Assembly: GCA_030386295.1 (NCBI GenBank)
Contig: JANQAO010000002.1
Location: forward strand, 62,001-126,000
DNA length: 64,000 nt
Origin: Candidatus Persebacteraceae bacterium Df01
GTDB taxonomy: Bacteria > Pseudomonadota > Gammaproteobacteria > Tethybacterales > Persebacteraceae
Reading direction: 5' to 3'
The position numbers and the translations under genes are program-made. Shown here piece by piece: positions 1 to 64,000 of this stretch. Every line of letters begins with the position of its first letter. Positions within the stretch are counted from its first letter, which is position 1. Below the pieces are notes generated by a model. The model searched no databases. It was given only the letters and a program-made list of their open reading frames with translations, and was not told where the DNA came from.

Positions 1-2484
1 TTTGTTATGATCATATTGACCGGTGATTTCTAACGTGGCCGGCCCATTGACGATATTAAGCGTATTAAGATGCCACGAACCGTCATCCACAGGTGTACCA
101 TCAATCCGCAAATGACCAAGGAAAATATTATTCACCATTAATTCTTGCACAACGATGGAAACCGTCATATCACGCAAATCTACATTAAAAGTATTTTCCC
201 CATCTGACGACAATGACAAGCGCGACATATCAGCACGAAAATAATTATCGGAATAAATCACGTCTCCTGCCAAATTGTCGGCAATGATTTCCACGTGCCT
301 GTGGTCATTTTCGGCAAAAGGCGAATAGATAATTATGGAATTTTGCCTTATGCCGACCAGTTCGGTGTCGTGCAACGTAATAGAAACTGCCAACGAAGTA
401 CTCTGCCCACCACTCAATTTCAGCCATTCTTCTACATCCACTTCAGCGATTGCTCCGCGTACATTAATGCCCCCATTCGGCGGTGACAACTGTGGAGTAT
501 TAATAGCAATATCAATTCCGTCAACAAAAGCCATCTGCACCGTATTGTTACGTAATTGTAAGCGGGCCTGTGTGGTATTACTAGCAAAAGTTACTTCCAG
601 CGTGGCAACCTCTTGCGCTCGCTTTTTTAACGGCGCCGGCAAATCAATAGAGGCCCCTTCCAAAAAAGAGGTAAACACCGTTACTTGTGCATTCTGGTGC
701 AAGATAAACGGTACACTGCCATTAACCGGAATTTCTTCAACACCAACGATAGACAAAGCAGCGTGCGCATCGATAACGGAATAAATCGTAACTGTATCAT
801 TGTAAAAATCCAGCGTCATAATATGCCCTAGTAGTGTGCCAAATAAGTAACCTTTGGCACCGCTCGCATCAATATGGACAGTGCCTATTGCTTGTTCCAT
901 TGGCGGCAAATCTGCCTTGTGCAGCCTCCCTTTCCGCACCACCAATTTGGCAACAGCAGTGGCATTTTCTGGTACAGCAAGAGGTACAACAACTGCCAGC
1001 GACAACTGCCCTTCGCCATCAATTGACAAATCTTGCAAGGCTTCACGCACTGGCTCACGCACGGGTGGGAAATCATTTGCTGCATCGATATAGCGCGCCA
1101 ATCGTTCAGGTATCGCCAATACGTCTAGATACAACGTGGCTTTTTGGGCAACCATATTGGGCAGACGAGCCTCAACCACGTCCATTTCCAATCCGGCAAT
1201 TCTTCCCTTCCCGTTGATGACAATATCATCATTATTCATAACTAACATGAAATTTAATTCTTGCGCTACCGGCCAATCGTCATCCGGCAATAGTCGACCA
1301 CCATCAATCGCCGCTGACAAAAGAAATTCTCCACCACTATCAGCAAAAGGAAACCGCGCCGGGTTACCGCGTATTGAAAAGCGCGCATGGCGAACCGTAC
1401 CGCCACTAACAGCCCAACTTAACCAATCTTTGACTTCGATAGCAGGCACATAGTGTTGGGCGGCAGTAACGGGCAATCCAGCAATATCTCCATTCACTCG
1501 CATGCTACCCACATAGTCGCCCTGTCCTGATAAATTTAATGTAGCACGAAGCGTCGTATCATGGTTGTTAGTAGCATCTAGCTCACCGTTTTCCCAATGC
1601 CAAACACTACTGGCGGCGTGATAATGCAAAACGCCTTGGGTGCTGGCAGAGAATACTGGAATCGCAGGCAGCGCCGCAACAGCAAGCGTGTTGGCAAAAA
1701 TGTTCAACGTAACGAGCATCGTCTCTTGCGGCCATTGGGTAGACGCACGCCAGCGCACCTGTTCGCTAGCAACCAATGTATGCTGCAGTTGCTTAATATC
1801 TCCAATTACAGTCAACTGCACGCTACCGTTATTTAATATTGCATCTAGCGTAATGTTCGCAGCTGACCACTGCACTGGCCAATCAGCAAGCGCCGACCAA
1901 TCGTCAACGCTGGCATGTACACTACCGCGAACACGGCTCAGACTTTGTAAATGAACACTCAATTGCACATGACGAGAACTATTTTCTTCGGCATTGATCT
2001 GCAATTCATCATTCGCATAATGCAACTCCAGTGCTGTGTCCACCAATGTCAAATGAATATCGTTTATCGTATCCTGCCAACGAATGGTAGCGTTACGTCC
2101 CAACGCCGTCCAGCGAGTACCTACCACCGGCAACGGCGGTGTAATATGCTCAGTCTCACTGCGAGAAATAATCATATCAGGTTTATCTAGTACTACAGTG
2201 AAACTATCTTTTCCCAACCAAAAGTCCGCCTGTGGAGCATAAACAGAACCATCGTTACTGTTCAAGCGTAAATTTTGCGCTCGAATCACAACACCGTCCC
2301 AACCAAGCCGGAAATTAGCCGAATCAAACTGCACTTGTATTTCAGGAAAGCTATCGCTAATAGCGCTGCTGACTACTTTGGCACCTTCTTCACGCTGCAA
2401 AGCGGCGTTAAGCCCAATATATATCAACGCCGCCAGTAAGCAAACAATAGCGGCAATCCACGCCAAGCGCACAGCAAATCGCAT
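1..2484 (-). CDS. YhdP/AsmA-like (DUF3971) envelope protein, 3' end outside window
   Basis: The minus frame is open from an ATG at 2484 to the window edge, giving 828 codons without a stop. The protein starts MRFAVRLAWIAAIVCLLAAL, one N-terminal membrane segment, followed by a long beta-rich periplasmic region. A YVPAIEVKDWLSWAV segment followed by FSIRGNPARFPF matches the repeated pattern of the YhdP/DUF3971 family. These are AsmA-like proteins thought to move phospholipids between inner and outer membrane. The family is usually above 1000 residues, so the C-terminal part is missing only because the window ends. It lies 35 bp behind proS on the same strand and is probably cotranscribed. The family call is from memory of its pattern; general AsmA membership is safer than the exact subfamily. 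Confidence 0.75.
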   Translation of the reverse strand, partial: MRFAVRLAWIAAIVCLLAALIYIGLNAALQREEGAKVVSSAISDSFPEIQVQFDSANFRLGWDGVVIRAQNLRLNSNDGSVYAPQADFWLGKDSFTVVLDKPDMIISRSETEHITPPLPVVGTRWTALGRNATIRWQDTINDIHLTLVDTALELHYANDELQINAEENSSRHVQLSVHLQSLSRVRGSVHASVDDWSALADWPVQWSAANITLDAILNNGSVQLTVIGDIKQLQHTLVASEQVRWRASTQWPQETMLVTLNIFANTLAVAALPAIPVFSASTQGVLHYHAASSVWHWENGELDATNNHDTTLRATLNLSGQGDYVGSMRVNGDIAGLPVTAAQHYVPAIEVKDWLSWAVSGGTVRHARFSIRGNPARFPFADSGGEFLLSAAIDGGRLLPDDDWPVAQELNFMLVMNNDDIVINGKGRIAGLEMDVVEARLPNMVAQKATLYLDVLAIPERLARYIDAANDFPPVREPVREALQDLSIDGEGQLSLAVVVPLAVPENATAVAKLVVRKGRLHKADLPPMEQAIGTVHIDASGAKGYLFGTLLGHIMTLDFYNDTVTIYSVIDAHAALSIVGVEEIPVNGSVPFILHQNAQVTVFTSFLEGASIDLPAPLKKRAQEVATLEVTFASNTTQARLQLRNNTVQMAFVDGIDIAINTPQLSPPNGGINVRGAIAEVDVEEWLKLSGGQSTSLAVSITLHDTELVGIRQNSIIIYSPFAENDHRHVEIIADNLAGDVIYSDNYFRADMSRLSLSSDGENTFNVDLRDMTVSIVVQELMVNNIFLGHLRIDGTPVDDGSWHLNTLNIVNGPATLEITGQYDHNK

Positions 2485-2519
2485 AGTTTGCAATTATATT
2501 CCCCATTTGCCGGGCAAAA

Positions 2520-4235
2520 TCAGATGGAATGTGAAATTTTTTGTCTCAACCAAGCCACTGCCGTTACCAGCGGCACCGCCTCGGCTTGTTTGGCAGCACG
2601 GTATTTGTATTCCACTTCTCCTGCCGCCAGCCCACGCTCACCAATAACCAACCGGTGCGGAATGCCAAGTAAATCTATTTCGGCAAACATCGCACCAGGA
2701 CGCAAATCGCGGTTATCCAGTAACACATCCACGCCGGCAGCGCGTAAATCATCATACAATGCTTCCGCTGCCTGCCGCACCGCCGCACTTTTTCCCCAGC
2801 CAATGGGTGCTACCACCGCTGTGAAAGGGGCAATCGCCGCGGGAAAAATAATGCCCTGTTCATCGTGACCTTGTTCAATAGCGGCGGCGACAATACGAGT
2901 AACACCAATACCGTAACAGCCCATCATAATCGGCTGAGTACCGCCGCCAGGCAATTCTACTGTCGCCGACATGGAGCGGGAATATTTATCTCCCAATTGA
3001 AATATATGCCCAACTTCAATCCCACGACAAGCAGACAATGTCCCCGCACCGTCGGGCGACGGATCGCCAGCAACAGCATTGCGCAAATCGGCAAACACTG
3101 GTTCTGGACAATCGCGACCAAAATTAACACCGGTATAGTGATAGTCATTTTCGTTGGCACCACAAATCATGTCAACACTGTGCAACAAACCATAATCAGC
3201 AATAACCGGCAACGGCATATTGACCGGTCCCAATGAACCAAAATCAGCACCTGTTAGCGCTTTGGCTTCGGCCGGCGGCAATAATGCAGCATTAGCTCCG
3301 ACAGCTGATTGGGCTTCGGCTTTAACTAAATTTAATGTATGTCCACCTTGCAATAACAACGCGGCAGCACCATTGTCGCCTTTGATAAGCATTGTTTTTA
3401 TATTGCGGTGCGCAGGCACAGCAGCATCCGCCAAAAACGCCGACAATGTCTCAATAGTTTTAACACCAGGTGTGTGAACTTTTTGCATTACCTCAGCCTG
3501 TGGCGGACGCTCTCCCGTTGGTGGCGAACAAGAAGCACGCTCCACATTGGCAGCATAATCTCCGGCGTACAAAATAACTTCTTCGCCGGAGTCGGCAAGC
3601 ACCATGAATTCATGCGAACTTGAACCACCGATAGCGCCGGAGTCGGCTTCCACCATACGATAGTGCAAACCGATACGATCAAAGATGCGGCAGTAGGCGC
3701 GGCGCATACTTTCATAGCTAGCACGCATACCATCTTCATCGACATCAAAGGAATAAGCATCTTTCATCACAAACTCACGCGCCCGCATAATGCCAAAACG
3801 AGGACGAATTTCATCACGAAATTTGGTTTGAATTTGATATAAATTAAAAGGCAGCTGGCGGTGACCAGAGACAAAAGCACGCACAATATCGGTAACCACT
3901 TCTTCATGGGTTGGTCCCAAACAAAAATCACGCTTATGGCGGTCAGCAAAACGCAACAATTCTGGACCATAAGCGTGCCAACGACCGGATTCTTCCCACA
4001 ACGCCGCCGGCTGCACCGCAGGCATGAAAATTTCAGCGGCACCCGCAGCATCCATTTCTTCACGCACGATATTGGCAATTTTATTCACCACTCGCCAACC
4101 TGCCGGCAACCATGAATAAATACCGCTAGCAAGCTGACGAACTAAGCCGGCGCGCAACATCAGTCGATGACTGATAATTTCGGCTTCGGACGGCGTTTCT
4201 TTGGCAGTGTGGATGAAAAATCGGCCAGCAAGCAT
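2520..4235 (-). CDS. proS: Prolyl-tRNA synthetase
   Basis: Charges tRNA-Pro with proline in the cytoplasm. The 571 residues match the bacterial-type enzyme. Class II motif 2 is visible as FCLGPTHEE near residues 104-112, and motif 3 as GCYGIGVTRIVAAAIEQ near residue 445. Between them, roughly residues 245-395, lies the YbaK-like editing insertion (NIKTMLIKGDNGAAALLLQ), which removes mischarged alanine. The C-terminal anticodon-binding domain includes LLDNRDLRPGAMFAEIDLLG. The ATG at 4235 gives the usual N-terminus (MLAGRFFIHTAKETPSEAE). The gene is intact and in the same direction as the downstream YhdP-like gene. Confidence 0.97.
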   Translation of the reverse strand: MLAGRFFIHTAKETPSEAEIISHRLMLRAGLVRQLASGIYSWLPAGWRVVNKIANIVREEMDAAGAAEIFMPAVQPAALWEESGRWHAYGPELLRFADRHKRDFCLGPTHEEVVTDIVRAFVSGHRQLPFNLYQIQTKFRDEIRPRFGIMRAREFVMKDAYSFDVDEDGMRASYESMRRAYCRIFDRIGLHYRMVEADSGAIGGSSSHEFMVLADSGEEVILYAGDYAANVERASCSPPTGERPPQAEVMQKVHTPGVKTIETLSAFLADAAVPAHRNIKTMLIKGDNGAAALLLQGGHTLNLVKAEAQSAVGANAALLPPAEAKALTGADFGSLGPVNMPLPVIADYGLLHSVDMICGANENDYHYTGVNFGRDCPEPVFADLRNAVAGDPSPDGAGTLSACRGIEVGHIFQLGDKYSRSMSATVELPGGGTQPIMMGCYGIGVTRIVAAAIEQGHDEQGIIFPAAIAPFTAVVAPIGWGKSAAVRQAAEALYDDLRAAGVDVLLDNRDLRPGAMFAEIDLLGIPHRLVIGERGLAAGEVEYKYRAAKQAEAVPLVTAVAWLRQKISHSI

Positions 4236-4466
4236 GAACGGATTGTACTTGACGCGCGACGATATTACGGTTTAGAAAGAAAGTGACCGAAAAGATAGTG
4301 CATAAAATAAGATAAGCAAACTACAATATGAAATGTTACTCTCCGATCCTATTTCAACCAAACAAAAAAGGTACAATAAAGTGTAACTGATGCATGGAAA
4401 AATACTTGGCGCAATGACAGAAGCAACTGCCGTAGCATAGGAGATAATGAAAAAACCAAATACAAT

Positions 4467-5729
4467 TTGTGCCCAAAACTCAATGACACGCTGAACGTCG
4501 TGTGCTCCTCTCTTTCCCCTTTTCCACCGCAAGAAGGCCCCAATTCAATCTTTTCCGCCTCTAAAAAAGAAATCACCTTTTCAGACTCCAGTCAATTCAA
4601 AGCAACCGAAACAATTGATGGTATCCCATATTTCATCAACAGTTACTGGACCGCAAAGCAAAGGCAATCACATTCAATTCACGAAATTTCCTACCGAGCT
4701 TGTTTCAAAGCACAACTTCCTGAATTTTTCATCCAAAAGTTAACACAGCCCGGTGATGCGGTCCTTGACCCATTCATGGGACGCGGGACAACGCCAGTAC
4801 AAGCGGCACTGATGGGGCGACGTGCTTATGGTAACGACATTAATCCACTCTCAATTCTGCTGACTCGTCCACGTCTGACACCCATCACTTTGCAGCAAAT
4901 CTCTGACACGTTACAAACTATTGATTGGTCTCGCGGTAAGATTGAACGTGAAGATTTACTTGCCTTCTACCACCCTACGACATTGAAAAAATTGGAAGCC
5001 TTGCGGTTATGGCTTGCAGAACGAGCACCGCTGCATGCAACAAACGTTGACCCCATTGTTGACTGGATTAGAATGGTATCAATTAATAGACTCTCAGGTC
5101 ATTCTCCCGGCTTTTTTTCGGGTCGCTCAATGCCGCCCAATCAGGCTGTCTCCGTAAAAGCACAACTCAAAATAAATCAGAAATTGGACGTCACCCCCCC
5201 TGAGCGAGATATTACCGCCTTGATATTAAAAAAATCAAAATCACTTCTACGAGACAATTGCGTTCCTCATCGCGTCTTACACAAATTACAAACCGGGGCC
5301 GCATGGGAAATTGACGTCCCAGATGCTTCAATCAATCTCGTCGTTACCTCACCACCGTTTTTGGATATCGTGCAATACGCAACAGACAATTGGCTTCGTT
5401 GCTGGTTCTCGGGTATTGACCCAAAAACCGTTGCCATTGATATTCACCGAACCGAAAAAGCGTGGACCGCGATGGTACACCGAGTACTCAAGGAGCAGAT
5501 TCGGCTTTTATCTCCTGGCGGTCATGTTGCCTTTGAGGTCGGAGAGGTGCGCAAGAGCAAAGTACTACTTGAACGGCTGGTATGGCAGGCAGCAGAGGAC
5601 ATGCCCTTCAATCGCCTTGGCGTCATGGTAAACGAACAGCAATTCACGAAAACAGCAAATTGTTGGGGCATTACCAACGGACTCAAAGGCACTAATACGA
5701 ACCGAATAGTTTTGCTACAAAAACGTTAA
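4467..5729 (+). CDS. Solitary DNA methyltransferase (N4-cytosine/N6-adenine type), probable N-terminal frameshift
   Basis: SAM-dependent DNA base methyltransferase of 420 residues as read from a TTG at 4467. Motif I is DPFMGRGTT (residues 101-109), and the catalytic motif IV is TSPPF (294-298). SPP-type motifs are commoner in N4-cytosine enzymes, but target base and site cannot be read from sequence. The frame has no in-frame ATG upstream. A well-placed AGGAG-ATA-ATG lies at 4439-4449 in another frame, and one extra A in the following A6 run would join it to this frame and give MKKTKYNLCPKLNDTLN. The true start is therefore uncertain. No restriction enzyme gene adjoins it. The surrounding DNA is more AT-rich than the neighbours, suggesting acquisition. 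It may be an orphan regulatory methylase or the survivor of a restriction-modification system. Confidence 0.85.
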   Translation: MCPKLNDTLNVVCSSLSPFPPQEGPNSIFSASKKEITFSDSSQFKATETIDGIPYFINSYWTAKQRQSHSIHEISYRACFKAQLPEFFIQKLTQPGDAVLDPFMGRGTTPVQAALMGRRAYGNDINPLSILLTRPRLTPITLQQISDTLQTIDWSRGKIEREDLLAFYHPTTLKKLEALRLWLAERAPLHATNVDPIVDWIRMVSINRLSGHSPGFFSGRSMPPNQAVSVKAQLKINQKLDVTPPERDITALILKKSKSLLRDNCVPHRVLHKLQTGAAWEIDVPDASINLVVTSPPFLDIVQYATDNWLRCWFSGIDPKTVAIDIHRTEKAWTAMVHRVLKEQIRLLSPGGHVAFEVGEVRKSKVLLERLVWQAAEDMPFNRLGVMVNEQQFTKTANCWGITNGLKGTNTNRIVLLQKR

Positions 5730-5774
5730 TTATTCAAACGCATAAATGACAAATAATGAAAGGGAGAATGACCT

Positions 5775-5829
5775 TATAATTTATTAATTAAATAACAATT
5801 GTCTTTTTTATTCTTTTTTATAATATAAT
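5775..5829 (+). promoter_or_regulatory. AT-rich promoter region of the peroxiredoxin gene
   Basis: The 157-bp gap before the peroxiredoxin contains three perfect TATAAT hexamers (5775-5780, 5819-5824, 5824-5829) in strongly AT-rich DNA. TTGTCT at 5799-5804 is a possible -35 for the last one, with a 19-nt spacer. A CAGGAG ribosome site lies at 5875-5880, just before the ATG at 5887. No OxyR site could be identified with confidence. Confidence 0.4.
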
Positions 5830-5886
5830 AATCACAATCGCTTAGTGCAGTATCAAATTTAAACTATCAATAAACAGGAGATTTTT

Positions 5887-6522
5887 ATGACTATTCGGTT
5901 GGGCGATATAGCCCCTGATTTCACTCAAAATAGTACTCGCGGACAGATTAACTTTCATAGCTGGTTAGGCGATTCATGGGGAGTACTATTTTCACATCCT
6001 AAAGTCTTCACGCCGGTATGCACCACCGAACTGGGTGAAGTATCGCGCCTCAAAAACGAATTTGACAAACGCAATGTAAAAGTGCTGGGCTTGTCCGTAG
6101 ATGAGGCTGACCCACAAAAAAAGTGGGAGCGCGACATCCATGAAACACAAGGACATGAAGTAAATTTTCCCATGGTATCCGACGCTGACCGCAAAGTGTC
6201 GGACTTGTATGGGATGATTCACCCAAACGCCAACAATACGCTCACCGTACGCACCGTGTTTATTATTGACCCTGCAAAAACAGTGCGCCTAACACTCACC
6301 TATCCGGCTAGCACCGGACGTAATTTTGACGAAGTATTGCGAGTGATTGATAGCATTCAACTTACCGAAAATCACAAAGTGGCGACGCCAGTTAATTGGA
6401 AAAACGGCGATGATGTCATTATCATACCGGCACTGTCTGATGAAGACGCCAAAGTACGCTTTCCCGACGGCTGGGAGACAAAAAAACCATATTTGCGCAT
6501 AGTGCCACAACCTAAAAAATAA
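5887..6522 (+). CDS. 1-Cys peroxiredoxin (Prx6-type, AhpC/TSA family)
   Basis: Thiol peroxidase that reduces hydrogen peroxide and organic hydroperoxides in the cytoplasm. The active-site pattern FSHPKVFTPVCTTE puts the peroxidatic cysteine at Cys45 with Thr42 of the PxxxTxxC motif. A conserved Arg follows in VRTVFIIDP. The 211 residues and the long C-terminal arm (GDDVIIIPALSDEDAKVRFPDGW) fit the Prx6 subfamily, which uses one catalytic cysteine and is recycled by glutathione or another thiol. A strong CAGGAG ribosome site precedes the ATG. It stands alone between the methyltransferase and the convergent glycosylase gene. The gor gene elsewhere in the window could supply reduced glutathione (inference). 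Confidence 0.93.
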   Translation: MTIRLGDIAPDFTQNSTRGQINFHSWLGDSWGVLFSHPKVFTPVCTTELGEVSRLKNEFDKRNVKVLGLSVDEADPQKKWERDIHETQGHEVNFPMVSDADRKVSDLYGMIHPNANNTLTVRTVFIIDPAKTVRLTLTYPASTGRNFDEVLRVIDSIQLTENHKVATPVNWKNGDDVIIIPALSDEDAKVRFPDGWETKKPYLRIVPQPKK

Positions 6523-6594
6523 TTTTATTTGGTGAGCATCAGGCAGCGTGGTGCCGAAAAAAACCGCCACGACCATTGCACTTATCTTTTCACT

Positions 6595-7368
6595 TTATGG
6601 AGTAGAAGCTATCAGCCGTCGAATCAAACGCAAATCATCCCATGATTTACGTTTTTCGGAAGGAGCACGCAACAAATAAGCAGGATGATAAGTCACTACC
6701 AGCGGTGTGCCTTCATAATCATGTAACCGCTGACGCAGCTTACCCACAGACACGTCATTTTGCAGCAAGTTAGCCGCTGCCACCCCACCCAATGCCACAA
6801 TCAACCGCGGCTTGACCAATGCCAACTGACGACGCAAATACGTAAGACAAACCCGCGCTTCTTCTGGTTGAGGATTGCGATTTTGCGGTGGTCGACATTT
6901 AACAATATTGGCAATATATACACCCTGCCCTCGCCGCAGTTCAATACTCGCCAACATAGCATCCAATAGCTTTCCTGCTGGTCCTACAAATGGTTCACCT
7001 TGACGGTCTTCTTCACTTCCCGGTCCTTCCCCCACCAAAAAAACGTCCGCCTCCCGATCACCGACGCCGAAAACGGTCTGTGTACGCTCCGCCGCTAATG
7101 CGCACTGCTGACAAGTGGAAACGATTTCTTGCAAATTCTGCCAGCTCATTTTGGCAATAACAGCCTCATTCAGAGGAGGCTGCGGCACAATTGCCGATGC
7201 TGTCGCGGCTTGTGATGGCAATATAGGCTGCTCAGAAACTTCCGGTTCCGCCACATGTTGGACGGAAGACGAAAGAGAACGACGCTCCCACCGAGGCAGC
7301 AATCCCAGCTCTTCTAACATTTGTTTACGCATGGGGGAATTGTCCGATAAACAGACATCAAGTTGCAA
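6595..7368 (-). CDS. Uracil-DNA glycosylase, family 4 (iron-sulfur)
   Basis: Removes uracil from DNA to start base excision repair. The catalytic domain begins near residue 95. It shows GEGPGSEED (113-121) and FVGPAGKLLDAML, with VTYHPAYLLRAP near the C-terminus. Four cysteines expected to hold a [4Fe-4S] cluster are present: two in CQQC (86 and 89), one in NIVKCRPP and one in ARVCLTYL. The first ~75 residues are a variable linker starting with a short MLEELGLLPRW motif common in proteobacterial members. The 257-residue length fits that longer type. It is convergent with the peroxiredoxin gene. Confidence 0.93.
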   Translation of the reverse strand: MQLDVCLSDNSPMRKQMLEELGLLPRWERRSLSSSVQHVAEPEVSEQPILPSQAATASAIVPQPPLNEAVIAKMSWQNLQEIVSTCQQCALAAERTQTVFGVGDREADVFLVGEGPGSEEDRQGEPFVGPAGKLLDAMLASIELRRGQGVYIANIVKCRPPQNRNPQPEEARVCLTYLRRQLALVKPRLIVALGGVAAANLLQNDVSVGKLRQRLHDYEGTPLVVTYHPAYLLRAPSEKRKSWDDLRLIRRLIASTP

Positions 7369-7460
7369 ATAGTTTTGTTAACCAATTTGTGTACATGACA
7401 GAAAAACGTCATGCACAGTTCACAGTTGTCATTACGGTCAATACCGGAAAGCTTCCGGCG

Positions 7461-8132
7461 TCATTCAACCAAATCGTTACCTGCTGTTATTGTTCTAATT
7501 AGTGCAGGTAACGTTTGCGGTGTCGTAGCAATGCCAACACAACACGCCATTTGCTTCCACTCAGACGCAGGCCAATACCCCCAACCGGCAGCAATAAAGC
7601 CCATTCCCGCCGCTTGTGCTGCCTGTGCGTCACGCCGATCATCACCCACATATAGACAGCGTTCCGGAGGCACATCAACGATGCTAGCGGCATGAAATAA
7701 TGTATCTGGCGCCGGCTTAGCACGGACACAGTCATCTCCTGCTACCAGCGCCGGCGATGCTAACCGCAAAGCTACGGCGATTGGTGAAAAATACCGACGC
7801 GGTTTGTTGGTAACGACTCCCCATGCCCAGCCGTCGGCGGCAAGTGCCTCCAGCGTATCTGCCATACCAGAAAACAATACGGTATTAGCATAACCACTTT
7901 CTTCGTACAAAGTTAAAAATCGCGCGCGCGCAGCGGCAAATAGTGGGCTTTCTTCGCTGACACCGGCTAACGCTAGCAGCGCTCTTGCTCCACCCGACAC
8001 CGCTTCTTGGGCGCAATAAAAGTCAATTGATTGCTGTCCATTTTCCTTCTGCCAGCAATGCAACGATGCCACCATATCCGGTGCGGTATGCGCTAGCGTA
8101 CCATCAAAATCAAAAAAAATCGCGCGCTTCAA
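7461..8132 (-). CDS. gph: Phosphoglycolate phosphatase (HAD family)
   Basis: HAD-superfamily hydrolase of 223 residues. Motif I is FFDFDGTLAHT with nucleophile Asp8 and acid-base Asp10. Motif IV is CLYVGDDRRDAQAAQAAGM. The N-terminal cap region is helical as in Gph, which dephosphorylates 2-phosphoglycolate formed during DNA repair and oxygenase side reactions. It lies 24 bp behind ubiG on the same strand, and ubiG-gph is a very common proteobacterial pair. That supports the Gph assignment over other HAD phosphatases. Confidence 0.88.
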   Translation of the reverse strand: MKRAIFFDFDGTLAHTAPDMVASLHCWQKENGQQSIDFYCAQEAVSGGARALLALAGVSEESPLFAAARARFLTLYEESGYANTVLFSGMADTLEALAADGWAWGVVTNKPRRYFSPIAVALRLASPALVAGDDCVRAKPAPDTLFHAASIVDVPPERCLYVGDDRRDAQAAQAAGMGFIAAGWGYWPASEWKQMACCVGIATTPQTLPALIRTITAGNDLVE

Positions 8133-8156
8133 AATATCACCAAATCTTTGTCGTAA

Positions 8157-8831
8157 TTAAACTGGACGCTCGGCAACCATAAAATAGTTGACCGACAAAG
8201 CAGTCTCGTCCAGAAAATAGGCGCGACCAAAAAACGAATATCGCATACCGATGACTTGGCGCACCGACAGACCGCAATCGTGGCAAAAACCGGCTAGTTC
8301 CTCAGGCTTGACGAAATGCTCATAATCGTGTGTGCCGTGCGGCAGTACCTGCACGATGTTTTCCATCCCAACAATAACCAACCCCCAAGCTTTAGGTGTA
8401 CGATTGATAGTGGAAAATACCGCCACACCACCGGGTGTTAGCGCTGCAGCCGCAGCCGCCACCACGACACCAGGATTATCGGTATGCTCTAACATTTCAA
8501 AACAAGTTACCACATCATAAACACCGGAGTCTTGTAACGTGTCACTGCTTTGGCAACGGTATTCCACATCAACACCGCTTTGCGCTGCATGTTTTTTTGC
8601 CGCAGCAATGGCACCTTCAGCAAGGTCACAACCCACTACGCGCGCACCAGCTTGCGCTCCCGCTTCAGCAAAAATACCGCCGCCGCAACCGATATCCAGC
8701 AACCGCTTACCGCCTAGCGTGCCGCCGGCGGCCTCAACCGCCAACCGCAATCGCAACGGGTTAATATCGTGTAACAAACGAAATGCACCATCACGCTGCC
8801 ACCAGTCATCTCGGTCAAACACGGTGTCCAT
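8157..8831 (-). CDS. ubiG: Ubiquinone biosynthesis O-methyltransferase
   Basis: SAM-dependent methyltransferase carrying out both O-methylations in ubiquinone synthesis. Motif I is LLDIGCGGGIF (44-54), the acidic residue of motif II is in VVGCDLAEGAI, and the family-typical CFEMLEHTDNPG follows. The N-terminal WWQRDGAFRLLHDINPLRLRL matches the UbiG substrate region. The protein is about 15-20 residues shorter at its N-terminus than the E. coli enzyme, but the core is complete. It is followed by gph and is divergent from the agmatinase-family gene across 150 bp. Its presence implies an aerobic respiratory chain using ubiquinone. Confidence 0.94.
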   Translation of the reverse strand: MDTVFDRDDWWQRDGAFRLLHDINPLRLRLAVEAAGGTLGGKRLLDIGCGGGIFAEAGAQAGARVVGCDLAEGAIAAAKKHAAQSGVDVEYRCQSSDTLQDSGVYDVVTCFEMLEHTDNPGVVVAAAAAALTPGGVAVFSTINRTPKAWGLVIVGMENIVQVLPHGTHDYEHFVKPEELAGFCHDCGLSVRQVIGMRYSFFGRAYFLDETALSVNYFMVAERPV

Positions 8832-8981
8832 ACTCAGAAATTATACGCGGCGAACGAATCACTCTGCCCGATAACAACATTGCGGCTCTTCGTTCTTATT
8901 TTTTTAACCATTTTTTAATTATCACCTACGCACACGACACCAACTCAAAAAAGCGAAAACACGAGTGCTACAATTCCGCAC

Positions 8982-9935
8982 ATGACACACAATTATGATG
9001 AAGGACGGCTGAATTTACCATTTGTCGGACATTGCACATTTGGCAAATATCCCACCGCCACTGATTGGAGCACCCTAAGCGCCGATGTAGCAGTTCTGGG
9101 CGCACCATTTGACTGCGGCGCGCAATATCGCGCTGGCGCCCGTTTCGGTCCACGCGCCATACGTGAGGCATCCACGCTATTTGCTTTTGGGCACAGTGGT
9201 GCCTATGATTTTGAAGACGACATTACCTATTTACCGGCAGGCAGCACAAACATTGTGGACATCGGAGACGCCGACATCATCCACACCGATACCGAAAAAA
9301 GCCATGCCAATATTGAACAAACAGTGCGCACCATTTTAAGCACAGGCGCTATGCCGCTAGTGCTCGGCGGTGACCACTCAATTACCATTCCTTGTCTGCG
9401 CGCCTTTGACAAAGAACCACCGATGCATGTGATTCAAATAGATGCCCATCTAGATTTTGTGGATGAACGGCACGGTGTGCGACACGGTCACGGCAATCCG
9501 ATGCGGCGCGCTTCGGAAATGGCACACGTGTCCGGATGTACTCAAATCGGAATTCGCAATGTGTCATCATCCAACCGTGATGACTACGCCGCGGCACGAG
9601 CCGCTGGCTCAACCATTTTATCGGTGCGCGACATTCGCCAGCTGGGCGCAGCGGCGGTAGCGGAGCAAGTACCAGAAGGTAAGCGCTACTATTGCACCAT
9701 AGACATAGACAGTTTTGACCCTTCCATTGCACCTGGCACAGGAACTCCTTCACACGGTGGTTTTTTATATTATGAAGTGCTGGAACTACTCAAATTGCTC
9801 GTCAAACGCGGGCGCTTTGTCGGTGTTGACTTGGTAGAAGTAGCACCGGCGTACGACCCAGCGGCAGTCACAGCAACATTAGCGGCGCAACTATTACTCA
9901 ATTTTGTTGGCGCCATTTTGCACGAAAAGCATTAA
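8982..9935 (+). CDS. Agmatinase-family ureohydrolase (SpeB-like)
   Basis: Manganese-dependent ureohydrolase of 317 residues, probably splitting agmatine into putrescine and urea. Metal ligands are visible in LGGDHSITIP (around 129-133), IQIDAHLDFVDE (around 154-158) and TIDIDSFDPSIAPGTGTPSHGG. The last segment is the agmatinase/guanidinobutyrase signature. The exact substrate (agmatine, guanidinobutyrate or another guanidino compound) cannot be fixed from sequence. No ribosome site is visible before the ATG, and a TACAAT sits only seven bases upstream, so the message may be nearly leaderless. xthA follows after 6 bp. Confidence 0.88.
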   Translation: MTHNYDEGRLNLPFVGHCTFGKYPTATDWSTLSADVAVLGAPFDCGAQYRAGARFGPRAIREASTLFAFGHSGAYDFEDDITYLPAGSTNIVDIGDADIIHTDTEKSHANIEQTVRTILSTGAMPLVLGGDHSITIPCLRAFDKEPPMHVIQIDAHLDFVDERHGVRHGHGNPMRRASEMAHVSGCTQIGIRNVSSSNRDDYAAARAAGSTILSVRDIRQLGAAAVAEQVPEGKRYYCTIDIDSFDPSIAPGTGTPSHGGFLYYEVLELLKLLVKRGRFVGVDLVEVAPAYDPAAVTATLAAQLLLNFVGAILHEKH

Positions 9936-9941
9936 TCGACT

Positions 9942-10718
9942 ATGCGTGTTGTCACGCTTAATCTAAATGGTATTCGCGCCGCCTACCACAAAGGACTAGG
10001 CGCTTGGCTACACACGACACAACCCGATATCGCTTGCTGGCAAGAAGTGCGCGCTGATGACAGCGTATTGACGGAAGACATGCGTCATCCAGCAGGACTT
10101 TCCAGCACGTTTGTGCTTCCACAAAAACGCGGTTATAGCGGCGTTGCGCTACTATCGCAAAAAAAACCGGACATGATTCATCGCACCTTTGGTGGTGGAG
10201 TGCTGGATACGGAAGGACGCTTTGTGCGCTTTGACTTTCCGACATTCAGCGTAGTGTCACTGTATTTACCCTCTGGCTCATCCGGAGAGGAACGACAACA
10301 GGTGAAATATGACGTGATGAATGATTTTTTCGTTTGGCTGGAAACCTGCCGTCGCGAAACAGAAAAAAGCGGGCGTGACTTTTTAATTTGCGGCGACATA
10401 AACATTGCCCACACCGAAAAAGACATTAAAAATTGGCGAGGTAATCGCAAAAACTCTGGCTTTTTACCTGAGGAACGAGCTTGGTTATCTCACGTTTTTG
10501 ATGAACTTGGCTGGGTAGACGTGTTTCGCCAGATAAACAATGAAGATGGCCAATATACTTGGTGGTCTAACCGAGGACGAGCGTGGGACAACAACGTCGG
10601 TTGGCGTATTGATTATCAAATTGCGACACCACGATTAGCAGCACGAGCGCGACAAGCAACAATTTATAAAGCACAACGTTTTTCCGACCACGCACCACTG
10701 ATTATTGATTATGATTGA
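9942..10718 (+). CDS. xthA: Exodeoxyribonuclease III (AP endonuclease)
   Basis: Cuts DNA at abasic sites and removes 3' blocking groups. The 258-residue protein has the exonuclease-endonuclease-phosphatase fold motifs in order: LNLNGIRAA near the start, the metal-binding Glu35 in CWQEVRADD, KRGYSGVALLS, ICGDINIAHTEKDI and a C-terminal FSDHAPLIIDYD with the catalytic Asp-His pair. A conserved INNEDGQYTWWSNRGRAWDN segment is present, as in bacterial ExoIII. Only 6 bp separate it from the agmatinase-family gene, so the two are probably cotranscribed. Confidence 0.95.
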   Translation: MRVVTLNLNGIRAAYHKGLGAWLHTTQPDIACWQEVRADDSVLTEDMRHPAGLSSTFVLPQKRGYSGVALLSQKKPDMIHRTFGGGVLDTEGRFVRFDFPTFSVVSLYLPSGSSGEERQQVKYDVMNDFFVWLETCRRETEKSGRDFLICGDINIAHTEKDIKNWRGNRKNSGFLPEERAWLSHVFDELGWVDVFRQINNEDGQYTWWSNRGRAWDNNVGWRIDYQIATPRLAARARQATIYKAQRFSDHAPLIIDYD

Positions 10719-10748
10719 AGTAAGCAAAAAGAGCGCCAGTGCTTACCT

Positions 10749-10754
10749 TATAAT
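10749..10754 (+). promoter_or_regulatory. -10 element (TATAAT) before sbmA-like gene
   Basis: A perfect TATAAT lies in the 80-bp gap between xthA and the transporter gene. No good -35 hexamer sits at the right distance. A short inverted repeat GTAAGC/GCTTAC (about 10720-10746) just upstream could weakly end the previous transcript, but it has no T run. Confidence 0.3.
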
Positions 10755-10798
10755 CAAAGCCGTTGTAGGCATCTTACTTTTGAAAGAAAGAATGACAC

Positions 10799-11923
10799 AT
10801 GATTAAAAGCTTTTTCTGTTCAAAGCAATGGGCGCTGTGGGCGTGGGGCGGTTTATTTTTGTTGTGCGCAACCATTGTCCTAGAAGTGCGTGTGCTGGTG
10901 TGGATTAATGGCTGGTATCGTGAGGTATGGGATTTTTTGCAAACACCAGACCCAGATATTGCAGCCGCCGTGATGAGTGCGGATACAGTATGGGATGATG
11001 AACTAACTGCAAAAGTTCAACAAGCGCTTGATAAATTTTGGGGGCTTATTGGTGAATTTTGCATCATCGTCTTTCCCTTTGTTGTGTTGCTGGCATTTTC
11101 GTCATTTTTTACCAAGCATTACGCTTTTCGCTGGCGGCAAGCTATTACTTTTGCTTACTTTCCGTTGTGGAAAAATATCGGAAAAGATATTGAAGGTGCT
11201 TCCCAGCGACTACAACAAGATCCAGAGCGGTTTGCTCGGATTGTTGAACACTTAGGGTTGGGAGTTTTTCGTTCAGTACTAACGCTCATCGCTTTTGTGC
11301 CGATATTGTGGTCGGTAAGCGAAGAAATTATGGAAAAATTCCAATCAGCCGCAGGTCTACAAAACGCACCTTTTAGTTTGCCTTTTTTTGAATGGACAGC
11401 TACTACTCCCGCCTCCTTAATGATGGTGGCAATAGGACTTGCCATTGGCGGCACGGGACTATCGTTTTTAATTGGTGCTAAATTGCCCAACCTAGAATAT
11501 AACAACCAGCGGGTGGAAGCTCGATTTCGTAAACGACTGGTCTATTCAGAAGACGACAAAATTTTTGCCGACGTGCCTTCTTTGGTAGAGCTATTTACCG
11601 GATTGCGATTTAATTATTTTCGCCTTTACCTGCACTATTCTTATTTTGCTTTATGGGCAGCTCTTTTCGCTCAATTTATCGTCATTACAGATTTGGTGCT
11701 TATTGGCAGCGGTGTAGTGTTAGGCATTATCACTTTCGGTTTTTTGCAACAAATCTTTCACGCATTTGGCAAAGTCACTGATAGCCTTACTTACTTTGTA
11801 GACAACTGGACCACCGTCACCGAACTTATGTCAATCGTCAAACGATTGCGTGAATTTGAGCGCAACATAGGTTACACCGGCAAACCACCAGAAAATGCCG
11901 AGCCAGTGCAAACTATTCGGTAA
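10799..11923 (+). CDS. sbmA: SbmA/BacA-type peptide transporter
   Basis: Inner-membrane protein of the SbmA/BacA family (ABC transporter transmembrane domain without an ATPase), which takes up peptides and some antibiotics using the proton gradient. The 374 residues contain several long hydrophobic segments (about 12-34, 80-105, 160-180, 205-230 and a long pair near 280-325). Family-typical segments are AFRWRQAITFAYFPLWKNI, SFLIGAKLPNLEYNNQRVEARFR and FTGLRFNYFRLYLHYSYF. It is slightly shorter than the ~400-residue E. coli protein. BacA is needed by several bacteria to survive host antimicrobial peptides, so this gene fits a host-associated life but does not prove it. A J-domain protein gene starts 3 bp downstream. 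Confidence 0.85.
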   Translation: MIKSFFCSKQWALWAWGGLFLLCATIVLEVRVLVWINGWYREVWDFLQTPDPDIAAAVMSADTVWDDELTAKVQQALDKFWGLIGEFCIIVFPFVVLLAFSSFFTKHYAFRWRQAITFAYFPLWKNIGKDIEGASQRLQQDPERFARIVEHLGLGVFRSVLTLIAFVPILWSVSEEIMEKFQSAAGLQNAPFSLPFFEWTATTPASLMMVAIGLAIGGTGLSFLIGAKLPNLEYNNQRVEARFRKRLVYSEDDKIFADVPSLVELFTGLRFNYFRLYLHYSYFALWAALFAQFIVITDLVLIGSGVVLGIITFGFLQQIFHAFGKVTDSLTYFVDNWTTVTELMSIVKRLREFERNIGYTGKPPENAEPVQTIR

Positions 11924-11926
11924 CCG

Positions 11927-12442
11927 ATGAAACATCGCGCGCCACACGAAATTCTTGGCGTGGCGCGCGATGCCAAGCGCATGGAAATTATCATCGCTTA
12001 TCGCAAACTGGCTATGCGTTGGCATCCTGACCGTAATCCAAATTCAGCCGCAAAAAATAAATTTCAAGAAATTCAGCAAGCTTACGACACGCTGCGCAAA
12101 CGCGGTTCGCCAGCCAGCTTGCATGAATTGTGGGATGAAATGATGCGACAAAGCAATGATAATTATGAGCAAACACCGCACAGTAACGCTTTTTGGCAGA
12201 ATTTCCCAACATTGACCGCGTTCACAGCGACGCTCAGCATAATATTGCTAAAAACAATTACTTGGCCTGGAAATGTCGTTGCATTTACACTGGGCTTGCT
12301 GGCGGCAAATGTAGCATATAAATCAGGACAAACATCACTTGCGTTTCGTTTGGAGTCTGCATTCAGGTTGTTTGTTCGCTTGTATTTCATTTCTCTACTT
12401 GTTTGGGGTCTATGGGTAATGCTCAAACAAATTATTATTTGA
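11927..12442 (+). CDS. J-domain (DnaJ-like) protein with C-terminal membrane segments
   Basis: The N-terminal 65 residues form a J domain (PHEILGVARDAKRMEIIIAY, then HPD at 33-35), which stimulates the ATPase of an Hsp70. There is no G/F-rich region or zinc-binding domain, so this is a specialised co-chaperone and not DnaJ itself. The second half has hydrophobic stretches (about 98-116, 120-133 and 147-168) that should anchor it in the membrane. It starts 3 bp after the SbmA-like gene, so the two are almost certainly cotranscribed. Its client is unknown; a role with the neighbouring transporter is only a guess. Confidence 0.85.
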   Translation: MKHRAPHEILGVARDAKRMEIIIAYRKLAMRWHPDRNPNSAAKNKFQEIQQAYDTLRKRGSPASLHELWDEMMRQSNDNYEQTPHSNAFWQNFPTLTAFTATLSIILLKTITWPGNVVAFTLGLLAANVAYKSGQTSLAFRLESAFRLFVRLYFISLLVWGLWVMLKQIII

Positions 12443-12471
12443 CAAAAAAACGCACAACCATCACCACAAAG

Positions 12472-12477
12472 TATAAT
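12472..12477 (+). promoter_or_regulatory. -10 element (TATAAT) close to trpA start
   Basis: A perfect TATAAT ends 11 bases before the trpA ATG. A perfect TTGACA (12439-12444) lies upstream, but with a 27-base spacer, too long for a standard promoter. No ribosome site is visible, so a very short or absent leader is possible. Confidence 0.3.
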
Positions 12478-12488
12478 TTCTAATTAGC

Positions 12489-13283
12489 ATGAGCGATTTA
12501 ATTACCAATGCCTTTGCGTGCACCGACAAACGAGCATGTCTAGTGGCTTTCATTACCGCTGGCTTTCCCCATGCCGATTCCACGCCAGCAATGCTTTCTG
12601 CCATTGCCGAAGCAGGAGCAGATATTATTGAAATTGGGGTACCCTTTTCCGACCCGATGGCTGATGGTCCCGCTATCCAACGTTCCAGTGAAGTCGCGCT
12701 GGCCAACGGCATGACCTTGAAAAAAACCATTGCCGCCACAGCTGCCTTTCGTAACACTAACACAACGGTTCCTCTAGTGCTGATGGGCTACGCCAACTCT
12801 TTTTTGAATCATCCCGGAGGCGCTGCTGGGTTGGCACAAGCAGCACAACAGGCCAATATCAACGGCTTGATTGTTGTTGATCTTGCCGATGAAGACCGCG
12901 CCAATTGGAAGCGACACCTTGCGCCTGCTGGTGTCAGCCTTGTCAATCTAGTTGCGCCAACAACAAACGAATCTCGATTACAACAAATTGCCAACGATGC
13001 CGAAGGATTTCTGTACGCCATTTCACTCAAAGGTGTTACCGGTGCCGGTAATTTAGATGTAGAAAATGTCGCTTACAATTTGCGCGCTGTTAAACAAATC
13101 GCCACAGTACCGGTAGTAGCCGGTTTTGGCATTCGCACACCGGAACATGCTTTACAACTTGCCAATCACGCCGACGGCGTGGTGATTGGTAGCAAACTTG
13201 TGGAAATTGCCGAAGCTGCCGCAGATCCGCCTGCCGAAGTGGGAGCTTTCATTAAACAAATGGCTACCACTTTGGCGCACTAA
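12489..13283 (+). CDS. trpA: Tryptophan synthase alpha chain
   Basis: Splits indole-3-glycerol phosphate to indole and glyceraldehyde 3-phosphate, passing indole to TrpB. Catalytic residues match the E. coli pair: Glu48 in DIIEIGVPFSDP and Asp59 in MADGPAIQ. The phosphate-binding end VPVVAGFGIRTPEHA and VVIGSKLVE are present. Length (264) is standard. It heads the accD-folC cluster as in many Betaproteobacteria, but trpB, which normally precedes it, is absent here and replaced by the J-domain gene. trpB must lie elsewhere if the pathway works. Confidence 0.96.
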   Translation: MSDLITNAFACTDKRACLVAFITAGFPHADSTPAMLSAIAEAGADIIEIGVPFSDPMADGPAIQRSSEVALANGMTLKKTIAATAAFRNTNTTVPLVLMGYANSFLNHPGGAAGLAQAAQQANINGLIVVDLADEDRANWKRHLAPAGVSLVNLVAPTTNESRLQQIANDAEGFLYAISLKGVTGAGNLDVENVAYNLRAVKQIATVPVVAGFGIRTPEHALQLANHADGVVIGSKLVEIAEAAADPPAEVGAFIKQMATTLAH

Positions 13284-13307
13284 CAGTATTTTAAGACTGT
13301 CACACAA

Positions 13308-14171
13308 ATGAATTGGTTTACTAAAATTCTGCCCGGCATCAAGAAAAAAGTGCCAAATACGACCGCTAAAACTATACCCGATGGCTTGTGGCGCAAGTGC
13401 AAGCAATGCGGCGTTACTATTTATACCGATGAAATGAAAAAAAATCATTGGGTGTGTGGCAACTGCGACCACCACCACCGGCTCACTGCTAACGAGCGAG
13501 CTTCCATTTTATTTGATGAAGACCAACCAATAACTGAAATTGCCACCGAAGTACGGGCGGTAGATTTTTTGCAATTTAAGGATGACATTTCTTATCAAGA
13601 GCGACTACAGAACGCGCAAAAAGGTGATGCGCGACGTGATTCGGTCGCAGCGTTTCGTGGATGTGTCAAAGGGCGTGAAATTGTTGCGGTAATTTTTGAT
13701 TTTACTTTTATGGGTGGTTCCATGGGCAGCGTGGCTGGCGAACGATTTGTGCGTGGCGTAGAAGAAGCCGTCGCCTTAAATATTCCCTTCGTGTCATTCA
13801 CCGCATCCGGTGGAGCGCGTATGCAAGAAGGTATGGTGTCGCTGCTACAAATGGCCAAAACTACAGCAGCATTAACCGATTTACAGCGACTGCGGCTACC
13901 ACATATCAGCGTACTTACTGACCCCACTACCGGCGGCGTAGCGGCCAGTTTTGCTCTCATTGGCGACATCATTATCGCTGAACCCAAAGCACTCATTGGA
14001 TTTGCCGGTCCCAGGGTAATTAAAGAAACCGTGCGTGAAGAATTACCGGAAGGATTTCAGCGTAGCGAATTTTTACTAAACCGTGGAGCAATAGACATGA
14101 TTACCGATCGCCGGGACATGCGCGACACACTGTTTCGGGTGCTGACAATGTTGACGCCGGAGCGGCATTAA
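13308..14171 (+). CDS. accD: Acetyl-CoA carboxylase carboxyltransferase subunit beta
   Basis: Forms, with AccA, the carboxyltransferase half of acetyl-CoA carboxylase, the first committed step of fatty acid synthesis. The N-terminal zinc ribbon has Cys31, Cys34, Cys50 and Cys53 (CKQCG and CGNCD). The crotonase-like domain shows FTASGGARMQEGMVSLLQMA and LTDPTTGGVAASFA, with the oxyanion-hole glycines. The 287-residue length is normal. It sits 24 bp after trpA and 5 bp before folC in the conserved accD-folC order. Confidence 0.96.
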   Translation: MNWFTKILPGIKKKVPNTTAKTIPDGLWRKCKQCGVTIYTDEMKKNHWVCGNCDHHHRLTANERASILFDEDQPITEIATEVRAVDFLQFKDDISYQERLQNAQKGDARRDSVAAFRGCVKGREIVAVIFDFTFMGGSMGSVAGERFVRGVEEAVALNIPFVSFTASGGARMQEGMVSLLQMAKTTAALTDLQRLRLPHISVLTDPTTGGVAASFALIGDIIIAEPKALIGFAGPRVIKETVREELPEGFQRSEFLLNRGAIDMITDRRDMRDTLFRVLTMLTPERH

Positions 14172-14176
14172 CCCAT

Positions 14177-15430
14177 ATGGAATCGGCGCTTGACACTTGG
14201 CTGATAACACTGGAAAGTCGGCATTCGACACTCATTGACTTGGGACTAGACCGGGTGGGAAAAGTTCGGCAGCAGCTTAATTTATCGTTAACTATGCCAG
14301 TCATTACGGTAGGCGGCACAAACGGTAAAGGCTCCGTATGCGCACTACTGAAAACAATTTTCAAAGCAGCAGGTATTCGTGCCGGTTGCTACACATCGCC
14401 ACATTTGCTGAAATTTAATGAAAGAATACAAGTAGATGGTGAAATAGCACCAGACAGCGCGTTAATAGCGGCTTTTGAAGCGGTGGAAGAAGCACGGCAA
14501 TATACTGGAGAATCGCTCACATATTTTGAATTCACTACACTGGCAGCGGCGTGGCTATTTGCACAAGAACAATGCGACATAGTTATTTTAGAAGTCGGTC
14601 TCGGAGGGCGGCTGGATGCAGTCAACATTTTCACGCCGACAGTGGCAGTAGTAACCAGCATTGGCTTTGACCACATGGATTATTTAGGCGACAACATTGA
14701 ATCCATTGCGAAAGAAAAAGCTGGTATTTTTCGCGCCCACCGTCCAGCGATTATCGGGGATGCAAAAGCCCCGGCCGCATTGATGGAAGAGGCGAAAAAA
14801 ACGAATGCTCACATAGTACTAGCGGGGCGTGACTTTTGTACAGAACAAACCGCCGGAAGCTGGCATTATCGCGGTCAAAGGCAGTTGTACGACATCCCTC
14901 TACCCGCCTTACGAGGATCACACCAGCTTGCCAATGCCGCCGCCGTCATTGCCGCACTAGAACGGTTACCAACCGCTTACTGGCCAGGAACAAGCGCGTT
15001 ACGAAAAGGATTGCACGCAGTAGAACTGCTCGGACGCAGCCAAATATTGCCAGGAAGCCCGCCAGTGATATTGGATGTAGCCCACAACGAAGCAGCAGCA
15101 GTAGTATTAGAACGACTACTATTTGATATGGGATATTTTCCGTGCACAACAGCGGTGCTGGGCATGCTAGCGCGTAAAGACCCAGCTACTTTTGTGCGCC
15201 CCTTATTGCGTCGCATTACTCATTGGTATGTAGCTCCCGTTGGCGACGGCAACCCTCACTCCATTGCTGATGCCGTTAGTGAAGCCGGCGGCGATGTAAC
15301 GGTCTGCGATTCTATTGTAGCAGCGGCGGCACAAGCACGCGCTTATTGCGGCACGGATGGTAGAATGTTAGTTACTGGCTCATTTGCAACAGTTGCCAGT
15401 TATTTGCAACATGTCAAGCCCAAAAATTGA
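14177..15430 (+). CDS. folC: Bifunctional dihydrofolate/folylpolyglutamate synthase
   Basis: Adds glutamate to dihydropteroate and then to reduced folates, using ATP. The Mur-ligase-like P-loop is VGGTNGKGSVCALL (GGTNGKGS at 46-53). TSPHLLKFNERIQVDG and EVGLGGRLDAVN are FolC signatures, and DVAHNEAAAVV marks the C-terminal domain. 417 residues, full length. Five bases separate it from accD, and its last 20 bases overlap the start of the SPOR-domain gene. Confidence 0.95.
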   Translation: MESALDTWLITLESRHSTLIDLGLDRVGKVRQQLNLSLTMPVITVGGTNGKGSVCALLKTIFKAAGIRAGCYTSPHLLKFNERIQVDGEIAPDSALIAAFEAVEEARQYTGESLTYFEFTTLAAAWLFAQEQCDIVILEVGLGGRLDAVNIFTPTVAVVTSIGFDHMDYLGDNIESIAKEKAGIFRAHRPAIIGDAKAPAALMEEAKKTNAHIVLAGRDFCTEQTAGSWHYRGQRQLYDIPLPALRGSHQLANAAAVIAALERLPTAYWPGTSALRKGLHAVELLGRSQILPGSPPVILDVAHNEAAAVVLERLLFDMGYFPCTTAVLGMLARKDPATFVRPLLRRITHWYVAPVGDGNPHSIADAVSEAGGDVTVCDSIVAAAAQARAYCGTDGRMLVTGSFATVASYLQHVKPKN

Positions 15431-16262
15431 GAGCACATCAACGGTAGGTGAAGAAAACATTGAGCGGCAGCAGGCAGCAGAATACCGCCGACAGTTGCGA
15501 CATCGCTTTCTGGGAGCTATTGCCGTGTTTTCCCTTGCAATGCTATTATGGCAGTTCGGCAACGCGCCATTGCCATCACCAGCCACTCCAACAACACCAG
15601 CAACGATTGACTCACCTGTAAATCAACAAATAACGACAGCCGTGATAACAGCTCAAGATACCAAATTAATTCCTGTTGAATTATCCCCAACACAAAAAAG
15701 CATTACGATTTTCACAACGACAGATGCAGTTACCCTCATGCCAAATGCTGTTGCAGAATTATCTGCTACTGCGCCCGCTATCAAAGTAACCACAAATATT
15801 TCTTCAAAATCTGATAATACCTTATGGTTACAAGTCGGCGCTTTTAATAAAAAAAGCAACGCCAACCACTTGGCGGAAAAACTACGTGCCAAAAAGTTAG
15901 ACGTGTCAATTACCAAAAACAAAAATTTATTTGTCGTGCGTATAGAACAGTTACTTGACAAAGCAGCTCAACAACGAGCGCAACGTATTGCCTACAGCAT
16001 TACTAAGAAAATTACCGCGGATGAGACTCCCTCTTTTGCCCTACAATTAGGCGCTTTTGTGGATGAGTCGCGCGCAAAAAAACAAGTCGCACAACTACAA
16101 AAAGACAATATTAATGCGAGCATTCAAAACATTGAACGCGGCGGCAAGCCGCTATTTCGTGTTATTGTCGCCGATTATAGTACAAAAAATGCTGCAAAAC
16201 AAGCGCAAAAAACTGTTCTAACAAAAACCGGAATCATCGGTCACGTCATAAAGATTAGGTAA
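15411..16262 (+). CDS. Membrane protein with two SPOR domains (DedD-like)
   Basis: Single-pass inner-membrane protein with a cytoplasmic N-terminus (about 30 residues), one membrane helix (FLGAIAVFSLAMLLWQFG), a Pro/Thr-rich linker and two SPOR domains. The first begins TLWLQVGAFNKKSNANHLAE and the second FALQLGAFVDESRAKKQVAQ. SPOR domains bind glycan strands lacking stem peptides at the division septum. The place between folC and cvpA is that of the division protein DedD, which normally has one SPOR domain, so the duplication is notable. I start it at the ATG at 15411, overlapping folC by 20 bases; an in-frame ATG at 15384 is possible but less likely. Confidence 0.85.
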   Translation: MSSPKIESTSTVGEENIERQQAAEYRRQLRHRFLGAIAVFSLAMLLWQFGNAPLPSPATPTTPATIDSPVNQQITTAVITAQDTKLIPVELSPTQKSITIFTTTDAVTLMPNAVAELSATAPAIKVTTNISSKSDNTLWLQVGAFNKKSNANHLAEKLRAKKLDVSITKNKNLFVVRIEQLLDKAAQQRAQRIAYSITKKITADETPSFALQLGAFVDESRAKKQVAQLQKDNINASIQNIERGGKPLFRVIVADYSTKNAAKQAQKTVLTKTGIIGHVIKIR

Positions 16263-16272
16263 AATTAACGAC

Positions 16273-17037
16273 ATGCATTGGGAAAACGTAAGTTGGATTG
16301 ATGTCCTGTTATTAGGTGTTATTTTATTATCAACTGGATACGGTTTATTTCGCGGTCTTATCCGCAGTATATTTGGTATCGTTTCATTAGTACTGGCGTT
16401 TCTCATCGCTAAAAGATACGGTGCAGCACTTGTCCAACCGATAACCGTACTGTTGGGAGAAACACCAATTGCGATAGCCCTTTCTCACGTAATAATTTTT
16501 GTTATCGCCACGCTACTGTTCGGAGCTTTCACTTACTTGGTGCGCAAGGCCGCTACTAAAAGCAATTTGGGTGGTCTTGATATGTACGGCGGCCTGTTAT
16601 TTGGCGCCTTACGCGGCGGCTTGCTCGCTATGATTTTTGTTGTTATGCTATCCGCATTGCCCATACAAAATACCGAAGCATGGGAAAGCTCTGCTATGCT
16701 GCCTCCAATAGGAAAAACAATACAATTTTCACTAAAGCAAGAGGTATTCAAAAATTACCGAAATTATTGGCATTTTGATGAAAAAGGACGTCCCAATGTA
16801 CGCTTGCCTACTGGCAAATTACGCTTGCCTGATTACAGTGACTCTTCTCAGGCTCTACAAGCGCGAGATGACTTGCTGGACAACCTGATTGAGGAAGCAA
16901 CATCACAATCTTTACACAATGAAGAAATTTCGAAAAAAAATGCTTTGCTAATTCAGAAAAAAATCAACCAAAAGTCCATACTGCAAGAATTACAAGCTTT
17001 TATTAATAAAGCATTAGATATACAGGAAGAAGAATAA
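16273..17037 (+). CDS. cvpA: CvpA family membrane protein with long C-terminal tail
   Basis: Inner-membrane protein of the CvpA family, named for colicin V production and often linked to purine synthesis because it precedes purF. Four hydrophobic segments occupy roughly residues 8-28, 30-48, 68-90 and 100-128. GLFRGLIRSIFGIVSLVLAF near the start is family-typical. The protein has 254 residues against about 160-190 in typical members. The extra tail, roughly residues 165-254, is charged and probably helical. purF starts one base after the stop, so the two are coupled. Confidence 0.9.
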   Translation: MHWENVSWIDVLLLGVILLSTGYGLFRGLIRSIFGIVSLVLAFLIAKRYGAALVQPITVLLGETPIAIALSHVIIFVIATLLFGAFTYLVRKAATKSNLGGLDMYGGLLFGALRGGLLAMIFVVMLSALPIQNTEAWESSAMLPPIGKTIQFSLKQEVFKNYRNYWHFDEKGRPNVRLPTGKLRLPDYSDSSQALQARDDLLDNLIEEATSQSLHNEEISKKNALLIQKKINQKSILQELQAFINKALDIQEEE

Positions 17038-17038
17038 C

Positions 17039-18532
17039 ATGTGCGGTATCATAGCTTACCTTGGTGCTGGTTCGGCAGCACCGATTGTGTATTCCGGATT
17101 GACTTTTTTGCAACACCGTGGTCAGGATTCTGCTGGCATTGCCACCATGTCACAATCGCACTTACTGATTGAAAAAGGGCGTGGGCTGGCACGCGATGTA
17201 TTTAGTGACGCTAAAATTAACACACTAGAAGGATCGGCGGGAATTGGTCATGTGCGTTACAGTACCAGCGGTAGCGCGTTGGCCTTATCGGAAATGCAGC
17301 CGTTTTATGTTAATCAGCCTTATGGTATTACGCTGGCACACAATGGCAATCTAATCAATCAGTCAGCATTACGTGAATATTTATCACAACAAGCCCGCCA
17401 TATTAATACCATTTCCGATTCGGAGGCATTACTCAATGTACTAGCACAAGCAGTATATGAACGGGTAAGAGCAGGCGAAACCTCACCGGATGCTTTACTG
17501 GATGCTGTGGGTGACGTCCACACACGTTGCGCCGGTGCCTATGCAGTGGTGGCACTCATTGCTGGCGTCGGTTTGTTACTGTTTCGCGATCCACTGGGTA
17601 TTCGCCCGCTATCCTTGGGCGTGCGCAATAATAATGAATGGCTGGCAGCATCTGAAAGTGCCGCTTTTCGTCCTCTGGGATTTGAATACTATGGAGATAT
17701 CGCACCCGGAGAAGCTGTATTGATTGACACAAAACGACAAATACACCGACGCGCTCACTGCACCACTGCATCGCCGCGCCCTTGCATTTTTGAATACATT
17801 TACTTTGCTCGCCCTGACTCGGTTTTAGACGGAGCGCTGGTATACGACTCTCGCGTCAATATGGGGCGTTATTTAGCAGAAAAAATCCGCCATCAACATC
17901 CAGATTTAGTAATTGATTGCGTTATACCGGTGCCTGATTCGGGCAGGGTAGCGGCATTGGAAGTTTCACGGCACTTACAGGTACCTTATCGCGAAGGATT
18001 AGTCAAAAATCACCATATAGGACGCACTTTTATTGCTGCCGGTCATGCCAAACGGCGGCGTTCAGTGAGCGAAAAACTTAATATCATTGCACCAGAATTT
18101 GCCGGCAAACGAGTGCTGTTGGTTGACGATTCCATCGTGCGCGGCACTACCGGTTCGGAGTTAGTAAGCCTGGCACGTGCTGCCGGTGCCAAGCAGGTAT
18201 TTTTTGCCAGTGCCGCACCGCCAGTGCGTTATCCCAATGTGTTCGGCATTGATATTGCCACACGCGGGGAATTGCTTGCACATGGACGCACCGAGCGCGA
18301 AATTGCCGCCCATTTGGGTGCTGATTGCGTAATTTATCAAAATATGGATGATTTAAAAAAGGCTATCAGCGAAGCTGGCAGCAGCGTACCAACCGCATTT
18401 GAAACGTCATGCTTTGACGGCGACTACCCTTTTGAAAACATAAATAACGACTACCTGGTAGCACTCGAATCACGCCGTGGAGCCAACCGCGATAGTGTGT
18501 CACAATTAGATTTACCGTTAACAACAGTATGA
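17039..18532 (+). CDS. purF: Amidophosphoribosyltransferase
   Basis: First enzyme of purine synthesis, converting PRPP and glutamine to phosphoribosylamine. It begins MCGIIAYLGAG, so after removal of Met the N-terminal Cys is the glutaminase nucleophile and there is no propeptide, as in the E. coli type. FLQHRGQDSAGIAT and HVRYSTSGS are glutaminase motifs. The PRPP-binding loop is RVLLVDDSIVRGTTGSELV near residue 365. 497 residues, full length. It follows cvpA by one base and overlaps metZ by four. Confidence 0.97.
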   Translation: MCGIIAYLGAGSAAPIVYSGLTFLQHRGQDSAGIATMSQSHLLIEKGRGLARDVFSDAKINTLEGSAGIGHVRYSTSGSALALSEMQPFYVNQPYGITLAHNGNLINQSALREYLSQQARHINTISDSEALLNVLAQAVYERVRAGETSPDALLDAVGDVHTRCAGAYAVVALIAGVGLLLFRDPLGIRPLSLGVRNNNEWLAASESAAFRPLGFEYYGDIAPGEAVLIDTKRQIHRRAHCTTASPRPCIFEYIYFARPDSVLDGALVYDSRVNMGRYLAEKIRHQHPDLVIDCVIPVPDSGRVAALEVSRHLQVPYREGLVKNHHIGRTFIAAGHAKRRRSVSEKLNIIAPEFAGKRVLLVDDSIVRGTTGSELVSLARAAGAKQVFFASAAPPVRYPNVFGIDIATRGELLAHGRTEREIAAHLGADCVIYQNMDDLKKAISEAGSSVPTAFETSCFDGDYPFENINNDYLVALESRRGANRDSVSQLDLPLTTV

Positions 18533-19701
18533 GCGACAAACACATTACCACTCACTTGGTGCGAGATACCGCCGGACGCACTGCATTTCAAGAACATTCT
18601 GAAGGGCTATTTTTGACCTCCAGCTTTGCTTTTGGTAGCGCCGAAGAAGCCGCAGAACAATTCGCCCGACCAATGGCCGAATATGTGTATTCACGTTTTT
18701 CCAATCCTAATATTAAAACGCTCAATAAACGAGTGGCAACACTAGAGAGTGCAGAAATGGCGCTATCTACTGCCAGCGGCATGTCAGCGCTTTTGTCAGT
18801 GGTGATGGGGGTATGCAAAGCCGGCGACTCCATTCTTTGTGGCGGTAATGTCTTTGGCGCAACTGTGCAGTTACTATCCAACACCGTACGCAAGTTTGGT
18901 GTACGTGTGGATTATGTCTTTGGGGGGATTGATGACTGGCGCCAAGCAATGCGACCAGAAACAACTTTATTAATTGTGGAAACGCCCTCCAATCCAATGA
19001 TAGAAATAACCGACCTTGCCGCATTGGCGGACATTGCTCATCAAAATGACGCACTATTGGCAGTGGACAATTGTTTCTGCCCTTGGGGACAGCGACCCTT
19101 GGCGTGGGGATGCGATTTGGTTATTCATTCGGCAACGAAATACTTAGATGGTCAAGGACGAGTGCTGGGCGGTGCCATTGCTGGTAGCGAAAAATTGCTA
19201 GGTGAACGGATATATCCCTTTTTACGCTCCGGCGGACCGGCAATATCGCCTTTTTCTGCATGGACAATCTCCCGCGGAATGGAAACACTGGGATTGCGCA
19301 TGCGCGCCCATTGTGAGTCAGCACTAACGCTGGCGTCATGGTTAGAAACACAACCACAAGTAACACGAGTACTTTATACTGGGCTACCATCGCATCCCGC
19401 GCAGACGCTGGCACTGCAGCAACAAAACGGGCTGGGTGGTGGTGTCATTACCTTACAAATTAAAGGTGGGCGCGACGAAACATGGCGTTTTATCAATGCG
19501 CTATCCTGCTTTTCCATCACTGCTAATTTTGGCGACGTTAAGTCCACGGTAACGCATCCAGCTTCCACCACACACTCGCGAGCACCCGAATATGCCCGCC
19601 TTCGCATGGGGCTGACCGAAAATTGGGTGCGGCTGTCAATCGGCTTGGAATATGTAGAAGATTTGCGCGAAGGTTTGGCGCAAGGGTTGGCAGCAATTTA
19701 A
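18529..19701 (+). CDS. metZ: O-succinylhomoserine sulfhydrylase
   Basis: PLP enzyme of the Cys/Met metabolism family that makes homocysteine from O-succinylhomoserine and sulfide. The PLP lysine is Lys204 in HSATKYLDGQGRVLGG, and VETPSNPMIEITDL and SRFSNPN are family motifs. The 390-residue length and the position right after purF match MetZ in Pseudomonas and Betaproteobacteria; cystathionine gamma-synthase is the main alternative. The start overlaps the purF stop by four bases. It is the last intact gene before the decayed restriction-modification remnant. Confidence 0.92.
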   Translation: MSDKHITTHLVRDTAGRTAFQEHSEGLFLTSSFAFGSAEEAAEQFARPMAEYVYSRFSNPNIKTLNKRVATLESAEMALSTASGMSALLSVVMGVCKAGDSILCGGNVFGATVQLLSNTVRKFGVRVDYVFGGIDDWRQAMRPETTLLIVETPSNPMIEITDLAALADIAHQNDALLAVDNCFCPWGQRPLAWGCDLVIHSATKYLDGQGRVLGGAIAGSEKLLGERIYPFLRSGGPAISPFSAWTISRGMETLGLRMRAHCESALTLASWLETQPQVTRVLYTGLPSHPAQTLALQQQNGLGGGVITLQIKGGRDETWRFINALSCFSITANFGDVKSTVTHPASTTHSRAPEYARLRMGLTENWVRLSIGLEYVEDLREGLAQGLAAI

Positions 19702-19717
19702 ACAGAAACATATAAAA

Positions 19718-20454
19718 ATGCGCGCCACATTGCAACACAAAAAACGCTGCCCTATTTCAAAGAAAAAGGAGCATCTCTTTTTCTTTGTGATACCCTTGAA
19801 ATAATGGAAATTTTTCCTCTCGAGTCTGTTGATTTAATATTAACGGCAGATTTTCATGCCATTCAGGAAAGCGCGTCTCTGTAAATAAGAGACAATGGGA
19901 CAAAAGCAATGGAATAAAAGAATATTTCAAATTTCACCAGCAATGGATTTCAATGTGCCGCCGAATACTAAAGCCTAGTGGCACACTATGGGTATCGGGA
20001 ACATATCATTCAATTTACTTATGCGGTTTTGCTTTGCAGTAAGGTGACTGGCATATACTTAATGATATTTCTTGATATAAGCCAAATACCGCTTGTTTGC
20101 TACGAGTCACGAAACTCTTATTTGGGCACGAAAAACAAAAATAGCAAAGCATTATTTTGATTACTCATTGATGAAAGAGGGCAATTGGTCAAACGATATT
20201 ATTAAAAAAGATAATAAACAAATGCGGAGTGTTTGGGCTATAAACACTCCTCACTCTAATAAAAAAATACGGAAAACACCCTACACAAAAGCCCATTTCA
20301 TTAATGAACAGAATAATTCTTTCTTCTAGTAGAGAATACGATACTGTGTTAGATTCATTTTGCGGCAGTGCAACAACTGGAGTTTCGATTTTATACAACA
20401 AAAGAATTTTTATAGGTATAGAGAGCGAATGGATGACCTTTCCCTATTATTGAC
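19718..20454 (+). pseudogene. Decayed beta-class DNA methyltransferase of a type II restriction-modification system
   Basis: No single frame is open, but fragments in three frames line up with one beta-class (motif IV before motif I) DNA methyltransferase. In order: an N-terminal piece from the ATG at 19718; LPYFKEKGASLFLCDTLEIM; SVDLILTADF, where LTDPPY is expected; ILKPSGTLWVSGTYHSIY; HETLIWARKTKIAKHYFDYS; VWAINTP; GKHPTQKPISLMNRII; and VLDSFCGSATTGV (motif I), then RIFIGIESEW. At least three frame changes (an A6 run at 19739, near 19882 and near 20270) and several in-frame stops disrupt it. The motif IV residues have also been lost, so this is clearly dead. The DNA is markedly more AT-rich than its neighbours, as expected for an acquired cassette. 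Confidence 0.85.
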
Positions 20455-20805
20455 TATTCGTGGCAGAAACGCACTCCAGAATTGAGTTTTTATGTTGGAG
20501 AACAAAAAATTACTGCTTGTGGCGTTCAAACTGAGGTGGGCGGCGGTTATGAGGGAACTCAAAATATTGTGCTAGTAGAAGCAAAAAATGCAACCTCAAC
20601 CAATACAATCATACGTCAGCTATATTATCCTTATAGACAATGGCAACATTACACGAAAAAAAACGTTTCTATTTTATTTTTTGAGAAAAGGGATGTAGCA
20701 GAAGGGGCTGAATATCATTTATGGGAATTTATTTTCAATAATCCAGAAAAATATAATAGTATTTCATTAAAAAGAGGTTGTCGTTACTTGATAACGTTTA
20801 ATTAG
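20440..20805 (+). pseudogene. C-terminal remnant of a type II restriction endonuclease
   Basis: An open frame of about 120 residues follows the methyltransferase remnant directly and includes YVGEQKITACGVQTEVGGGY, then QNIVLVEAKNAT and IIRQLYYPYRQW. The acidic residue, a spacing of about 12, and E-A-K resemble the catalytic D/E-x(n)-ExK core of PD-(D/E)xK nucleases. The arrangement is one I associate with a family of type II restriction enzymes of about 300 residues. Most of the N-terminal part is absent, so this is a fragment. Its place after a methyltransferase supports the reading. The exact family and site are unknown. Confidence 0.65.
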
Positions 20806-21030
20806 CATAACAATACATAAACAGTTAAGAAAATACTGACGTTTTTTGTGGTAGCAACTCCGAAATAATTTTGTACAACCCGTCACAAAGAAATCGTCTA
20901 TCTTGCAAAATTCATGTCAAAATAAACTACGTCATTGAGTGAGCCAGCATAGCCTCTTGTTAAGGTACGGTAGCCTTTGTTACAATCAAGTTTTGTTGTT
21001 AACGATTTCGCCCCGCCCAAAAGACCCTTT
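20806..21030. other. Intergenic spacer after restriction-modification remnant
   Basis: AT-rich DNA between the nuclease fragment and arsS. It holds no convincing gene, terminator or repeat. The arsS frame is open back to a TTG at 20977, which I judge a less likely start than the ATG at 21031. Together with 19702-20805 this is the longest stretch in the window without an intact gene. Confidence 0.5.
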
Positions 21031-22056
21031 ATGAGTAAATCCGCTACCGCCCTTAATTCTGTCATCCATTTGCAGCCACAGATAATGCCATTACCTGCTG
21101 ATTTACCCGATTTTGAGCAAACGATTATTCAGCACAAAGCGCGAATTCGCCGTAATCGCGTACGTATTTTTCAAATTAATATCGGTAAAAAATGTGACCT
21201 GGCTTGCCACCATTGTCACGTGGAGGCCGGCCCAAAAAACCCTGACAATATGGTCGGTGACACTGTTGACCGCGTAATTGAACTGCTGACCAATGCGCCG
21301 GATATGGAAATTTTAGATATTACTGGCGGCGCACCAGAACTTAATCCACATTTTCGTCGGCTTGCCACCGCTGCCCGCAACGCGGGAAAAATCGTATATG
21401 ACCGTTGCAATCTCACCGTGCTTTTTCAACCCGAGCAAGAAGACACGCCTGAATTTTTAGCTGCTAACGGCATCACCATTATCGCGTCTCTGCCATGTTA
21501 TACAGAAGACAATGTAGAAGAACAACGCGGTCGTGGTGTTTTTGATAAAAGTATAAAAGGTCTGCAACGGCTCAATGCTCTCGGCTATGGCAAAGCAGGT
21601 AGCGGTTTGGAATTAAATCTAGTGTACAACCCTGTCGGCGCACACCTACCACCATCGCAAGCACAACTAGAAGCCGATTACCGCGCATATTTAGATAAGC
21701 ACTTCAGCATTGTGTTTAACTCCCTGTTTACTATCACTAACATGCCGATTAAACGCTATCGCCATTATTTAGAACGCGAGGGAATGTTGGAAAACTATAT
21801 GCTCCTCTTAGTAGAAAATTTCAATGCCGCCGCCGCCGCTGGAGTAATGTGTGCTGACACGTTATCGGTAGGATGGGACGGGAAATTATATGATTGTGAC
21901 TTTAACCAAATGCTGGATATTCCGATTAATGGCAACCCAACGACGCTGTGGGACATTCAATCATTAAACGACATTCCCACTGGTATTGCTTTTGATAATC
22001 ATTGCTATGGTTGTACGGCAGGCGCAGGTTCGTCTTGTAGTGGCGCTCTTTTATAA
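21031..22056 (+). CDS. arsS: Radical SAM protein of the ArsS (arsenosugar biosynthesis) family
   Basis: Radical SAM enzyme with the cluster motif CDLACHHC (Cys55, Cys59, Cys62, counted from the ATG at 21031) and a cysteine-rich C-terminal segment, HCYGCTAGAGSSCSGALL. That two-part layout defines the radical SAM/Cys-rich family now called ArsS. Members studied in cyanobacteria and elsewhere transfer the 5'-deoxyadenosyl group to dimethylarsenite on the way to arsenosugars. The C-terminal positions that are selenocysteine in some members read as cysteine here. No arsM methyltransferase is nearby. The next gene is a methylthioadenosine phosphorylase-like enzyme 30 bp downstream, which could act on an adenosyl-arsenic product (inference). 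An upstream TTG start at 20977 cannot be excluded. Confidence 0.85.
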   Translation: MSKSATALNSVIHLQPQIMPLPADLPDFEQTIIQHKARIRRNRVRIFQINIGKKCDLACHHCHVEAGPKNPDNMVGDTVDRVIELLTNAPDMEILDITGGAPELNPHFRRLATAARNAGKIVYDRCNLTVLFQPEQEDTPEFLAANGITIIASLPCYTEDNVEEQRGRGVFDKSIKGLQRLNALGYGKAGSGLELNLVYNPVGAHLPPSQAQLEADYRAYLDKHFSIVFNSLFTITNMPIKRYRHYLEREGMLENYMLLLVENFNAAAAAGVMCADTLSVGWDGKLYDCDFNQMLDIPINGNPTTLWDIQSLNDIPTGIAFDNHCYGCTAGAGSSCSGALL

Positions 22057-22086
22057 ATTTTACATTAAAAATAACGAGGAAGAACT

Positions 22087-22932
22087 ATGCTCGCAATTAT
22101 TGGCGGGTCGGGTTTTTATCAGATGGAAAATTTCGCTGTGGTGGAACGGCGAGATGTAGACACTCCCTACGGCAAACCGTCAGCGCCACTGACCGTGGTG
22201 GAATGTCACGGGCAGCAAGTGTTTTTTTTACCACGTCACGGTGACGCTCATACGCTGTTGCCATCAGACATTAACTATCGCGCTAATATCTGGGCGCTCA
22301 AACAGGCTGGCGCCCGACAAGTGATCGCGGTATCGGCATCCGGCAGTTTGCGGGAAGCATTGCGACCAGGTGATTTTGTAGTACCGTCACAGTATTTTGA
22401 CCACACTAAGGGAACTCGGGCACGCACCTTTTTTGGTGACGGTCTTGTCGGTCACATATCCACCGCTCACCCTGTTTGCCCAGAACTCAGTTCAGCACTA
22501 GCGACGGCGTGTCGTGACTGCGGTCACACAGTACACGAAAATTCCACTTATGCCTGCGTAGAAGGTCCACGCTTAGGCACACGCTGTGAAAGTTTCTTTT
22601 TACGCGACTCGGTTAAAGCCGATATTGTCGGCATGACCAACGTGCCAGAAGTATTTTTAGCACTGGAAGCACAACTATGTTACGCAACGTTGGCTCTTGT
22701 CACTGATTATGATTGTTGGATGGATGATCCTACGCATCATGTGACGGTAGATATTGTCATTCAGCGTTTTAGTGAGAGCATTTCCCGCGCCCGTGATGTT
22801 GTATCGCGCCTACTGGCAGCTCCTCCGCCGGTAAACGAAGAACATCGGCAATCGGCAAGCAAAGCAATACTGACGCCCTCAGCAGTACGGAAGCAACAGC
22901 ACGAAATACTGCTAAAAACATTATTAGTCTAA
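22087..22932 (+). CDS. mtnP: S-methyl-5'-thioadenosine phosphorylase family protein
   Basis: Nucleoside phosphorylase that splits 5'-deoxy-5'-substituted adenosines into adenine and a sugar 1-phosphate. Visible motifs are IIGGSGFYQMEN (phosphate loop), FLPRHGDAHTLLPSDINYRAN, VSASGSL, VGMTNVPEVFLALEAQLCYA and TDYDCW, the last being the purine-binding aspartates of MTAP. EGPRLGTRCESF replaces the more usual EGPRFST-RAES pattern, which may shift 5'-group specificity. Placement directly after arsS suggests it could cleave an arsenical adenosine, with methionine salvage as the conventional alternative. A GAGGAAGAACT ribosome site precedes the ATG. 281 residues, complete. Confidence 0.9.
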   Translation: MLAIIGGSGFYQMENFAVVERRDVDTPYGKPSAPLTVVECHGQQVFFLPRHGDAHTLLPSDINYRANIWALKQAGARQVIAVSASGSLREALRPGDFVVPSQYFDHTKGTRARTFFGDGLVGHISTAHPVCPELSSALATACRDCGHTVHENSTYACVEGPRLGTRCESFFLRDSVKADIVGMTNVPEVFLALEAQLCYATLALVTDYDCWMDDPTHHVTVDIVIQRFSESISRARDVVSRLLAAPPPVNEEHRQSASKAILTPSAVRKQQHEILLKTLLV

Positions 22933-22976
22933 TTTCTGCTACTTACCTTTTGAATAGCTATCAATTTTTTCGCTAA

Positions 22977-23000
22977 TGCGTGCCGAAGCGGCGGCACGCA
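22977..23000. terminator. GC-rich stem-loop between convergent genes
   Basis: A perfect 9-bp stem TGCGTGCCG/CGGCACGCA with a 6-base loop (22986-22991) lies between mtnP (plus) and the MarC-like gene (minus). No T run follows on either strand, so it is not a textbook intrinsic terminator. It may still separate the converging transcripts. Confidence 0.4.
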
Positions 23001-23053
23001 AGCACCCACCATTTACTCACTTAAATATTGAAAAACCGGTCATAATTAAACGA

Positions 23054-23698
23054 TTAAAGTGCCGGCACGCTGGTTAATAAGCCACTCTGTGCAACACCAT
23101 CAAAAATAAATTGTACCGCCAACGCGGTAAGCAATACGCCAAAAACACGGGCGATAACATGCATACCAATAATCCCCAGCACTTTTTGTAGTTGATTAGC
23201 CAGCAACATAGACACCAGCGTCAACAGTAAAACCAGCACCAAACCAACTAAAACCGCCGCCTGTTCCAATGGCACACCTTCAACGTCCACCATGAGCAAA
23301 ACTATTGCGCTCATGCTGCCGGGACCAGCAATAAGCGGCATTGCCAGCGGAAAAACAAAAATTTCACTGCGCGCCGACGCCTCTTTGCGTTCTTCCGGCG
23401 TAGCAGAACTAGCACCGGACTCACGTGCAAATACCATTTCTATACCGATAAGCAACAGTAATACACCGCCAGCAGTGCGAAAAGCAGGCATGGAGATATT
23501 CAAACTTTTGAGCAATGTGGCTCCAAAAAAAGCAAAAATCAACATGATGATGCCCGCCAGAAGGACGCTGCGCCACGCTGTCGCCCATTTTTCTGCATTG
23601 GTGCCATAAGCTGTTAATGCTGCATAAATAGCAGCAACATCAAAAGGGCTAATCGTGGCAAAAAACGTAGTTGCAGAAATAATGAGCGTTTCCAACAT
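23054..23698 (-). CDS. MarC family integral membrane protein
   Basis: Protein of 214 residues with about six hydrophobic segments and no signal peptide, matching the MarC/UPF0056 (NAAT) family. Family features visible are ISPFDVAAIYAALT near the N-terminus, FRTAGGVLLLLIGIEMVF in the middle and FVFPLAMPLIAGPGSMSAIV, a strongly conserved MarC segment. The family was once linked to antibiotic resistance, but that role was not confirmed and its substrate is unknown. It lies 8 bp after gor on the same strand and is probably cotranscribed with it. Confidence 0.9.
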   Translation of the reverse strand: MLETLIISATTFFATISPFDVAAIYAALTAYGTNAEKWATAWRSVLLAGIIMLIFAFFGATLLKSLNISMPAFRTAGGVLLLLIGIEMVFARESGASSATPEERKEASARSEIFVFPLAMPLIAGPGSMSAIVLLMVDVEGVPLEQAAVLVGLVLVLLLTLVSMLLANQLQKVLGIIGMHVIARVFGVLLTALAVQFIFDGVAQSGLLTSVPAL

Positions 23699-23706
23699 TC
23701 AAAAAC

Positions 23707-25056
23707 CTAGCTCATTTGCCGCATAGTGACAAACTCTTCGGCGCTAGTAGGATGCACTCCAATCGTAGAATCAAAATCTTGCTTCGTAGCTCCCAAGCGA
23801 ATGGCAACAGCCAAGCCTTGGATAATTTCGGCCGCATCATCACCAATCATATGCGCGCCCAGCACTCGTCCATTGTCCGGCGCTGTCACTAATTTCATCA
23901 ATGTTTGCGTTGTGTTTCCAGAGAATCCACTCTTCATGGGGCGAAACACACTTTTATAAATGACGGGGTTAATTCCCGCATCGCGCGCCATTTCCTCGCT
24001 CATACCCACCGTTGCCATTGGCGGACGAGAAAACACCGCCGTAGGAATGTGAGCATAATCCAATTGTGCCGCTGTGTTGCCACAAAAAACGCGGTCAACA
24101 AATACTCCCGCCTCCGCCGTTGCCACCGGCGTAAGCGCTGGAGTATCCAACACATCGCCAATGGCATACAACCAATCGGCGGCAGTTTGATAATCCGCAT
24201 TAACCGGCAGTGTGCCGTTGGCGCGCGGCTTTACCAGCGTGTGTTCCAGTCCGATGTTATCGGTAAGTGGCCGGCGACCAGAAGCAAACATAACCAAATC
24301 CGCTTCCGTATCATCACCGCCAGCGAAGCACACTCGCAAAGCACCGCTCGCTTGTTTAATAATTTTTTGTGGCGCAACACCGGCGCGCACCGTTACACCT
24401 CGGGCAGCGATTTCAGTGGCGATATGCTCACGCAAATCCTCATCAAAACTGCGCAATGGCAAGTCAGCACGAAAACACAGCGAAGTATCAACACCCAGCC
24501 CCGCCAAAATACCAGCAAATTCTAGTGCAATATAACCACCGCCGACTACCACAGCACGACGCGGCAGCTCGGACAGATAAAACATATCATCGGATAATAA
24601 TGCCATATCGGCACCAGGAATATTCAATCGCACAGGCGCACCACCAACCGCCAACAACACTTTATCAGCATGAAATTCAATGTTCCCAGCCCGCACTCGG
24701 CGCTCACCAACAAGCTGCGCTTCTGCCGCAATAAGATGCACACCGGCGCTGGTAAGCAACTTTTCATATACAGCGTTTAGTCGCTGAATTTCACGATTTT
24801 TATTGTCGCGTAAAACGTCCCATTGCATAGTACCGGCAACCGCTTGCGTCCAGCCAAAAGCAGGCGCCGCTGCAGCTTCTTCGGCAAATGAAGCGGCATA
24901 AACAAACAATTTTTTTGGCACACAACCGACATTGACACAAGTGCCACCCAGAGCACCACGTTCGGCAAGTGCGACTCGCGCACCCTGAGCTGCCGCTAAC
25001 CGCGCCGCACGCACGCCACCACTGCCTCCACCAATTACAAACAAATCATATTGCAT
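23707..25056 (-). CDS. gor: Glutathione-disulfide reductase
   Basis: FAD/NADPH flavoprotein that reduces oxidised glutathione. The FAD motif is FVIGGGSGGVRAARLAA (7-23). The redox-active disulfide is Cys40 and Cys45 in GGTCVNVGCVPKKL. VVVGGGYIALEFAGILAGLG is the NADPH-binding motif. The C-terminal HPTSAEEFVTM carries the catalytic His-Glu pair and is typical of glutathione reductase. 449 residues, complete. The pyridine motif is followed by RADLPLRSFDEDLRE, with arginines expected for NADPH. It starts 57 bp from the divergent PfkB-family gene. Confidence 0.93.
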   Translation of the reverse strand: MQYDLFVIGGGSGGVRAARLAAAQGARVALAERGALGGTCVNVGCVPKKLFVYAASFAEEAAAAPAFGWTQAVAGTMQWDVLRDNKNREIQRLNAVYEKLLTSAGVHLIAAEAQLVGERRVRAGNIEFHADKVLLAVGGAPVRLNIPGADMALLSDDMFYLSELPRRAVVVGGGYIALEFAGILAGLGVDTSLCFRADLPLRSFDEDLREHIATEIAARGVTVRAGVAPQKIIKQASGALRVCFAGGDDTEADLVMFASGRRPLTDNIGLEHTLVKPRANGTLPVNADYQTAADWLYAIGDVLDTPALTPVATAEAGVFVDRVFCGNTAAQLDYAHIPTAVFSRPPMATVGMSEEMARDAGINPVIYKSVFRPMKSGFSGNTTQTLMKLVTAPDNGRVLGAHMIGDDAAEIIQGLAVAIRLGATKQDFDSTIGVHPTSAEEFVTMRQMS

Positions 25057-25091
25057 AAAACAGATTATACGGTTTGGTAAAACAGATAAAA

Positions 25092-25097
25092 TATAAT
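25092..25097 (+). promoter_or_regulatory. -10 element (TATAAT) before PfkB-family kinase
   Basis: Perfect TATAAT ending 16 bases before the ATG, in the 57-bp divergent space with gor. No matching -35 hexamer is apparent. Confidence 0.3.
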
Positions 25098-25113
25098 TTT
25101 TGAGAAAAATTTT

Positions 25114-26040
25114 ATGCTACCATTAATTACTGGTTCAATCGCTTTTGATTACATTATGCGCGTCAACGGACGCTTCACCGAACGCCTTCCGACGCCGCTT
25201 CATCCCGGATTTAGCGCTGCTTATGCCACACCATCGCTACGCCGCGCCTTTGGCGGCTGTGCCGGTAACATCGCCTACGGGTTGCGACAATTGGGAGATT
25301 CTCCAACAATTATGGGAACAGTAGGCGATGATTTTTCGCCCTACCGAAAGTATCTACGTTCCTTAGATATTGATGATACATATGTTAAAACTATCCCCGA
25401 CATCTTTACTGCACAAGCCTACATTATTAATGACGATGACAATAGTCAATTGATTTTATTTCACGCCGGTGCCGCCAATGAAGCTCACCAACAAAGCATT
25501 GTTGACCTGCCCACACCTCCGCCACTGGCCATTGTCAGCCCCAACGGACGTGAGGGAATGCTGCGTTTTGGTCGAGAACTAGCAGCAGCGCAAACACCGT
25601 TTATTTTTGATCCTGGTCAGGCGATTGACTTATTTTCGGGAGAAGAGTTAATCACGCTGATGGAACAATGTACTTGGGCAATTGTCAATGCCGATGAATT
25701 TGCAGCATTAGAAAAAACTACCGGCATCAGCCGCACTCGAGCCACCGAAATGGTGCAGGCTCTAATCATCACATACGGTGAAAATGGTTCGGAAGTGTTC
25801 GCTAGCGATACGCATTACCACGCCGATGCTGCACGACTGGGAGAAACTCAAGACACTACCGGCTGTGGCGATGCTTATCGCGCCGGCGTCATTCACGGGC
25901 TGTTACGCGACTGGGAGTGGCCACGAATTATCCGTTTTGCTGCCGTGGTGGCTGGCGCTAAGGCCGTGCACAACGGTGGTCAAGGCTATTGCATCACCGC
26001 CGCCGAAGCGACCACGCACAGTGAAAAAATATTTAGCTAA
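25114..26040 (+). CDS. PfkB-family carbohydrate/nucleoside kinase (adenosine kinase-like)
   Basis: Ribokinase-fold sugar or nucleoside kinase of 308 residues. It shows the N-terminal glycine motif AFGGCAGNIAYGLRQLG and the C-terminal DTTGCGDAYRAGVIHGLL, in which the second Asp is the catalytic base and the GxGD loop forms the anion hole. The overall pattern (ITGSIAFDYIMRVNGRFTE at the start) resembles the adenosine kinase-like group found in Betaproteobacteria. Substrate cannot be fixed; adenosine or a sugar are both possible. It is transcribed alone, convergent with dut. Confidence 0.85.
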   Translation: MLPLITGSIAFDYIMRVNGRFTERLPTPLHPGFSAAYATPSLRRAFGGCAGNIAYGLRQLGDSPTIMGTVGDDFSPYRKYLRSLDIDDTYVKTIPDIFTAQAYIINDDDNSQLILFHAGAANEAHQQSIVDLPTPPPLAIVSPNGREGMLRFGRELAAAQTPFIFDPGQAIDLFSGEELITLMEQCTWAIVNADEFAALEKTTGISRTRATEMVQALIITYGENGSEVFASDTHYHADAARLGETQDTTGCGDAYRAGVIHGLLRDWEWPRIIRFAAVVAGAKAVHNGGQGYCITAAEATTHSEKIFS

Positions 26041-26140
26041 TTTGTTTCACAATATTTTTACATCCTTTAGCGGTAATAAAAGCACACGAAAAAAACATTA
26101 GCGCCACAATCTAAAGCAAAACGTTACCAAAAGGCTATGA

Positions 26141-26596
26141 TTAAAATCGTCCGGTGGATCCAAATCCGCCATCACGCTCTGTAGTTTGTGAAAAATCGCT
26201 AATGATTTTGAGATCCGCACGTGCCACTGGCATGATAATTAACTGCGCCATGCGTTCGCCGGGATGCAAGTTATAGTTGTCGGTGCCACGATTGAATAGC
26301 ACTACCCGTATTTCGTTTTGATAATCCGAATCAATAATACCAATAGTATTTGCCAATACAATGCCGTGTTTAACACCCAACCCGGAGCGCGGCGCTAATA
26401 GCGCCATATAACCGGGATTGCCGATAGAAATAGCAATCCCAGTACCGACATTGGCAACTTCGCCCGGCGCGATAAGTTGCGGTGTATCTAAACAAGCCCG
26501 CAAATCCATGCCTGCCGACCCTGTTGTGGCATAAGCCGGACTAGGAAAATCACGTCCCACACGAGCATCAATGATACGGGTTTCAATTTTAAGCAT
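26141..26596 (-). CDS. dut: dUTP diphosphatase
   Basis: Hydrolyses dUTP to dUMP, keeping uracil out of DNA and feeding thymidylate synthesis. The five trimeric-dUTPase motifs are present, including GSAGMDLRAC, APRSGLGVKHGIVLANTIG, GIIDSDYQNEI, PGERMAQLIIMP and a C-terminal RDGGFGSTGRF that closes over the active site. I start at the ATG at 26596 (151 residues) because a GGAG ribosome site lies just ahead; a TTG at 26608 would overlap that site. It follows pgi by 17 bp on the same strand. Confidence 0.95.
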   Translation of the reverse strand: MLKIETRIIDARVGRDFPSPAYATTGSAGMDLRACLDTPQLIAPGEVANVGTGIAISIGNPGYMALLAPRSGLGVKHGIVLANTIGIIDSDYQNEIRVVLFNRGTDNYNLHPGERMAQLIIMPVARADLKIISDFSQTTERDGGFGSTGRF

Positions 26597-26613
26597 AATA
26601 TTCTCCAAGTTAT

Positions 26614-28212
26614 TCAGCGCAGACGACGCAAATGTGCGGCCTGCCCACGGGTAGATGAATCTTTCCCGGCAATACCCTCATCATCCATAACGGTCAACAG
26701 CTCGCCAATCAGTGATTTTCCTAATTCCACGCCCCATTGGTCAAAAGCGTTCACACCCCAAATAACGCTTTCCACAAAGGTGCGGTGTTCGTACAATGCC
26801 AGTAACCTTCCCAGCGTAAAAGGTGTTATTTTTTCAAACAACAAAGTAATGGAAGGACGTCCACCAACACAACGACGATGAGGTTCAATATCGCCGCTAG
26901 TACCATGAAGCAGCGCTTCGGATTGAGCCAAACAATTTGCTAGCAATACACGATGATTAGCGTCTAGTGCCGAATCGTGGCTGCGTGCAACTGCGACAAA
27001 TTCACACGGAACAACGTCCGTACCTTGGTGCAGCAATTGAAAAAAAGCGTGCTGCGCATTGCTCCCGGTCGCTCCCCACACCACCGGTCCGGTATGTCGT
27101 ACAGCGGTTCTCCCACCGGCACCCGCCTGTTTGCCATTGCTTTCCATATCCAACTGCTGCAAATAAGCCGGCAAATGCCGTAGCCGGTGACTGTACGGCA
27201 ACACCGCGCGGGTTGGATAGCGAAAAAAATTACGGTGCCAAACGCCAACAAGCCCCAACATAAGCGGCAAATTTTTCGATACCGGTGCCGCACAAAAATG
27301 CTTGTCCATACAATGTGCACCGCTCAGCAAATCAAAAAAATGTTTTGTGCCGACAGCAATGAGCAGTGGTAACCCAATTGCCGACCACAATGAATAACGT
27401 CCACCCACCCAGCCCCACAATTCAAATATACATTCGCGGGCGACACCAAAAGCTGCTGCTTTTTCAGGCGCAGCCGTTGCCGCCGCGAAATGCCGCCAAA
27501 CATCATTGTCGCCAACAGCATGAGCCAGCCAGTTTTTTGCCATTTCCGCATTAGCGAGTGTTTCTGTGGTACTAAAGCTTTTGGAGGACACAATAAATAG
27601 CGTTCGACACGGATCCAGCGTGGCCACGATATCAGCAAAATGAGTACCGTCAATATTAGAAACAAAATGCAACCTCGGACCATCGTGATACGAACGCAGC
27701 GCCGTTGCCACTAAGCGTGGCCCCAAGTCGCTACCTCCAATACCGATACTGACTACATCGGTAAAAGGTTGCTCATTAGTGGCAGTAAGATTACCGTGGC
27801 GAATACGTTTAGCAAAATCAATAAGACGCGCCTGTGATTGGCGAATCGCAGTCATAATATCAATACTACCAACAATCAAAGAAGACTTACTTTGGCTGCG
27901 CAAGGCGGTGTGTAATGCTGGGCGGTCTTCACTGTCATTAACAGCATCACCAGAAAATAGTGCATCACGCCGCGCTTCAACACCCGCAGCTTGCGCTAAC
28001 TGAATCAGTAATGAAACGGTCTTAGCAGTCAGGCACACTTTGGAAAAATCCATCAACAAATCATCTAACTGCAAAGAGAAATTATCAAACCGTGCCGAGT
28101 CTTCGGCAAACAATTGCCGCAGCGTATGCGTACCGATCAGCGTACGTTGATGCGCCTGCAACTCCTTCCACGCATGTGTTTGTTCAATCCCGCTGGTGGT
28201 GAAAATACTCAC
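26614..28212 (-). CDS. pgi: Glucose-6-phosphate isomerase
   Basis: Interconverts glucose 6-phosphate and fructose 6-phosphate. Signature segments are VSIGIGGSDLGPRLVATAL, IVSSKSFSTTETLANAE, WGWVGGRYSLWSAIGLPL (which includes the PGI family signature region) and SVIWGVNAFDQWGVELGK near the C-terminus with the catalytic histidine and glutamate regions between. The 532-residue length is typical of the bacterial long form. It is followed closely by dut. Confidence 0.95.
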   Translation of the reverse strand: MSIFTTSGIEQTHAWKELQAHQRTLIGTHTLRQLFAEDSARFDNFSLQLDDLLMDFSKVCLTAKTVSLLIQLAQAAGVEARRDALFSGDAVNDSEDRPALHTALRSQSKSSLIVGSIDIMTAIRQSQARLIDFAKRIRHGNLTATNEQPFTDVVSIGIGGSDLGPRLVATALRSYHDGPRLHFVSNIDGTHFADIVATLDPCRTLFIVSSKSFSTTETLANAEMAKNWLAHAVGDNDVWRHFAAATAAPEKAAAFGVARECIFELWGWVGGRYSLWSAIGLPLLIAVGTKHFFDLLSGAHCMDKHFCAAPVSKNLPLMLGLVGVWHRNFFRYPTRAVLPYSHRLRHLPAYLQQLDMESNGKQAGAGGRTAVRHTGPVVWGATGSNAQHAFFQLLHQGTDVVPCEFVAVARSHDSALDANHRVLLANCLAQSEALLHGTSGDIEPHRRCVGGRPSITLLFEKITPFTLGRLLALYEHRTFVESVIWGVNAFDQWGVELGKSLIGELLTVMDDEGIAGKDSSTRGQAAHLRRLR

Positions 28213-28305
28213 AGAAATATAAAATACGATAAAACCCGCATTTTATGCCAAGCGCAAAATTTTTCTTATCAATTTAAAGATATGGTTTCCTGTTACCGTT
28301 TTTCG

Positions 28306-29521
28306 CTAAGCCGCCGTTGATTCCGCTGAACCGACAGGAATATGTCGACGCCCAACCATCGCGTCAATAACCATATTTTGAAAGCGGTGGACCGGCTCCT
28401 CAAAGTGATAACACATGCGACCACCCGCATAAGGATTCTGCGCAAGTCCTCGTTGCACTTTTTCGCAAATGCTAACATCTTCCAAATTCACCTCATCCCA
28501 AAAACTCAACACTTCATTAATTTCTTTGTTGGAAGCATCTTTGGCACACTCAGGATGGCTGACAAGCCATGCCGTTTCAGTCGTCCGTGACGCCGACACG
28601 GGACGCGCTAAAATGATAAAGGCATGACTCGGCATAACGAAAATAATCACGTTGGGAAACAATCCAAAAAAATAACCGCTAGCCTGTTCCACTGTAGACA
28701 AACCAGACAAATTTTTCATACTAAGCCAGCCAGCGTCATCAGTAGTAGTAACCGGAGAAGTGCAAATTCCACAATACATTCCGTCACCCTGCCACCGATG
28801 GTGGTCAACAATACGCGATGTTTTAGCAAGCCGCGGGTGTACCCACGGCAAATGGTAGTATTCCACGGCATTTTCAACCAACAATTTCCAGTTACACTGA
28901 ATGTCGTATGTGCGCTCTCCCAACACTTCCCATTCGTCCAGCCGGTAATTAGCCAATCGAGTTGATAAATCACCGACAACGTCTTGCAGTGACGGCGCGG
29001 TATCATCCAGACAGGCAAATACCAACATACCCCACTGTGCTACACGCACCGGAAATAGTCCAAATTCCTTTTTGTCAAAATCGCGCAAATGAGACATGTC
29101 ATGCATCTTTATCATCCGACGATTAGCGCCCTTGTCAAAAAGCGGTGTGCCCACGCAGTCGCCACGCAAATTGTATCCCCAGCCGTGATAAGGGCAAATA
29201 ATATGTTTTTTGACAGCGCCACTGGCAGCGCACAGTTGTGTACCGCGATGCCGGCAGACATTGTAAAAACCTCGCAAATCCCCCCCCCTCATCGCGAGTG
29301 ATAATAACCGATTGACCACCAATATCGGTGACTAGAATATCACCGGTATTTTTTACTTGAGTTGCAGGTCCTGCGACCACCCAGTTGCGGCCGAACACCT
29401 GCCGCTGCTCCAAATCAAAAAAATCAGAATCTGTATAGGCATCAGGAATAAGCGTGACAGCAGACTCCACAGACGCACGACTACCAGTGTATGTGTCTTC
29501 ACACAAATAACGGTGAGACAT
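28306..29521 (-). pseudogene. Rieske-type ring-hydroxylating/demethylating oxygenase alpha subunit, frameshifted in a G9 tract
   Basis: Two overlapping frames make one Rieske oxygenase. The N-terminal part starts at the ATG at 29521 (MSHRYLCEDTYTGSRAS) behind a GGAG site. It reads to GQSVIITRDE and then shifts at a run of nine G on the coding strand (29288-29280). Eight G would read DEGGDLRGFYNVCRHRG and give an intact protein of about 404 residues. After the shift come the Rieske cluster motif (CRHRGTQLC, ICPYHGW) and the mononuclear iron motif ENAVEYYHLPWVHPRL. Everything else is open, so this may be a phase-variable gene, a recent mutation or a base-count error. It follows the FAD oxidase gene directly. 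Members related in layout include glycine betaine and stachydrine demethylases, but the substrate is not known. Confidence 0.85.
29280..29288 (-). repeat. Nine-base homopolymer (C9 on plus, G9 on coding strand)
   Basis: Located inside the Rieske oxygenase coding sequence at the exact point where its reading frame breaks. Long G tracts are slippage-prone and underlie phase variation in several pathogens. They are also hard to sequence. Confidence 0.95.
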
Positions 29522-29522
29522 G

Positions 29523-30839
29523 TTAACTCCAAGGAAACGGACTATTAGAAACTGGATGCGTTTGCCCCTCAGCAAAACGAGAAAATCGAAACGGCTTAAG
29601 CAATTGTTGTTCGTCACCCTGCAATTCTGCTGCCACCAAAGCACCCACGCCAATCATTTTATAACCGTGATTAGAATCGGCAATAAAATAAACATTGTCG
29701 CCACCAATACGGTCAAAAACCGGAAAATTATCCGGTGTAAAACAGCCAATGCCACCGGACGGTTCGCGCCGATATTGTGACCATTCAGTGGAAAATCGTT
29801 CCTGACAGTGCGCTAATGCCGACATCCACATTTCAGCAAAATCTTCACCAACAATAAATTCTGGCGAATCGGGACCATAAGGGTCAACCGACACATCAAC
29901 GGCATTTCGAAGTACCTCGTGTGGTGCCGCACCACCTTGCACACCATTAAAGTGAAAATCTGGTTTGTAATAAATCCCCCACGGCTTTTCAGTGATAATG
30001 TGACCATCCACTATGGAGCGCAACGCTGCATCAGAATCTACATGCACCACCGGTGGCAAACCACCGCTCGCATCGGTAAGAAAGTCCGGTGCTACACCCA
30101 GAGTTCCCTCTTGCAAAGACCAGTAGCGCCACATGGCTCTTTCTTCGCTTGTGCCGCCGGCGGCAACTGGTATGCATTGCGGCAATTCCAACATTTTCCA
30201 ACACTCATACACCCAAGGACCGACAGCGATAACGACCTGCTCGCAATCAATATTGCCACGTGTCGTTCTAACCGTTCGCACTGCACCCGACGAATCCGTA
30301 TCAAGACCAACGACGGCAGTATTTTCAATAATCGTTGCGCCGTTAGCACAAGCTTTTTGCGCGAGCCCCTGTATTGATGCCTTATTGTTGGCATACCCCC
30401 CACGCTTTTCGTGTAACACTGAAGTAACACCTTCGGCACGCCAATCGGGATAAATTTGTTTCATGTACTGTCGCGTTTGCTCAGCTCCTTCAATAAATTT
30501 GGACTCATAACCAATATCAGCCTGTTCTTTGGCAATTCCGCGCACTTGCTCACGCATAGATTCCATACTGATTTGTAGATAGCCGACAGAGTGATACGAA
30601 AATGCTTCTGGATCGCTTTCCCAAACACCAACACTGTGCGCCATCAATTCGCGCATAGCAGGTTGATAATAGTTGTTGCGTACTACACCGCAAGCAATGC
30701 CAGAAGCGCCAGCACCGATAGTTGACTTGTCCACAATGACTACGTCAGCGGCAGTCTTGAGGTGCGCTGCCACAGATAAGCCGTGAATACCAGCACCGAT
30801 AATAACAATCCGCGCATGCGCGGGAATTGAATTGTTCAT
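29523..30839 (-). CDS. FAD-dependent amine oxidoreductase (DAO family, sarcosine/dimethylglycine oxidase-like)
   Basis: DAO-family flavoprotein of 438 residues. The N-terminal dinucleotide fold is RIVIIGAGIHGLSVAAHL, followed by VDKSTIGAGASGIACGVVR, where covalent or tight FAD binding occurs in this family. The C-terminal GGIGCFTPDNFPVFDRIG and YFIADSNHGYKMIGVGALVA resemble sarcosine and dimethylglycine oxidases, without the folate-binding domain of the long forms. The stop codon lies one base from the start codon of the downstream Rieske oxygenase, so they form a pair. A plausible but unproven role is stepwise N-demethylation of a methylated amine such as a betaine. No ferredoxin reductase gene is adjacent. 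Confidence 0.85.
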   Translation of the reverse strand: MNNSIPAHARIVIIGAGIHGLSVAAHLKTAADVVIVDKSTIGAGASGIACGVVRNNYYQPAMRELMAHSVGVWESDPEAFSYHSVGYLQISMESMREQVRGIAKEQADIGYESKFIEGAEQTRQYMKQIYPDWRAEGVTSVLHEKRGGYANNKASIQGLAQKACANGATIIENTAVVGLDTDSSGAVRTVRTTRGNIDCEQVVIAVGPWVYECWKMLELPQCIPVAAGGTSEERAMWRYWSLQEGTLGVAPDFLTDASGGLPPVVHVDSDAALRSIVDGHIITEKPWGIYYKPDFHFNGVQGGAAPHEVLRNAVDVSVDPYGPDSPEFIVGEDFAEMWMSALAHCQERFSTEWSQYRREPSGGIGCFTPDNFPVFDRIGGDNVYFIADSNHGYKMIGVGALVAAELQGDEQQLLKPFRFSRFAEGQTHPVSNSPFPWS

Positions 30840-30960
30840 TTCTCTCTCTCCATACTAAAAAAATTATAACTACAAATGCCTTTTCCTACTTTCCCGCCAA
30901 TCTTTCAAACCATTGCATATCCCATTCATTCAACCGCTAAAATTTGAGCGTCATTCAATA

Positions 30961-31015
30961 GAAAAACAATTACGTATTGTAAGATAAAATATTACGTAAT
31001 TATGCTCTTTTTTTT
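30961..31015. terminator. AT-rich inverted repeat, likely bidirectional terminator
   Basis: AATTACGTA (30968-30976) and TACGTAATT (30993-31001) form a perfect 9-bp stem with a 16-base loop. On the minus strand, where trmB ends just upstream, the stem is followed by GTTTTTC. On the plus strand it is followed by a run of eight T (31008-31015). The stem is weak (two G-C pairs), and an operator palindrome is the other possibility because the FAD oxidase gene starts 130 bp away. Confidence 0.45.
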
Positions 31016-31046
31016 CTAAGCAGGTTTGATGAAAAAATCGCTTAAT

Positions 31047-31736
31047 TTATGTAATTCGCTGAAAAATAATATCAGTCGTCCCCCGACCTTCGTTAATCCC
31101 ACGTTCAGCAAAACGGGTATGTGGACGCGCCGCCAACCTCTTCGCCGCTTCCGCCTCGGACATACGTTCAAAACAGGCATTAGCCAAAAAATAATCATTT
31201 GTGGCATCGGCATAGGATTGCCAATCGGTAGCCATGTGAAAAAACCCGCCGCGCATGATTTTTTGCGCCAATAGCGCAACAAAAGCGGGGTTGAGCAAAC
31301 GGCGCTTATGATGGCGTTTTTTTGGCCACGGATCAGGAAAAAACACGTACACGCCAGCCAACGTATCGTCAGCGATCATTTGCGGCAACCACAAAGCAGC
31401 GTCAGCGCAAACAACACGTGCGTTGGTTATTTGCGCTGAATCCAATTTATTAAGTAGCGCCCCCACACCGGGTGTATACACTTCAAAACCGACATAATTA
31501 TTTTCCGGCTGTGCCAACGCCAACGCTGCCAGCGCCTCACCATAACCACAGCCAATTTCAATAAATAACGGCGCCTTACGACCAAACAGTACCGGCCAAT
31601 CCATATCCGCTGCCGCATCTGTCACATAACACGCCCACAGTTGTTGCAGAGCGCGCTTTTGCGCAACGGTAATACGTCCTTCACGACGTACATAACTGCG
31701 TACGCCTTTGACAGCAGGAATTTGTGAGTGCGTCAT
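31047..31736 (-). CDS. trmB: tRNA (guanine-N7)-methyltransferase
   Basis: Methylates G46 in the variable loop of tRNAs. SAM motif I is FIEIGCGYGEALAALA, and the family hallmark is YVFFPDPWPKKRHHKRRLL with the conserved substrate-binding residues. HTRFAERGINEGRGTTDIIF is the typical C-terminus. I start at the ATG at 31736 (229 residues) with a weak GGTAA site; a TTG four codons upstream is also in frame. It is the last gene of a thiS-thiG-trmB run. Confidence 0.93.
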   Translation of the reverse strand: MTHSQIPAVKGVRSYVRREGRITVAQKRALQQLWACYVTDAAADMDWPVLFGRKAPLFIEIGCGYGEALAALALAQPENNYVGFEVYTPGVGALLNKLDSAQITNARVVCADAALWLPQMIADDTLAGVYVFFPDPWPKKRHHKRRLLNPAFVALLAQKIMRGGFFHMATDWQSYADATNDYFLANACFERMSEAEAAKRLAARPHTRFAERGINEGRGTTDIIFQRIT

Positions 31737-31763
31737 GTCAATTACCAACAGCGACAGTGTTTA

Positions 31764-32546
31764 TTATTTTCCGATAATGCCGGCCGTCGGCGACGAAGGT
31801 GCGGCGGCATAATCCTGCCGTGTCATTCTACCGGCTAAATATGCTTCCCGCCCAGCTTCAACAGCCAGGCGCATGGCAGCAGCCATTCGTACTGGCATAC
31901 GCGCTTTGGCAATGGCGGTATTCATGAGGACACCATCGCAACCCAACTCCATAGCAATGGCGGCATCTGATACCGTACCCACTCCGGCATCTACAATCAC
32001 CGGTACTTGCGCGTTTTCTATGATAATTCGCAAATTATGCGGGTTAACGATGCCCATGCCAGAGCCGATGAGAGAGGCCAGTGGCATAACCGCTGCACAA
32101 CCGATATTTTCCAATTCTCTCGCCACAATTGGGTCATCACTAGTATAGGCCATCACATCAAAACCATCCGCTACCAGTTCCCTTGCCGCTGCCAATGTCT
32201 GTACCACATCGGGAAACAGCGTTTTCTCGTCTCCCAACACTTCCAGTTTGACAAGCGAAGCACCTAACAATTCTCGTGCTAATTTAAGCGTCCGCACAGC
32301 GGCAGCGGCATCATAACAGCCGGCGGTATTTGGCAAAATGGTAAATTGATTTGGCGGCAAAGCCTCCAGTAATGAAGGTTCACCTGCGTCCTGACCGATA
32401 TTTGTACGACGCACGGCAACAGTAACAATTTGAGTACCGCTGGCATCAACAGCAGCACGAGTTTCATCAAAATCACGATATTTTCCAGTGCCCACCAAAA
32501 GCCGTGAAGCATAATCACGTCCGGCAATACGTAAACAATCTGCCAT
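31764..32546 (-). CDS. thiG: Thiazole synthase
   Basis: Builds the thiazole phosphate of thiamine from deoxyxylulose phosphate, dehydroglycine and ThiS thiocarboxylate. The Schiff-base lysine is Lys100 in [31 protein letters not shown] and [21 protein letters not shown] are ThiG signatures. The protein has 260 residues. Its start overlaps the thiS stop by one base. No TPP riboswitch is recognisable upstream of thiS. Confidence 0.96.
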
Positions 32547-32752
32547 CAGCCACCTCCCACGGCAGTGACAATCTCTATCACATCGCCATTATGAAGACAT
32601 TCATTTTGATGCCTACTTTGGGGAACAATGATTCCATTTTTTTCCACGGCAATTTTTTGTCCACGTAAATTCATGGTGTTCAACAAGTCAGAGACGGTCC
32701 CGCCGCTATTCAGATGTCGCACAATGCCGTTAACAGTGCAGGTGATTTCCAT
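32546..32752 (-). CDS. thiS: Sulfur carrier protein ThiS
   Basis: Ubiquitin-fold sulfur carrier of 68 residues ending in AVGGG; the terminal glycine is adenylated and thiocarboxylated to donate sulfur to Thi[16 protein letters not shown] and [14 protein letters not shown] match the family. It is directly joined to thiG. No other thi genes are in the window. Confidence 0.93.
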
Positions 32753-32825
32753 TACTTGAATAACTTCCTTATCATTTATTATTTAATAAAAAGTTAATTA
32801 TCCTTGATATGCTGAAAAAAACACA

Positions 32826-34007
32826 TCATTTTTTGCCCCCAGAAGATATAGTGTTGATAAGTACGGTAACCATAGTACCCGCAGACACGCCATCAACACT
32901 GCCCTGGCGATCACCCTGCTGGATAATGGCATTACCGCTTTGAGAAAGACGGGCAACAATATCGTAGCTGTCAGTACTGCTCATATTTATCGCCGGTGCC
33001 ATGGCATCGTCATCGCTCAATGTTACCGTAAGCGGCAGTTGGAATGTTGTCAAACTACGCACCGCCAATGGAACCGAAGCACCGTCATCAGCAGCCTTGG
33101 CAAAAATAAAAAGCGTATCGGACTCATCCACACGTTGAGTTTGGCTTAATTGCACTATAACTACCACATTGCTTTTTTTCGCTTTTGTAGCACTGGAGGC
33201 GACCAATTTTTCTTCCAAGTCGGTAATAGCGACAGCAATATCATTTTGTGCTTCGGGAACGTCAGCCAAATTATCGTGTGCTCGCCACCAATAGCCAAGC
33301 GCTTCATCTAAAAGCCCACGCCGCTCAGCGTGCAAGCCAGCAAGCCACAAAATAGATGGCGCCTCAGGCGTTTTTATAAGTGCTACCGTCAACAAACCGC
33401 TAAGTGTGTCATCATCGGTCGACAACCCCTTCATCATCAGCGCGTCAATGTTGGCCGCGAGTAACTCTGACGTATTACCAACGACGGCGCGAGCGCGGGC
33501 ATAATAGTCAGCAGCAGCAGCATAGTCGCCCTGCGCGCCCATCACTCTTCCTAGCCAAGCTAGCGCCTCGGCGTCTTGCGGATGAGTAACAGTACGCTGT
33601 TTTAGTTTAGCAGTGAGTTCTTCTATACTCGGCGGCGGCATCAACGTTGCGGGCGTACCAAGAAAAAAATACAGCAGCGGTGTAAACAGCAACAATACAA
33701 CCGTCGTAAACACCACACTACGCCAGTCTTTTTTAAACACAGGCTGTACGGCTAACGCAGGTGATATTTCTTTACCCGCTTCTTGCAACAACTGATAGGC
33801 AATTTCTTCCTCATACTCATGTACCTCTTCAGGAGTAGTATCACTAGCGACAGCGCGAGCATCATCCAATCGCTCTCGGGCAGCACTAATGTTTTCATCA
33901 CGCGCAGTATCATGTTGATTGCATGGCCGCCGTAAAAAAGCAGGCAACACAAACGCCAACGACAACAACATCATTAGCAAAGCGACAACTATAAAAGTAA
34001 TATTCAT
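32826..34007 (-). CDS. ccmI: Cytochrome c biogenesis protein CcmI
   Basis: Holds apocytochrome c for haem ligation in System I maturation. The N-terminal helix (about 3-24) and a second one (about 94-114) flank a cytoplasmic loop. TPR repeats follow from about residue 130 (HPQDAEALAWLGRVMGAQGDY). The C-terminal third (about 285-393) is a beta-rich domain as in CycH-type proteins. 393 residues. Last gene of the ccm operon; its start overlaps the ccmH stop by four bases. Confidence 0.9.
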   Translation of the reverse strand: MNITFIVVALLMMLLSLAFVLPAFLRRPCNQHDTARDENISAARERLDDARAVASDTTPEEVHEYEEEIAYQLLQEAGKEISPALAVQPVFKKDWRSVVFTTVVLLLFTPLLYFFLGTPATLMPPPSIEELTAKLKQRTVTHPQDAEALAWLGRVMGAQGDYAAAADYYARARAVVGNTSELLAANIDALMMKGLSTDDDTLSGLLTVALIKTPEAPSILWLAGLHAERRGLLDEALGYWWRAHDNLADVPEAQNDIAVAITDLEEKLVASSATKAKKSNVVVIVQLSQTQRVDESDTLFIFAKAADDGASVPLAVRSLTTFQLPLTVTLSDDDAMAPAINMSSTDSYDIVARLSQSGNAIIQQGDRQGSVDGVSAGTMVTVLINTISSGGKK

Positions 34008-34477
34008 TTTTTTTCCAACAGACGAGCAGCGTCTTGACGTTGAGCAACACTAAGTTCGGCACGCCGCTGCCGGCGAAGGGTGGTTGGTAGTAGCGCCAAC
34101 GCCATTACCACCAGCACAAAAGGTGCCAACCACAATGCCGCCGTACTACCTTTAACAGGTGGTTGATACAATACAAAATCGCCATAACGCGCCACCATAA
34201 AATCAATGATTTTCTTATCACCAGCATTAGCGCGCACCATATCACCAATAATAAGACGCATATCTTTGGCTAGTGGCGCGTCCGATTCGGACAGCGTTTG
34301 ATTTTGACAAACCAAGCAACGCAGCTGCTTAATAAGGCTCGCGTATTGAATTTCTTGCTGCTCATCATCAAAATGTGTAATGTCAATACCACCACCGACA
34401 GCAGGTAATATAATGGAGAAAAAACAAATTATCGCCAGCAACTGAACAACAATTTTTCGTGATGATTTAATATTCAT
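34004..34477 (-). CDS. ccmH: Cytochrome c biogenesis protein CcmH
   Basis: Membrane-anchored thiol protein that reduces the haem-binding cysteines of apocytochrome c. The redox pair is Cys54 and Cys57 in LRCLVCQNQTLSESDAPLAK, the family signature. A signal or anchor segment is at about 10-28 and a C-terminal membrane helix at about 112-130. 157 residues, the short single-domain form, with CcmI encoded separately. It overlaps both neighbours by one to four bases. Confidence 0.94.
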   Translation of the reverse strand: MNIKSSRKIVVQLLAIICFFSIILPAVGGGIDITHFDDEQQEIQYASLIKQLRCLVCQNQTLSESDAPLAKDMRLIIGDMVRANAGDKKIIDFMVARYGDFVLYQPPVKGSTAALWLAPFVLVVMALALLPTTLRRQRRAELSVAQRQDAARLLEKK

Positions 34478-35007
34478 TATTTGGACGCAGCATCTTGTAA
34501 GCGCCGTACTAACGGTAAAATAGTTTCCACAATATCGCGCTCGTTGAGCACCCCCACATGTTTGTGGCGAATAATTCCGCCGTCATCAATGACAAAAGTT
34601 TCAGGTACCCCATATACGCCCCAGTCCAACCCAACACGACCATCGGCATCTATCACTGACACGCGGTACGGATTTCCCCATTGTTTCAGCCACGCAAGAG
34701 CGCTATCACCGATATCTTTATAATTCAGCCCCACCAATATGGTTTCCTCTTGCAACAAATTAACCAGCAATGGGTGTTCAGCACGACAACTTACGCACCA
34801 CGATGCCCAGACATTGAGTAACCATACGTGCCCACGAAAATCTTCAGGTGTGATATGCCGCTCCGGTTCACTGAGAGATGGTAGTGAAAAAGCAGGCACC
34901 GGTTTATCCACCAGCGGCGACGGCACATGACGTGGGTTTAAATACAACCCCGCCAGCATAATCCCCGCCAGCGGCAAAAAAATAAGTAGCGGTAGTAGGC
35001 GCTTCAT
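34477..35007 (-). CDS. ccmG: Thiol:disulfide interchange protein CcmG/DsbE
   Basis: Membrane-tethered periplasmic thioredoxin of System I. The active site is WASWCVSC (Cys71, Cys74) after an N-terminal anchor (about 4-22). YGVPETFVIDDGGIIRHKHVG contains the cis-proline region and is typical of CcmG. 176 residues. Its start overlaps the ccmF stop by four bases. Confidence 0.95.
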   Translation of the reverse strand: MKRLLPLLIFLPLAGIMLAGLYLNPRHVPSPLVDKPVPAFSLPSLSEPERHITPEDFRGHVWLLNVWASWCVSCRAEHPLLVNLLQEETILVGLNYKDIGDSALAWLKQWGNPYRVSVIDADGRVGLDWGVYGVPETFVIDDGGIIRHKHVGVLNERDIVETILPLVRRLQDAASK

Positions 35008-36923
35008 GTGACACGACGGCGGCGATAACGGCGATCAGCAGCGGCTATTGCTGCACCCAACGCTATTAGCAATGCACCACCCCAAATAAAACGAACAAAA
35101 GATTTGAATTGCAAACGCGCACTCCAAGCGCCGTCACCCAGCGGCTCGCCCAGTGACACGTACCAGTCGCCGCTCCAACCTACGGCAATGCCCGCCTCCG
35201 TCATCGTATTATCAGGGCTAGCATGATAAGTGCGTTTTTCTGGTCGCAGCAAGGCGACTGTGGCATCTCCCTTACGCACCCGCACTTGCCCCACAATAGC
35301 GCGGTAATTACCACCTTCTTCAGAACCAATGTGTTCCAATTCAAAAATGTGAGAACCTAACAATTGCGGCTCACCGATAGCCAATCGGACGTCTTTTTCT
35401 TGAGAGTAAACACTCACCAGCGTGACACCAACAATAAATACGGCAACGCCAGCGTGGGCCACAGACATGCCCCAAAAACCGCCATTAACACCGCCACCAG
35501 CACGCAACCGGTCGACAACACCACGCAATACACCCAATAATATCCAACCAGCAAGAACAAGTCCTGGCACCGCTGTCCATTGATACCCACCATCAAAAAA
35601 TAAGGGCAACAAAACACCAACAATAATTGCCGTCAGTAGGGGAGAAAATAATTTTCCGGCAAGTCTCGAAGCGGTGTCACTTTTCCAGCGACAGATCGAG
35701 CCAACAGTAGCCAAAGCGGCAGGCACCACCGCTAGCGGCACGAAAATTAAATTAAAATAAGGAGGCCCCACCGATATCTTTCCTACGCCCAGCGCGTCCA
35801 GTAAAATCGGATAAATCGTGCCAAGCAACACACTGAACGCCGCCACGACAAGAAAAATATTATTGAGCAAAATGCCCGTCTCACGCGATACCAAAGCAAA
35901 GCGTCCCGCGCCAGCCAATCGCGGTGCTCGCCAAGCATACAACGACAGCGAACCACCCACGGTAAGCACTAGTAATAACAAAATAAACAACCCACGTTCG
36001 GGATCAGTTGCGAATGCGTGTACTGACGTCAACACGCCAGAACGAACCAAAAAAGCACCCAATAAGCACAGTGAAAAAGTAAGAATAGCTAACAATGCCG
36101 TCCATGGCTTAAACACCCCGCGCGCTTCGGTAGCAGCTAATGAATGCAGCAAAGCGGTACCAGCCAACCAAGGCATAAAAGAAGCGTTTTCCACCGGATC
36201 CCAAAACCACCATCCTCCCCAACCCAATTCATAATAGGCCCACCAACTGCCAAGCATAATGCCAATAGTAAGAAATCCCCATGCAGCCAAAGTCCACGGT
36301 CGCGCCCAACGCGCCCAAGCCGAATCCATCCGACCAGACAAAAGTGCGGCAATGGCAAAGGCAAAAGCAACCGAAAAACCTACATATCCCATATACAGCA
36401 TAGGCGGATGAATAATAAGCCCTATATCCTGCAATAGCGGATTTAAATCACGCCCTTCGTCCGGAATGGGAAACAATCGCGTAAAAGGATTAGACGTAAA
36501 TAACATGAAAAGCAAAAACCCTACGTTTATCAGCCCCAACACGCCGATAATTTGCGCCCGTATAGTTAGCGGCATACGACGACCAAATACAGTAACCGCT
36601 GCCGTCCATCCCGACAGCATGAGCAACCACAACAGCAATGAACCTTCGTGGCCGCCCCACACCGCAGACAACCGATAGGCAAGCGGCAAAGCGGTATTGG
36701 AATTTTGAGCTACATACAGCACAGAAAAATCGTTTTTCTCAAAAAGAAACATTAGCAATGCGAACGCCAGTGCTACAAAAAAGCATTGCGCCAATGCGAA
36801 ATTGTCCGCCGCCGCCATCCACGTGACACGTTGTCGCCACGCGCCAGCAAGCGGTATAACGGCTTGCAACAGCGCCAACAACAGCGCCAGTGCCAGCGCC
36901 ACTTGAGCTAACTCAGCAATCAT
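35004..36923 (-). CDS. ccmF: Haem lyase subunit CcmF
   Basis: Large inner-membrane protein that, with CcmH and CcmI, attaches haem to apocytochrome c. 639 residues with about 14-15 membrane segments. The WWD haem-handling motif is LGWGGWWFWDPVENASFMPW (around 235-254), flanked by conserved histidines. It is encoded between ccmE and ccmG with four-base overlaps on both sides, the canonical order. Confidence 0.97.
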   Translation of the reverse strand: MIAELAQVALALALLLALLQAVIPLAGAWRQRVTWMAAADNFALAQCFFVALAFALLMFLFEKNDFSVLYVAQNSNTALPLAYRLSAVWGGHEGSLLLWLLMLSGWTAAVTVFGRRMPLTIRAQIIGVLGLINVGFLLFMLFTSNPFTRLFPIPDEGRDLNPLLQDIGLIIHPPMLYMGYVGFSVAFAFAIAALLSGRMDSAWARWARPWTLAAWGFLTIGIMLGSWWAYYELGWGGWWFWDPVENASFMPWLAGTALLHSLAATEARGVFKPWTALLAILTFSLCLLGAFLVRSGVLTSVHAFATDPERGLFILLLLVLTVGGSLSLYAWRAPRLAGAGRFALVSRETGILLNNIFLVVAAFSVLLGTIYPILLDALGVGKISVGPPYFNLIFVPLAVVPAALATVGSICRWKSDTASRLAGKLFSPLLTAIIVGVLLPLFFDGGYQWTAVPGLVLAGWILLGVLRGVVDRLRAGGGVNGGFWGMSVAHAGVAVFIVGVTLVSVYSQEKDVRLAIGEPQLLGSHIFELEHIGSEEGGNYRAIVGQVRVRKGDATVALLRPEKRTYHASPDNTMTEAGIAVGWSGDWYVSLGEPLGDGAWSARLQFKSFVRFIWGGALLIALGAAIAAADRRYRRRRVT

Positions 36924-37354
36924 TGTTGCAAAGAACCAGCAGCTTTGAGTGCGTCGTGAGCTTCTGGCGGCATATAATTTTCATCGTGTTTAGCCAACAC
37001 TTCATCAGCTACCAGCACACCTGCTTGCCACACACCGCGCACCACCACACCCTGCCCTTCACGAAATAAATCTGGTAGTACCCCACTATAAGAAACAGTA
37101 ACCGCATTAATAGTGTCGGTTACGGCAAAGCGCACTTCTAAATCACCCGTTTCCCGCACTATTGAATTATCAACCACCAATCCACCTAACCTCACCGGCC
37201 TTTTGGAGAAAGTAAGTTCTTTTAATATTTGTGTAGGCGTATAAAAAAATAAAAGATTTTGTCGAAAAGCGGCAACAGTAAGTGCCACTGTTGCCGAAGC
37301 ACCGACAAGAACACACAGTACCAAAATAAGACGACGACGACGGCGTGGAGTCAT
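36920..37354 (-). CDS. ccmE: Haem chaperone CcmE
   Basis: Periplasmic haem carrier with one N-terminal membrane helix (about 9-30) and a beta-barrel domain. Haem attaches to His123 in VLAKHDENYMPPE, with Tyr127 as the axial partner. 144 residues. The start codon overlaps the ccmD stop (ATGA). Confidence 0.96.
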   Translation of the reverse strand: MTPRRRRRLILVLCVLVGASATVALTVAAFRQNLLFFYTPTQILKELTFSKRPVRLGGLVVDNSIVRETGDLEVRFAVTDTINAVTVSYSGVLPDLFREGQGVVVRGVWQAGVLVADEVLAKHDENYMPPEAHDALKAAGSLQQ

Positions 37355-37506
37355 GTATCGCGCTGCACCAATCTCTGCAAAGCACGCACTTTACGGCGAT
37401 GAACTGCCAACCACAACAACGCCAGCACAAGAAGCGACAACCCATAAGACGACCATACATAAACACCGTAACCGCCCATCTCAAAAAAAAGCCGCCAATC
37501 TTCCAC
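37351..37506 (-). CDS. ccmD: Haem exporter protein CcmD
   Basis: Small single-pass membrane protein of 51 residues that helps release haem-loaded CcmE from CcmC. The frame reads from a GTG at 37506 that shares a base with the ccmC stop. It begins VEDWRLFFEMGGYGVYVW, has one hydrophobic helix (LSLLVLALLWLAV) and a basic tail (HRRKVRALQRLVQRD), the usual CcmD pattern. The position between ccmC and ccmE settles the identity. An internal ATG ten codons in is a less likely start. Confidence 0.88.
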   Translation of the reverse strand: MEDWRLFFEMGGYGVYVWSSYGLSLLVLALLWLAVHRRKVRALQRLVQRDT

Positions 37507-38255
37507 TAACCCAATCCTCTTTCGCTCCGAACGATTTGTTGAGCCCACCGAGTACTGCCTTCTTCTTCCAAAAGCAACGCTTGTGCTTGCGTACTCAGAA
37601 CAAGGCAATAAAACACCATAAATGCCCCGACCATAAACAACAAAGGAAACAGCATGTCTGGATGCATGGCCGGAGCACCCAATTTGGTAATAGTGGCCGG
37701 CTGGTGCAGCGTGTTCCACCAATCCACCGAAAAATGAATAATAGGAACATTAACCACACCTACCAGTAGCAAAACAGCACCGGCTTGTGCGGCTGCGCGA
37801 CGGTCAGAAAAAGCAGTAGACAATGCCATATAACCTAAATATAAAAAAAGCAGGATGAGTTCCGAAGTCAGCCGCGCATCCCACACCCACCAAGTTCCCC
37901 ACATTGGCTTACCCCAAATAGAACCGGTTACCAAGGCAAGAAAAGTAAATGCTGCTCCTACCGGCGCGGCGGCGCGGGCACAAATAGCGGCCATTTTGCC
38001 ACGCCAAATGAGAGTCACCGCAGCCATGACGGCCATGCTAACGTACACGAACAATGACATCCACGCCGCCGGCACATGAACAAAAATAATACGATAACCA
38101 TCTCCCTGCTGATAATCAGCAGGAGCGGCAACCAATCCACCATATAACCCCGTTCCCACCAGAGCAATAAACAACGCCGCCAACCACGGTCGCATAACAT
38201 CCGCCAGACGGTAAAAATCACGCGGTGAACCCAAACGATAAATAGCGCGCCACAT
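37506..38255 (-). CDS. ccmC: Haem exporter protein CcmC
   Basis: Inner-membrane protein that loads haem onto CcmE. Six membrane segments in 249 residues. The WWD motif is MWGTWWVWDARLTSELILLF, and flanking conserved histidines are in FVHVPAAWMS and IIHFSVDWWNTLHQP. Third gene of the ccm operon, 3 bp after ccmB. Confidence 0.96.
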   Translation of the reverse strand: MWRAIYRLGSPRDFYRLADVMRPWLAALFIALVGTGLYGGLVAAPADYQQGDGYRIIFVHVPAAWMSLFVYVSMAVMAAVTLIWRGKMAAICARAAAPVGAAFTFLALVTGSIWGKPMWGTWWVWDARLTSELILLFLYLGYMALSTAFSDRRAAAQAGAVLLLVGVVNVPIIHFSVDWWNTLHQPATITKLGAPAMHPDMLFPLLFMVGAFMVFYCLVLSTQAQALLLEEEGSTRWAQQIVRSERGLG

Positions 38256-38258
38256 AGG

Positions 38259-38903
38259 TTAGCGAAACCCAGAACCCAACCGCAGTGCCGTAGCAGTAGC
38301 GATGGGTAGTACGGTCAAAGACAGCATGAACAACGCCGCCAGCAATAACAGTGGCGCGGCGGGAGTCACAGCAGTAACCGTTGCGGCCGCAAAGATAACT
38401 GCTGGCAAACACAGTGGCAAAGCCAACAACGCGCCCAAAAAATGACTACGGCGAGCACCCGTAAGCAGTGCCGCACAAAATGCCGCCAGCAAGCTAAAAA
38501 TCCCAGTGCCTAAAGGTAAAGTAAGTAATAACACGCCCAGCGAATCAGCAGGTAACTGCAACCATACGCCCAACAATGGCGCAAGCAACACCAGCGGCGC
38601 ACAATAAGCAAGCCAGTGAGCGGCGGTTTTGGCCAAAACGGCCAGCACCAACGGCTGCGGAGAAAGTAGCAATTGCTCTAAAACGCCGTCCTCGGCGTCA
38701 CTGCGAAAAATAGCATCCTGTGACAGCAAAGATGACAGCAGCGCCAACGACCAAATAACTCCCGGCGCAATACGGCGCAGCGTATCAGGTTCGGGACCGA
38801 CGGCGAGAGGAAACACCGCCGCCACCAGTAAAAAGAAAATAAGCGGCGTAAGCCAATCGCCCGGATTGCGGGCAGCAAGCAACAAATCGCGCCGCAGCAG
38901 CAT
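38259..38903 (-). CDS. ccmB: Haem exporter protein CcmB
   Basis: Membrane subunit of the CcmAB ABC complex that frees haem-CcmE from CcmC. About six membrane segments. VGPEPDTLRRIAPGVIWSLA and AEDGVLEQLLLSPQPL are family signatures. I start at the ATG at 38903 (214 residues, MLLRRDLLLAARNPGDW). The frame is open further upstream, but that part overlaps ccmA; a GTG at 38915 is the alternative. Confidence 0.94.
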   Translation of the reverse strand: MLLRRDLLLAARNPGDWLTPLIFFLLVAAVFPLAVGPEPDTLRRIAPGVIWSLALLSSLLSQDAIFRSDAEDGVLEQLLLSPQPLVLAVLAKTAAHWLAYCAPLVLLAPLLGVWLQLPADSLGVLLLTLPLGTGIFSLLAAFCAALLTGARRSHFLGALLALPLCLPAVIFAAATVTAVTPAAPLLLLAALFMLSLTVLPIATATALRLGSGFR

Positions 38904-38916
38904 AAAAAAAAACACT

Positions 38917-39546
38917 TCATGGCGATACCAATTCCAATATTTGAGGAGACATCGGCCAGCGTGGACGCTGGTGGGTAGACATGATAACGCCACCACCATT
39001 AGAGGTGTGCGCCACCGCCATATCACTCAATTGTTGCTGCCCATCTGCGTCCAAAGCGGTAAGCGGCTCATCCAGCAGCCACAAGCGTGCATTGCTAAGC
39101 CACAACCGCGACAGCGCCACCCGACGCCGCTGACCAGCGGATAAGGTACGACAAGGCACGGCTGCTATCGGCGCCCCCCACTGCTCCAAAGCTTGTTGCG
39201 GTGAAATGGCGACGTCATCACACATGGCGGCGGCGCATTGCAAATTTTCCAAAGGAGTTAATTCACTTTTAATGCCGTCTTTGTGACCAACATAAGCAAT
39301 ATCGTTACGATACTCTTCGACATAGCGACGAGTATTTTTTTGTCTCCAAAAAAGGCTTCCACCATCGGATGAAAGTAGACCACAAAGTATGTTGATAAGC
39401 GAGGTTTTGCCGCTACCGTTAGCACCGATAATTTGTAATATCCCGCCCACTGGCAAAATAAAAGACAATCCACCAAAGAGAACCCGCCCGCCGCGGGAAC
39501 AACGTAAATTTTTAGCTTCCAGCAAGGGTGAAATGGCAGCATTCAT
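38917..39546 (-). CDS. ccmA: Haem exporter ATP-binding protein CcmA
   Basis: ATPase of the CcmAB complex. Walker A is GANGSGKTS (41-49), the ABC signature is LSAGQRRRVALSRLWL, and Walker B is LWLLDEPLTALDADG. 209 residues. First gene of the complete ccmABCDEFGHI operon. The 200-bp AT-rich space upstream (39547-39748) should hold its promoter, but no hexamer pair stood out. Confidence 0.95.
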   Translation of the reverse strand: MNAAISPLLEAKNLRCSRGGRVLFGGLSFILPVGGILQIIGANGSGKTSLINILCGLLSSDGGSLFWRQKNTRRYVEEYRNDIAYVGHKDGIKSELTPLENLQCAAAMCDDVAISPQQALEQWGAPIAAVPCRTLSAGQRRRVALSRLWLSNARLWLLDEPLTALDADGQQQLSDMAVAHTSNGGGVIMSTHQRPRWPMSPQILELVSP

Positions 39547-39748
39547 TGGTCTTTGATTATATCAAGCACAGGTACTGTATTTTATCCCCCAAAAATTTAG
39601 TGCACTGCCTATATCAATAATTTTTAAATCCGCACAGTATTAGCGCAAAAGTAAAATTTTCAATAACTAAGTAGAACGCTCCTTGTTACCTAAAATATTA
39701 AGAGCAATGTTCTGTATAAGTTTTTCTGCCTAGTCGGCGCTTGGTTTT

Positions 39749-40972
39749 TTATAAAACCGCTTTGCGGATTTTTTGTTGCAATCGTAGCCGTAGCGCATTA
39801 AGCCGTATAAACCCTTCAGCATCGCCTTGATGATAAGCACCGCCATCATCTTCAAACGTTGCCACTGTTTCATCAAACAGTGAATTGCTAGACTCGCGCG
39901 ACAAAATTTGACAATTGCCCTTGTACAGTCGCAACATCACTCGTCCGCTCACCAGCCGCTGCGATTCATCAAATAATGTTTGTAGTAATTCGCGCTCCGG
40001 ACTCCACCAGTAGCCGTTATATACCAGCGTTGCGTAACGCGGCATCAAATCCAAGCGCAGCCGCATAACTTCCCTATCCAAAACGATGGTTTCCAGTGCC
40101 TTACGCGCGCACAATAACACCGTTCCTCCCGGCGTTTCGTAGCAGCCGCGTGACTTCATGCCCACATAGCGATTTTCTACAATATCACTACGCCCCACAC
40201 CGTGTTTGCCACCTAACTGGTTAAGCATCGTCAAAAGTTCTGCTGGCGTAAGCGTTTCACCATTCACCGCCACCGCATCACCAGCAGCAAAGTCAATGGT
40301 GACGTCTTCCCCCTCGTTTGGCGCCGCTTGCGGTGAAGCCGTGCGCTGCCACATATCTTCACGGGGAGCACACGCCGGATCTTCTAGTTCACCACCCTCA
40401 TAAGAAATGTGCAACAAATTAGCATCCATACTATAGGGTGCAGCCACGCCGCGCTTTTGCTCAACCGGGATACCGTGTTTGTCTGCATAATCCAGCAGCT
40501 TTTTACGCGACAGTAAATCCCATTCGCGCCACGGTGCAATAACCGCAATGTTGGGCTCCAATGCCAGATAACCTAACTCAAAACGCACCTGATCGTTGCC
40601 TTTACCAGTAGCGCCGTGTGCAACCGCATCGGCTCCGGTTACCGCCGCAATTTCTACCTGCCGCTTGGCAATCAGAGGGCGCGCAATACTCGTGCCAAGC
40701 AAGTAATCGTGTTCGTACACGGCGTTGGCGCGAAACATCGGCCACACATAATCGACAACAAAAGTCTCACGCAAATCTTCAATATAAATTTCGCGCACAC
40801 CAAATTGTTGCGCCTTGGCACGCGCAGGCTCTATTTCTTCCCCTTGCCCTATATCGGCGGTGAATGTCACTACCTCACAGCCATAGGCCTCACGCAGCCA
40901 CAATAAAATAACGGACGTATCTAATCCGCCCGAATAGGCCAGTACTGCCTTACTAATTTTTTTTGTTGTCAT
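39749..40972 (-). CDS. argG: Argininosuccinate synthase
   Basis: Joins citrulline and aspartate in arginine synthesis. The ATP-binding PP-loop is [18 protein letters not shown] right after the start. [16 protein letters not shown] and [20 protein letters not shown] are family signatures. I use the ATG at 40972 because a GGAG site precedes it and the homologous N-terminus begins there; the longer open frame to 41092 overlaps argF. 407 residues. It follows argF by 25 bp. Confidence 0.96.
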
Positions 40973-40997
40973 GTTTACTCCAATTTGAACGCGGCGG

Positions 40998-41885
40998 TTA
41001 ATCTTCCGTGCCAAGTAATTTTTCCAATAGCGCTTTTTGTGCGTGCAGGCGATTTTCAGCTTGTTGCCAGACCACACTGTGCGGACCATCAATCACCTCG
41101 GCGGCTACTTCTTCGCCACGATGTGCTGGCAGACAATGCATAAATAGCGCGTCCTTTTCGGCGCGCGCCATCAATTCAGCATTCACGCAGTAACCAGCAA
41201 ATGCCGCCTGCCGCGCATGGGCATCTTCATCGCCCATGCTTACCCAAACGTCGGTCATTACCAACGCTGCGCCATCCACCGCTGTATCCAAATCAGTTAT
41301 CGTAACTCCGGCTGGCGTTTCATCAAAACGATAACTAGCCGGACAAGCCACCACCAACGTCGCGCCCAAAATATCTGCAGCTTGCGCCCACGAGAAAAAC
41401 ACATTATTGCAGTCGCCAATCCAAGCAATTTTACGCCCCGCTAAACTACCGCGCAATTCTTCAAAAGTCATCACGTCGGCAAGCACCTGACACGGATGTG
41501 AGCGGTCGGACAACCCGTTAATGACCGGACATGCAGAATGAGCGGCAAATTCTTCTATTGTTGCATGGTGGTTAGCACGAATCATCACCGCATCAAACAT
41601 GGAAGATATGGAACGCGCCGTATCGGCGATGGATTCGCCACGCGCCCGCTGCGACTGCGCCAAATCAAAAACTTGCGCCTGCCCACCTGCCTGACTCATA
41701 GCGGCGGAAAAAGACGCTCGAGTGCGGGTGGAAGCTTTCTCAAATATCATCAACAACGCACGACTAGCCAACGTTGGCGGGCGCTCACCACGCTTAACCT
41801 GCACCTTACGCGCAATGGCACGGCGCAATAAATCAGCAATTTCCTCAGCACTCAACGAATTAAAATCAAGATAATGTTTAAGCAT
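40998..41885 (-). CDS. argF: Ornithine carbamoyltransferase
   Basis: Makes citrulline from ornithine and carbamoyl phosphate. The carbamoyl phosphate motif is [12 protein letters not shown] (STRTR at 52-56). The HPCQVLAD motif and the ornithine-site [11 protein letters not shown] are present. 295 residues, slightly short but complete. Head of an argF-argG pair, divergent from the DUF3579 gene across 110 bp. No clear ARG box was found in that space. Confidence 0.96.
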
Positions 41886-41995
41886 AGCAATAAAATAAAA
41901 TGAACAATCAATCAGTTTAATTCATTTCTGAGAAAAAGCACGAATAACCTTTCTTGAAGATTTAAGAGAGAATACGACTTTTGTAAATTTAACCT

Positions 41996-42331
41996 ATGTC
42001 ACAGTCAATTCCCAGCGGTACTCCTGTTAATGAAGATGATTGTTATATCATCATCAAAGGACAAACAACCGACGGAAAAAAATTTCGTCCCAGCGACTGG
42101 TGCGACCGTTTATACAGCACGTTACACGCTTTGGACCCAGAAGAATACGATAATTGTATTCAATATGTCCGCCTCGTCAATTATAGCGATGGCAAATGCA
42201 TTTTGGTGGATACTTCTCTCAAAGCATCAAGCAACATGTTGTACAATTTTTTCATGCGCTTTGTAGACAGTAATAACTTAGTCAAAGCCGCTATCAGCAA
42301 ATCTAACTGGGACGATACCCGCAACAATTAA
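41996..42331 (+). CDS. DUF3579 family protein
   Basis: Small soluble protein of 111 residues without signal or membrane segments. The segment IIKGQTTDGKKFRPSDWCDR is the pattern I associate with DUF3579, a family of unknown function found mainly in Betaproteobacteria and often beside arg genes. That matches the placement here between argF and argD. Its conserved cysteine-tryptophan and aspartate residues suggest a small conserved fold, but no role should be claimed. Confidence 0.75.
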   Translation: MSQSIPSGTPVNEDDCYIIIKGQTTDGKKFRPSDWCDRLYSTLHALDPEEYDNCIQYVRLVNYSDGKCILVDTSLKASSNMLYNFFMRFVDSNNLVKAAISKSNWDDTRNN

Positions 42332-42432
42332 ATTTTTGTTCGCGAAATAATTATCCGACAAAAGTAATTTTCAGCTGCGCCTATCCGGCGGCTTACTTCT
42401 GCTTTTAGAAAACAATTAGCCTCGTTTTTGTT

Positions 42433-43635
42433 TCAAATCCGCAGAATTTGTAACGCCCGACGCAGACGGGCAAAACCCGCATCAATATCTTCAACGGAAA
42501 TATTCAGCGCTGGCGCCAAACGCAGTGTATTCTGACCCGCAGTAATAACAATAAGCCCTTCATCAAGCGCGGTGGCGACGACGGTTTTTACCGTCCATCC
42601 CTCAGCCATATCAATACCGATAAGACAGCCTTTATGACGAATGTCAGAAAAGCAGTTAAATTCATTGTTAAGTTCCTCCAACTTGTCGCAAAAGAGATTT
42701 TCGCGCTTTTTAACACCCTCTAAAAAATCGTCTTTTAATATTTCACCAAGCACTGCCAATGCCGCTCGTGCCGCTAAAGGATTTCCTCCATAAGTGCTAC
42801 CGTGAGCTCCTACCGGAAAACCAGCGGCAGCAGCTTCAGAAACTAGCATCGCCGCTACCGGAAAGCCGCCGCCAAGCCCCTTAGCCGTGGTGAGCACATC
42901 GGGTGTCACATGCGTCTCCATATAGTTGTACAAATGACCGGTGCGGCCTGCACCACTTTGAATTTCATCAAATATCAACAAAGCCTTGTGACGATCGGCT
43001 AAATCACGCAACCCTGCCAAAAAACCATTCGCCGCCGGTACTACACCACCCTCTCCTTGAACTGGCTCCACAATAATTCCGCACACATCATCATCCATCA
43101 TCGCCGCTGTCGCCGCCAAATCATTAAATGGCGCAAAACGCATTCCAGGTGTCAGTGGACCAAAACCATTACGTATTTTTTGCTGACCTGTTGCTGCCAT
43201 AGCCATGCCGACCCGACCGTGAAAGCTGTTTTCAAAAGCCAGAACATGATATTTTTCTGATTGTATAGAACAACCGTGATGCCTCGCCAACTTAATTGCC
43301 GCTTCATTGGCTTCGGCACCAGAATTACACAAAAACGATCGAGCGGCAAAAGTTTCTTCGACTAATTTTTGAGCCAAATGCACGGCGGCATCGTTTACAT
43401 GTAAATTAGATGTGTGCAACAATCGCCCAGCTTGCTCGCTAATAGCCGCAGTAAGAATTGGCGGAGCGTGCCCCAAAGAAAGCACGGCAATACCACCGCC
43501 AAAATCCACATATTCTTTGTCATTTTCATCCCACACACGCGAACCTTGTCCGCGTACCAGCACCGGCTGGGGCGGCGCGTATATTGGCAATAGACAGGAA
43601 TCATACTGGGTGCGTAAGCAACTTGTGTTGTTCAT
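42433..43635 (-). CDS. argD: Acetylornithine aminotransferase
   Basis: PLP-dependent class III aminotransferase of arginine synthesis, which may also serve succinyl-diaminopimelate in lysine synthesis. Motifs are FLCNSGAEANEAAIKLAR, LLIFDEIQSGAGRTGHLYNY and DVLTTAKGLGGGFPVAAML, which contains the PLP lysine. 400 residues. Ornithine aminotransferase is the main alternative, but the arg neighbours favour ArgD. Confidence 0.93.
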   Translation of the reverse strand: MNNTSCLRTQYDSCLLPIYAPPQPVLVRGQGSRVWDENDKEYVDFGGGIAVLSLGHAPPILTAAISEQAGRLLHTSNLHVNDAAVHLAQKLVEETFAARSFLCNSGAEANEAAIKLARHHGCSIQSEKYHVLAFENSFHGRVGMAMAATGQQKIRNGFGPLTPGMRFAPFNDLAATAAMMDDDVCGIIVEPVQGEGGVVPAANGFLAGLRDLADRHKALLIFDEIQSGAGRTGHLYNYMETHVTPDVLTTAKGLGGGFPVAAMLVSEAAAAGFPVGAHGSTYGGNPLAARAALAVLGEILKDDFLEGVKKRENLFCDKLEELNNEFNCFSDIRHKGCLIGIDMAEGWTVKTVVATALDEGLIVITAGQNTLRLAPALNISVEDIDAGFARLRRALQILRI

Positions 43636-43860
43636 TCGTTAGACTCAGCTAATAGATAGAAATAGCAAAAAATTTAAAAGTTAGGCAACAAAAATGGATT
43701 TTTTATACTAAGCCATGATAGCATAAGAGATTAGAGGCATCATCCAAAAATTCGATTTTCCGCCGAAAAACCGCGTAATCCCTTGTTTTACATGCCTTTC
43801 ACGCATTTTTATAGCATTTTTATATTACAATCCGTTTTTATTTTTCATAAAAGGTGGCGC

Positions 43861-44358
43861 GTGAATTCCAATAAAATTATTGCCGTATTATTTTTCTTTT
43901 TCATACTACTCGGCGCAGCGGTTGGTCCCGCCACAATCAGCGCACTGAGTAAGTCAGACAGTGATACAGCTGCCTCTAAAAATATTCATTTTTACAAATA
44001 CCCGGGCGGACTAGGCGCCGATGGCTATGATGTCATCTCTTATTTCAACGACTCAAAAGCTGTTAAGGGAAATGAAATATACGAAGAAGAATGGGGGGGA
44101 GTGCTCTGGCGTTTTATTTCTCACAAAAACCGCAAACAATTTTTTCAAGACCCACAACGCTATATTCCACAATACGGTGGTCACTGCGCCTATGGCGTCG
44201 CACAAGGATATTTGGTACGCGGTGATCCAATGGCATGGAGCATTCGTGATGACAAACTGTATTTAAATTATAGTCAAGGCATTCGCACCGCTTGGCTGGC
44301 AAACGCACAAGAATTTATTCGTCGCAGCGAACTGTCGTGGCCAAAACTTAACCGCTAA
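43861..44358 (+). CDS. YHS-domain protein with N-terminal signal/anchor
   Basis: 165 residues from a GTG at 43861, chosen because AAAGGTGG lies just upstream and the reading gives a clean N-terminal membrane segment (KIIAVLFFFFILLGAAVGPA). The mature part, GYDVISYFNDSKAVKGNEIY, then WRFISHKNRKQFFQDPQRYI and YGGHCAYGVAQGY, is the YHS domain form found in small secreted or membrane proteins of many proteobacteria. Its function is unknown; related YHS domains bind metal. It is convergent with the formate dehydrogenase-like gene, with a 16-bp gap. Confidence 0.8.
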   Translation: MNSNKIIAVLFFFFILLGAAVGPATISALSKSDSDTAASKNIHFYKYPGGLGADGYDVISYFNDSKAVKGNEIYEEEWGGVLWRFISHKNRKQFFQDPQRYIPQYGGHCAYGVAQGYLVRGDPMAWSIRDDKLYLNYSQGIRTAWLANAQEFIRRSELSWPKLNR

Positions 44359-44374
44359 TCACCTGCAAAAAATA

Positions 44375-46051
44375 TTAACACACTTCGTGTGGAAAATACT
44401 TGAGTACACAGCGAATAGGATTGGGAGCGGCTTGCCCCAACCCACAGATAGACGCATCAGCCATCGCTTGAGATAACTCTTCCAATAACGCCGCATCCCA
44501 CTTTGGCGCTTGCATAAGTTGTGCTGCCTTAGCCGTGCCTACTCGGCAAGGAGTACACTGACCACACGATTCGTCTTCAAAAAATTGCAGCATATTGAGT
44601 GCGGCATCACGGGCACAATCTTTTTCGGATAACACGATAATCGCCGCCGAGCCGATAAAACAGTCGCCAGCAGCGGCCTGTACCGTATCAAAATCCAGCG
44701 GAATATTATCCAAAGCAGCTGGCAAAATACCACCCGACGCACCACCGGGAAGATACCCGTATAACGTTTGTCCAGACACCATGCCACCACAGTATTCATC
44801 AATCAGCTCGCGCACAGTAATGCCAGCTGGCGCGATGTGCACCCCTGGTTTATTCACTCTTCCTGACACCGAAAATGAACGCAACCCATGTCGTTCGCGA
44901 CGTCCATGGTCAGCAAACCATGCCGCTCCCCGCCGCAAAATTTCTGGAACCCAGTGCAACGTTTCCATATTGTGCTCCAGAGTCGGACGGTTAAACACAC
45001 CTTCCTGAGCCACATACGGTGGGCGCAACCGAGGCTCGCCGCGCTTACCTTCTATGGATTCAATCATCGCCGATTCTTCACCGCAAATATACGCACCAGC
45101 ACCGCGGCGCAAATGCAACCGCGGCAAAACTATGTCCGACGCTCGCAATATTGCCAACTCAGATTCCAGCATCAACCTACAGCCGTGGTACTCGTCACGC
45201 AGGTAGATATAAACGTCCGCCGCAGTTACCGCCCATGCTGCAATTAGCGCACCCTCCAAAAATTGATGCGGCGCGCGCTCTAAATAGTAACGGTCTTTAA
45301 AAGTACCCGGTTCTCCTTCGTCAATATTAACTGCCAATATCTTATCGCCAGCCTCTCCACCCACGATACGCCACTTACGAGCTGCCGGAAAACCAGCACC
45401 GCCCAGCCCACGCAAATGAGATTCTTCCAAAGCACGCACAACCTCTTCAAATGTCAATTCCCCCTGCACGCAGCGACGGTAGGTGTCATAACCACCTTGC
45501 TGTTGATAATCGGAAAATGTTTGTGCAGCAGGAATGACGGGTGCGGTATCGCCATTTTCTACCGCCGATATAACTTGTGGTACGGTTGCACGCTCAACGG
45601 CGTTTTGCCCAGCCACCGCAACCGGAGCACAGGAACAACGTCCCACACAAGGTGCTGCAATCACCTGCGCACGCTCCCCCAACGCTTGCTGCAATGATTT
45701 CATCAATTCACCCGCACCAGCCATCTCACAAGACAGTGAACGACATACCCGCACGGTAACGGCGGGCGCACTGTCATCGGTAATATGAAAATGATGATAA
45801 AACGTAGCAACTTCGTAGACCGCTGCCATCGGTAGATTCATCAATGCCGCCAGTGCCGCCATATGATCGGTGGTAAGACACCTTTCGGCATCTTGCAAGC
45901 GGTGCAAATTTTCAATTAAGTATTCGGCGGTCAGTGGGGCGTCGTTCAATATTTCGCGCACCCGCTGCATTGCTACATCGGAAACAATGCGCCCTTTAGT
46001 TTTGATACGAGCATTTTGGCGCTTGACACTGATGATTTTTTCTTCGCTCAT
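44375..46051 (-). CDS. Fused NuoE-NuoF-type subunit of an NAD-dependent formate dehydrogenase-like enzyme
   Basis: The first ~170 residues are a NuoE-like thioredoxin-fold domain with [2Fe-2S] cysteines in CRSLSC and CVGRC. The rest is a NuoF-like domain: NADH loop LRGLGGAGFPAARKW, FMN site DEGEPGTFKDRYYLE, RRGAGAYICGEESAMIESIE and the [4Fe-4S] motif ESCGQCTPCRVGT. Fused proteins of about 560-570 residues are known as the beta subunit of NAD-linked formate dehydrogenases such as Fdh1B of Methylobacterium. No catalytic (molybdenum or tungsten) subunit or accessory gene is adjacent, so the partner is unknown. I prefer the ATG at 46051 over the GTG at 46060. Confidence 0.82.
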   Translation of the reverse strand: MSEEKIISVKRQNARIKTKGRIVSDVAMQRVREILNDAPLTAEYLIENLHRLQDAERCLTTDHMAALAALMNLPMAAVYEVATFYHHFHITDDSAPAVTVRVCRSLSCEMAGAGELMKSLQQALGERAQVIAAPCVGRCSCAPVAVAGQNAVERATVPQVISAVENGDTAPVIPAAQTFSDYQQQGGYDTYRRCVQGELTFEEVVRALEESHLRGLGGAGFPAARKWRIVGGEAGDKILAVNIDEGEPGTFKDRYYLERAPHQFLEGALIAAWAVTAADVYIYLRDEYHGCRLMLESELAILRASDIVLPRLHLRRGAGAYICGEESAMIESIEGKRGEPRLRPPYVAQEGVFNRPTLEHNMETLHWVPEILRRGAAWFADHGRRERHGLRSFSVSGRVNKPGVHIAPAGITVRELIDEYCGGMVSGQTLYGYLPGGASGGILPAALDNIPLDFDTVQAAAGDCFIGSAAIIVLSEKDCARDAALNMLQFFEDESCGQCTPCRVGTAKAAQLMQAPKWDAALLEELSQAMADASICGLGQAAPNPIRCVLKYFPHEVC

Positions 46052-46060
46052 TTCTCTCAC

Positions 46061-46337
46061 TTTTTAATTTATTCCGGATTATAACCATCCTTTTCCTTGC
46101 ACTTCACCAGAACAAAAAAAAGTTAACGTTATTATCATAGAGTTCTGTTCCCCGTTATGAAGTCCGCTCGTTTAATGGATGTATTATGAACTCAATAAAG
46201 ACTTTAACAGGACGTTGTACAAAAATTTTCAAAATTCTTATAAATATTTCTCTTTCAAAAAAATATAATAATTCAAATAATAAAATTAATAATCTGCCCG
46301 CTAGTTTCACTCACACACGACTCAAAAGCAAAGTATG
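46061..46337. other. Intergenic region between valS and formate dehydrogenase-like gene
   Basis: AT-rich, 277 bp, with both flanking genes on the minus strand. It should hold the promoter of the formate dehydrogenase-like gene and the end of the valS transcript. A 51-codon plus-strand frame from 46186 is low in complexity and unconvincing. No clear terminator hairpin was seen. Confidence 0.5.
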
Positions 46338-49109
46338 CTAGCCTACCAACTGCCGAAAAATATCATCTCTTTCTTTTTGTAAGGCAACACAGCGAGATCG
46401 CTTTTTATCCACCACTGCGGCGGGTGCGCGTTGAATAAATTGCGCGTTCGTCAGTGATACTTGCACGGCTTGTAATTCTTTTTCCAATTTTTCCAGTTTT
46501 TGCGTCAACAGTTCGCGCGATACGCTGTTATCAGCTTCCCACTCAATAGCAATACTAAACCCTTCAATATCGGTACGCGGCAAATAATCGGGTAATACTT
46601 CTGTCATGTTGATGGACTCAAAGCGCGCTAGTTTTTCAATACACTCACGCAACGGCACCAGCGCCGTACTATCACCGCACACTAGCAACACAGGTCGCGC
46701 TGCCGGTGGGATTCCCACCTCACCACGCAACCGACGACAACCGTCCACCAATGCTATCAGCCGGTTGATAACTACTTCCGCCTCGGTATCTTTGTATGTA
46801 TCTTCCGCTTCTGGCCACGCTGTTAACATCACACTAGCCGCCGCCGGCACACCAGCCAATGGGGCAATTTTTTCCCATAACTCATCAGTAACAAAAGGCA
46901 TCAACGGATGCAACAACCGCAGTGCCGACTCTAATACTCGCACTAACGTATGACGGGTACGACGAGCAACAGCAGCGTCGCTGCGTAATTGAATTTTGGC
47001 AATTTCCACATACCAATCGCAATATTCATTCCACACAAACTGATATGCCGCCTGTGCCGCCAAATCAAAACGATAAATACCAAAGGCTTCGGAAACGGCT
47101 TCCTCCGTGTGCTGTAAGCGACTGATAAGCCAACGGTCAGCAATTGACGGCGGCGCCATCTTCCCTTTTTCACTTTCCTTATCGCACACGCCCAACACAA
47201 AACGCGCCGCATTCCATAATTTATTACAAAAATTACGATAACCGGCACAACGCTCCAAATCAAATTTAATATCGCGCCCGTACGATGCCAACGAAGCAAA
47301 AGTAAAACGTAACGCGTCCACACCATAGGCTGGGATACCGTTCGCAAAATATTTTTCTGTTGTCGCTTTAATAGCATCCGCCTTAGCGGGATTCATCAAC
47401 CCAGACGTACGTTTTTGCACTAATGCCGCCAAATCAATACCATCTATTAAATCCATAGGATCCAACACATTACCCTTGGACTTGCTCATTTTTTGGCCTT
47501 CCGCATCACGCACGAGACCAGTAATGTACACGTCTCTAAACGGTGTTTGACCGGTAAAATGTTCACTCATCATCACCATACGCGCCACCCAGAAAAAGAG
47601 AATGTCAAAACCAGTAACCAAAACCGACGTAGGAAAATAATGCTGAAAATGCGGGTTATCAGTATCCGGCCAACCCAAGGTAGAAAAAGGCCACAACGCC
47701 GATGAAAACCACGTATCCAATACATCATCATCGCGACGCAAGGTTTTACCACCGGCCTTAACCACAGCGTCCGCCTCATTACAGGCTACGATAATATTGC
47801 CGTCTTCATCGTACCAAGCAGGGATACGGTGTCCCCACAATAGCTGCCGAGAAAGACACCAATCTTGAATATTATTCAACCACTGATCATATGTTTTGCG
47901 CCAATTCGCCGGCACAAAACGCACCTTTCCGTCATCCGCCAGTTTTAATGCTTTGCCCGCCATCTCGTCCATACGCATAAACCACTGGTCGGTAAGCATC
48001 GGCTCCAACACCACGCCCGAACGATCGCCACGCGGCAATTTATATTGGTGTGCCTCGCTTTTGATAAGCAGCCCCGCTTTTTTCAAATCTTCCACAATTT
48101 TTTCGCGAGCGGCAAAACGGTCCATGCCGCGATAATCTGCTGGCGCATTGTCGTTCATTTTAGCGTCCGGCGTAAAAAGCACGACAACAGGAATATTTTT
48201 ATCCGCGTGCCGTTTATATACTTCGTAATCGTTAAAGTCGTGGGCAGCGGTGATTTTGACACAACCGGAACCAAACTCCGGTTCTACGTAAGTATCAGCA
48301 ATAATCTCAATTTGCCGTGGCGGATCGGTAAGCGGCACATGCACCTGCTGACCCAATAATGGAGCATAACGCTTATCATCAGGGTGAACGGCAATGGCAC
48401 CATCAACCAAAATTGTTTCTGGGCGGGTAGTACCTATAACAATGCCGTTTTTTTCGTCGCCAACAAAAGGATAGCGCACATAGTACATGACGCCCTCCTC
48501 TTCACTATTCGTGACTTCTAAATCAGAAACAGCAGTAAGAAGCACTGGATCCCAATTGACCAACCGCTTACCACGATAAATTAATCCTGCTTCGTACAGG
48601 CGTACAAAAACTTCAGTCACCGTCGCTGATAATTTGTCGTCCATAGTAAAACGACTGCGCGTCCAATCACATGAAGCACCCAACCGGCGCATTTGCTCGC
48701 TGATAGTATTGCCGGATTGTTCTTTCCATGCCCAAGCGTTACATAGAAACTCTTCTCGCGTTAACGTGGCAGCGTCAATACCTTTAGTAGCCAATTCGCG
48801 AGTAACTACAATTTGCGTAGCAATGCCGGCATGGTCAGTCCCCGCTTGCCACAAAACATTGCGCCCGCGCATGCGCTCTCGCCGCGTCAGCGCGTCCATC
48901 AATGTATGCTGAAAAGCGTGCCCCATGTGCAAAGTACCAGTTACATTAGGCGGCGGCAACATAATACAATAATTATCTCGTCCGTCTTGTGGAGAAGAAT
49001 CGAACAGATTGCCTTCCTCCCATCGCTGACACCATTTTTCTTCCACCGTGGAAGCATCAAAATGTTTTTCTAGCGCACCAAAATTGGTCGCGTTGCTCTC
49101 GTCAGTCAC
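46338..49109 (-). CDS. valS: Valyl-tRNA synthetase
   Basis: Charges tRNA-Val. Class I motifs are HMGH in PPPNVTGTLHMGHAFQHT near residue 60 and KMSKS in GQKMSKSKGNVLDPMDL. The editing domain lies between (IGTTRPETILVDGAIAVHP), and a C-terminal coiled-coil begins at SRELLTQKLEKLEKELQAVQ. 923 residues, normal. It is the last gene of the long minus-strand run, 5 bp after ptsN. Confidence 0.98.
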   Translation of the reverse strand: MTDESNATNFGALEKHFDASTVEEKWCQRWEEGNLFDSSPQDGRDNYCIMLPPPNVTGTLHMGHAFQHTLMDALTRRERMRGRNVLWQAGTDHAGIATQIVVTRELATKGIDAATLTREEFLCNAWAWKEQSGNTISEQMRRLGASCDWTRSRFTMDDKLSATVTEVFVRLYEAGLIYRGKRLVNWDPVLLTAVSDLEVTNSEEEGVMYYVRYPFVGDEKNGIVIGTTRPETILVDGAIAVHPDDKRYAPLLGQQVHVPLTDPPRQIEIIADTYVEPEFGSGCVKITAAHDFNDYEVYKRHADKNIPVVVLFTPDAKMNDNAPADYRGMDRFAAREKIVEDLKKAGLLIKSEAHQYKLPRGDRSGVVLEPMLTDQWFMRMDEMAGKALKLADDGKVRFVPANWRKTYDQWLNNIQDWCLSRQLLWGHRIPAWYDEDGNIIVACNEADAVVKAGGKTLRRDDDVLDTWFSSALWPFSTLGWPDTDNPHFQHYFPTSVLVTGFDILFFWVARMVMMSEHFTGQTPFRDVYITGLVRDAEGQKMSKSKGNVLDPMDLIDGIDLAALVQKRTSGLMNPAKADAIKATTEKYFANGIPAYGVDALRFTFASLASYGRDIKFDLERCAGYRNFCNKLWNAARFVLGVCDKESEKGKMAPPSIADRWLISRLQHTEEAVSEAFGIYRFDLAAQAAYQFVWNEYCDWYVEIAKIQLRSDAAVARRTRHTLVRVLESALRLLHPLMPFVTDELWEKIAPLAGVPAAASVMLTAWPEAEDTYKDTEAEVVINRLIALVDGCRRLRGEVGIPPAARPVLLVCGDSTALVPLRECIEKLARFESINMTEVLPDYLPRTDIEGFSIAIEWEADNSVSRELLTQKLEKLEKELQAVQVSLTNAQFIQRAPAAVVDKKRSRCVALQKERDDIFRQLVG

Positions 49110-49114
49110 AATTG

Positions 49115-49621
49115 TTATTCCTTATCACCGTCTGACAAGCCTTTTTCTTTTTCCCAATTGGCAATAATTTTTTGGACTTTTTCCGGTTCGGCACATTGCC
49201 ACAGATTATTAATCAACTGCTGGTCAGACAGCATTTCGGCAAAAACACCGAGAATACATAAATGGATATCATTTGCTTCTTGGGGAGCAATTAAGAAAAA
49301 TAGCACTTGCACAGCACCACCGCCATCATCACTGACACCATATTGAATCGGATGTTTGAGCATAACCAGCGCACACAAAGGCTCTTTCAAATTCCCCAAT
49401 CGTCCGTGCGGAATAGCCCCACCCTCACCGATAAAAGTAGAACCTAAACGCTCGCGCTCAAAAAGCACCGAAAAAAATTGTTCTCGGGCAATACCGCTCG
49501 TATTTTCAAAAACAATGCTGATTTGTTCAAACACGCGCTTTTTACTCTGCCAGTCAATACCCAGCAAAATATGCGCCGGCGGCAACCGCCGAGCAATACC
49601 AATTTCGGTAATTTCAGTCAT
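49115..49621 (-). CDS. ptsN: Nitrogen regulatory PTS protein EIIA-Ntr
   Basis: EIIA-fold phosphocarrier of the nitrogen phosphotransferase system. The phosphorylated histidine is His72 in IGEGGAIPHGRLGNLK. 168 residues. The rpoN-hpf-ptsN order is widely conserved, tying the protein to sigma-54 and potassium/nitrogen control. No hprK or npr gene follows; valS does. Confidence 0.93.
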   Translation of the reverse strand: MTEITEIGIARRLPPAHILLGIDWQSKKRVFEQISIVFENTSGIAREQFFSVLFERERLGSTFIGEGGAIPHGRLGNLKEPLCALVMLKHPIQYGVSDDGGGAVQVLFFLIAPQEANDIHLCILGVFAEMLSDQQLINNLWQCAEPEKVQKIIANWEKEKGLSDGDKE

Positions 49622-49627
49622 CTGCGA

Positions 49628-49927
49628 TTACTGACTACGGCGGGCCAACTTACGCCCCTTGGCGTTTTGTAGCTGCCGTTCCATTTTTTCTACAGCACGG
49701 TCAATAGCGGCATACATATCGCTCTCCTGACAATTGACAACAAATTCTTCCTGATTGTAGCGTGTCATTATGCCGCAGCCATTTACATTTTTTGACACCT
49801 GCAATACCACACGGATGTTTTGTAGTGATGTTTCCCGATGACTATTGAGGCGCTCCAGAAGCTTAATCGTATGCTGCCGCAATGCGTCAGTAATTTCCAC
49901 ATGATGTCCAGTAATATCAATTTGCAT
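49628..49927 (-). CDS. hpf: Ribosome hibernation promoting factor (HPF/YfiA)
   Basis: Binds the 30S subunit and promotes ribosome dormancy in stationary phase. The short form of 99 residues, starting MQIDITGHHVEITDALRQHT, with a basic C-terminus (GRKLARRSQ). I start at the ATG at 49927 because AAGGAGAAC lies ahead; the longer open frame reaches into rpoN. Its first 11 bases overlap the rpoN end. Confidence 0.93.
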   Translation of the reverse strand: MQIDITGHHVEITDALRQHTIKLLERLNSHRETSLQNIRVVLQVSKNVNGCGIMTRYNQEEFVVNCQESDMYAAIDRAVEKMERQLQNAKGRKLARRSQ

Positions 49928-51128
49928 AACGTTCTCCTTGGTTTTTAATATTAATATTGGCGCCCAGTAGCTGTTTGCGAAGAGATGGGCGCAAAATACC
50001 AGCACCGGCACGATATTTACTCACGGTGCGGCGCGATAATGACATACCACGAGCACGCAACAAAATACGCAATTTTTCATCAGTGTGGGGGCGAGCGAGA
50101 TTTTCACAAGACACTATATTTTTTATTTCTTGCCGCACTGCTACGATAGCTTGACCGCTTGGTGTTTTTCTAGCAAAAAGCAATTTTAATGCATAAACGC
50201 CACAAGGCGCGCAAAAAACCTTATCGGCAACAATGTGCGATACCATTCCCGAAGATACGCCAAGAGCTGCAGCGGCTTCCTGCATGGGAAAAGGACGCGG
50301 AGCCTCATCGGCACCAGACAAAAATGCGCTTTGCTGGTTGACGACTAACTGACTCAATCGCAATAATTGCTTGCGGCGAGCAGATACTGCGCTCACAATC
50401 TGCCGCGCTTGTGCATATTCTCTCGCATCACCACCAGCCATAGTACGCGGAAAACAATCGCCCGCACCCATACGCGCTTTCCAAAGCCCACGTTCTTGAA
50501 AAAAATCCACATCCGACAATAACGGTACCGTATCACTATCCAACAGTGCACCACCGGGATTCAAAGTAAGTGAGCTCAACACTGCCAACGCTTCTGCCAA
50601 CCGTCGTCGCGGCAGTTTGTCTTGGCGCTTGCGCAAAAACCAATGCAAGTAATTGTCAATAATATTGCGTGCTGACGCCGTTGCTGGCGTTTGTTCGCAA
50701 ACATCCAATTGCAATCGCAGACACTCATTTTGCGTACGCGCGCCGACGCCCGGTGGCCCCAAAGATTGCAGATAACAAAGCGCCTCACCCAGTTGTGCTT
50801 GGTCGTTTTTTGCCAACAACGATTCCGTTTCGCTATCCCAATCAAGCAAACCGTTATCGCCAACTTGCTCGATCAAAAATGCAACTAACGGGCGCAAGAA
50901 CGCCGGCGTATCGCTGTCCGTCAAAGCGGTTCGCAATCTATCACGTACACTTTCCGTTTCAAACGGTTGCGGACAAATCTCCGGTGACGAAAAATACTGC
51001 AAACATGGATTAATACTCGCTTTGTCTAACAAAAAAAGTGCCAACGATCGACCGCCAAAACGCAAAATGCGACTGGCATAAATGAGATTTGCCGAATACC
51101 CTCCAGCAATGCCAGTGATAGTTTTCAT
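49917..51128 (-). CDS. rpoN: RNA polymerase sigma-54 factor, short and divergent
   Basis: Sigma factor for -24/-12 promoters that needs an AAA+ activator. The C-terminal RpoN box is present as SRRTVSKYRAGAGI with PSLRKQ after it. The core-binding region resembles the family (LGEALCYLQSLGPPGVGART). The protein is 403 residues against about 470-500 usually. Region I (YASRILRFGGRSLALFLLDK) keeps the helix spacing but has lost its glutamines and acidic stretch. Region II is almost absent. The gene order lptB-rpoN-hpf-ptsN leaves no doubt about identity. A sigma-54 activator with an intact GAFTGA motif lies in the same operon, suggesting function is kept. Confidence 0.9.
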   Translation of the reverse strand: MKTITGIAGGYSANLIYASRILRFGGRSLALFLLDKASINPCLQYFSSPEICPQPFETESVRDRLRTALTDSDTPAFLRPLVAFLIEQVGDNGLLDWDSETESLLAKNDQAQLGEALCYLQSLGPPGVGARTQNECLRLQLDVCEQTPATASARNIIDNYLHWFLRKRQDKLPRRRLAEALAVLSSLTLNPGGALLDSDTVPLLSDVDFFQERGLWKARMGAGDCFPRTMAGGDAREYAQARQIVSAVSARRKQLLRLSQLVVNQQSAFLSGADEAPRPFPMQEAAAALGVSSGMVSHIVADKVFCAPCGVYALKLLFARKTPSGQAIVAVRQEIKNIVSCENLARPHTDEKLRILLRARGMSLSRRTVSKYRAGAGILRPSLRKQLLGANINIKNQGERYAN

Positions 51129-51856
51129 GGCACGAAATCGTAACCTAGATAGGCGCGCTGTGCCGCCTCACTCGCCGCCACATCCACGGGGCTTCCCTCC
51201 ACCAGTACCTTACCATCTTCCAAAATATAAGCGCGGTCGCATAATTTGAGCATTTCCCGCACATTGTGATCGGTAACAACAATACCGATATTTTGCCGAC
51301 TTAGACTGCGAATAATATCCTGCAATTCCCGCACAGCAATGGGAGCGATAGCGGCAAAAGGTTCATCCATAAGCACAAAAGCCGGCTCCACCGCCAGCAA
51401 CCGAGCAATTTCCACTCGTCGCCGCTCGCCACCAGACAGCGTTTGTGCGCTGGCATCGGCTAAGTGCGCCACGCCCATTTTTTCCAGCAATTGCAAAGCT
51501 TTTTTGCGTGCTGACTGACCGCACACACCGTTAATTTCCACAATTGCTAACACGTTATCCAGTACATTAAGTCCTTGAAAAATAGAACCTTCCTGTGGCA
51601 GATAGGACAATCCCAGTCGTGCCCGTTTGTGCATAGGCAAGCAAGTGATGTCTTGGTCGTTCATCATAATGGCACCGCGGTCAGGACGAATAAGACCGGC
51701 AATAGCGTAAAAACAAGTGGTTTTTCCGGCACCATTGGGGCCTAACAAACCGACAATTTCACCGCGACGAACACGGATAGATACTTCGTTGAGCACAGCT
51801 CGCCCATCGTAGCGTTTAATTAGCCCGCTGACATTGAGGCTGTCTCCGTTATTCAT
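51125..51856 (-). CDS. lptB: LPS export ABC transporter ATPase LptB
   Basis: ATPase powering LPS transport from inner to outer membrane with LptFG. Walker A is GPNGAGKTT (about 39-47), the signature is LSGGERRRVEIARLL, and Walker B is FVLMDEPFAAIAP. LGLSYLPQEGSIFQGL is typical of LptB. I start at the ATG at 51856 (243 residues), which overlaps the lptA stop by 8 bases; the open frame extends 19 codons further into lptA. Four-base overlap with rpoN. Confidence 0.96.
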   Translation of the reverse strand: MNNGDSLNVSGLIKRYDGRAVLNEVSIRVRRGEIVGLLGPNGAGKTTCFYAIAGLIRPDRGAIMMNDQDITCLPMHKRARLGLSYLPQEGSIFQGLNVLDNVLAIVEINGVCGQSARKKALQLLEKMGVAHLADASAQTLSGGERRRVEIARLLAVEPAFVLMDEPFAAIAPIAVRELQDIIRSLSRQNIGIVVTDHNVREMLKLCDRAYILEDGKVLVEGSPVDVAASEAAQRAYLGYDFVP

Positions 51857-52511
51857 CGCCGCCAAATGTAGCCCGCACTCGTCCATCACCACCGTCCGCC
51901 CGTAACTCGCCATTTTTTATATTGAAGTGAATAAATTCGCTTCTAATGTCGTTGCCATCACGTGCCAATAACGCACCACCACGCATAGCAATATCACCGC
52001 CGACAATATCATAATCCACCTGTCGGGCACGAATAGTTGTCGGTATTTTTTCATCATCTTGCAACCATTTTCCGCGTACCGGAGCGCCCATAAATTGCGC
52101 CCGCTGCTCACCACGGCTCCAATTACCGCTATCGGCAACTAAGTTACCTTGTACACAGTTTTCGCCAGCGCAAATGGTAATACCGCCGGAAGCGGACAAT
52201 ACATTGGCGCCATCATCTAGTTGCAGACGCCGTACCATAATTGATAGTAACACTTGCCCACAGTCAGCGCAGCCAACACGCACTGGCGCACCCTCAGCAA
52301 CATAATGATTTCCACTCTCACCGACTGTTATCGCTAATTTATCGGCGTACACCGTAACTCCGCCAGCACTCACCACTACGTTACCAGAAAACTCAGCCTG
52401 TTTGCCATCAGCACTATAAATGGCTTGATTGCCAGTGACATTAACGGCATCCGCCGCCATTACACCACCGGTAATCATAAACAGGCTAACGATAATAAAT
52501 ACTTTCCACAC
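51849..52511 (-). CDS. lptA: LPS transport periplasmic protein LptA
   Basis: Periplasmic bridge protein of LPS transport. A 19-residue signal peptide (MWKVFIIVSLFMITGGVMA) supports the GTG start at 52511. The OstA-like region follows, with VTGNQAIYSADGKQAEFSGN and FSGNVVVSAGGVTVYADKL. 220 residues. It overlaps lptC by 26 bases and lptB by 8, an unusually compressed arrangement. Confidence 0.9.
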   Translation of the reverse strand: MWKVFIIVSLFMITGGVMAADAVNVTGNQAIYSADGKQAEFSGNVVVSAGGVTVYADKLAITVGESGNHYVAEGAPVRVGCADCGQVLLSIMVRRLQLDDGANVLSASGGITICAGENCVQGNLVADSGNWSRGEQRAQFMGAPVRGKWLQDDEKIPTTIRARQVDYDIVGGDIAMRGGALLARDGNDIRSEFIHFNIKNGELRADGGDGRVRATFGGDE

Positions 52512-53019
52512 GACCTTGAATTTTTACTCCATCAGCAACATCCCATTGGAAGGAGTCACCGCTTAACTGTCCTAGTTGCCCTTGAAAAATTGGCTGTTTC
52601 CCCGCCAAAACGCCACTATCAGCATCATATGAAACAACATCAGCATGCAAAGTAATGTTGCCGGACGGTTGCTCAATTATGCCGCTAACTTGGTCAAAAA
52701 ACACGCTTAATCTGCTGTCACCATGCAGTGCATGCCCTGAATCGCCGTGCAATACAAGTTGACTGTCATTCGTCATTTGTTTCAATTGTGGTTGATGCAG
52801 TTTAACGTGTCCGACGGAGGTTTGTTCCATGCGCATGGCACGCATTTGCAAAGCGCTATTGCCATCTAATCGAAGATAATGGGCTTGTTCTAGTGCCGCA
52901 GTAAAAACAGGTCGTTTTCCGTCTTCTGCTGACGGACTAAGCCAAAATGACAGTAACGCTAGCACCGCCAAAAATGCCACCGGAAAATACATAAACACTA
53001 GCCGCCACAACGTTTTCAT
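52486..53019 (-). CDS. lptC: LPS export system protein LptC
   Basis: Single-pass inner-membrane protein linking LptBFG to LptA. One N-terminal helix (LVFMYFPVAFLAVLALLSFWL) then a beta-jellyroll periplasmic domain. Sequence conservation in this family is low, so the call relies on size (177 residues), topology and its place between kdsC and lptA. The ATG at 53019 overlaps the kdsC stop (ATGA). Confidence 0.87.
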   Translation of the reverse strand: MKTLWRLVFMYFPVAFLAVLALLSFWLSPSAEDGKRPVFTAALEQAHYLRLDGNSALQMRAMRMEQTSVGHVKLHQPQLKQMTNDSQLVLHGDSGHALHGDSRLSVFFDQVSGIIEQPSGNITLHADVVSYDADSGVLAGKQPIFQGQLGQLSGDSFQWDVADGVKIQGRVESIYYR

Positions 53020-53510
53020 CAAGTCACCTCTTGCGCTGCGATAATCAAATCGCATAATTCCCGCACGGCACCAGCACCAGCAGGTAGGGATGGTACATAA
53101 TGCGCTGTGTCAAGAACTGCTGCCACCGCGGTTTTTGGCGCGATAGCAAAGCCAGCGTGTTGCATGGCCGTCAAATCTGGTAAATCATCCCCCATAAAAG
53201 CCGCCTGTTCAACCGACACGCTATGCTTTACCAAAATCGTCTGCATTACCGCCAACTTGTCTTCGACTCCGACATGTACTTCGTCAATACCCAGCTGCTT
53301 TGCTCGTTCACCAATACCGTCACCGGCGGCAGCAGTAATAATGGCAACCAATATCTGCCGTTTGATAAGCAGGCGCAAACCATAGCCATCCAGCGTATGA
53401 AAAGCGCGCACCACGCCGCTAGGAAATAGGTAGATGCGACCATCAGTCAGCGTACCGTCCACATCCAAAAACAAAGCACGCACACGAGCCGCTCGCTGTT
53501 CAACATTCAT
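53019..53510 (-). CDS. kdsC: 3-deoxy-D-manno-octulosonate 8-phosphate phosphatase
   Basis: Removes phosphate from Kdo 8-phosphate for lipopolysaccharide core synthesis. HAD motif I is LFLDVDGTLTDG (Asp16, Asp18), and FMGDDLPDLTAMQHAGFAIA is motif IV. RAFHTLDGYGLRLL is typical of KdsC. 163 residues, no cap domain, as in the tetrameric family. Overlaps kdsD by four bases. Confidence 0.95.
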   Translation of the reverse strand: MNVEQRAARVRALFLDVDGTLTDGRIYLFPSGVVRAFHTLDGYGLRLLIKRQILVAIITAAAGDGIGERAKQLGIDEVHVGVEDKLAVMQTILVKHSVSVEQAAFMGDDLPDLTAMQHAGFAIAPKTAVAAVLDTAHYVPSLPAGAGAVRELCDLIIAAQEVT

Positions 53511-54490
53511 AATAATTTGTGCCGTAGTAAATCGTGAAATGAAAGTGCACCTACCAGTCGTTTACCTTCCGTCACCGCCAGATGATTTAATTTGTGCGCG
53601 CGCATTAATTGTAATGCATCTACCGCCAGCATAGTGGCGGGAATGTTTTGCGGTTGTACCGTCATTAGGTCAGCGATAACGGAATTAGAAAAATCTTTTT
53701 TTGCTTCCACAGCACGACGCAAATCACCATCGGTAAAAATGCCGCGCAAGTCATCCGCTGGCGATATCGCTAGCACCATACCCATGCGTTTTTTTGTCAT
53801 TTCTACCAAAGCAGCGGTAAAGGGGGCAGTTTCTTGCACCACTGGCAAGTCATCACCATGGCGCATAACATCTCCGGCGCGCATAAGCAGCCGTCGCCCT
53901 AGTACCCCTGATGGATGTGAGCGTGCAAAATCATCAGCGGAAAAACCACGCGCTTCCAACAGTGTCAGCGCCAATGCATCCGTAAGTGCCAATGCCGCCG
54001 TAGCACTAGCGGTCGGCGCCAGATTGAGTGGACACGCCTCACGTGTTACACACACTTCAAGCGCAACATCCGCGGCACGCGCCAATGCCGATTCGGCATT
54101 ACCTACAATAACGACAAGTTGTACTTCTAACCGTCGCAACGCGGGTAATAATTCCAGCACTTCTTTACTTTCTCCAGAGTGCGACAGAGCCAGTAACACG
54201 TCACCAGCGGCTACCATGCCAACATCACCGTGTCCAGCTTCGGTGGGATGCATAAAAAATGCCGGCGTCCCTGTGGATGCTAGCGTTGCCGCCGCTTTGC
54301 GGGCAATGTGTCCCGACTTACCGACGCCGGTACACACGACTTTACCGCTACAATGATGTAACAATTCAACGGCGTGGACAAAAGGTTTTCCTAATCCAGC
54401 GCGCACCACTGCCAGCGCTTCGCCTTCAATATCAAATACCCGGCGAGCGGCTGCTAACCAGTGAGCACCATTAGCAACGATGCCTACCAC
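53507..54490 (-). CDS. kdsD: Arabinose-5-phosphate isomerase (KdsD/KpsF)
   Basis: Converts ribulose 5-phosphate to arabinose 5-phosphate, the first step of Kdo synthesis. An N-terminal SIS domain (VVCTGVGKSGHIARKAAATL, then FMHPTEAGHGDVGM and LALSHSGES) is followed by two CBS domains (about 205-327, with GIFTDGDLRRAVE). 327 residues. It overlaps the ExeA-like gene by seven bases and kdsC by four. Confidence 0.95.
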   Translation of the reverse strand: MVGIVANGAHWLAAARRVFDIEGEALAVVRAGLGKPFVHAVELLHHCSGKVVCTGVGKSGHIARKAAATLASTGTPAFFMHPTEAGHGDVGMVAAGDVLLALSHSGESKEVLELLPALRRLEVQLVVIVGNAESALARAADVALEVCVTREACPLNLAPTASATAALALTDALALTLLEARGFSADDFARSHPSGVLGRRLLMRAGDVMRHGDDLPVVQETAPFTAALVEMTKKRMGMVLAISPADDLRGIFTDGDLRRAVEAKKDFSNSVIADLMTVQPQNIPATMLAVDALQLMRAHKLNHLAVTEGKRLVGALSFHDLLRHKLL

Positions 54491-56106
54491 AGCGATTTAG
54501 ACTCTTCCCATGAAACGGCAGTTTTTTGTGCAAACGGACGTCCACCAACAAAATAACGCGGCAAATTATTAACAAAAACTTCGGCATCTTGCTGCGACGG
54601 GTACACACCATAAGTAATGACAAAACGATTACCGCTGCTCAATTGCACCGGATACACCATCACATTGCGCAGTGGATAAAAATCGGAAAAATGTCGCAAG
54701 AAACGCTCCAAAAACACGCTGCGTTTTTGGTCTACGGTAATCAGTCGTGCCGTATAAAAACGGAAGTCAACATTGTCACTAAGCCACGTTTGCGTGGCGT
54801 TCAACCGCAGGCGCAAGTAGCTATTAGCTGGCATCCAACCCCATTTTTCGTTATCTTCCAAACCGGCGCCACGCAAATCTGCACTCTCCCATCCTGCTTT
54901 TTTTTCGGTAGAAACGGCTGGAGCATTGTGATTTTCTGCCGCCGCGGCAATTTCCGCTGCCAGATTATCGGTATTGACTTCCTTGTTTCCTTGCATGGCG
55001 GCGATAACCGACATAAGATCCTCACTCGGAGTTGATGCTACCGTAACCGACACTACGGCGGTAATAATTCGCACTGGCGCGGTTATAACTTCCTGTTTTT
55101 CAACGGCTTGAGCTGCCGCCGTTATTGTCAATGTCGTGGTTACGGCAGACGTTAACGAAACAGCATTATTTTGTTCCAGCGGTTCCACTCTAAGATAACT
55201 GCCAATGGCAACCGCTAGCACCACGCAAGCAGCAAGCGAAGTACCAATAGTCAGTTGCAATGATAATCGTCGCGCCTGCTCTGAACGATAGCGCATGCGA
55301 CCAAATTTAGCATCTTTGACGGCACGTTTGACATCTATATATTGCACTTTTTCAGAGCTTCGTTCAAATGCCGAAAGCATCGCCTTATCACACAAAACGT
55401 TAATTCGCCGTGATAACCCTTGCGAAACAGCAGCGACAAGTTGGCAACCGTCTTTGGTAAATAATGTGCCACCGTTATAGCCAGCAGCATTAAGTCGCGT
55501 CGTAATGTAATCGCGAACATCATCACGATTAAATGGTTTCAAGGTAAGTGCCACCGTGATACGTTCACGCAATTGACGCATATTTTGGTGAGACAATTTA
55601 TCCAGTAATTCGGGCTGACCAAACAATGCAATTTGCAGTAATTTATGACGGCTGGTTTCAAGGTTAGATAACAGTCGAATTTCTTCCAATGATTCGTCCG
55701 GCATGGCTTGCGCCTCATCAATAAATACCACCACTCGCTTGCCTTCGGCATGGCGTTCAATTAAGTGATTTTGTAGCCGCCGCACTGTGTCAGGACGGTT
55801 GGTGTCAACTTCTAATTCTAATTCCTCACAGATATTGTAAAGAATCTCGCGCCCCGATAGGCTGGGGTTAGCGATGTACACCAGCTCCACCTGCTCAGGC
55901 AATTTTTCTTCCAGCGTTCGCAGCAGCATGGTTTTACCACTACCAACTTCGCCGGTCACCATCATAATACCTTCACCCACTTCAATGGCATATTGCAGAG
56001 CATGCAAAATTTCACCGCGCCGCCCACCGCCGTAAAAAAATTCCGTTGTTGGCGTTATTTTAAAAGGCGCCTCGCGCAGCCCAAAATGTCGCAAATACAG
56101 ATTCAT
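54484..56106 (-). CDS. ExeA-like AAA ATPase with membrane helix and SPOR-like C-terminus
   Basis: 540 residues. The first ~265 form an ExeA/MshM-type ATPase: LREAPFKITPTTEFFYGGG, Walker A GEVGSGKT (52-59), Walker B RVVVFIDEAQAMPDE and LRERITVALTLKPF. One membrane helix follows at about 287-306 (SLAACVVLAVAIGSYL), then a low-complexity Thr/Ala-rich linker. A C-terminal domain ends VITYGVYPSQQDAEVFVNNL, which resembles a SPOR-like peptidoglycan-binding fold. ExeA-type ATPases help secretin or pilus complexes cross the cell wall, or work with exopolysaccharide loci. No secretin or pilus gene is nearby. It overlaps the sigma-54 activator by four bases. Confidence 0.85.
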   Translation of the reverse strand: MNLYLRHFGLREAPFKITPTTEFFYGGGRRGEILHALQYAIEVGEGIMMVTGEVGSGKTMLLRTLEEKLPEQVELVYIANPSLSGREILYNICEELELEVDTNRPDTVRRLQNHLIERHAEGKRVVVFIDEAQAMPDESLEEIRLLSNLETSRHKLLQIALFGQPELLDKLSHQNMRQLRERITVALTLKPFNRDDVRDYITTRLNAAGYNGGTLFTKDGCQLVAAVSQGLSRRINVLCDKAMLSAFERSSEKVQYIDVKRAVKDAKFGRMRYRSEQARRLSLQLTIGTSLAACVVLAVAIGSYLRVEPLEQNNAVSLTSAVTTTLTITAAAQAVEKQEVITAPVRIITAVVSVTVASTPSEDLMSVIAAMQGNKEVNTDNLAAEIAAAAENHNAPAVSTEKKAGWESADLRGAGLEDNEKWGWMPANSYLRLRLNATQTWLSDNVDFRFYTARLITVDQKRSVFLERFLRHFSDFYPLRNVMVYPVQLSSGNRFVITYGVYPSQQDAEVFVNNLPRYFVGGRPFAQKTAVSWEESKSLW

Positions 56107-57476
56107 AAAGTGCCTCCAAAATCTTGCCGCAATTGGCGACGAAGTTGTGTTGTTGATATTTTAAGTATTGCTGCCGCTTGTGTTTCATCATCGTTGCAGC
56201 GGACGAGTGTTTCGCGAACAAAAACAGCACCAATTTCATCAAGCAATACTGGCAGTGATAAATTTTTGCTTTGCAATAAACTGTTGGCAAAACGATGTAA
56301 TTCCGCTGCGCGCGCACCATCATCAAAGTCCTCGCCGGGATAAAATTCTGCTGTCACGGTGTCTTCGTCCACCATTCCACCACCACATTTAATCTGCAAT
56401 CGGGCAACGATGTTGCGTAGTTCGCGAGTATTGCCAGGAAAACGGTAAGCTCGCCAGATAGCTTCAGCACCAGGCGTCAGCTCAAATGGGAGAGCGTGCA
56501 TGTCTTTGGCGATACGGGTACGGAAGTGTGCGAGTAGCACAAAACGGTCTTCAGCCAGCTCGCGTAGTGGTGGAGTAGACAATACAAAAGCACTTAACCG
56601 ATGGTACAAGTCGCGACGAAAATCACCACCAATGCGATTGGTCGCTGCAACAATACGCGCTGCACACTGACGCGGACGAGTTTCGCCAACGCGGCTGTAT
56701 TCACCAGTTTCTACGGCACGCAACAGTTTACCTTGCGTTGACGGCGATAAGTCGGCAATTTCATCCAAAAACAAAGTTCCATCTTCGGCATCGCCCAATA
56801 AACCAGCACTGGCGATGGCAGCACCAGTAAAAGCCCCCTTGGCATGGCCAAACAACGTTGGCTCAGCCAGATGATCGGGAATGGTGGCGCAATTAATTGG
56901 CAAAAAGGCTTTGCCAGCACGGCTATTTTCGTGTAGAGCACGGGCAACTAACTCTTTGCCAGTGCCAGTTTCACCGCGGATAAGTACCGGAAAAGGCGCC
57001 GCCGATGCTTGCGCAATACTTTGACGCAAATTCACGATTGCCGGTGAGTCGCCGACCAAACCCATATTACGACGAGCCAGTGTGAGCATTTTTTTACACG
57101 ATAGTAATTTGTCACGCAAAACGTTAGGCTCACAAGGTTTTTCCACATAATCACCTGCGCCCAACGCTCGCGCTCGCTGAGCATGACGACGAGCTTCCTG
57201 CCCCGATACCACAACAATAGCACAGTCGGGCGAAGCCGCTTGAATCAGACGAATAGCGGCAAAACCCTCATCCGGCCGATGCGGTACCGGTGGCAGTCCT
57301 AAATCTACCAAAGCGCAATCCGGCGGCTGCGGTGACTGTTGTAAGGCACTTTTAACTTCAGCAACGTTGTGGGCACCAATAATGGAAAAATCCTCGTTCA
57401 AATAACCACTCAGTGCGTCCTGGATAAGTGAATCATCATCCACAATTAGCAGCAGCGGTTTAGCAGACACAGTCAA
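56103..57476 (-). CDS. Sigma-54-dependent response regulator (PrsR/NtrC-like)
   Basis: 457 residues in three domains. The receiver domain has acidic residues Asp13-15 and the phosphorylated Asp58 in CALVDLGLPPVP. The AAA+ domain has Walker A GETGTGKELVARAL and the sigma-54 contact loop GAFTGA in GHAKGAFTGAAI. A Fis-type helix-turn-helix ends the protein (DETQAAAILKISTTQLRRQL). The receiver pattern resembles the PEP-CTERM-associated regulators (PrsR). No histidine kinase lies nearby. Targets are unknown, but rpoN is in the same run, 5 kb downstream. Confidence 0.9.
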   Translation of the reverse strand: MTVSAKPLLLIVDDDSLIQDALSGYLNEDFSIIGAHNVAEVKSALQQSPQPPDCALVDLGLPPVPHRPDEGFAAIRLIQAASPDCAIVVVSGQEARRHAQRARALGAGDYVEKPCEPNVLRDKLLSCKKMLTLARRNMGLVGDSPAIVNLRQSIAQASAAPFPVLIRGETGTGKELVARALHENSRAGKAFLPINCATIPDHLAEPTLFGHAKGAFTGAAIASAGLLGDAEDGTLFLDEIADLSPSTQGKLLRAVETGEYSRVGETRPRQCAARIVAATNRIGGDFRRDLYHRLSAFVLSTPPLRELAEDRFVLLAHFRTRIAKDMHALPFELTPGAEAIWRAYRFPGNTRELRNIVARLQIKCGGGMVDEDTVTAEFYPGEDFDDGARAAELHRFANSLLQSKNLSLPVLLDEIGAVFVRETLVRCNDDETQAAAILKISTTQLRRQLRQDFGGTL

Positions 57477-57772
57477 TCAACCAAGCTCACAACGCCATCA
57501 GCAACTTGCAGCGGATAAGTTTTGAGTGGCATATCGGCTTCTTCTAGCGGCTCACCATCTGCTAATCGCCATGTCCAAAAGTGTAGACAACAAACCAAAG
57601 TGCCATTTACCACTTCACCATCCGCCAACGGCGCTTCCTGATGTGGACACAATCCTTGTACCGCATAATAATTGTCATTGTGCCGCACAACAACAATAGG
57701 TTCATCGTCTGGTCCCACACATTCCAACGGTATATCATCTTCTAAATCGGTAACTTTACATAATTCAAACAT
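57473..57772 (-). CDS. Rieske [2Fe-2S] ferredoxin (NirD/TmoC-like)
   Basis: Small Rieske protein of 99 residues with no signal peptide. Cluster ligands are in CPHQEAPL (Cys42, His44) and CCLHFW (Cys61, His64). LADGEPLEEADMPLKTYPLQ matches Rieske ferredoxins of oxygenase systems, such as toluene 4-monooxygenase ferredoxin. No oxygenase or reductase is adjacent. It could serve the Rieske oxygenase at 28-29 kb, but that is speculation. It shares one base with the end of the tolC-like gene and four with the regulator. Confidence 0.87.
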   Translation of the reverse strand: MFELCKVTDLEDDIPLECVGPDDEPIVVVRHNDNYYAVQGLCPHQEAPLADGEVVNGTLVCCLHFWTWRLADGEPLEEADMPLKTYPLQVADGVVSLVD

Positions 57773-59082
57773 TAATGATTTTCCTCTCTTTCCATATTAA
57801 AGAGATTTTCTAATTGAATAACAAAATCGTCATCTAATTCGCCAGACAAGGCAAAAAGACCGGCTATGTGGCGCAAATAATCATAACGCGCCCGCCGTAA
57901 TTGTAGCCGCGTATCAAATAACGCTTCTTCTGCATCCAACACGTCGGCAGCGGTACGCACACCGTTTGCATATCCCGTTTCTTCTGCTTCCAACGCTGCT
58001 GCCGAAGATGCCTCAGCAGATTTGAATGCCTCCGCCTGCGCCCGCGCTGCCGTCGCTTGTCGATGTAACCGGCTGCTTTGGCGAATAATGTTATCTTCCA
58101 CCGCCCGCAAATTTTCCCGTGCAACAATAATATTTTGCTTTAGACGGCGGTGTTTCGCCCATATCTCACCACCACTATAAAGCGATTGTTCTAGTGCCAA
58201 AACCACTTCCTCCCGGTGATTGTCCAAGCTACCACTGGCTTCAGTACGAGCACTTATTGACAAGCGAGGGAAAAGTGCCGTTTTTGCTGACTGTGATAAC
58301 AAAACATCCGCTTCTAATTCCGCTCGCGCTGCTGCCACTAAATGGGAGCCCTGCTGCACCCGCAACAACCAGTCATCCTGTGCTGCCAATAATGGAAAAT
58401 TGCTTTCTTTGCCGGTCAATCGCATCCGTTGACCGCGGAGTGCTGTCAATTCACGCAATGCGTCTTGTGCCAGCTCTTCGTCTTGTTGGTATTGCAGCAA
58501 ATCGGCACGCACTCGCGCCAAAAACGCCTGCGCTTCCAACACGTCCACTCGCGTGCCAGCACCGGCTTCGGCAAACGCCTCAGCACGCGTCAATTGTGTG
58601 CGAGCGACAGTAAATCGCGTTTCGGTCAGCCTCACCAAATCCGAGGCCTGTTGCAGATCCAGCCAAGCAGCAATAACCGACAACTGCAAATTTTGTTCTT
58701 GTGCTAAATAAATGGATTCAGCCACGCGCACTGTCCAAAGAGCAGATTCATAATTTAATTTTAGTGGTAGATTGAAAAGCTGCTGCGATAAGCTCATGAA
58801 CGTGCGATTTTTGCGGGCACTAAAATCGCTGTGCACCGGTCTCTCTACACCCATATTTAACTGCGGCAACAAGCCAGCTTTAGCAATATCATCAGTTTCG
58901 CTAGCAGCAGCCAACTGCGCCCGCTGTGCCGCGAGCATAGCATTGTTTTCTATTGCCAATTGCATCAGCCGAGTGAGACTCGCAGATTTGTCAGCACTTT
59001 CCTGCGCCAGCGGTGGCGGTGCAGATACCAACATAATCAGCGCAAAAATACAATATTGCGCCAAACGTCTAATTTTTATCAT
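57772..59082 (-). CDS. TolC family outer membrane efflux protein
   Basis: Outer-membrane channel of type I secretion or multidrug efflux. I start at the ATG at 59082, giving 436 residues with a signal peptide (IRRLAQYCIFALIMLVSAPPPLAQ). Two repeats of long heptad helices follow (AEAGAGTRVDVLEAQAFLAR, and YANGVRTAADVLDAEEALFD), the OEP pattern. The open frame runs 49 codons further upstream, but that would remove the signal peptide from the N-terminus. A PCMT-family gene 67 bp upstream is the usual neighbour in Betaproteobacteria. No membrane fusion or inner-membrane pump gene is present. Confidence 0.9.
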   Translation of the reverse strand: MIKIRRLAQYCIFALIMLVSAPPPLAQESADKSASLTRLMQLAIENNAMLAAQRAQLAAASETDDIAKAGLLPQLNMGVERPVHSDFSARKNRTFMSLSQQLFNLPLKLNYESALWTVRVAESIYLAQEQNLQLSVIAAWLDLQQASDLVRLTETRFTVARTQLTRAEAFAEAGAGTRVDVLEAQAFLARVRADLLQYQQDEELAQDALRELTALRGQRMRLTGKESNFPLLAAQDDWLLRVQQGSHLVAAARAELEADVLLSQSAKTALFPRLSISARTEASGSLDNHREEVVLALEQSLYSGGEIWAKHRRLKQNIIVARENLRAVEDNIIRQSSRLHRQATAARAQAEAFKSAEASSAAALEAEETGYANGVRTAADVLDAEEALFDTRLQLRRARYDYLRHIAGLFALSGELDDDFVIQLENLFNMEREENH

Positions 59083-59149
59083 AGAAAAATCTACGGCGAC
59101 AATACCATAATAAAACGTTATACAGAGCACTAATGACGCCACTTGACAC

Positions 59150-59812
59150 TCAAAATGTGAATGTAGGAAGTAATGGCGCGTTTTGTAGTGGTGGTAAGCA
59201 GGTTTCCAAAATACTTTTGCGCAATACAATGTCAGACGTGCGTTTTTCTAGTAAAGTGAGCGTCATCACCGGAGCTGTTCCTTCCACCGCCAACAGCCGT
59301 CCACCATTTTTAAGTTGGCGCAGAAAATTTGGCGAAATGACCGGCGTAGAAGCAGTGAGCACAATGGCGTCGTAGAGTTCACCCGACAACGTCCCGCACG
59401 CACCATCTGCCGTACGAATGGTGACATTATTGACACCATGCGATTGCAAACGAGTAGTGGCTGCGGCAGATAATTCTGGAATAATTTCCATACTCACCAC
59501 TTTCGCCGTCAAGCGACCGAGCAGGGCTGCAAAAAAACCACTCCCCGTTCCTATGTGCAACACTTCTTCATGTTTGTGTAACGCCAACGTTTGTAGCATG
59601 CGGGCTTCCAACTTAGGCTCTAACATAAACTGACCATGACCAATTGGCAATTCAACGTCGGCATAGGCCAAATCTTTTAAAGCGGCGGCGGCAACAAAAT
59701 CTGCCCGTCGAATATCGTCGTACAACGACAGCACAGCGTTATCCAGCACATCCCAAGTGCGTATTTGCTGTTCAATCATATTAGTTCGGCTTTGTTGTAG
59801 ATAAGCGGTCAT
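59150..59812 (-). CDS. Protein-L-isoaspartate O-methyltransferase family protein
   Basis: SAM methyltransferase of 220 residues with the PCMT layout: MIEQQIRTWDVLD at the start, a conserved GHGQFMLEPKLEARMLQTLAL and motif I VLHIGTGSGFFAALLG. The enzyme repairs isoaspartate in damaged proteins. This subgroup, next to tolC, lacks strict conservation of the Pcm substrate loop (GHGQFMLEP in place of GQTISQP-like), so activity on isoaspartate is not certain. First gene of the long minus-strand run. Confidence 0.82.
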   Translation of the reverse strand: MTAYLQQSRTNMIEQQIRTWDVLDNAVLSLYDDIRRADFVAAAALKDLAYADVELPIGHGQFMLEPKLEARMLQTLALHKHEEVLHIGTGSGFFAALLGRLTAKVVSMEIIPELSAAATTRLQSHGVNNVTIRTADGACGTLSGELYDAIVLTASTPVISPNFLRQLKNGGRLLAVEGTAPVMTLTLLEKRTSDIVLRKSILETCLPPLQNAPLLPTFTF

Positions 59813-59842
59813 TTTTCACTCAAAAAGTTAGCATAGCACCAA

Positions 59843-59931
59843 TGGTACCGAGAAGAGGACTCGAACCTCCACAAGACTTGCGTCTCACTAGGGCCTGAAC
59901 CTAGCGCGTCTACCAATTCCGCCATCTCGGC
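59843..59931 (-). tRNA. tRNA-Leu (anticodon CAG)
   Basis: Minus-strand class II tRNA of 89 bases with CCA encoded. The acceptor stem GCCGAGA pairs with TCTCGGT (the last pair G-T). The anticodon stem CTAGG/CCTAG encloses the loop TTCAGGC, anticodon CAG, reading CUG. The variable arm is long, as in leucine tRNAs (TGAGACGCAAGTCTTGTG region), and the T arm contains GGTTCGAGTCC. Confidence 0.95.
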
Positions 59932-59959
59932 AATTGCGGGCTAAAAAAGCGTATTTTAT

Positions 59960-59971
59960 TATAATGAGAGG
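59960..59971 (+). promoter_or_regulatory. -10 element and ribosome site before hisI
   Basis: Perfect TATAAT at 59960-59965 followed at once by GAGAGG (59966-59971), 11 bases before the hisI ATG. A TTGCGG at 59934-59939 could be a poor -35 with a 20-base spacer. If transcription starts near 59972 the ribosome site would be lost, so the true promoter may lie further up. Confidence 0.25.
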
Positions 59972-59982
59972 CAAACACCGTC

Positions 59983-60402
59983 ATGACCGATAACTTCTTT
60001 TTTTTGCTGGAAAACGCCGATACTGGCAGCAGCCACACCTTGGCTGATACGTTGTCGGCATTGCGATTTAACGAACAAGGCTTATTACCCGTTGTAACTC
60101 AGTGTGCCACCAGCAAGCGAGTGCTGATGATGGCGTGGATGAATGCCGACGCTCTGACACAAACTCTGCGTGACGGCGAGATGGTGTATTTTTCGCGCCG
60201 CCGGCAAATGTTGTGGCGCAAAGGCGAAACTTCTGGCTGCACACAACGACTGCAAGCACTATTTGTGGACTGTGATGGCGATACCTTGTTGGCACAAGTA
60301 GAACAAACCGGTCCCGCCTGCCACACACGCCGTCCGTCATGTTTTTATTTGCGATTAACCGCCAATAGTTTGACATTACAAAAAAACGCACTCACCGAAT
60401 AA
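59983..60402 (+). CDS. hisI: Phosphoribosyl-AMP cyclohydrolase
   Basis: Third step of histidine synthesis, opening the purine ring of PR-AMP. Metal ligands lie in FVDCDGDTLLAQVEQTGPAC (acidic cluster and cysteine), followed by HTRRPSCFY. VLMMAWMNADAL and YFSRRRQMLWRKGETSG are signatures. 139 residues, the monofunctional form. It is isolated from other his genes here; a hisE partner is not in the window. Confidence 0.95.
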   Translation: MTDNFFFLLENADTGSSHTLADTLSALRFNEQGLLPVVTQCATSKRVLMMAWMNADALTQTLRDGEMVYFSRRRQMLWRKGETSGCTQRLQALFVDCDGDTLLAQVEQTGPACHTRRPSCFYLRLTANSLTLQKNALTE

Positions 60403-60462
60403 TTTTTTGAGAACGCACCCTTGACCTTATGTACGTGCACATTTTTTACTACAAAATAATTT

Positions 60463-61449
60463 CTACACGTTGTCAAGAATGAGTTGACTCATATCAAAAA
60501 TTGCTGACGCATATTTGAAACTTTTGTTATAGCGCGTCAGCGCATAAAAATTTTGTGTGCCAATACGATATTCGGTGTCATAACGATTTTCTAAATCTAC
60601 CAGCAAATATTTCCCCGCGGCAGGTGTTTGCGATGAAGCCGACAATCCGGCTTCCCGTAACTCTTCCCAGCTAAACAGCGGCTTGTAATCATTGTTGCGT
60701 GTGGCCTCAATTAACGGCCTCATGTCACCACGTGTAGACACCGAATAGGCAATTGGATCGCCTTTTTGCCAACCATGAATATTGAGAAAATTGCCAATAC
60801 TGCCAACAGCATCGACGACAGCAAACAAATTAGCGCGCCCATCACCGTCAAAATCCACAGCAAATCGCTTGGCGCTACTGGGCAAAAATTGCGGCAACCC
60901 AAAAGCACCGGCGTACGACCCTCGCAAAACAGCAGGATCAAATTTGGATTGTCTCGCATAAATTAAAAAATATGCCAGCTCTTCTTGAAATTCTCGTGCG
61001 CGCCGCGGATAGGCAAAAGCCAATGTTGCGAGCGAACGCGCTATTGAGAAATCTCCCAGATAATTGCCGTAATTTGTTTCAATTCCCAAAATAGCAGTAA
61101 TAATTTGTGCTGGTACACCGTAAGACTCCTCCGCCCTTTTTAACACGTCAATATGGCGGCGATAAAAACGTGCGCCAGCAACGACCTTACGCGGTTTAAG
61201 TAACCGACTTTTGTAATCTCGCCAATACACTTTTCTATTCGGTGCCACTGGCTCGTCCATTAGCTCAATAACCCGCTCGCTAACTTCCAAAGACGCAAAA
61301 AAAGCTCGTAATTCCGCCGGTACAAATGCGTGTTCAACTCGCATGTGCAAAATAAAATCTTCTACGCCAGGCAAATCCAAAACCTTCGTTCCAGCCTTTA
61401 CTGGCAAAGGAAAAATCGCCATACACGCTAAAAAATGTCGCCTATTCAT
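60463..61449 (-). CDS. mltB: Lytic murein transglycosylase B
   Basis: Cleaves peptidoglycan glycan strands to anhydromuropeptides. The signal region is MNRRHFLACMAIFPLPVKAG, without a lipobox cysteine at a convincing place. The catalytic glutamate is Glu124 in GIETNYGNYLG. SYAGAFGLPQFLPSSAKRFA and DFDGDGRANLF are strongly typical of MltB. 328 residues. Single gene, convergent with hisI. Confidence 0.94.
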   Translation of the reverse strand: MNRRHFLACMAIFPLPVKAGTKVLDLPGVEDFILHMRVEHAFVPAELRAFFASLEVSERVIELMDEPVAPNRKVYWRDYKSRLLKPRKVVAGARFYRRHIDVLKRAEESYGVPAQIITAILGIETNYGNYLGDFSIARSLATLAFAYPRRAREFQEELAYFLIYARQSKFDPAVLRGSYAGAFGLPQFLPSSAKRFAVDFDGDGRANLFAVVDAVGSIGNFLNIHGWQKGDPIAYSVSTRGDMRPLIEATRNNDYKPLFSWEELREAGLSASSQTPAAGKYLLVDLENRYDTEYRIGTQNFYALTRYNKSFKYASAIFDMSQLILDNV

Positions 61450-61602
61450 ATCGTTATTTTAACCGCATCGCCCAATTCAACCTGATAAACAATGTTTTTG
61501 CGCAGTGAAAATTGTAGATTCTTTCAAAAACATGCCCTTATTTCAGTGTCCTAACAATCCAAGTGCTGGGATATTTATTTTCGCCATGCGCCAATAATAG
61601 AT

Positions 61603-61608
61603 TATAAT
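61603..61608 (+). promoter_or_regulatory. Likely promoter of rplM-rpsI
   Basis: Perfect TATAAT, with TTCGCC (61580-61585) at a 17-base spacer as a weak -35. The ATG of rplM lies 29 bases after the -10, leaving a leader of about 23 bases with no clear ribosome site and no room for a structured regulator. The rest of the 188-bp gap (61450-61637) shows nothing else. Confidence 0.4.
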
Positions 61609-61637
61609 TTGGGAATCCTGCAATATTTCGCAACAAA

Positions 61638-62078
61638 ATGAATTCTCCTACTAGACAAATCAAAGAAAAAGACATTGAAATACGGCGGCAATGGTTGCTG
61701 TATGATGCCAGCAGCGCCGTACTAGGGCGCTTGGCCAGCGTTATTGCGTATCGGTTACGTGGTAAACACAAACCTGTTTATGCTCCGCACTTGGATGTTG
61801 GCGACTTTGTGGTGGTAGTGAACGCCGAAAAAGTGCGCGTTACTGGCAACAAAGAAAACAACAAGATGTATTATCGTCACACTGGCTACCCGGGTGGTTT
61901 GCGCGAGATGCCGTTGCATCGCCTGCGCGAAACCCATCCAGATCGTATTCTCAAGAACGCCGTTCGTGGTATGCTTCCCAAAGGCCCACTCGGGCGTAAA
62001 ATGTTATCCAAATTAAAAATTTACACTGGGCAAGCGCATCCACACGCTGCACAAAATCCACAACCTCAGGAAAATTAA
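61638..62078 (+). CDS. rplM: 50S ribosomal protein L13
   Basis: Early-assembly protein of the large subunit. WLLYDASSAVLGRLASVIAY and YYRHTGYPGGLREMPLHRL are signature segments. 146 residues, including a C-terminal extension. Followed after 5 bp by rpsI in the universal rplM-rpsI operon. Confidence 0.98.
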   Translation: MNSPTRQIKEKDIEIRRQWLLYDASSAVLGRLASVIAYRLRGKHKPVYAPHLDVGDFVVVVNAEKVRVTGNKENNKMYYRHTGYPGGLREMPLHRLRETHPDRILKNAVRGMLPKGPLGRKMLSKLKIYTGQAHPHAAQNPQPQEN

Positions 62079-62083
62079 TCACC

Positions 62084-62485
62084 ATGCAAGGAAAAGTTGG
62101 TCCTTATGATTATGGCACTGGTCGCCGAAAAACCTCCTGTGCTCGCGTCTTTTTGTCCCCCGGCAAAGGAAATATTACCGTTAATGGCAAGGCGCTAGAA
62201 ACGTTTTTTTGCCGCCTCCGTTCACAGATTGTGGCACGGCAGTCGTTAAGCGTCGTGGACGGCGAAGCGCAATTTGACCTGCGCGTCACGGTACGTGGCG
62301 GCGGTGAAAGCAGCCAAGCCGCAGCCATGCGTCACGGTACAGCCCGAGCGTTGGCCGTACATAATCCCGACTACATCCCTGTTTTACGTGCCGCCGGACT
62401 AATGACTCGTGATTCACGGAAAGTGGAGCGCAAAAAAGTCGGCTTGCGAAAAGCTCGTCGGGCGACGCAGTACTCTAAGCGTTAA
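62084..62485 (+). CDS. rpsI: 30S ribosomal protein S9
   Basis: Small-subunit protein whose C-terminal tail reaches the P site. YGTGRRKTSCARVFLSPGKG at the start and a C-terminal ATQYSKR ending match the family. 133 residues. Second gene of the rplM-rpsI operon, 27 bp before argC. Confidence 0.98.
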   Translation: MQGKVGPYDYGTGRRKTSCARVFLSPGKGNITVNGKALETFFCRLRSQIVARQSLSVVDGEAQFDLRVTVRGGGESSQAAAMRHGTARALAVHNPDYIPVLRAAGLMTRDSRKVERKKVGLRKARRATQYSKR

Positions 62486-62512
62486 CGCGGTCGGCCATAG
62501 CCGCTGGCTAAC

Positions 62513-63532
62513 GTGCCTTCTTTGCTCAAAGTTACTATTTTTGGTGCCTCTGGCTATGTGGGTGCTGAGCTTACCGCGTTGCTATGCCGCCATCCACAGG
62601 TGGGGACCATCACTTATGTTTCCCGCTCACTTGCCGGACAGCCGGTAGCCACTCACATGCCCGCCTTGCGCGGCTGTGTGAACTCTACATTTCAAGCACC
62701 ATCAGAAGAGGTTTTCGCCGAAAGCGACGTCGCCTTTTTTGCCACGCCGCATGGAGTGGCGATGAACAGTGCTAACGCTCTGCTCATGCAGAATACAGTT
62801 GTTATTGATCTCAGTCCGGATTTTCGCCTTAAAGATATAGCAATTTTTGAAAAGTGGTACGGGCAGCACACAAGCCCTGAACTGTTGCCACAAGCCGTGT
62901 ACGGTCTTACGGAATCAGCCCGCCCTGCTCTCAAAAATGCCAACTTAATTGCCTGCCCTGGCTGTTTTGCAACGGCAATAGAACTAGCCCTTATCCCTCT
63001 AGTCGCCGCCGGCTCCGTTAACGACCACATCATAGTTGATGCCAAATCCGGTGTCAGCGGCGCCGGCAAACGCACCGACCGTACGGATTTACTGTTTGCC
63101 GAACAAACAGAAAATTTCAAAGCTTATGCGGTAGAAGGACACCGGCACCAGCCAGAAATTGAACAGGCAGTACGGCAGTTTGCCGGTCATATGCCCCCCA
63201 TGGCTTTTGTTCCTCATCTTTTACCAACGGCGCGCGGTCTTTACGTTAGCGCATATGTGCCTCTTTCCGCTGATGCGTTCAGTTTGTTACAAACTCACTG
63301 GGCGGATGAACTTTTCATTGATGTACTAGACGACGGCTTACCGGAAATTTCTCATGTCACGCGTACCAATCGAGTACAGCTGGCAGCACGGCCATTACCC
63401 GGCGGCATAACGCTTGTCATCGCCGCCTTAGATAATCTCCTCAAAGGCGCTGCGGGACAGGCAGTACAAAACATGAACGTTCGCTTTGGGTTACCGGAAG
63501 ACATGGGATTGTCGGGCGCCCGCACAGTTTGA
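62513..63532 (+). CDS. argC: N-acetyl-gamma-glutamyl-phosphate reductase
   Basis: NADPH-dependent third step of arginine synthesis. The dinucleotide motif is VTIFGASGYVGAEL. The catalytic cysteine is in LIACPGCFATAIELAL, and VDAKSGVSGAGK is another signature. The GTG start at 62513 gives the expected N-terminus. 339 residues. The rpsI-argC order is common in Betaproteobacteria. Confidence 0.95.
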   Translation: MPSLLKVTIFGASGYVGAELTALLCRHPQVGTITYVSRSLAGQPVATHMPALRGCVNSTFQAPSEEVFAESDVAFFATPHGVAMNSANALLMQNTVVIDLSPDFRLKDIAIFEKWYGQHTSPELLPQAVYGLTESARPALKNANLIACPGCFATAIELALIPLVAAGSVNDHIIVDAKSGVSGAGKRTDRTDLLFAEQTENFKAYAVEGHRHQPEIEQAVRQFAGHMPPMAFVPHLLPTARGLYVSAYVPLSADAFSLLQTHWADELFIDVLDDGLPEISHVTRTNRVQLAARPLPGGITLVIAALDNLLKGAAGQAVQNMNVRFGLPEDMGLSGARTV

Positions 63533-63535
63533 GCA

Positions 63536-64000
63536 ATGCAATTCATCAAGAGTTGTATCAGATGGTGGCAGGACAATCGCGACACCTCTATTACACTTAA
63601 AAACGTCCTTATTTATGCAATACTGATTGCTCTCATCGCTTTTTCGGGTGGCCGATTACATCCAGAAAGTGATTATCAACAGTTACGCGACGATATTGAA
63701 CAAATGCGCGATCAAATCGGTGAATTTTCCGCTCAACGCGAGCAAGATCAGCGGAAAATCATCAAACTTCGTGCCACTTCTACATTAGACAAAAAAATAT
63801 TGCAACAGTTGCGAGATCAAAATACGGAATTAACGAAGGAAAAAATACGCCAACAAGAAGAAGTTGCTTTTTATCAACGAATACTGAATAACGAGCCCCA
63901 AACAGAAATCGCCATTTACACACTAGAAGACACACCAGATTTTCGCCCTCGCCATCACCGACTGTCGGCTGTGCTGGTACGCGCACAGACAAAAAATAGT
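63536..64000 (+). CDS. DUF6776-like coiled-coil membrane protein, 3' end outside window
   Basis: Open frame of 155 codons from an ATG at 63536 to the window edge, not seen to end. It has one membrane helix (NVLIYAILIALIAFSGG), then a charged coiled-coil (YQQLRDDIEQMRDQIGEFSA through about residue 110) and the start of a C-terminal domain (TEIAIYTLEDTPDFRPRHHR). Size, topology and position right after argC match the betaproteobacterial family I know as DUF6776, whose function is unknown. It starts 3 bases after the argC stop. Confidence 0.75.
   Translation, partial: MQFIKSCIRWWQDNRDTSITLKNVLIYAILIALIAFSGGRLHPESDYQQLRDDIEQMRDQIGEFSAQREQDQRKIIKLRATSTLDKKILQQLRDQNTELTKEKIRQQEEVAFYQRILNNEPQTEIAIYTLEDTPDFRPRHHRLSAVLVRAQTKNS

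Follow-up and report, generated by a model that had tools for sequence, protein, structure and literature searches.

A gene for an ArsS-type radical SAM enzyme is followed, 30 bp downstream and on the same strand, by a gene for a phosphorylase of the methylthioadenosine phosphorylase (MTAP) family in the window analyzed here, a stretch of 64,000 nucleotides (G000:C2:62001-126000) from the 1.53-Mb, 98% complete genome G000, and this gene linkage is conserved in each of the four ArsS-encoding genomes from its order. The phosphorylase, a distinctive relative of a methionine-recycling enzyme, is a member of a clade named LG here after its signature residues and probably cuts off adenine after ArsS has acted. 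We judge it fairly probable that the two enzymes catalyze consecutive steps of an arsenosugar-type pathway, whose arsenic substrate and products we infer.

Arsenosugars dominate the arsenic in seaweeds. For the algal arsenolipid route an 'adenosyl nucleosidase' that removes adenine has been proposed, and no gene is named for it in the accessible part of that account (PMC10456119). Within the open-access literature we found no paper tying MTAP to arsenosugars and no gene named for adenine removal. The LG phosphorylase is a concrete and assayable candidate for this step, and a phosphorylase route predicts a sugar-1-phosphate intermediate, not a free sugar. In addition, the signature EGPRLG separates LG enzymes from MTAPs in what is now annotated as methionine salvage, and a radical SAM family, called C1 here, becomes a second candidate arsenic-adenosylating family in genomes otherwise scored as lacking ArsS.

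ArsS and the adjoining phosphorylase gene

In an NCBIfam profile search ArsS matched TIGR04167 over its full length with 426 bits (cut-off 300), and its Pfam domains are Radical_SAM and DUF3641 (PF12345, 184 bits). Its identity with the ArsS proteins of three relatives from the same order is 58-71%. When 31 ArsS rows were aligned, nine columns contained Cys in at least 85% of the rows; C55, C59, and C62 are three of these nine, and all three Cys of the motif CYGCTAGAGSSC are kept in 31/31 rows. With a full-length match far over the cut-off and the nine-Cys pattern, the protein resembles known ArsS enzymes (TIGR04167), a family for which arsenic adenosylation is known from the portion of the published work that is accessible; none of the solved structures matched it by sequence. 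The phosphorylase scored 293.4 bits with the MTAP model TIGR01694 (cut-off 274.85). Both matches bear out the earlier note, which had read the pair as ArsS next to an MTAP-like phosphorylase and had rightly stated that neither arsM nor an arsenic regulator adjoins it in the window. The features are collected in Table 1.

Table 1. Features of the gene pair in window coordinates, and C1 copies at other loci
Feature	Position	Strand	Basis
ArsS, radical SAM enzyme, 341 aa, dimethylarsenic adenosylation expected	21031..22056	+	ATG to TAA; TIGR04167, PF12345
CX3CX2C radical SAM cluster motif of ArsS (C55, C59, C62)	21193..21216	+	sequence; ArsS alignment
C-terminal Cys motif of ArsS, CYGCTAGAGSSC	22003..22038	+	sequence; ArsS alignment
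GAGGAAG, ribosome-binding-like, ahead of phosphorylase ATG	22076..22082	+	read from sequence
MTAP-family phosphorylase of the LG clade, 281 aa, proposed to act on dimethylarsinoyl-adenosine	22087..22932	+	ATG to TAA; TIGR01694, PF01048, tree
T126 codon of phosphorylase	22462..22464	+	alignment
Altered phosphorylase loop EGPRLGTRCESF, residues 159-170, signature L163-G164	22561..22596	+	alignment
H218 codon of phosphorylase, loop ahead of last large helix	22738..22740	+	alignment; predicted secondary structure
C1 copy in arsenosugar-type cassette	L081:13592-14536	-	
C1 copy in arsenosugar-type cassette	L220:6297-7229	+	
C1 copy in arsenosugar-type cassette	L264:8522-9436	-	
C1 copy in arsenosugar-type cassette	L265:8461-9384	-	

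The pairing was surveyed in a sample of 37 related genomes, 15 of which had ArsS over the cut-off. In the order of the window, ArsS is present in 4/5 genomes (G000-G003) and the MTAP-like gene follows it directly and co-directionally in all four, with gaps of 20-75 bp. The gene beyond the pair varies, being a MarC/NAAT-type transporter on the opposite strand in G000, isocitrate lyase in G001, and agmatine deiminase in G002. In the fifth genome of the order (G004), ArsS and a full MTAP match are both missing, but mtnA is present. Judged by the 4/4 genomes of the order and by the linkage to arsenosugar-type genes described below, the pairing exceeds chance. Outside the order, ArsS adjoins the phosphorylase at two further loci (L068 and L101). 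Counting against an arsenosugar reading, the pairing is missing from 11 of the 15 ArsS genomes of the class sample, in which the MTAP-family match is located on another contig or, in G014, about 14 kb away. Whereas the partner in the window is a phosphorylase, 7 of these 11 genomes have ArsM or a glycosyltransferase no more than 1.5 kb from ArsS; the window also differs from known ArsS systems in that no ArsM was found in its genome.

Upstream of ArsS, window positions 19710-20805 hold a decayed remnant resembling a DNA methyltransferase, with broken frames and the motif FCGSATTG, followed in the same interval by a DUF6997 fragment (104 bits); this remnant is probably an old restriction-modification gene. 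A glutathione reductase (23707-25056) lies near the pair, as does a PfkB-type kinase (25114-26040, +), which reached 98 bits with a nucleoside-kinase-like model (cut-off 450) and 72 bits with a ribose-1-phosphate-kinase-like one, both far under the cut-offs. A functional tie of the pair to the kinase or the reductase was considered. At 28306-30839 (-), a Rieske oxygenase similar to GbcA and an FAD protein like sarcosine oxidase were noted, both far under the cut-offs and possibly acting on methylated amines. In G002, a multi-spanning membrane protein (L227:5599-6999, -) abuts the start of ArsS and looks by eye like an SSS symporter; it had no NCBIfam or Pfam match, was not seen in the other paired genomes, and is a possible importer.

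Phosphorylase clade and its distinguishing residues

The phosphorylase belongs to Pfam family PNP_UDP_1 (PF01048) and does not reach the cut-offs of narrower MTAP models, NF006334 among them (286 vs 382 bits). Its structure model (pLDDT 89.4) had MTAP 4glf as best match (Z 38.5, 1.6 A over 276 residues), and the protein is like the MTAP/MtnP enzymes (TIGR01694; 4glf, 1cb0, 1wta) in fold and, closely, in sequence throughout. However, the canonical loop EGP[RQ]FS[ST]R is absent and EGPRLGTR stands in its place. On account of this loop and of its separate clade, we describe the enzyme as working like MTAP and do not class it as an ordinary MTAP.

When named genome contigs were scanned once with the paired proteins, 80 loci were obtained, comprising 41 of the LG type (EGPRLG or DGPRLG) and 39 of the canonical type (EGP[RQ]FS); the LG loci L066 and L107 apparently come from genomes identical to G003 and G001, as contig numbers and coordinates agree. 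In a tree of 99 rows, LG (99/94), canonical MTAP (99/96), and MTIP (100/100) sequences each fell on one side of a branch, with bootstrap not fully settled. L163 and G164 are invariant in 43/43 LG rows, whereas F and S occupy these positions in 34/34 canonical rows, so that the altered loop does not represent random drift. Thr is found at position 126 in 39/43 LG rows, where canonical MTAPs have F, M, L, or V, and His at position 218 in 42/43. The LG-specific columns include Y103 and V158 besides L163, G164, T126, F171, Q196, D214-P215, and H218, the residues by which the clade of the phosphorylase is set apart from MTAP/MtnP.

The loop had been placed near the 5'-substituent pocket by the earlier note. 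The change itself was confirmed; its placement was not, as L163/G164 align with what we take to be human F177/S178 on the base side, and the altered loop therefore probably faces the base and not the 5'-substituent. The motif TDYDCW, presumably the adenine-binding Asp pair, is retained. T126 flanks H123, which we take to correspond to human H137, and together with H218 it presumably borders the region around human H137' and V231/V233, close to the 5'-substituent. A mainly hydrophobic ribose/methylthioribose site is described in PMC5147791, where H131', V246, and Q289' are named for the Schistosoma enzyme. Judging from the alignment, T126 and H218 would be better candidates than the loop for a change in the 5'-pocket.

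Membership in the MTIP family (NF006599; 3ozb) was also considered and rejected. Although the score with NF006599 (223) equals its cut-off (223) and MTIP likewise has Leu where L163 stands (QGPRLE), the phosphorylase falls outside the MTIP clade (100/100), lacks the QGPRLE and NP motifs, and has Gly and TDYDCW where MTIP has Glu and a VNPAAG-type sequence.

Gene neighborhoods of the LG clade and the C1 family

For the analysis of neighborhoods, ArsS, ArsM, TIGR04282, TIGR04283, and C1 were taken as arsenosugar-type genes and a limit of 6 kb from the phosphorylase was applied. At least one such neighbor was present at 27/41 LG loci but only 1/39 canonical loci (Fisher p = 5e-10, kinship ignored), and in this company the clade differs from MTAP/MtnP. 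Within 6 kb, the 41 LG loci showed C1 20 times, TIGR04283-like genes 21 times, TIGR04282-like genes 22 times, and ArsS and ArsM 3 times each, the C1 and glycosyltransferase profiles having been built from LG neighbors and loci at contig ends having been counted in. At L218, L219, and L226, genes lay masked by antisense frames in a simple gene calling. The family identities rest on the copies of L081, which scored 138 bits with TIGR04282 (cut-off 134), 118 with TIGR04283 (182), and 185 with the ArsM model NF008823 (263). The phosphorylase gene is directly preceded by ArsM in L081, L097, and L098, and ArsM lies inside the cassette in these three and in L220, L264, and L265. Three counts speak against an arsenosugar reading: 14/41 LG loci, some of them at contig ends, have no arsenosugar-type neighbor within 6 kb, an ArsM match above 150 bits occurs in only 9/41 LG genomes, and ArsS is present in 7/41 LG genomes vs 6/9 of the canonical-MTAP genomes examined. 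ArsS itself is not tied to the LG clade.

In an even draw of the phylum (398 genomes), 47 genomes had a match at 1e-90, and the loops read for 30 of the 47 were of the LG type in three (G000, G092, and G425) and of the F-S type in 27. Both G092 and G425 carry cassettes of LG phosphorylase, C1, ArsM, and TIGR04282, with TIGR04283 added in G425. In G162 (L268, 4965-6981), a canonical-type MTAP with the FS loop lies divergently beside a run led by ArsS (ArsS, TVP38/MerA-like fusion, TIGR04283, TIGR04282, DUF3047, ArsM), suggesting that MTAPs may have been recruited to the pathway more than once. Close to arsenosugar-type cassettes, MsrA and MsrB genes over their cut-offs were observed at L081:12085-13172 and L268:6992-8151, and genes that look by eye like MsrB lie near ArsS in L228 and L231; reduction of arsine oxides by Msr proteins is conceivable.

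C1 proteins are radical SAM enzymes of about 315 aa that stay below every NCBIfam cut-off. They have nine conserved cysteines in common with ArsS, in similar order and with the fourth placed differently, and the counterpart of the C-terminal Cys motif of ArsS is HCX3C...GSC. Alignment of the C1 and ArsS profiles gave 99.6% when forced to be global and 98.6% when local, the latter in the N-terminal half. Among the 41 LG genomes, C1 is present in 23, ArsS in 7, and both in none (hypergeometric 0.0014, kinship ignored), and in G067 the genes for C1, TIGR04282, TIGR04283, ArsM, and a TVP38/MerA-like protein are contiguous, without ArsS. The fold comparison returned several kinds of radical SAM enzymes, with BlsE as best match (Z 17.7, 4.1 A over 251 residues); such matches do not discriminate substrate, and the C-terminal Cys region of the C1 model is of low confidence. 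In our reading, C1 probably takes the functional place of ArsS.

Proposed pathway and alternative explanations

In the proposed pathway, ArsS would attach the 5'-deoxyadenosyl moiety of SAM to a dimethylated arsenic compound, as known for ArsS, and the LG phosphorylase would use phosphate to convert the adenosyl-arsenical into adenine and 5-deoxy-5-dimethylarsinoyl-ribose-1-phosphate. Phosphorolysis, unlike hydrolysis, would leave the anomeric carbon activated. Further arsenosugar steps might then be performed by TIGR04282 (activation) and the glycosyltransferase TIGR04283 (transfer to an acceptor), neither of which is linked to the pair. As CofC is a nucleotidyltransferase and the TIGR04282 protein of L081 is CofC-like (30 bits to TIGR03552), TIGR04282 is possibly a nucleotidyltransferase and a route through an NDP-sugar is conceivable. 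In G000, methylated arsenic would have an extracellular source or be made by an unrecognized methyltransferase, since ArsM was not detected there: the best match to NF008823 had 40.5 bits, at the level of UbiE-like proteins, and the ArsM profile A3, which detects the canonical ArsM of G005, found nothing at 1e-10. ArsM was not found in any of G000-G004, which counts against the arsenosugar reading, and C1 was not found in G000. A fuller version of the scheme, offered tentatively and as possible rather than probable, holds that the LG clade is dedicated to phosphorolytic adenine removal, that the arsenosugar-1-phosphate passes through a TIGR04282 nucleotidyltransferase to TIGR04283, that adenosylation is due to ArsS or the nine-Cys C1, and that lineages like that of the window have dropped ArsM and use methylated arsenic made by others.

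That the phosphorylase is an ordinary MTAP of methionine salvage and a chance neighbor of ArsS appears very improbable, even if TIGR01694 names MTAP and the nearest solved structures are MTAPs. It forms a separate clade, the pair is kept in 4/4 genomes, and mtnA, needed for the next metabolic step, is missing from all four paired genomes (0 matches to TIGR00512 in G000-G003) and present in G004, where ArsS and an LG phosphorylase are both missing. Because G000 has no mtnA and no second PF01048 protein, ordinary methionine salvage is unlikely in this genome and was rejected; no spermidine synthase (speE) over the cut-off was found in G000 either, the best match having 69 bits inside a 1098-aa frame. 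The same gene content bears on a housekeeping role, in which the enzyme would clear 5'-deoxyadenosine and MTA, salvage adenine, and lie beside ArsS as ArsS sheds 5'-deoxyadenosine. This explanation, which we consider rather unlikely, agrees with the phosphorylase being the only PF01048 protein of G000, with its score over the MTAP cut-off, and with its MTAP-like fold and adenine-side residues, and the missing mtnA would leave clearance at most, not salvage; yet it does not explain the clade-wide substitutions or why LG phosphorylases elsewhere keep company with ArsM and TIGR04282/TIGR04283. As the sole PF01048 enzyme, the phosphorylase of an arsenosugar-type pathway may also clear 5'-deoxyadenosine or MTA.

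It is also conceivable, if improbable, that LG cassettes, after adenosylation by C1 or ArsS, build a 5-deoxy-5-substituted ribose of sulfur, selenium, or another element, arsenic being the use of one lineage. This would fit the 32/41 LG genomes, and the genome of the window, that lack an ArsM match above 150 bits, but ArsM lies within the cassette at the six loci named above, and the activity known for the ArsS family, as far as the accessible account goes, is on arsenic. We retain consecutive action of ArsS and the LG phosphorylase in an arsenosugar-type pathway as the preferred reading. The earlier note had interpreted the pair in this way and had named as evidence to the contrary a full methionine salvage pathway with no other mtnP, a genome free of arsM, and a pairing that is not conserved. 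Of these three, the first and the last were not observed, as mtnA is missing and the pairing is conserved, and the second was, the genome search for arsM having found none. Its interpretation is supported in part: it gains from the conserved pairing and from the repeated link of the clade to ArsM and arsenosugar-type glycosyltransferases and loses the loop as a change of the 5'-pocket.

Two genes resembling those of the arsenosugar biosynthesis glycosyltransferases TIGR04282 and TIGR04283 are adjacent in G000 (C3:257803-258980), which speaks for the preferred reading, but they are unlinked to ArsS and slightly under the cut-offs (TIGR04283, 150 bits vs 182; TIGR04282, 132 vs 134), which speaks against it. 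A similar pair is present in G002, G003, and G004, not in G001, and because G004 has it without ArsS or an LG phosphorylase, the pair is no proof of arsenosugar synthesis. In G000 it is followed by a gene for phosphonoacetaldehyde hydrolase (TIGR01422, 270 bits, cut-off 220), the pair and this gene together occupying L216:9777-11986 on C3.
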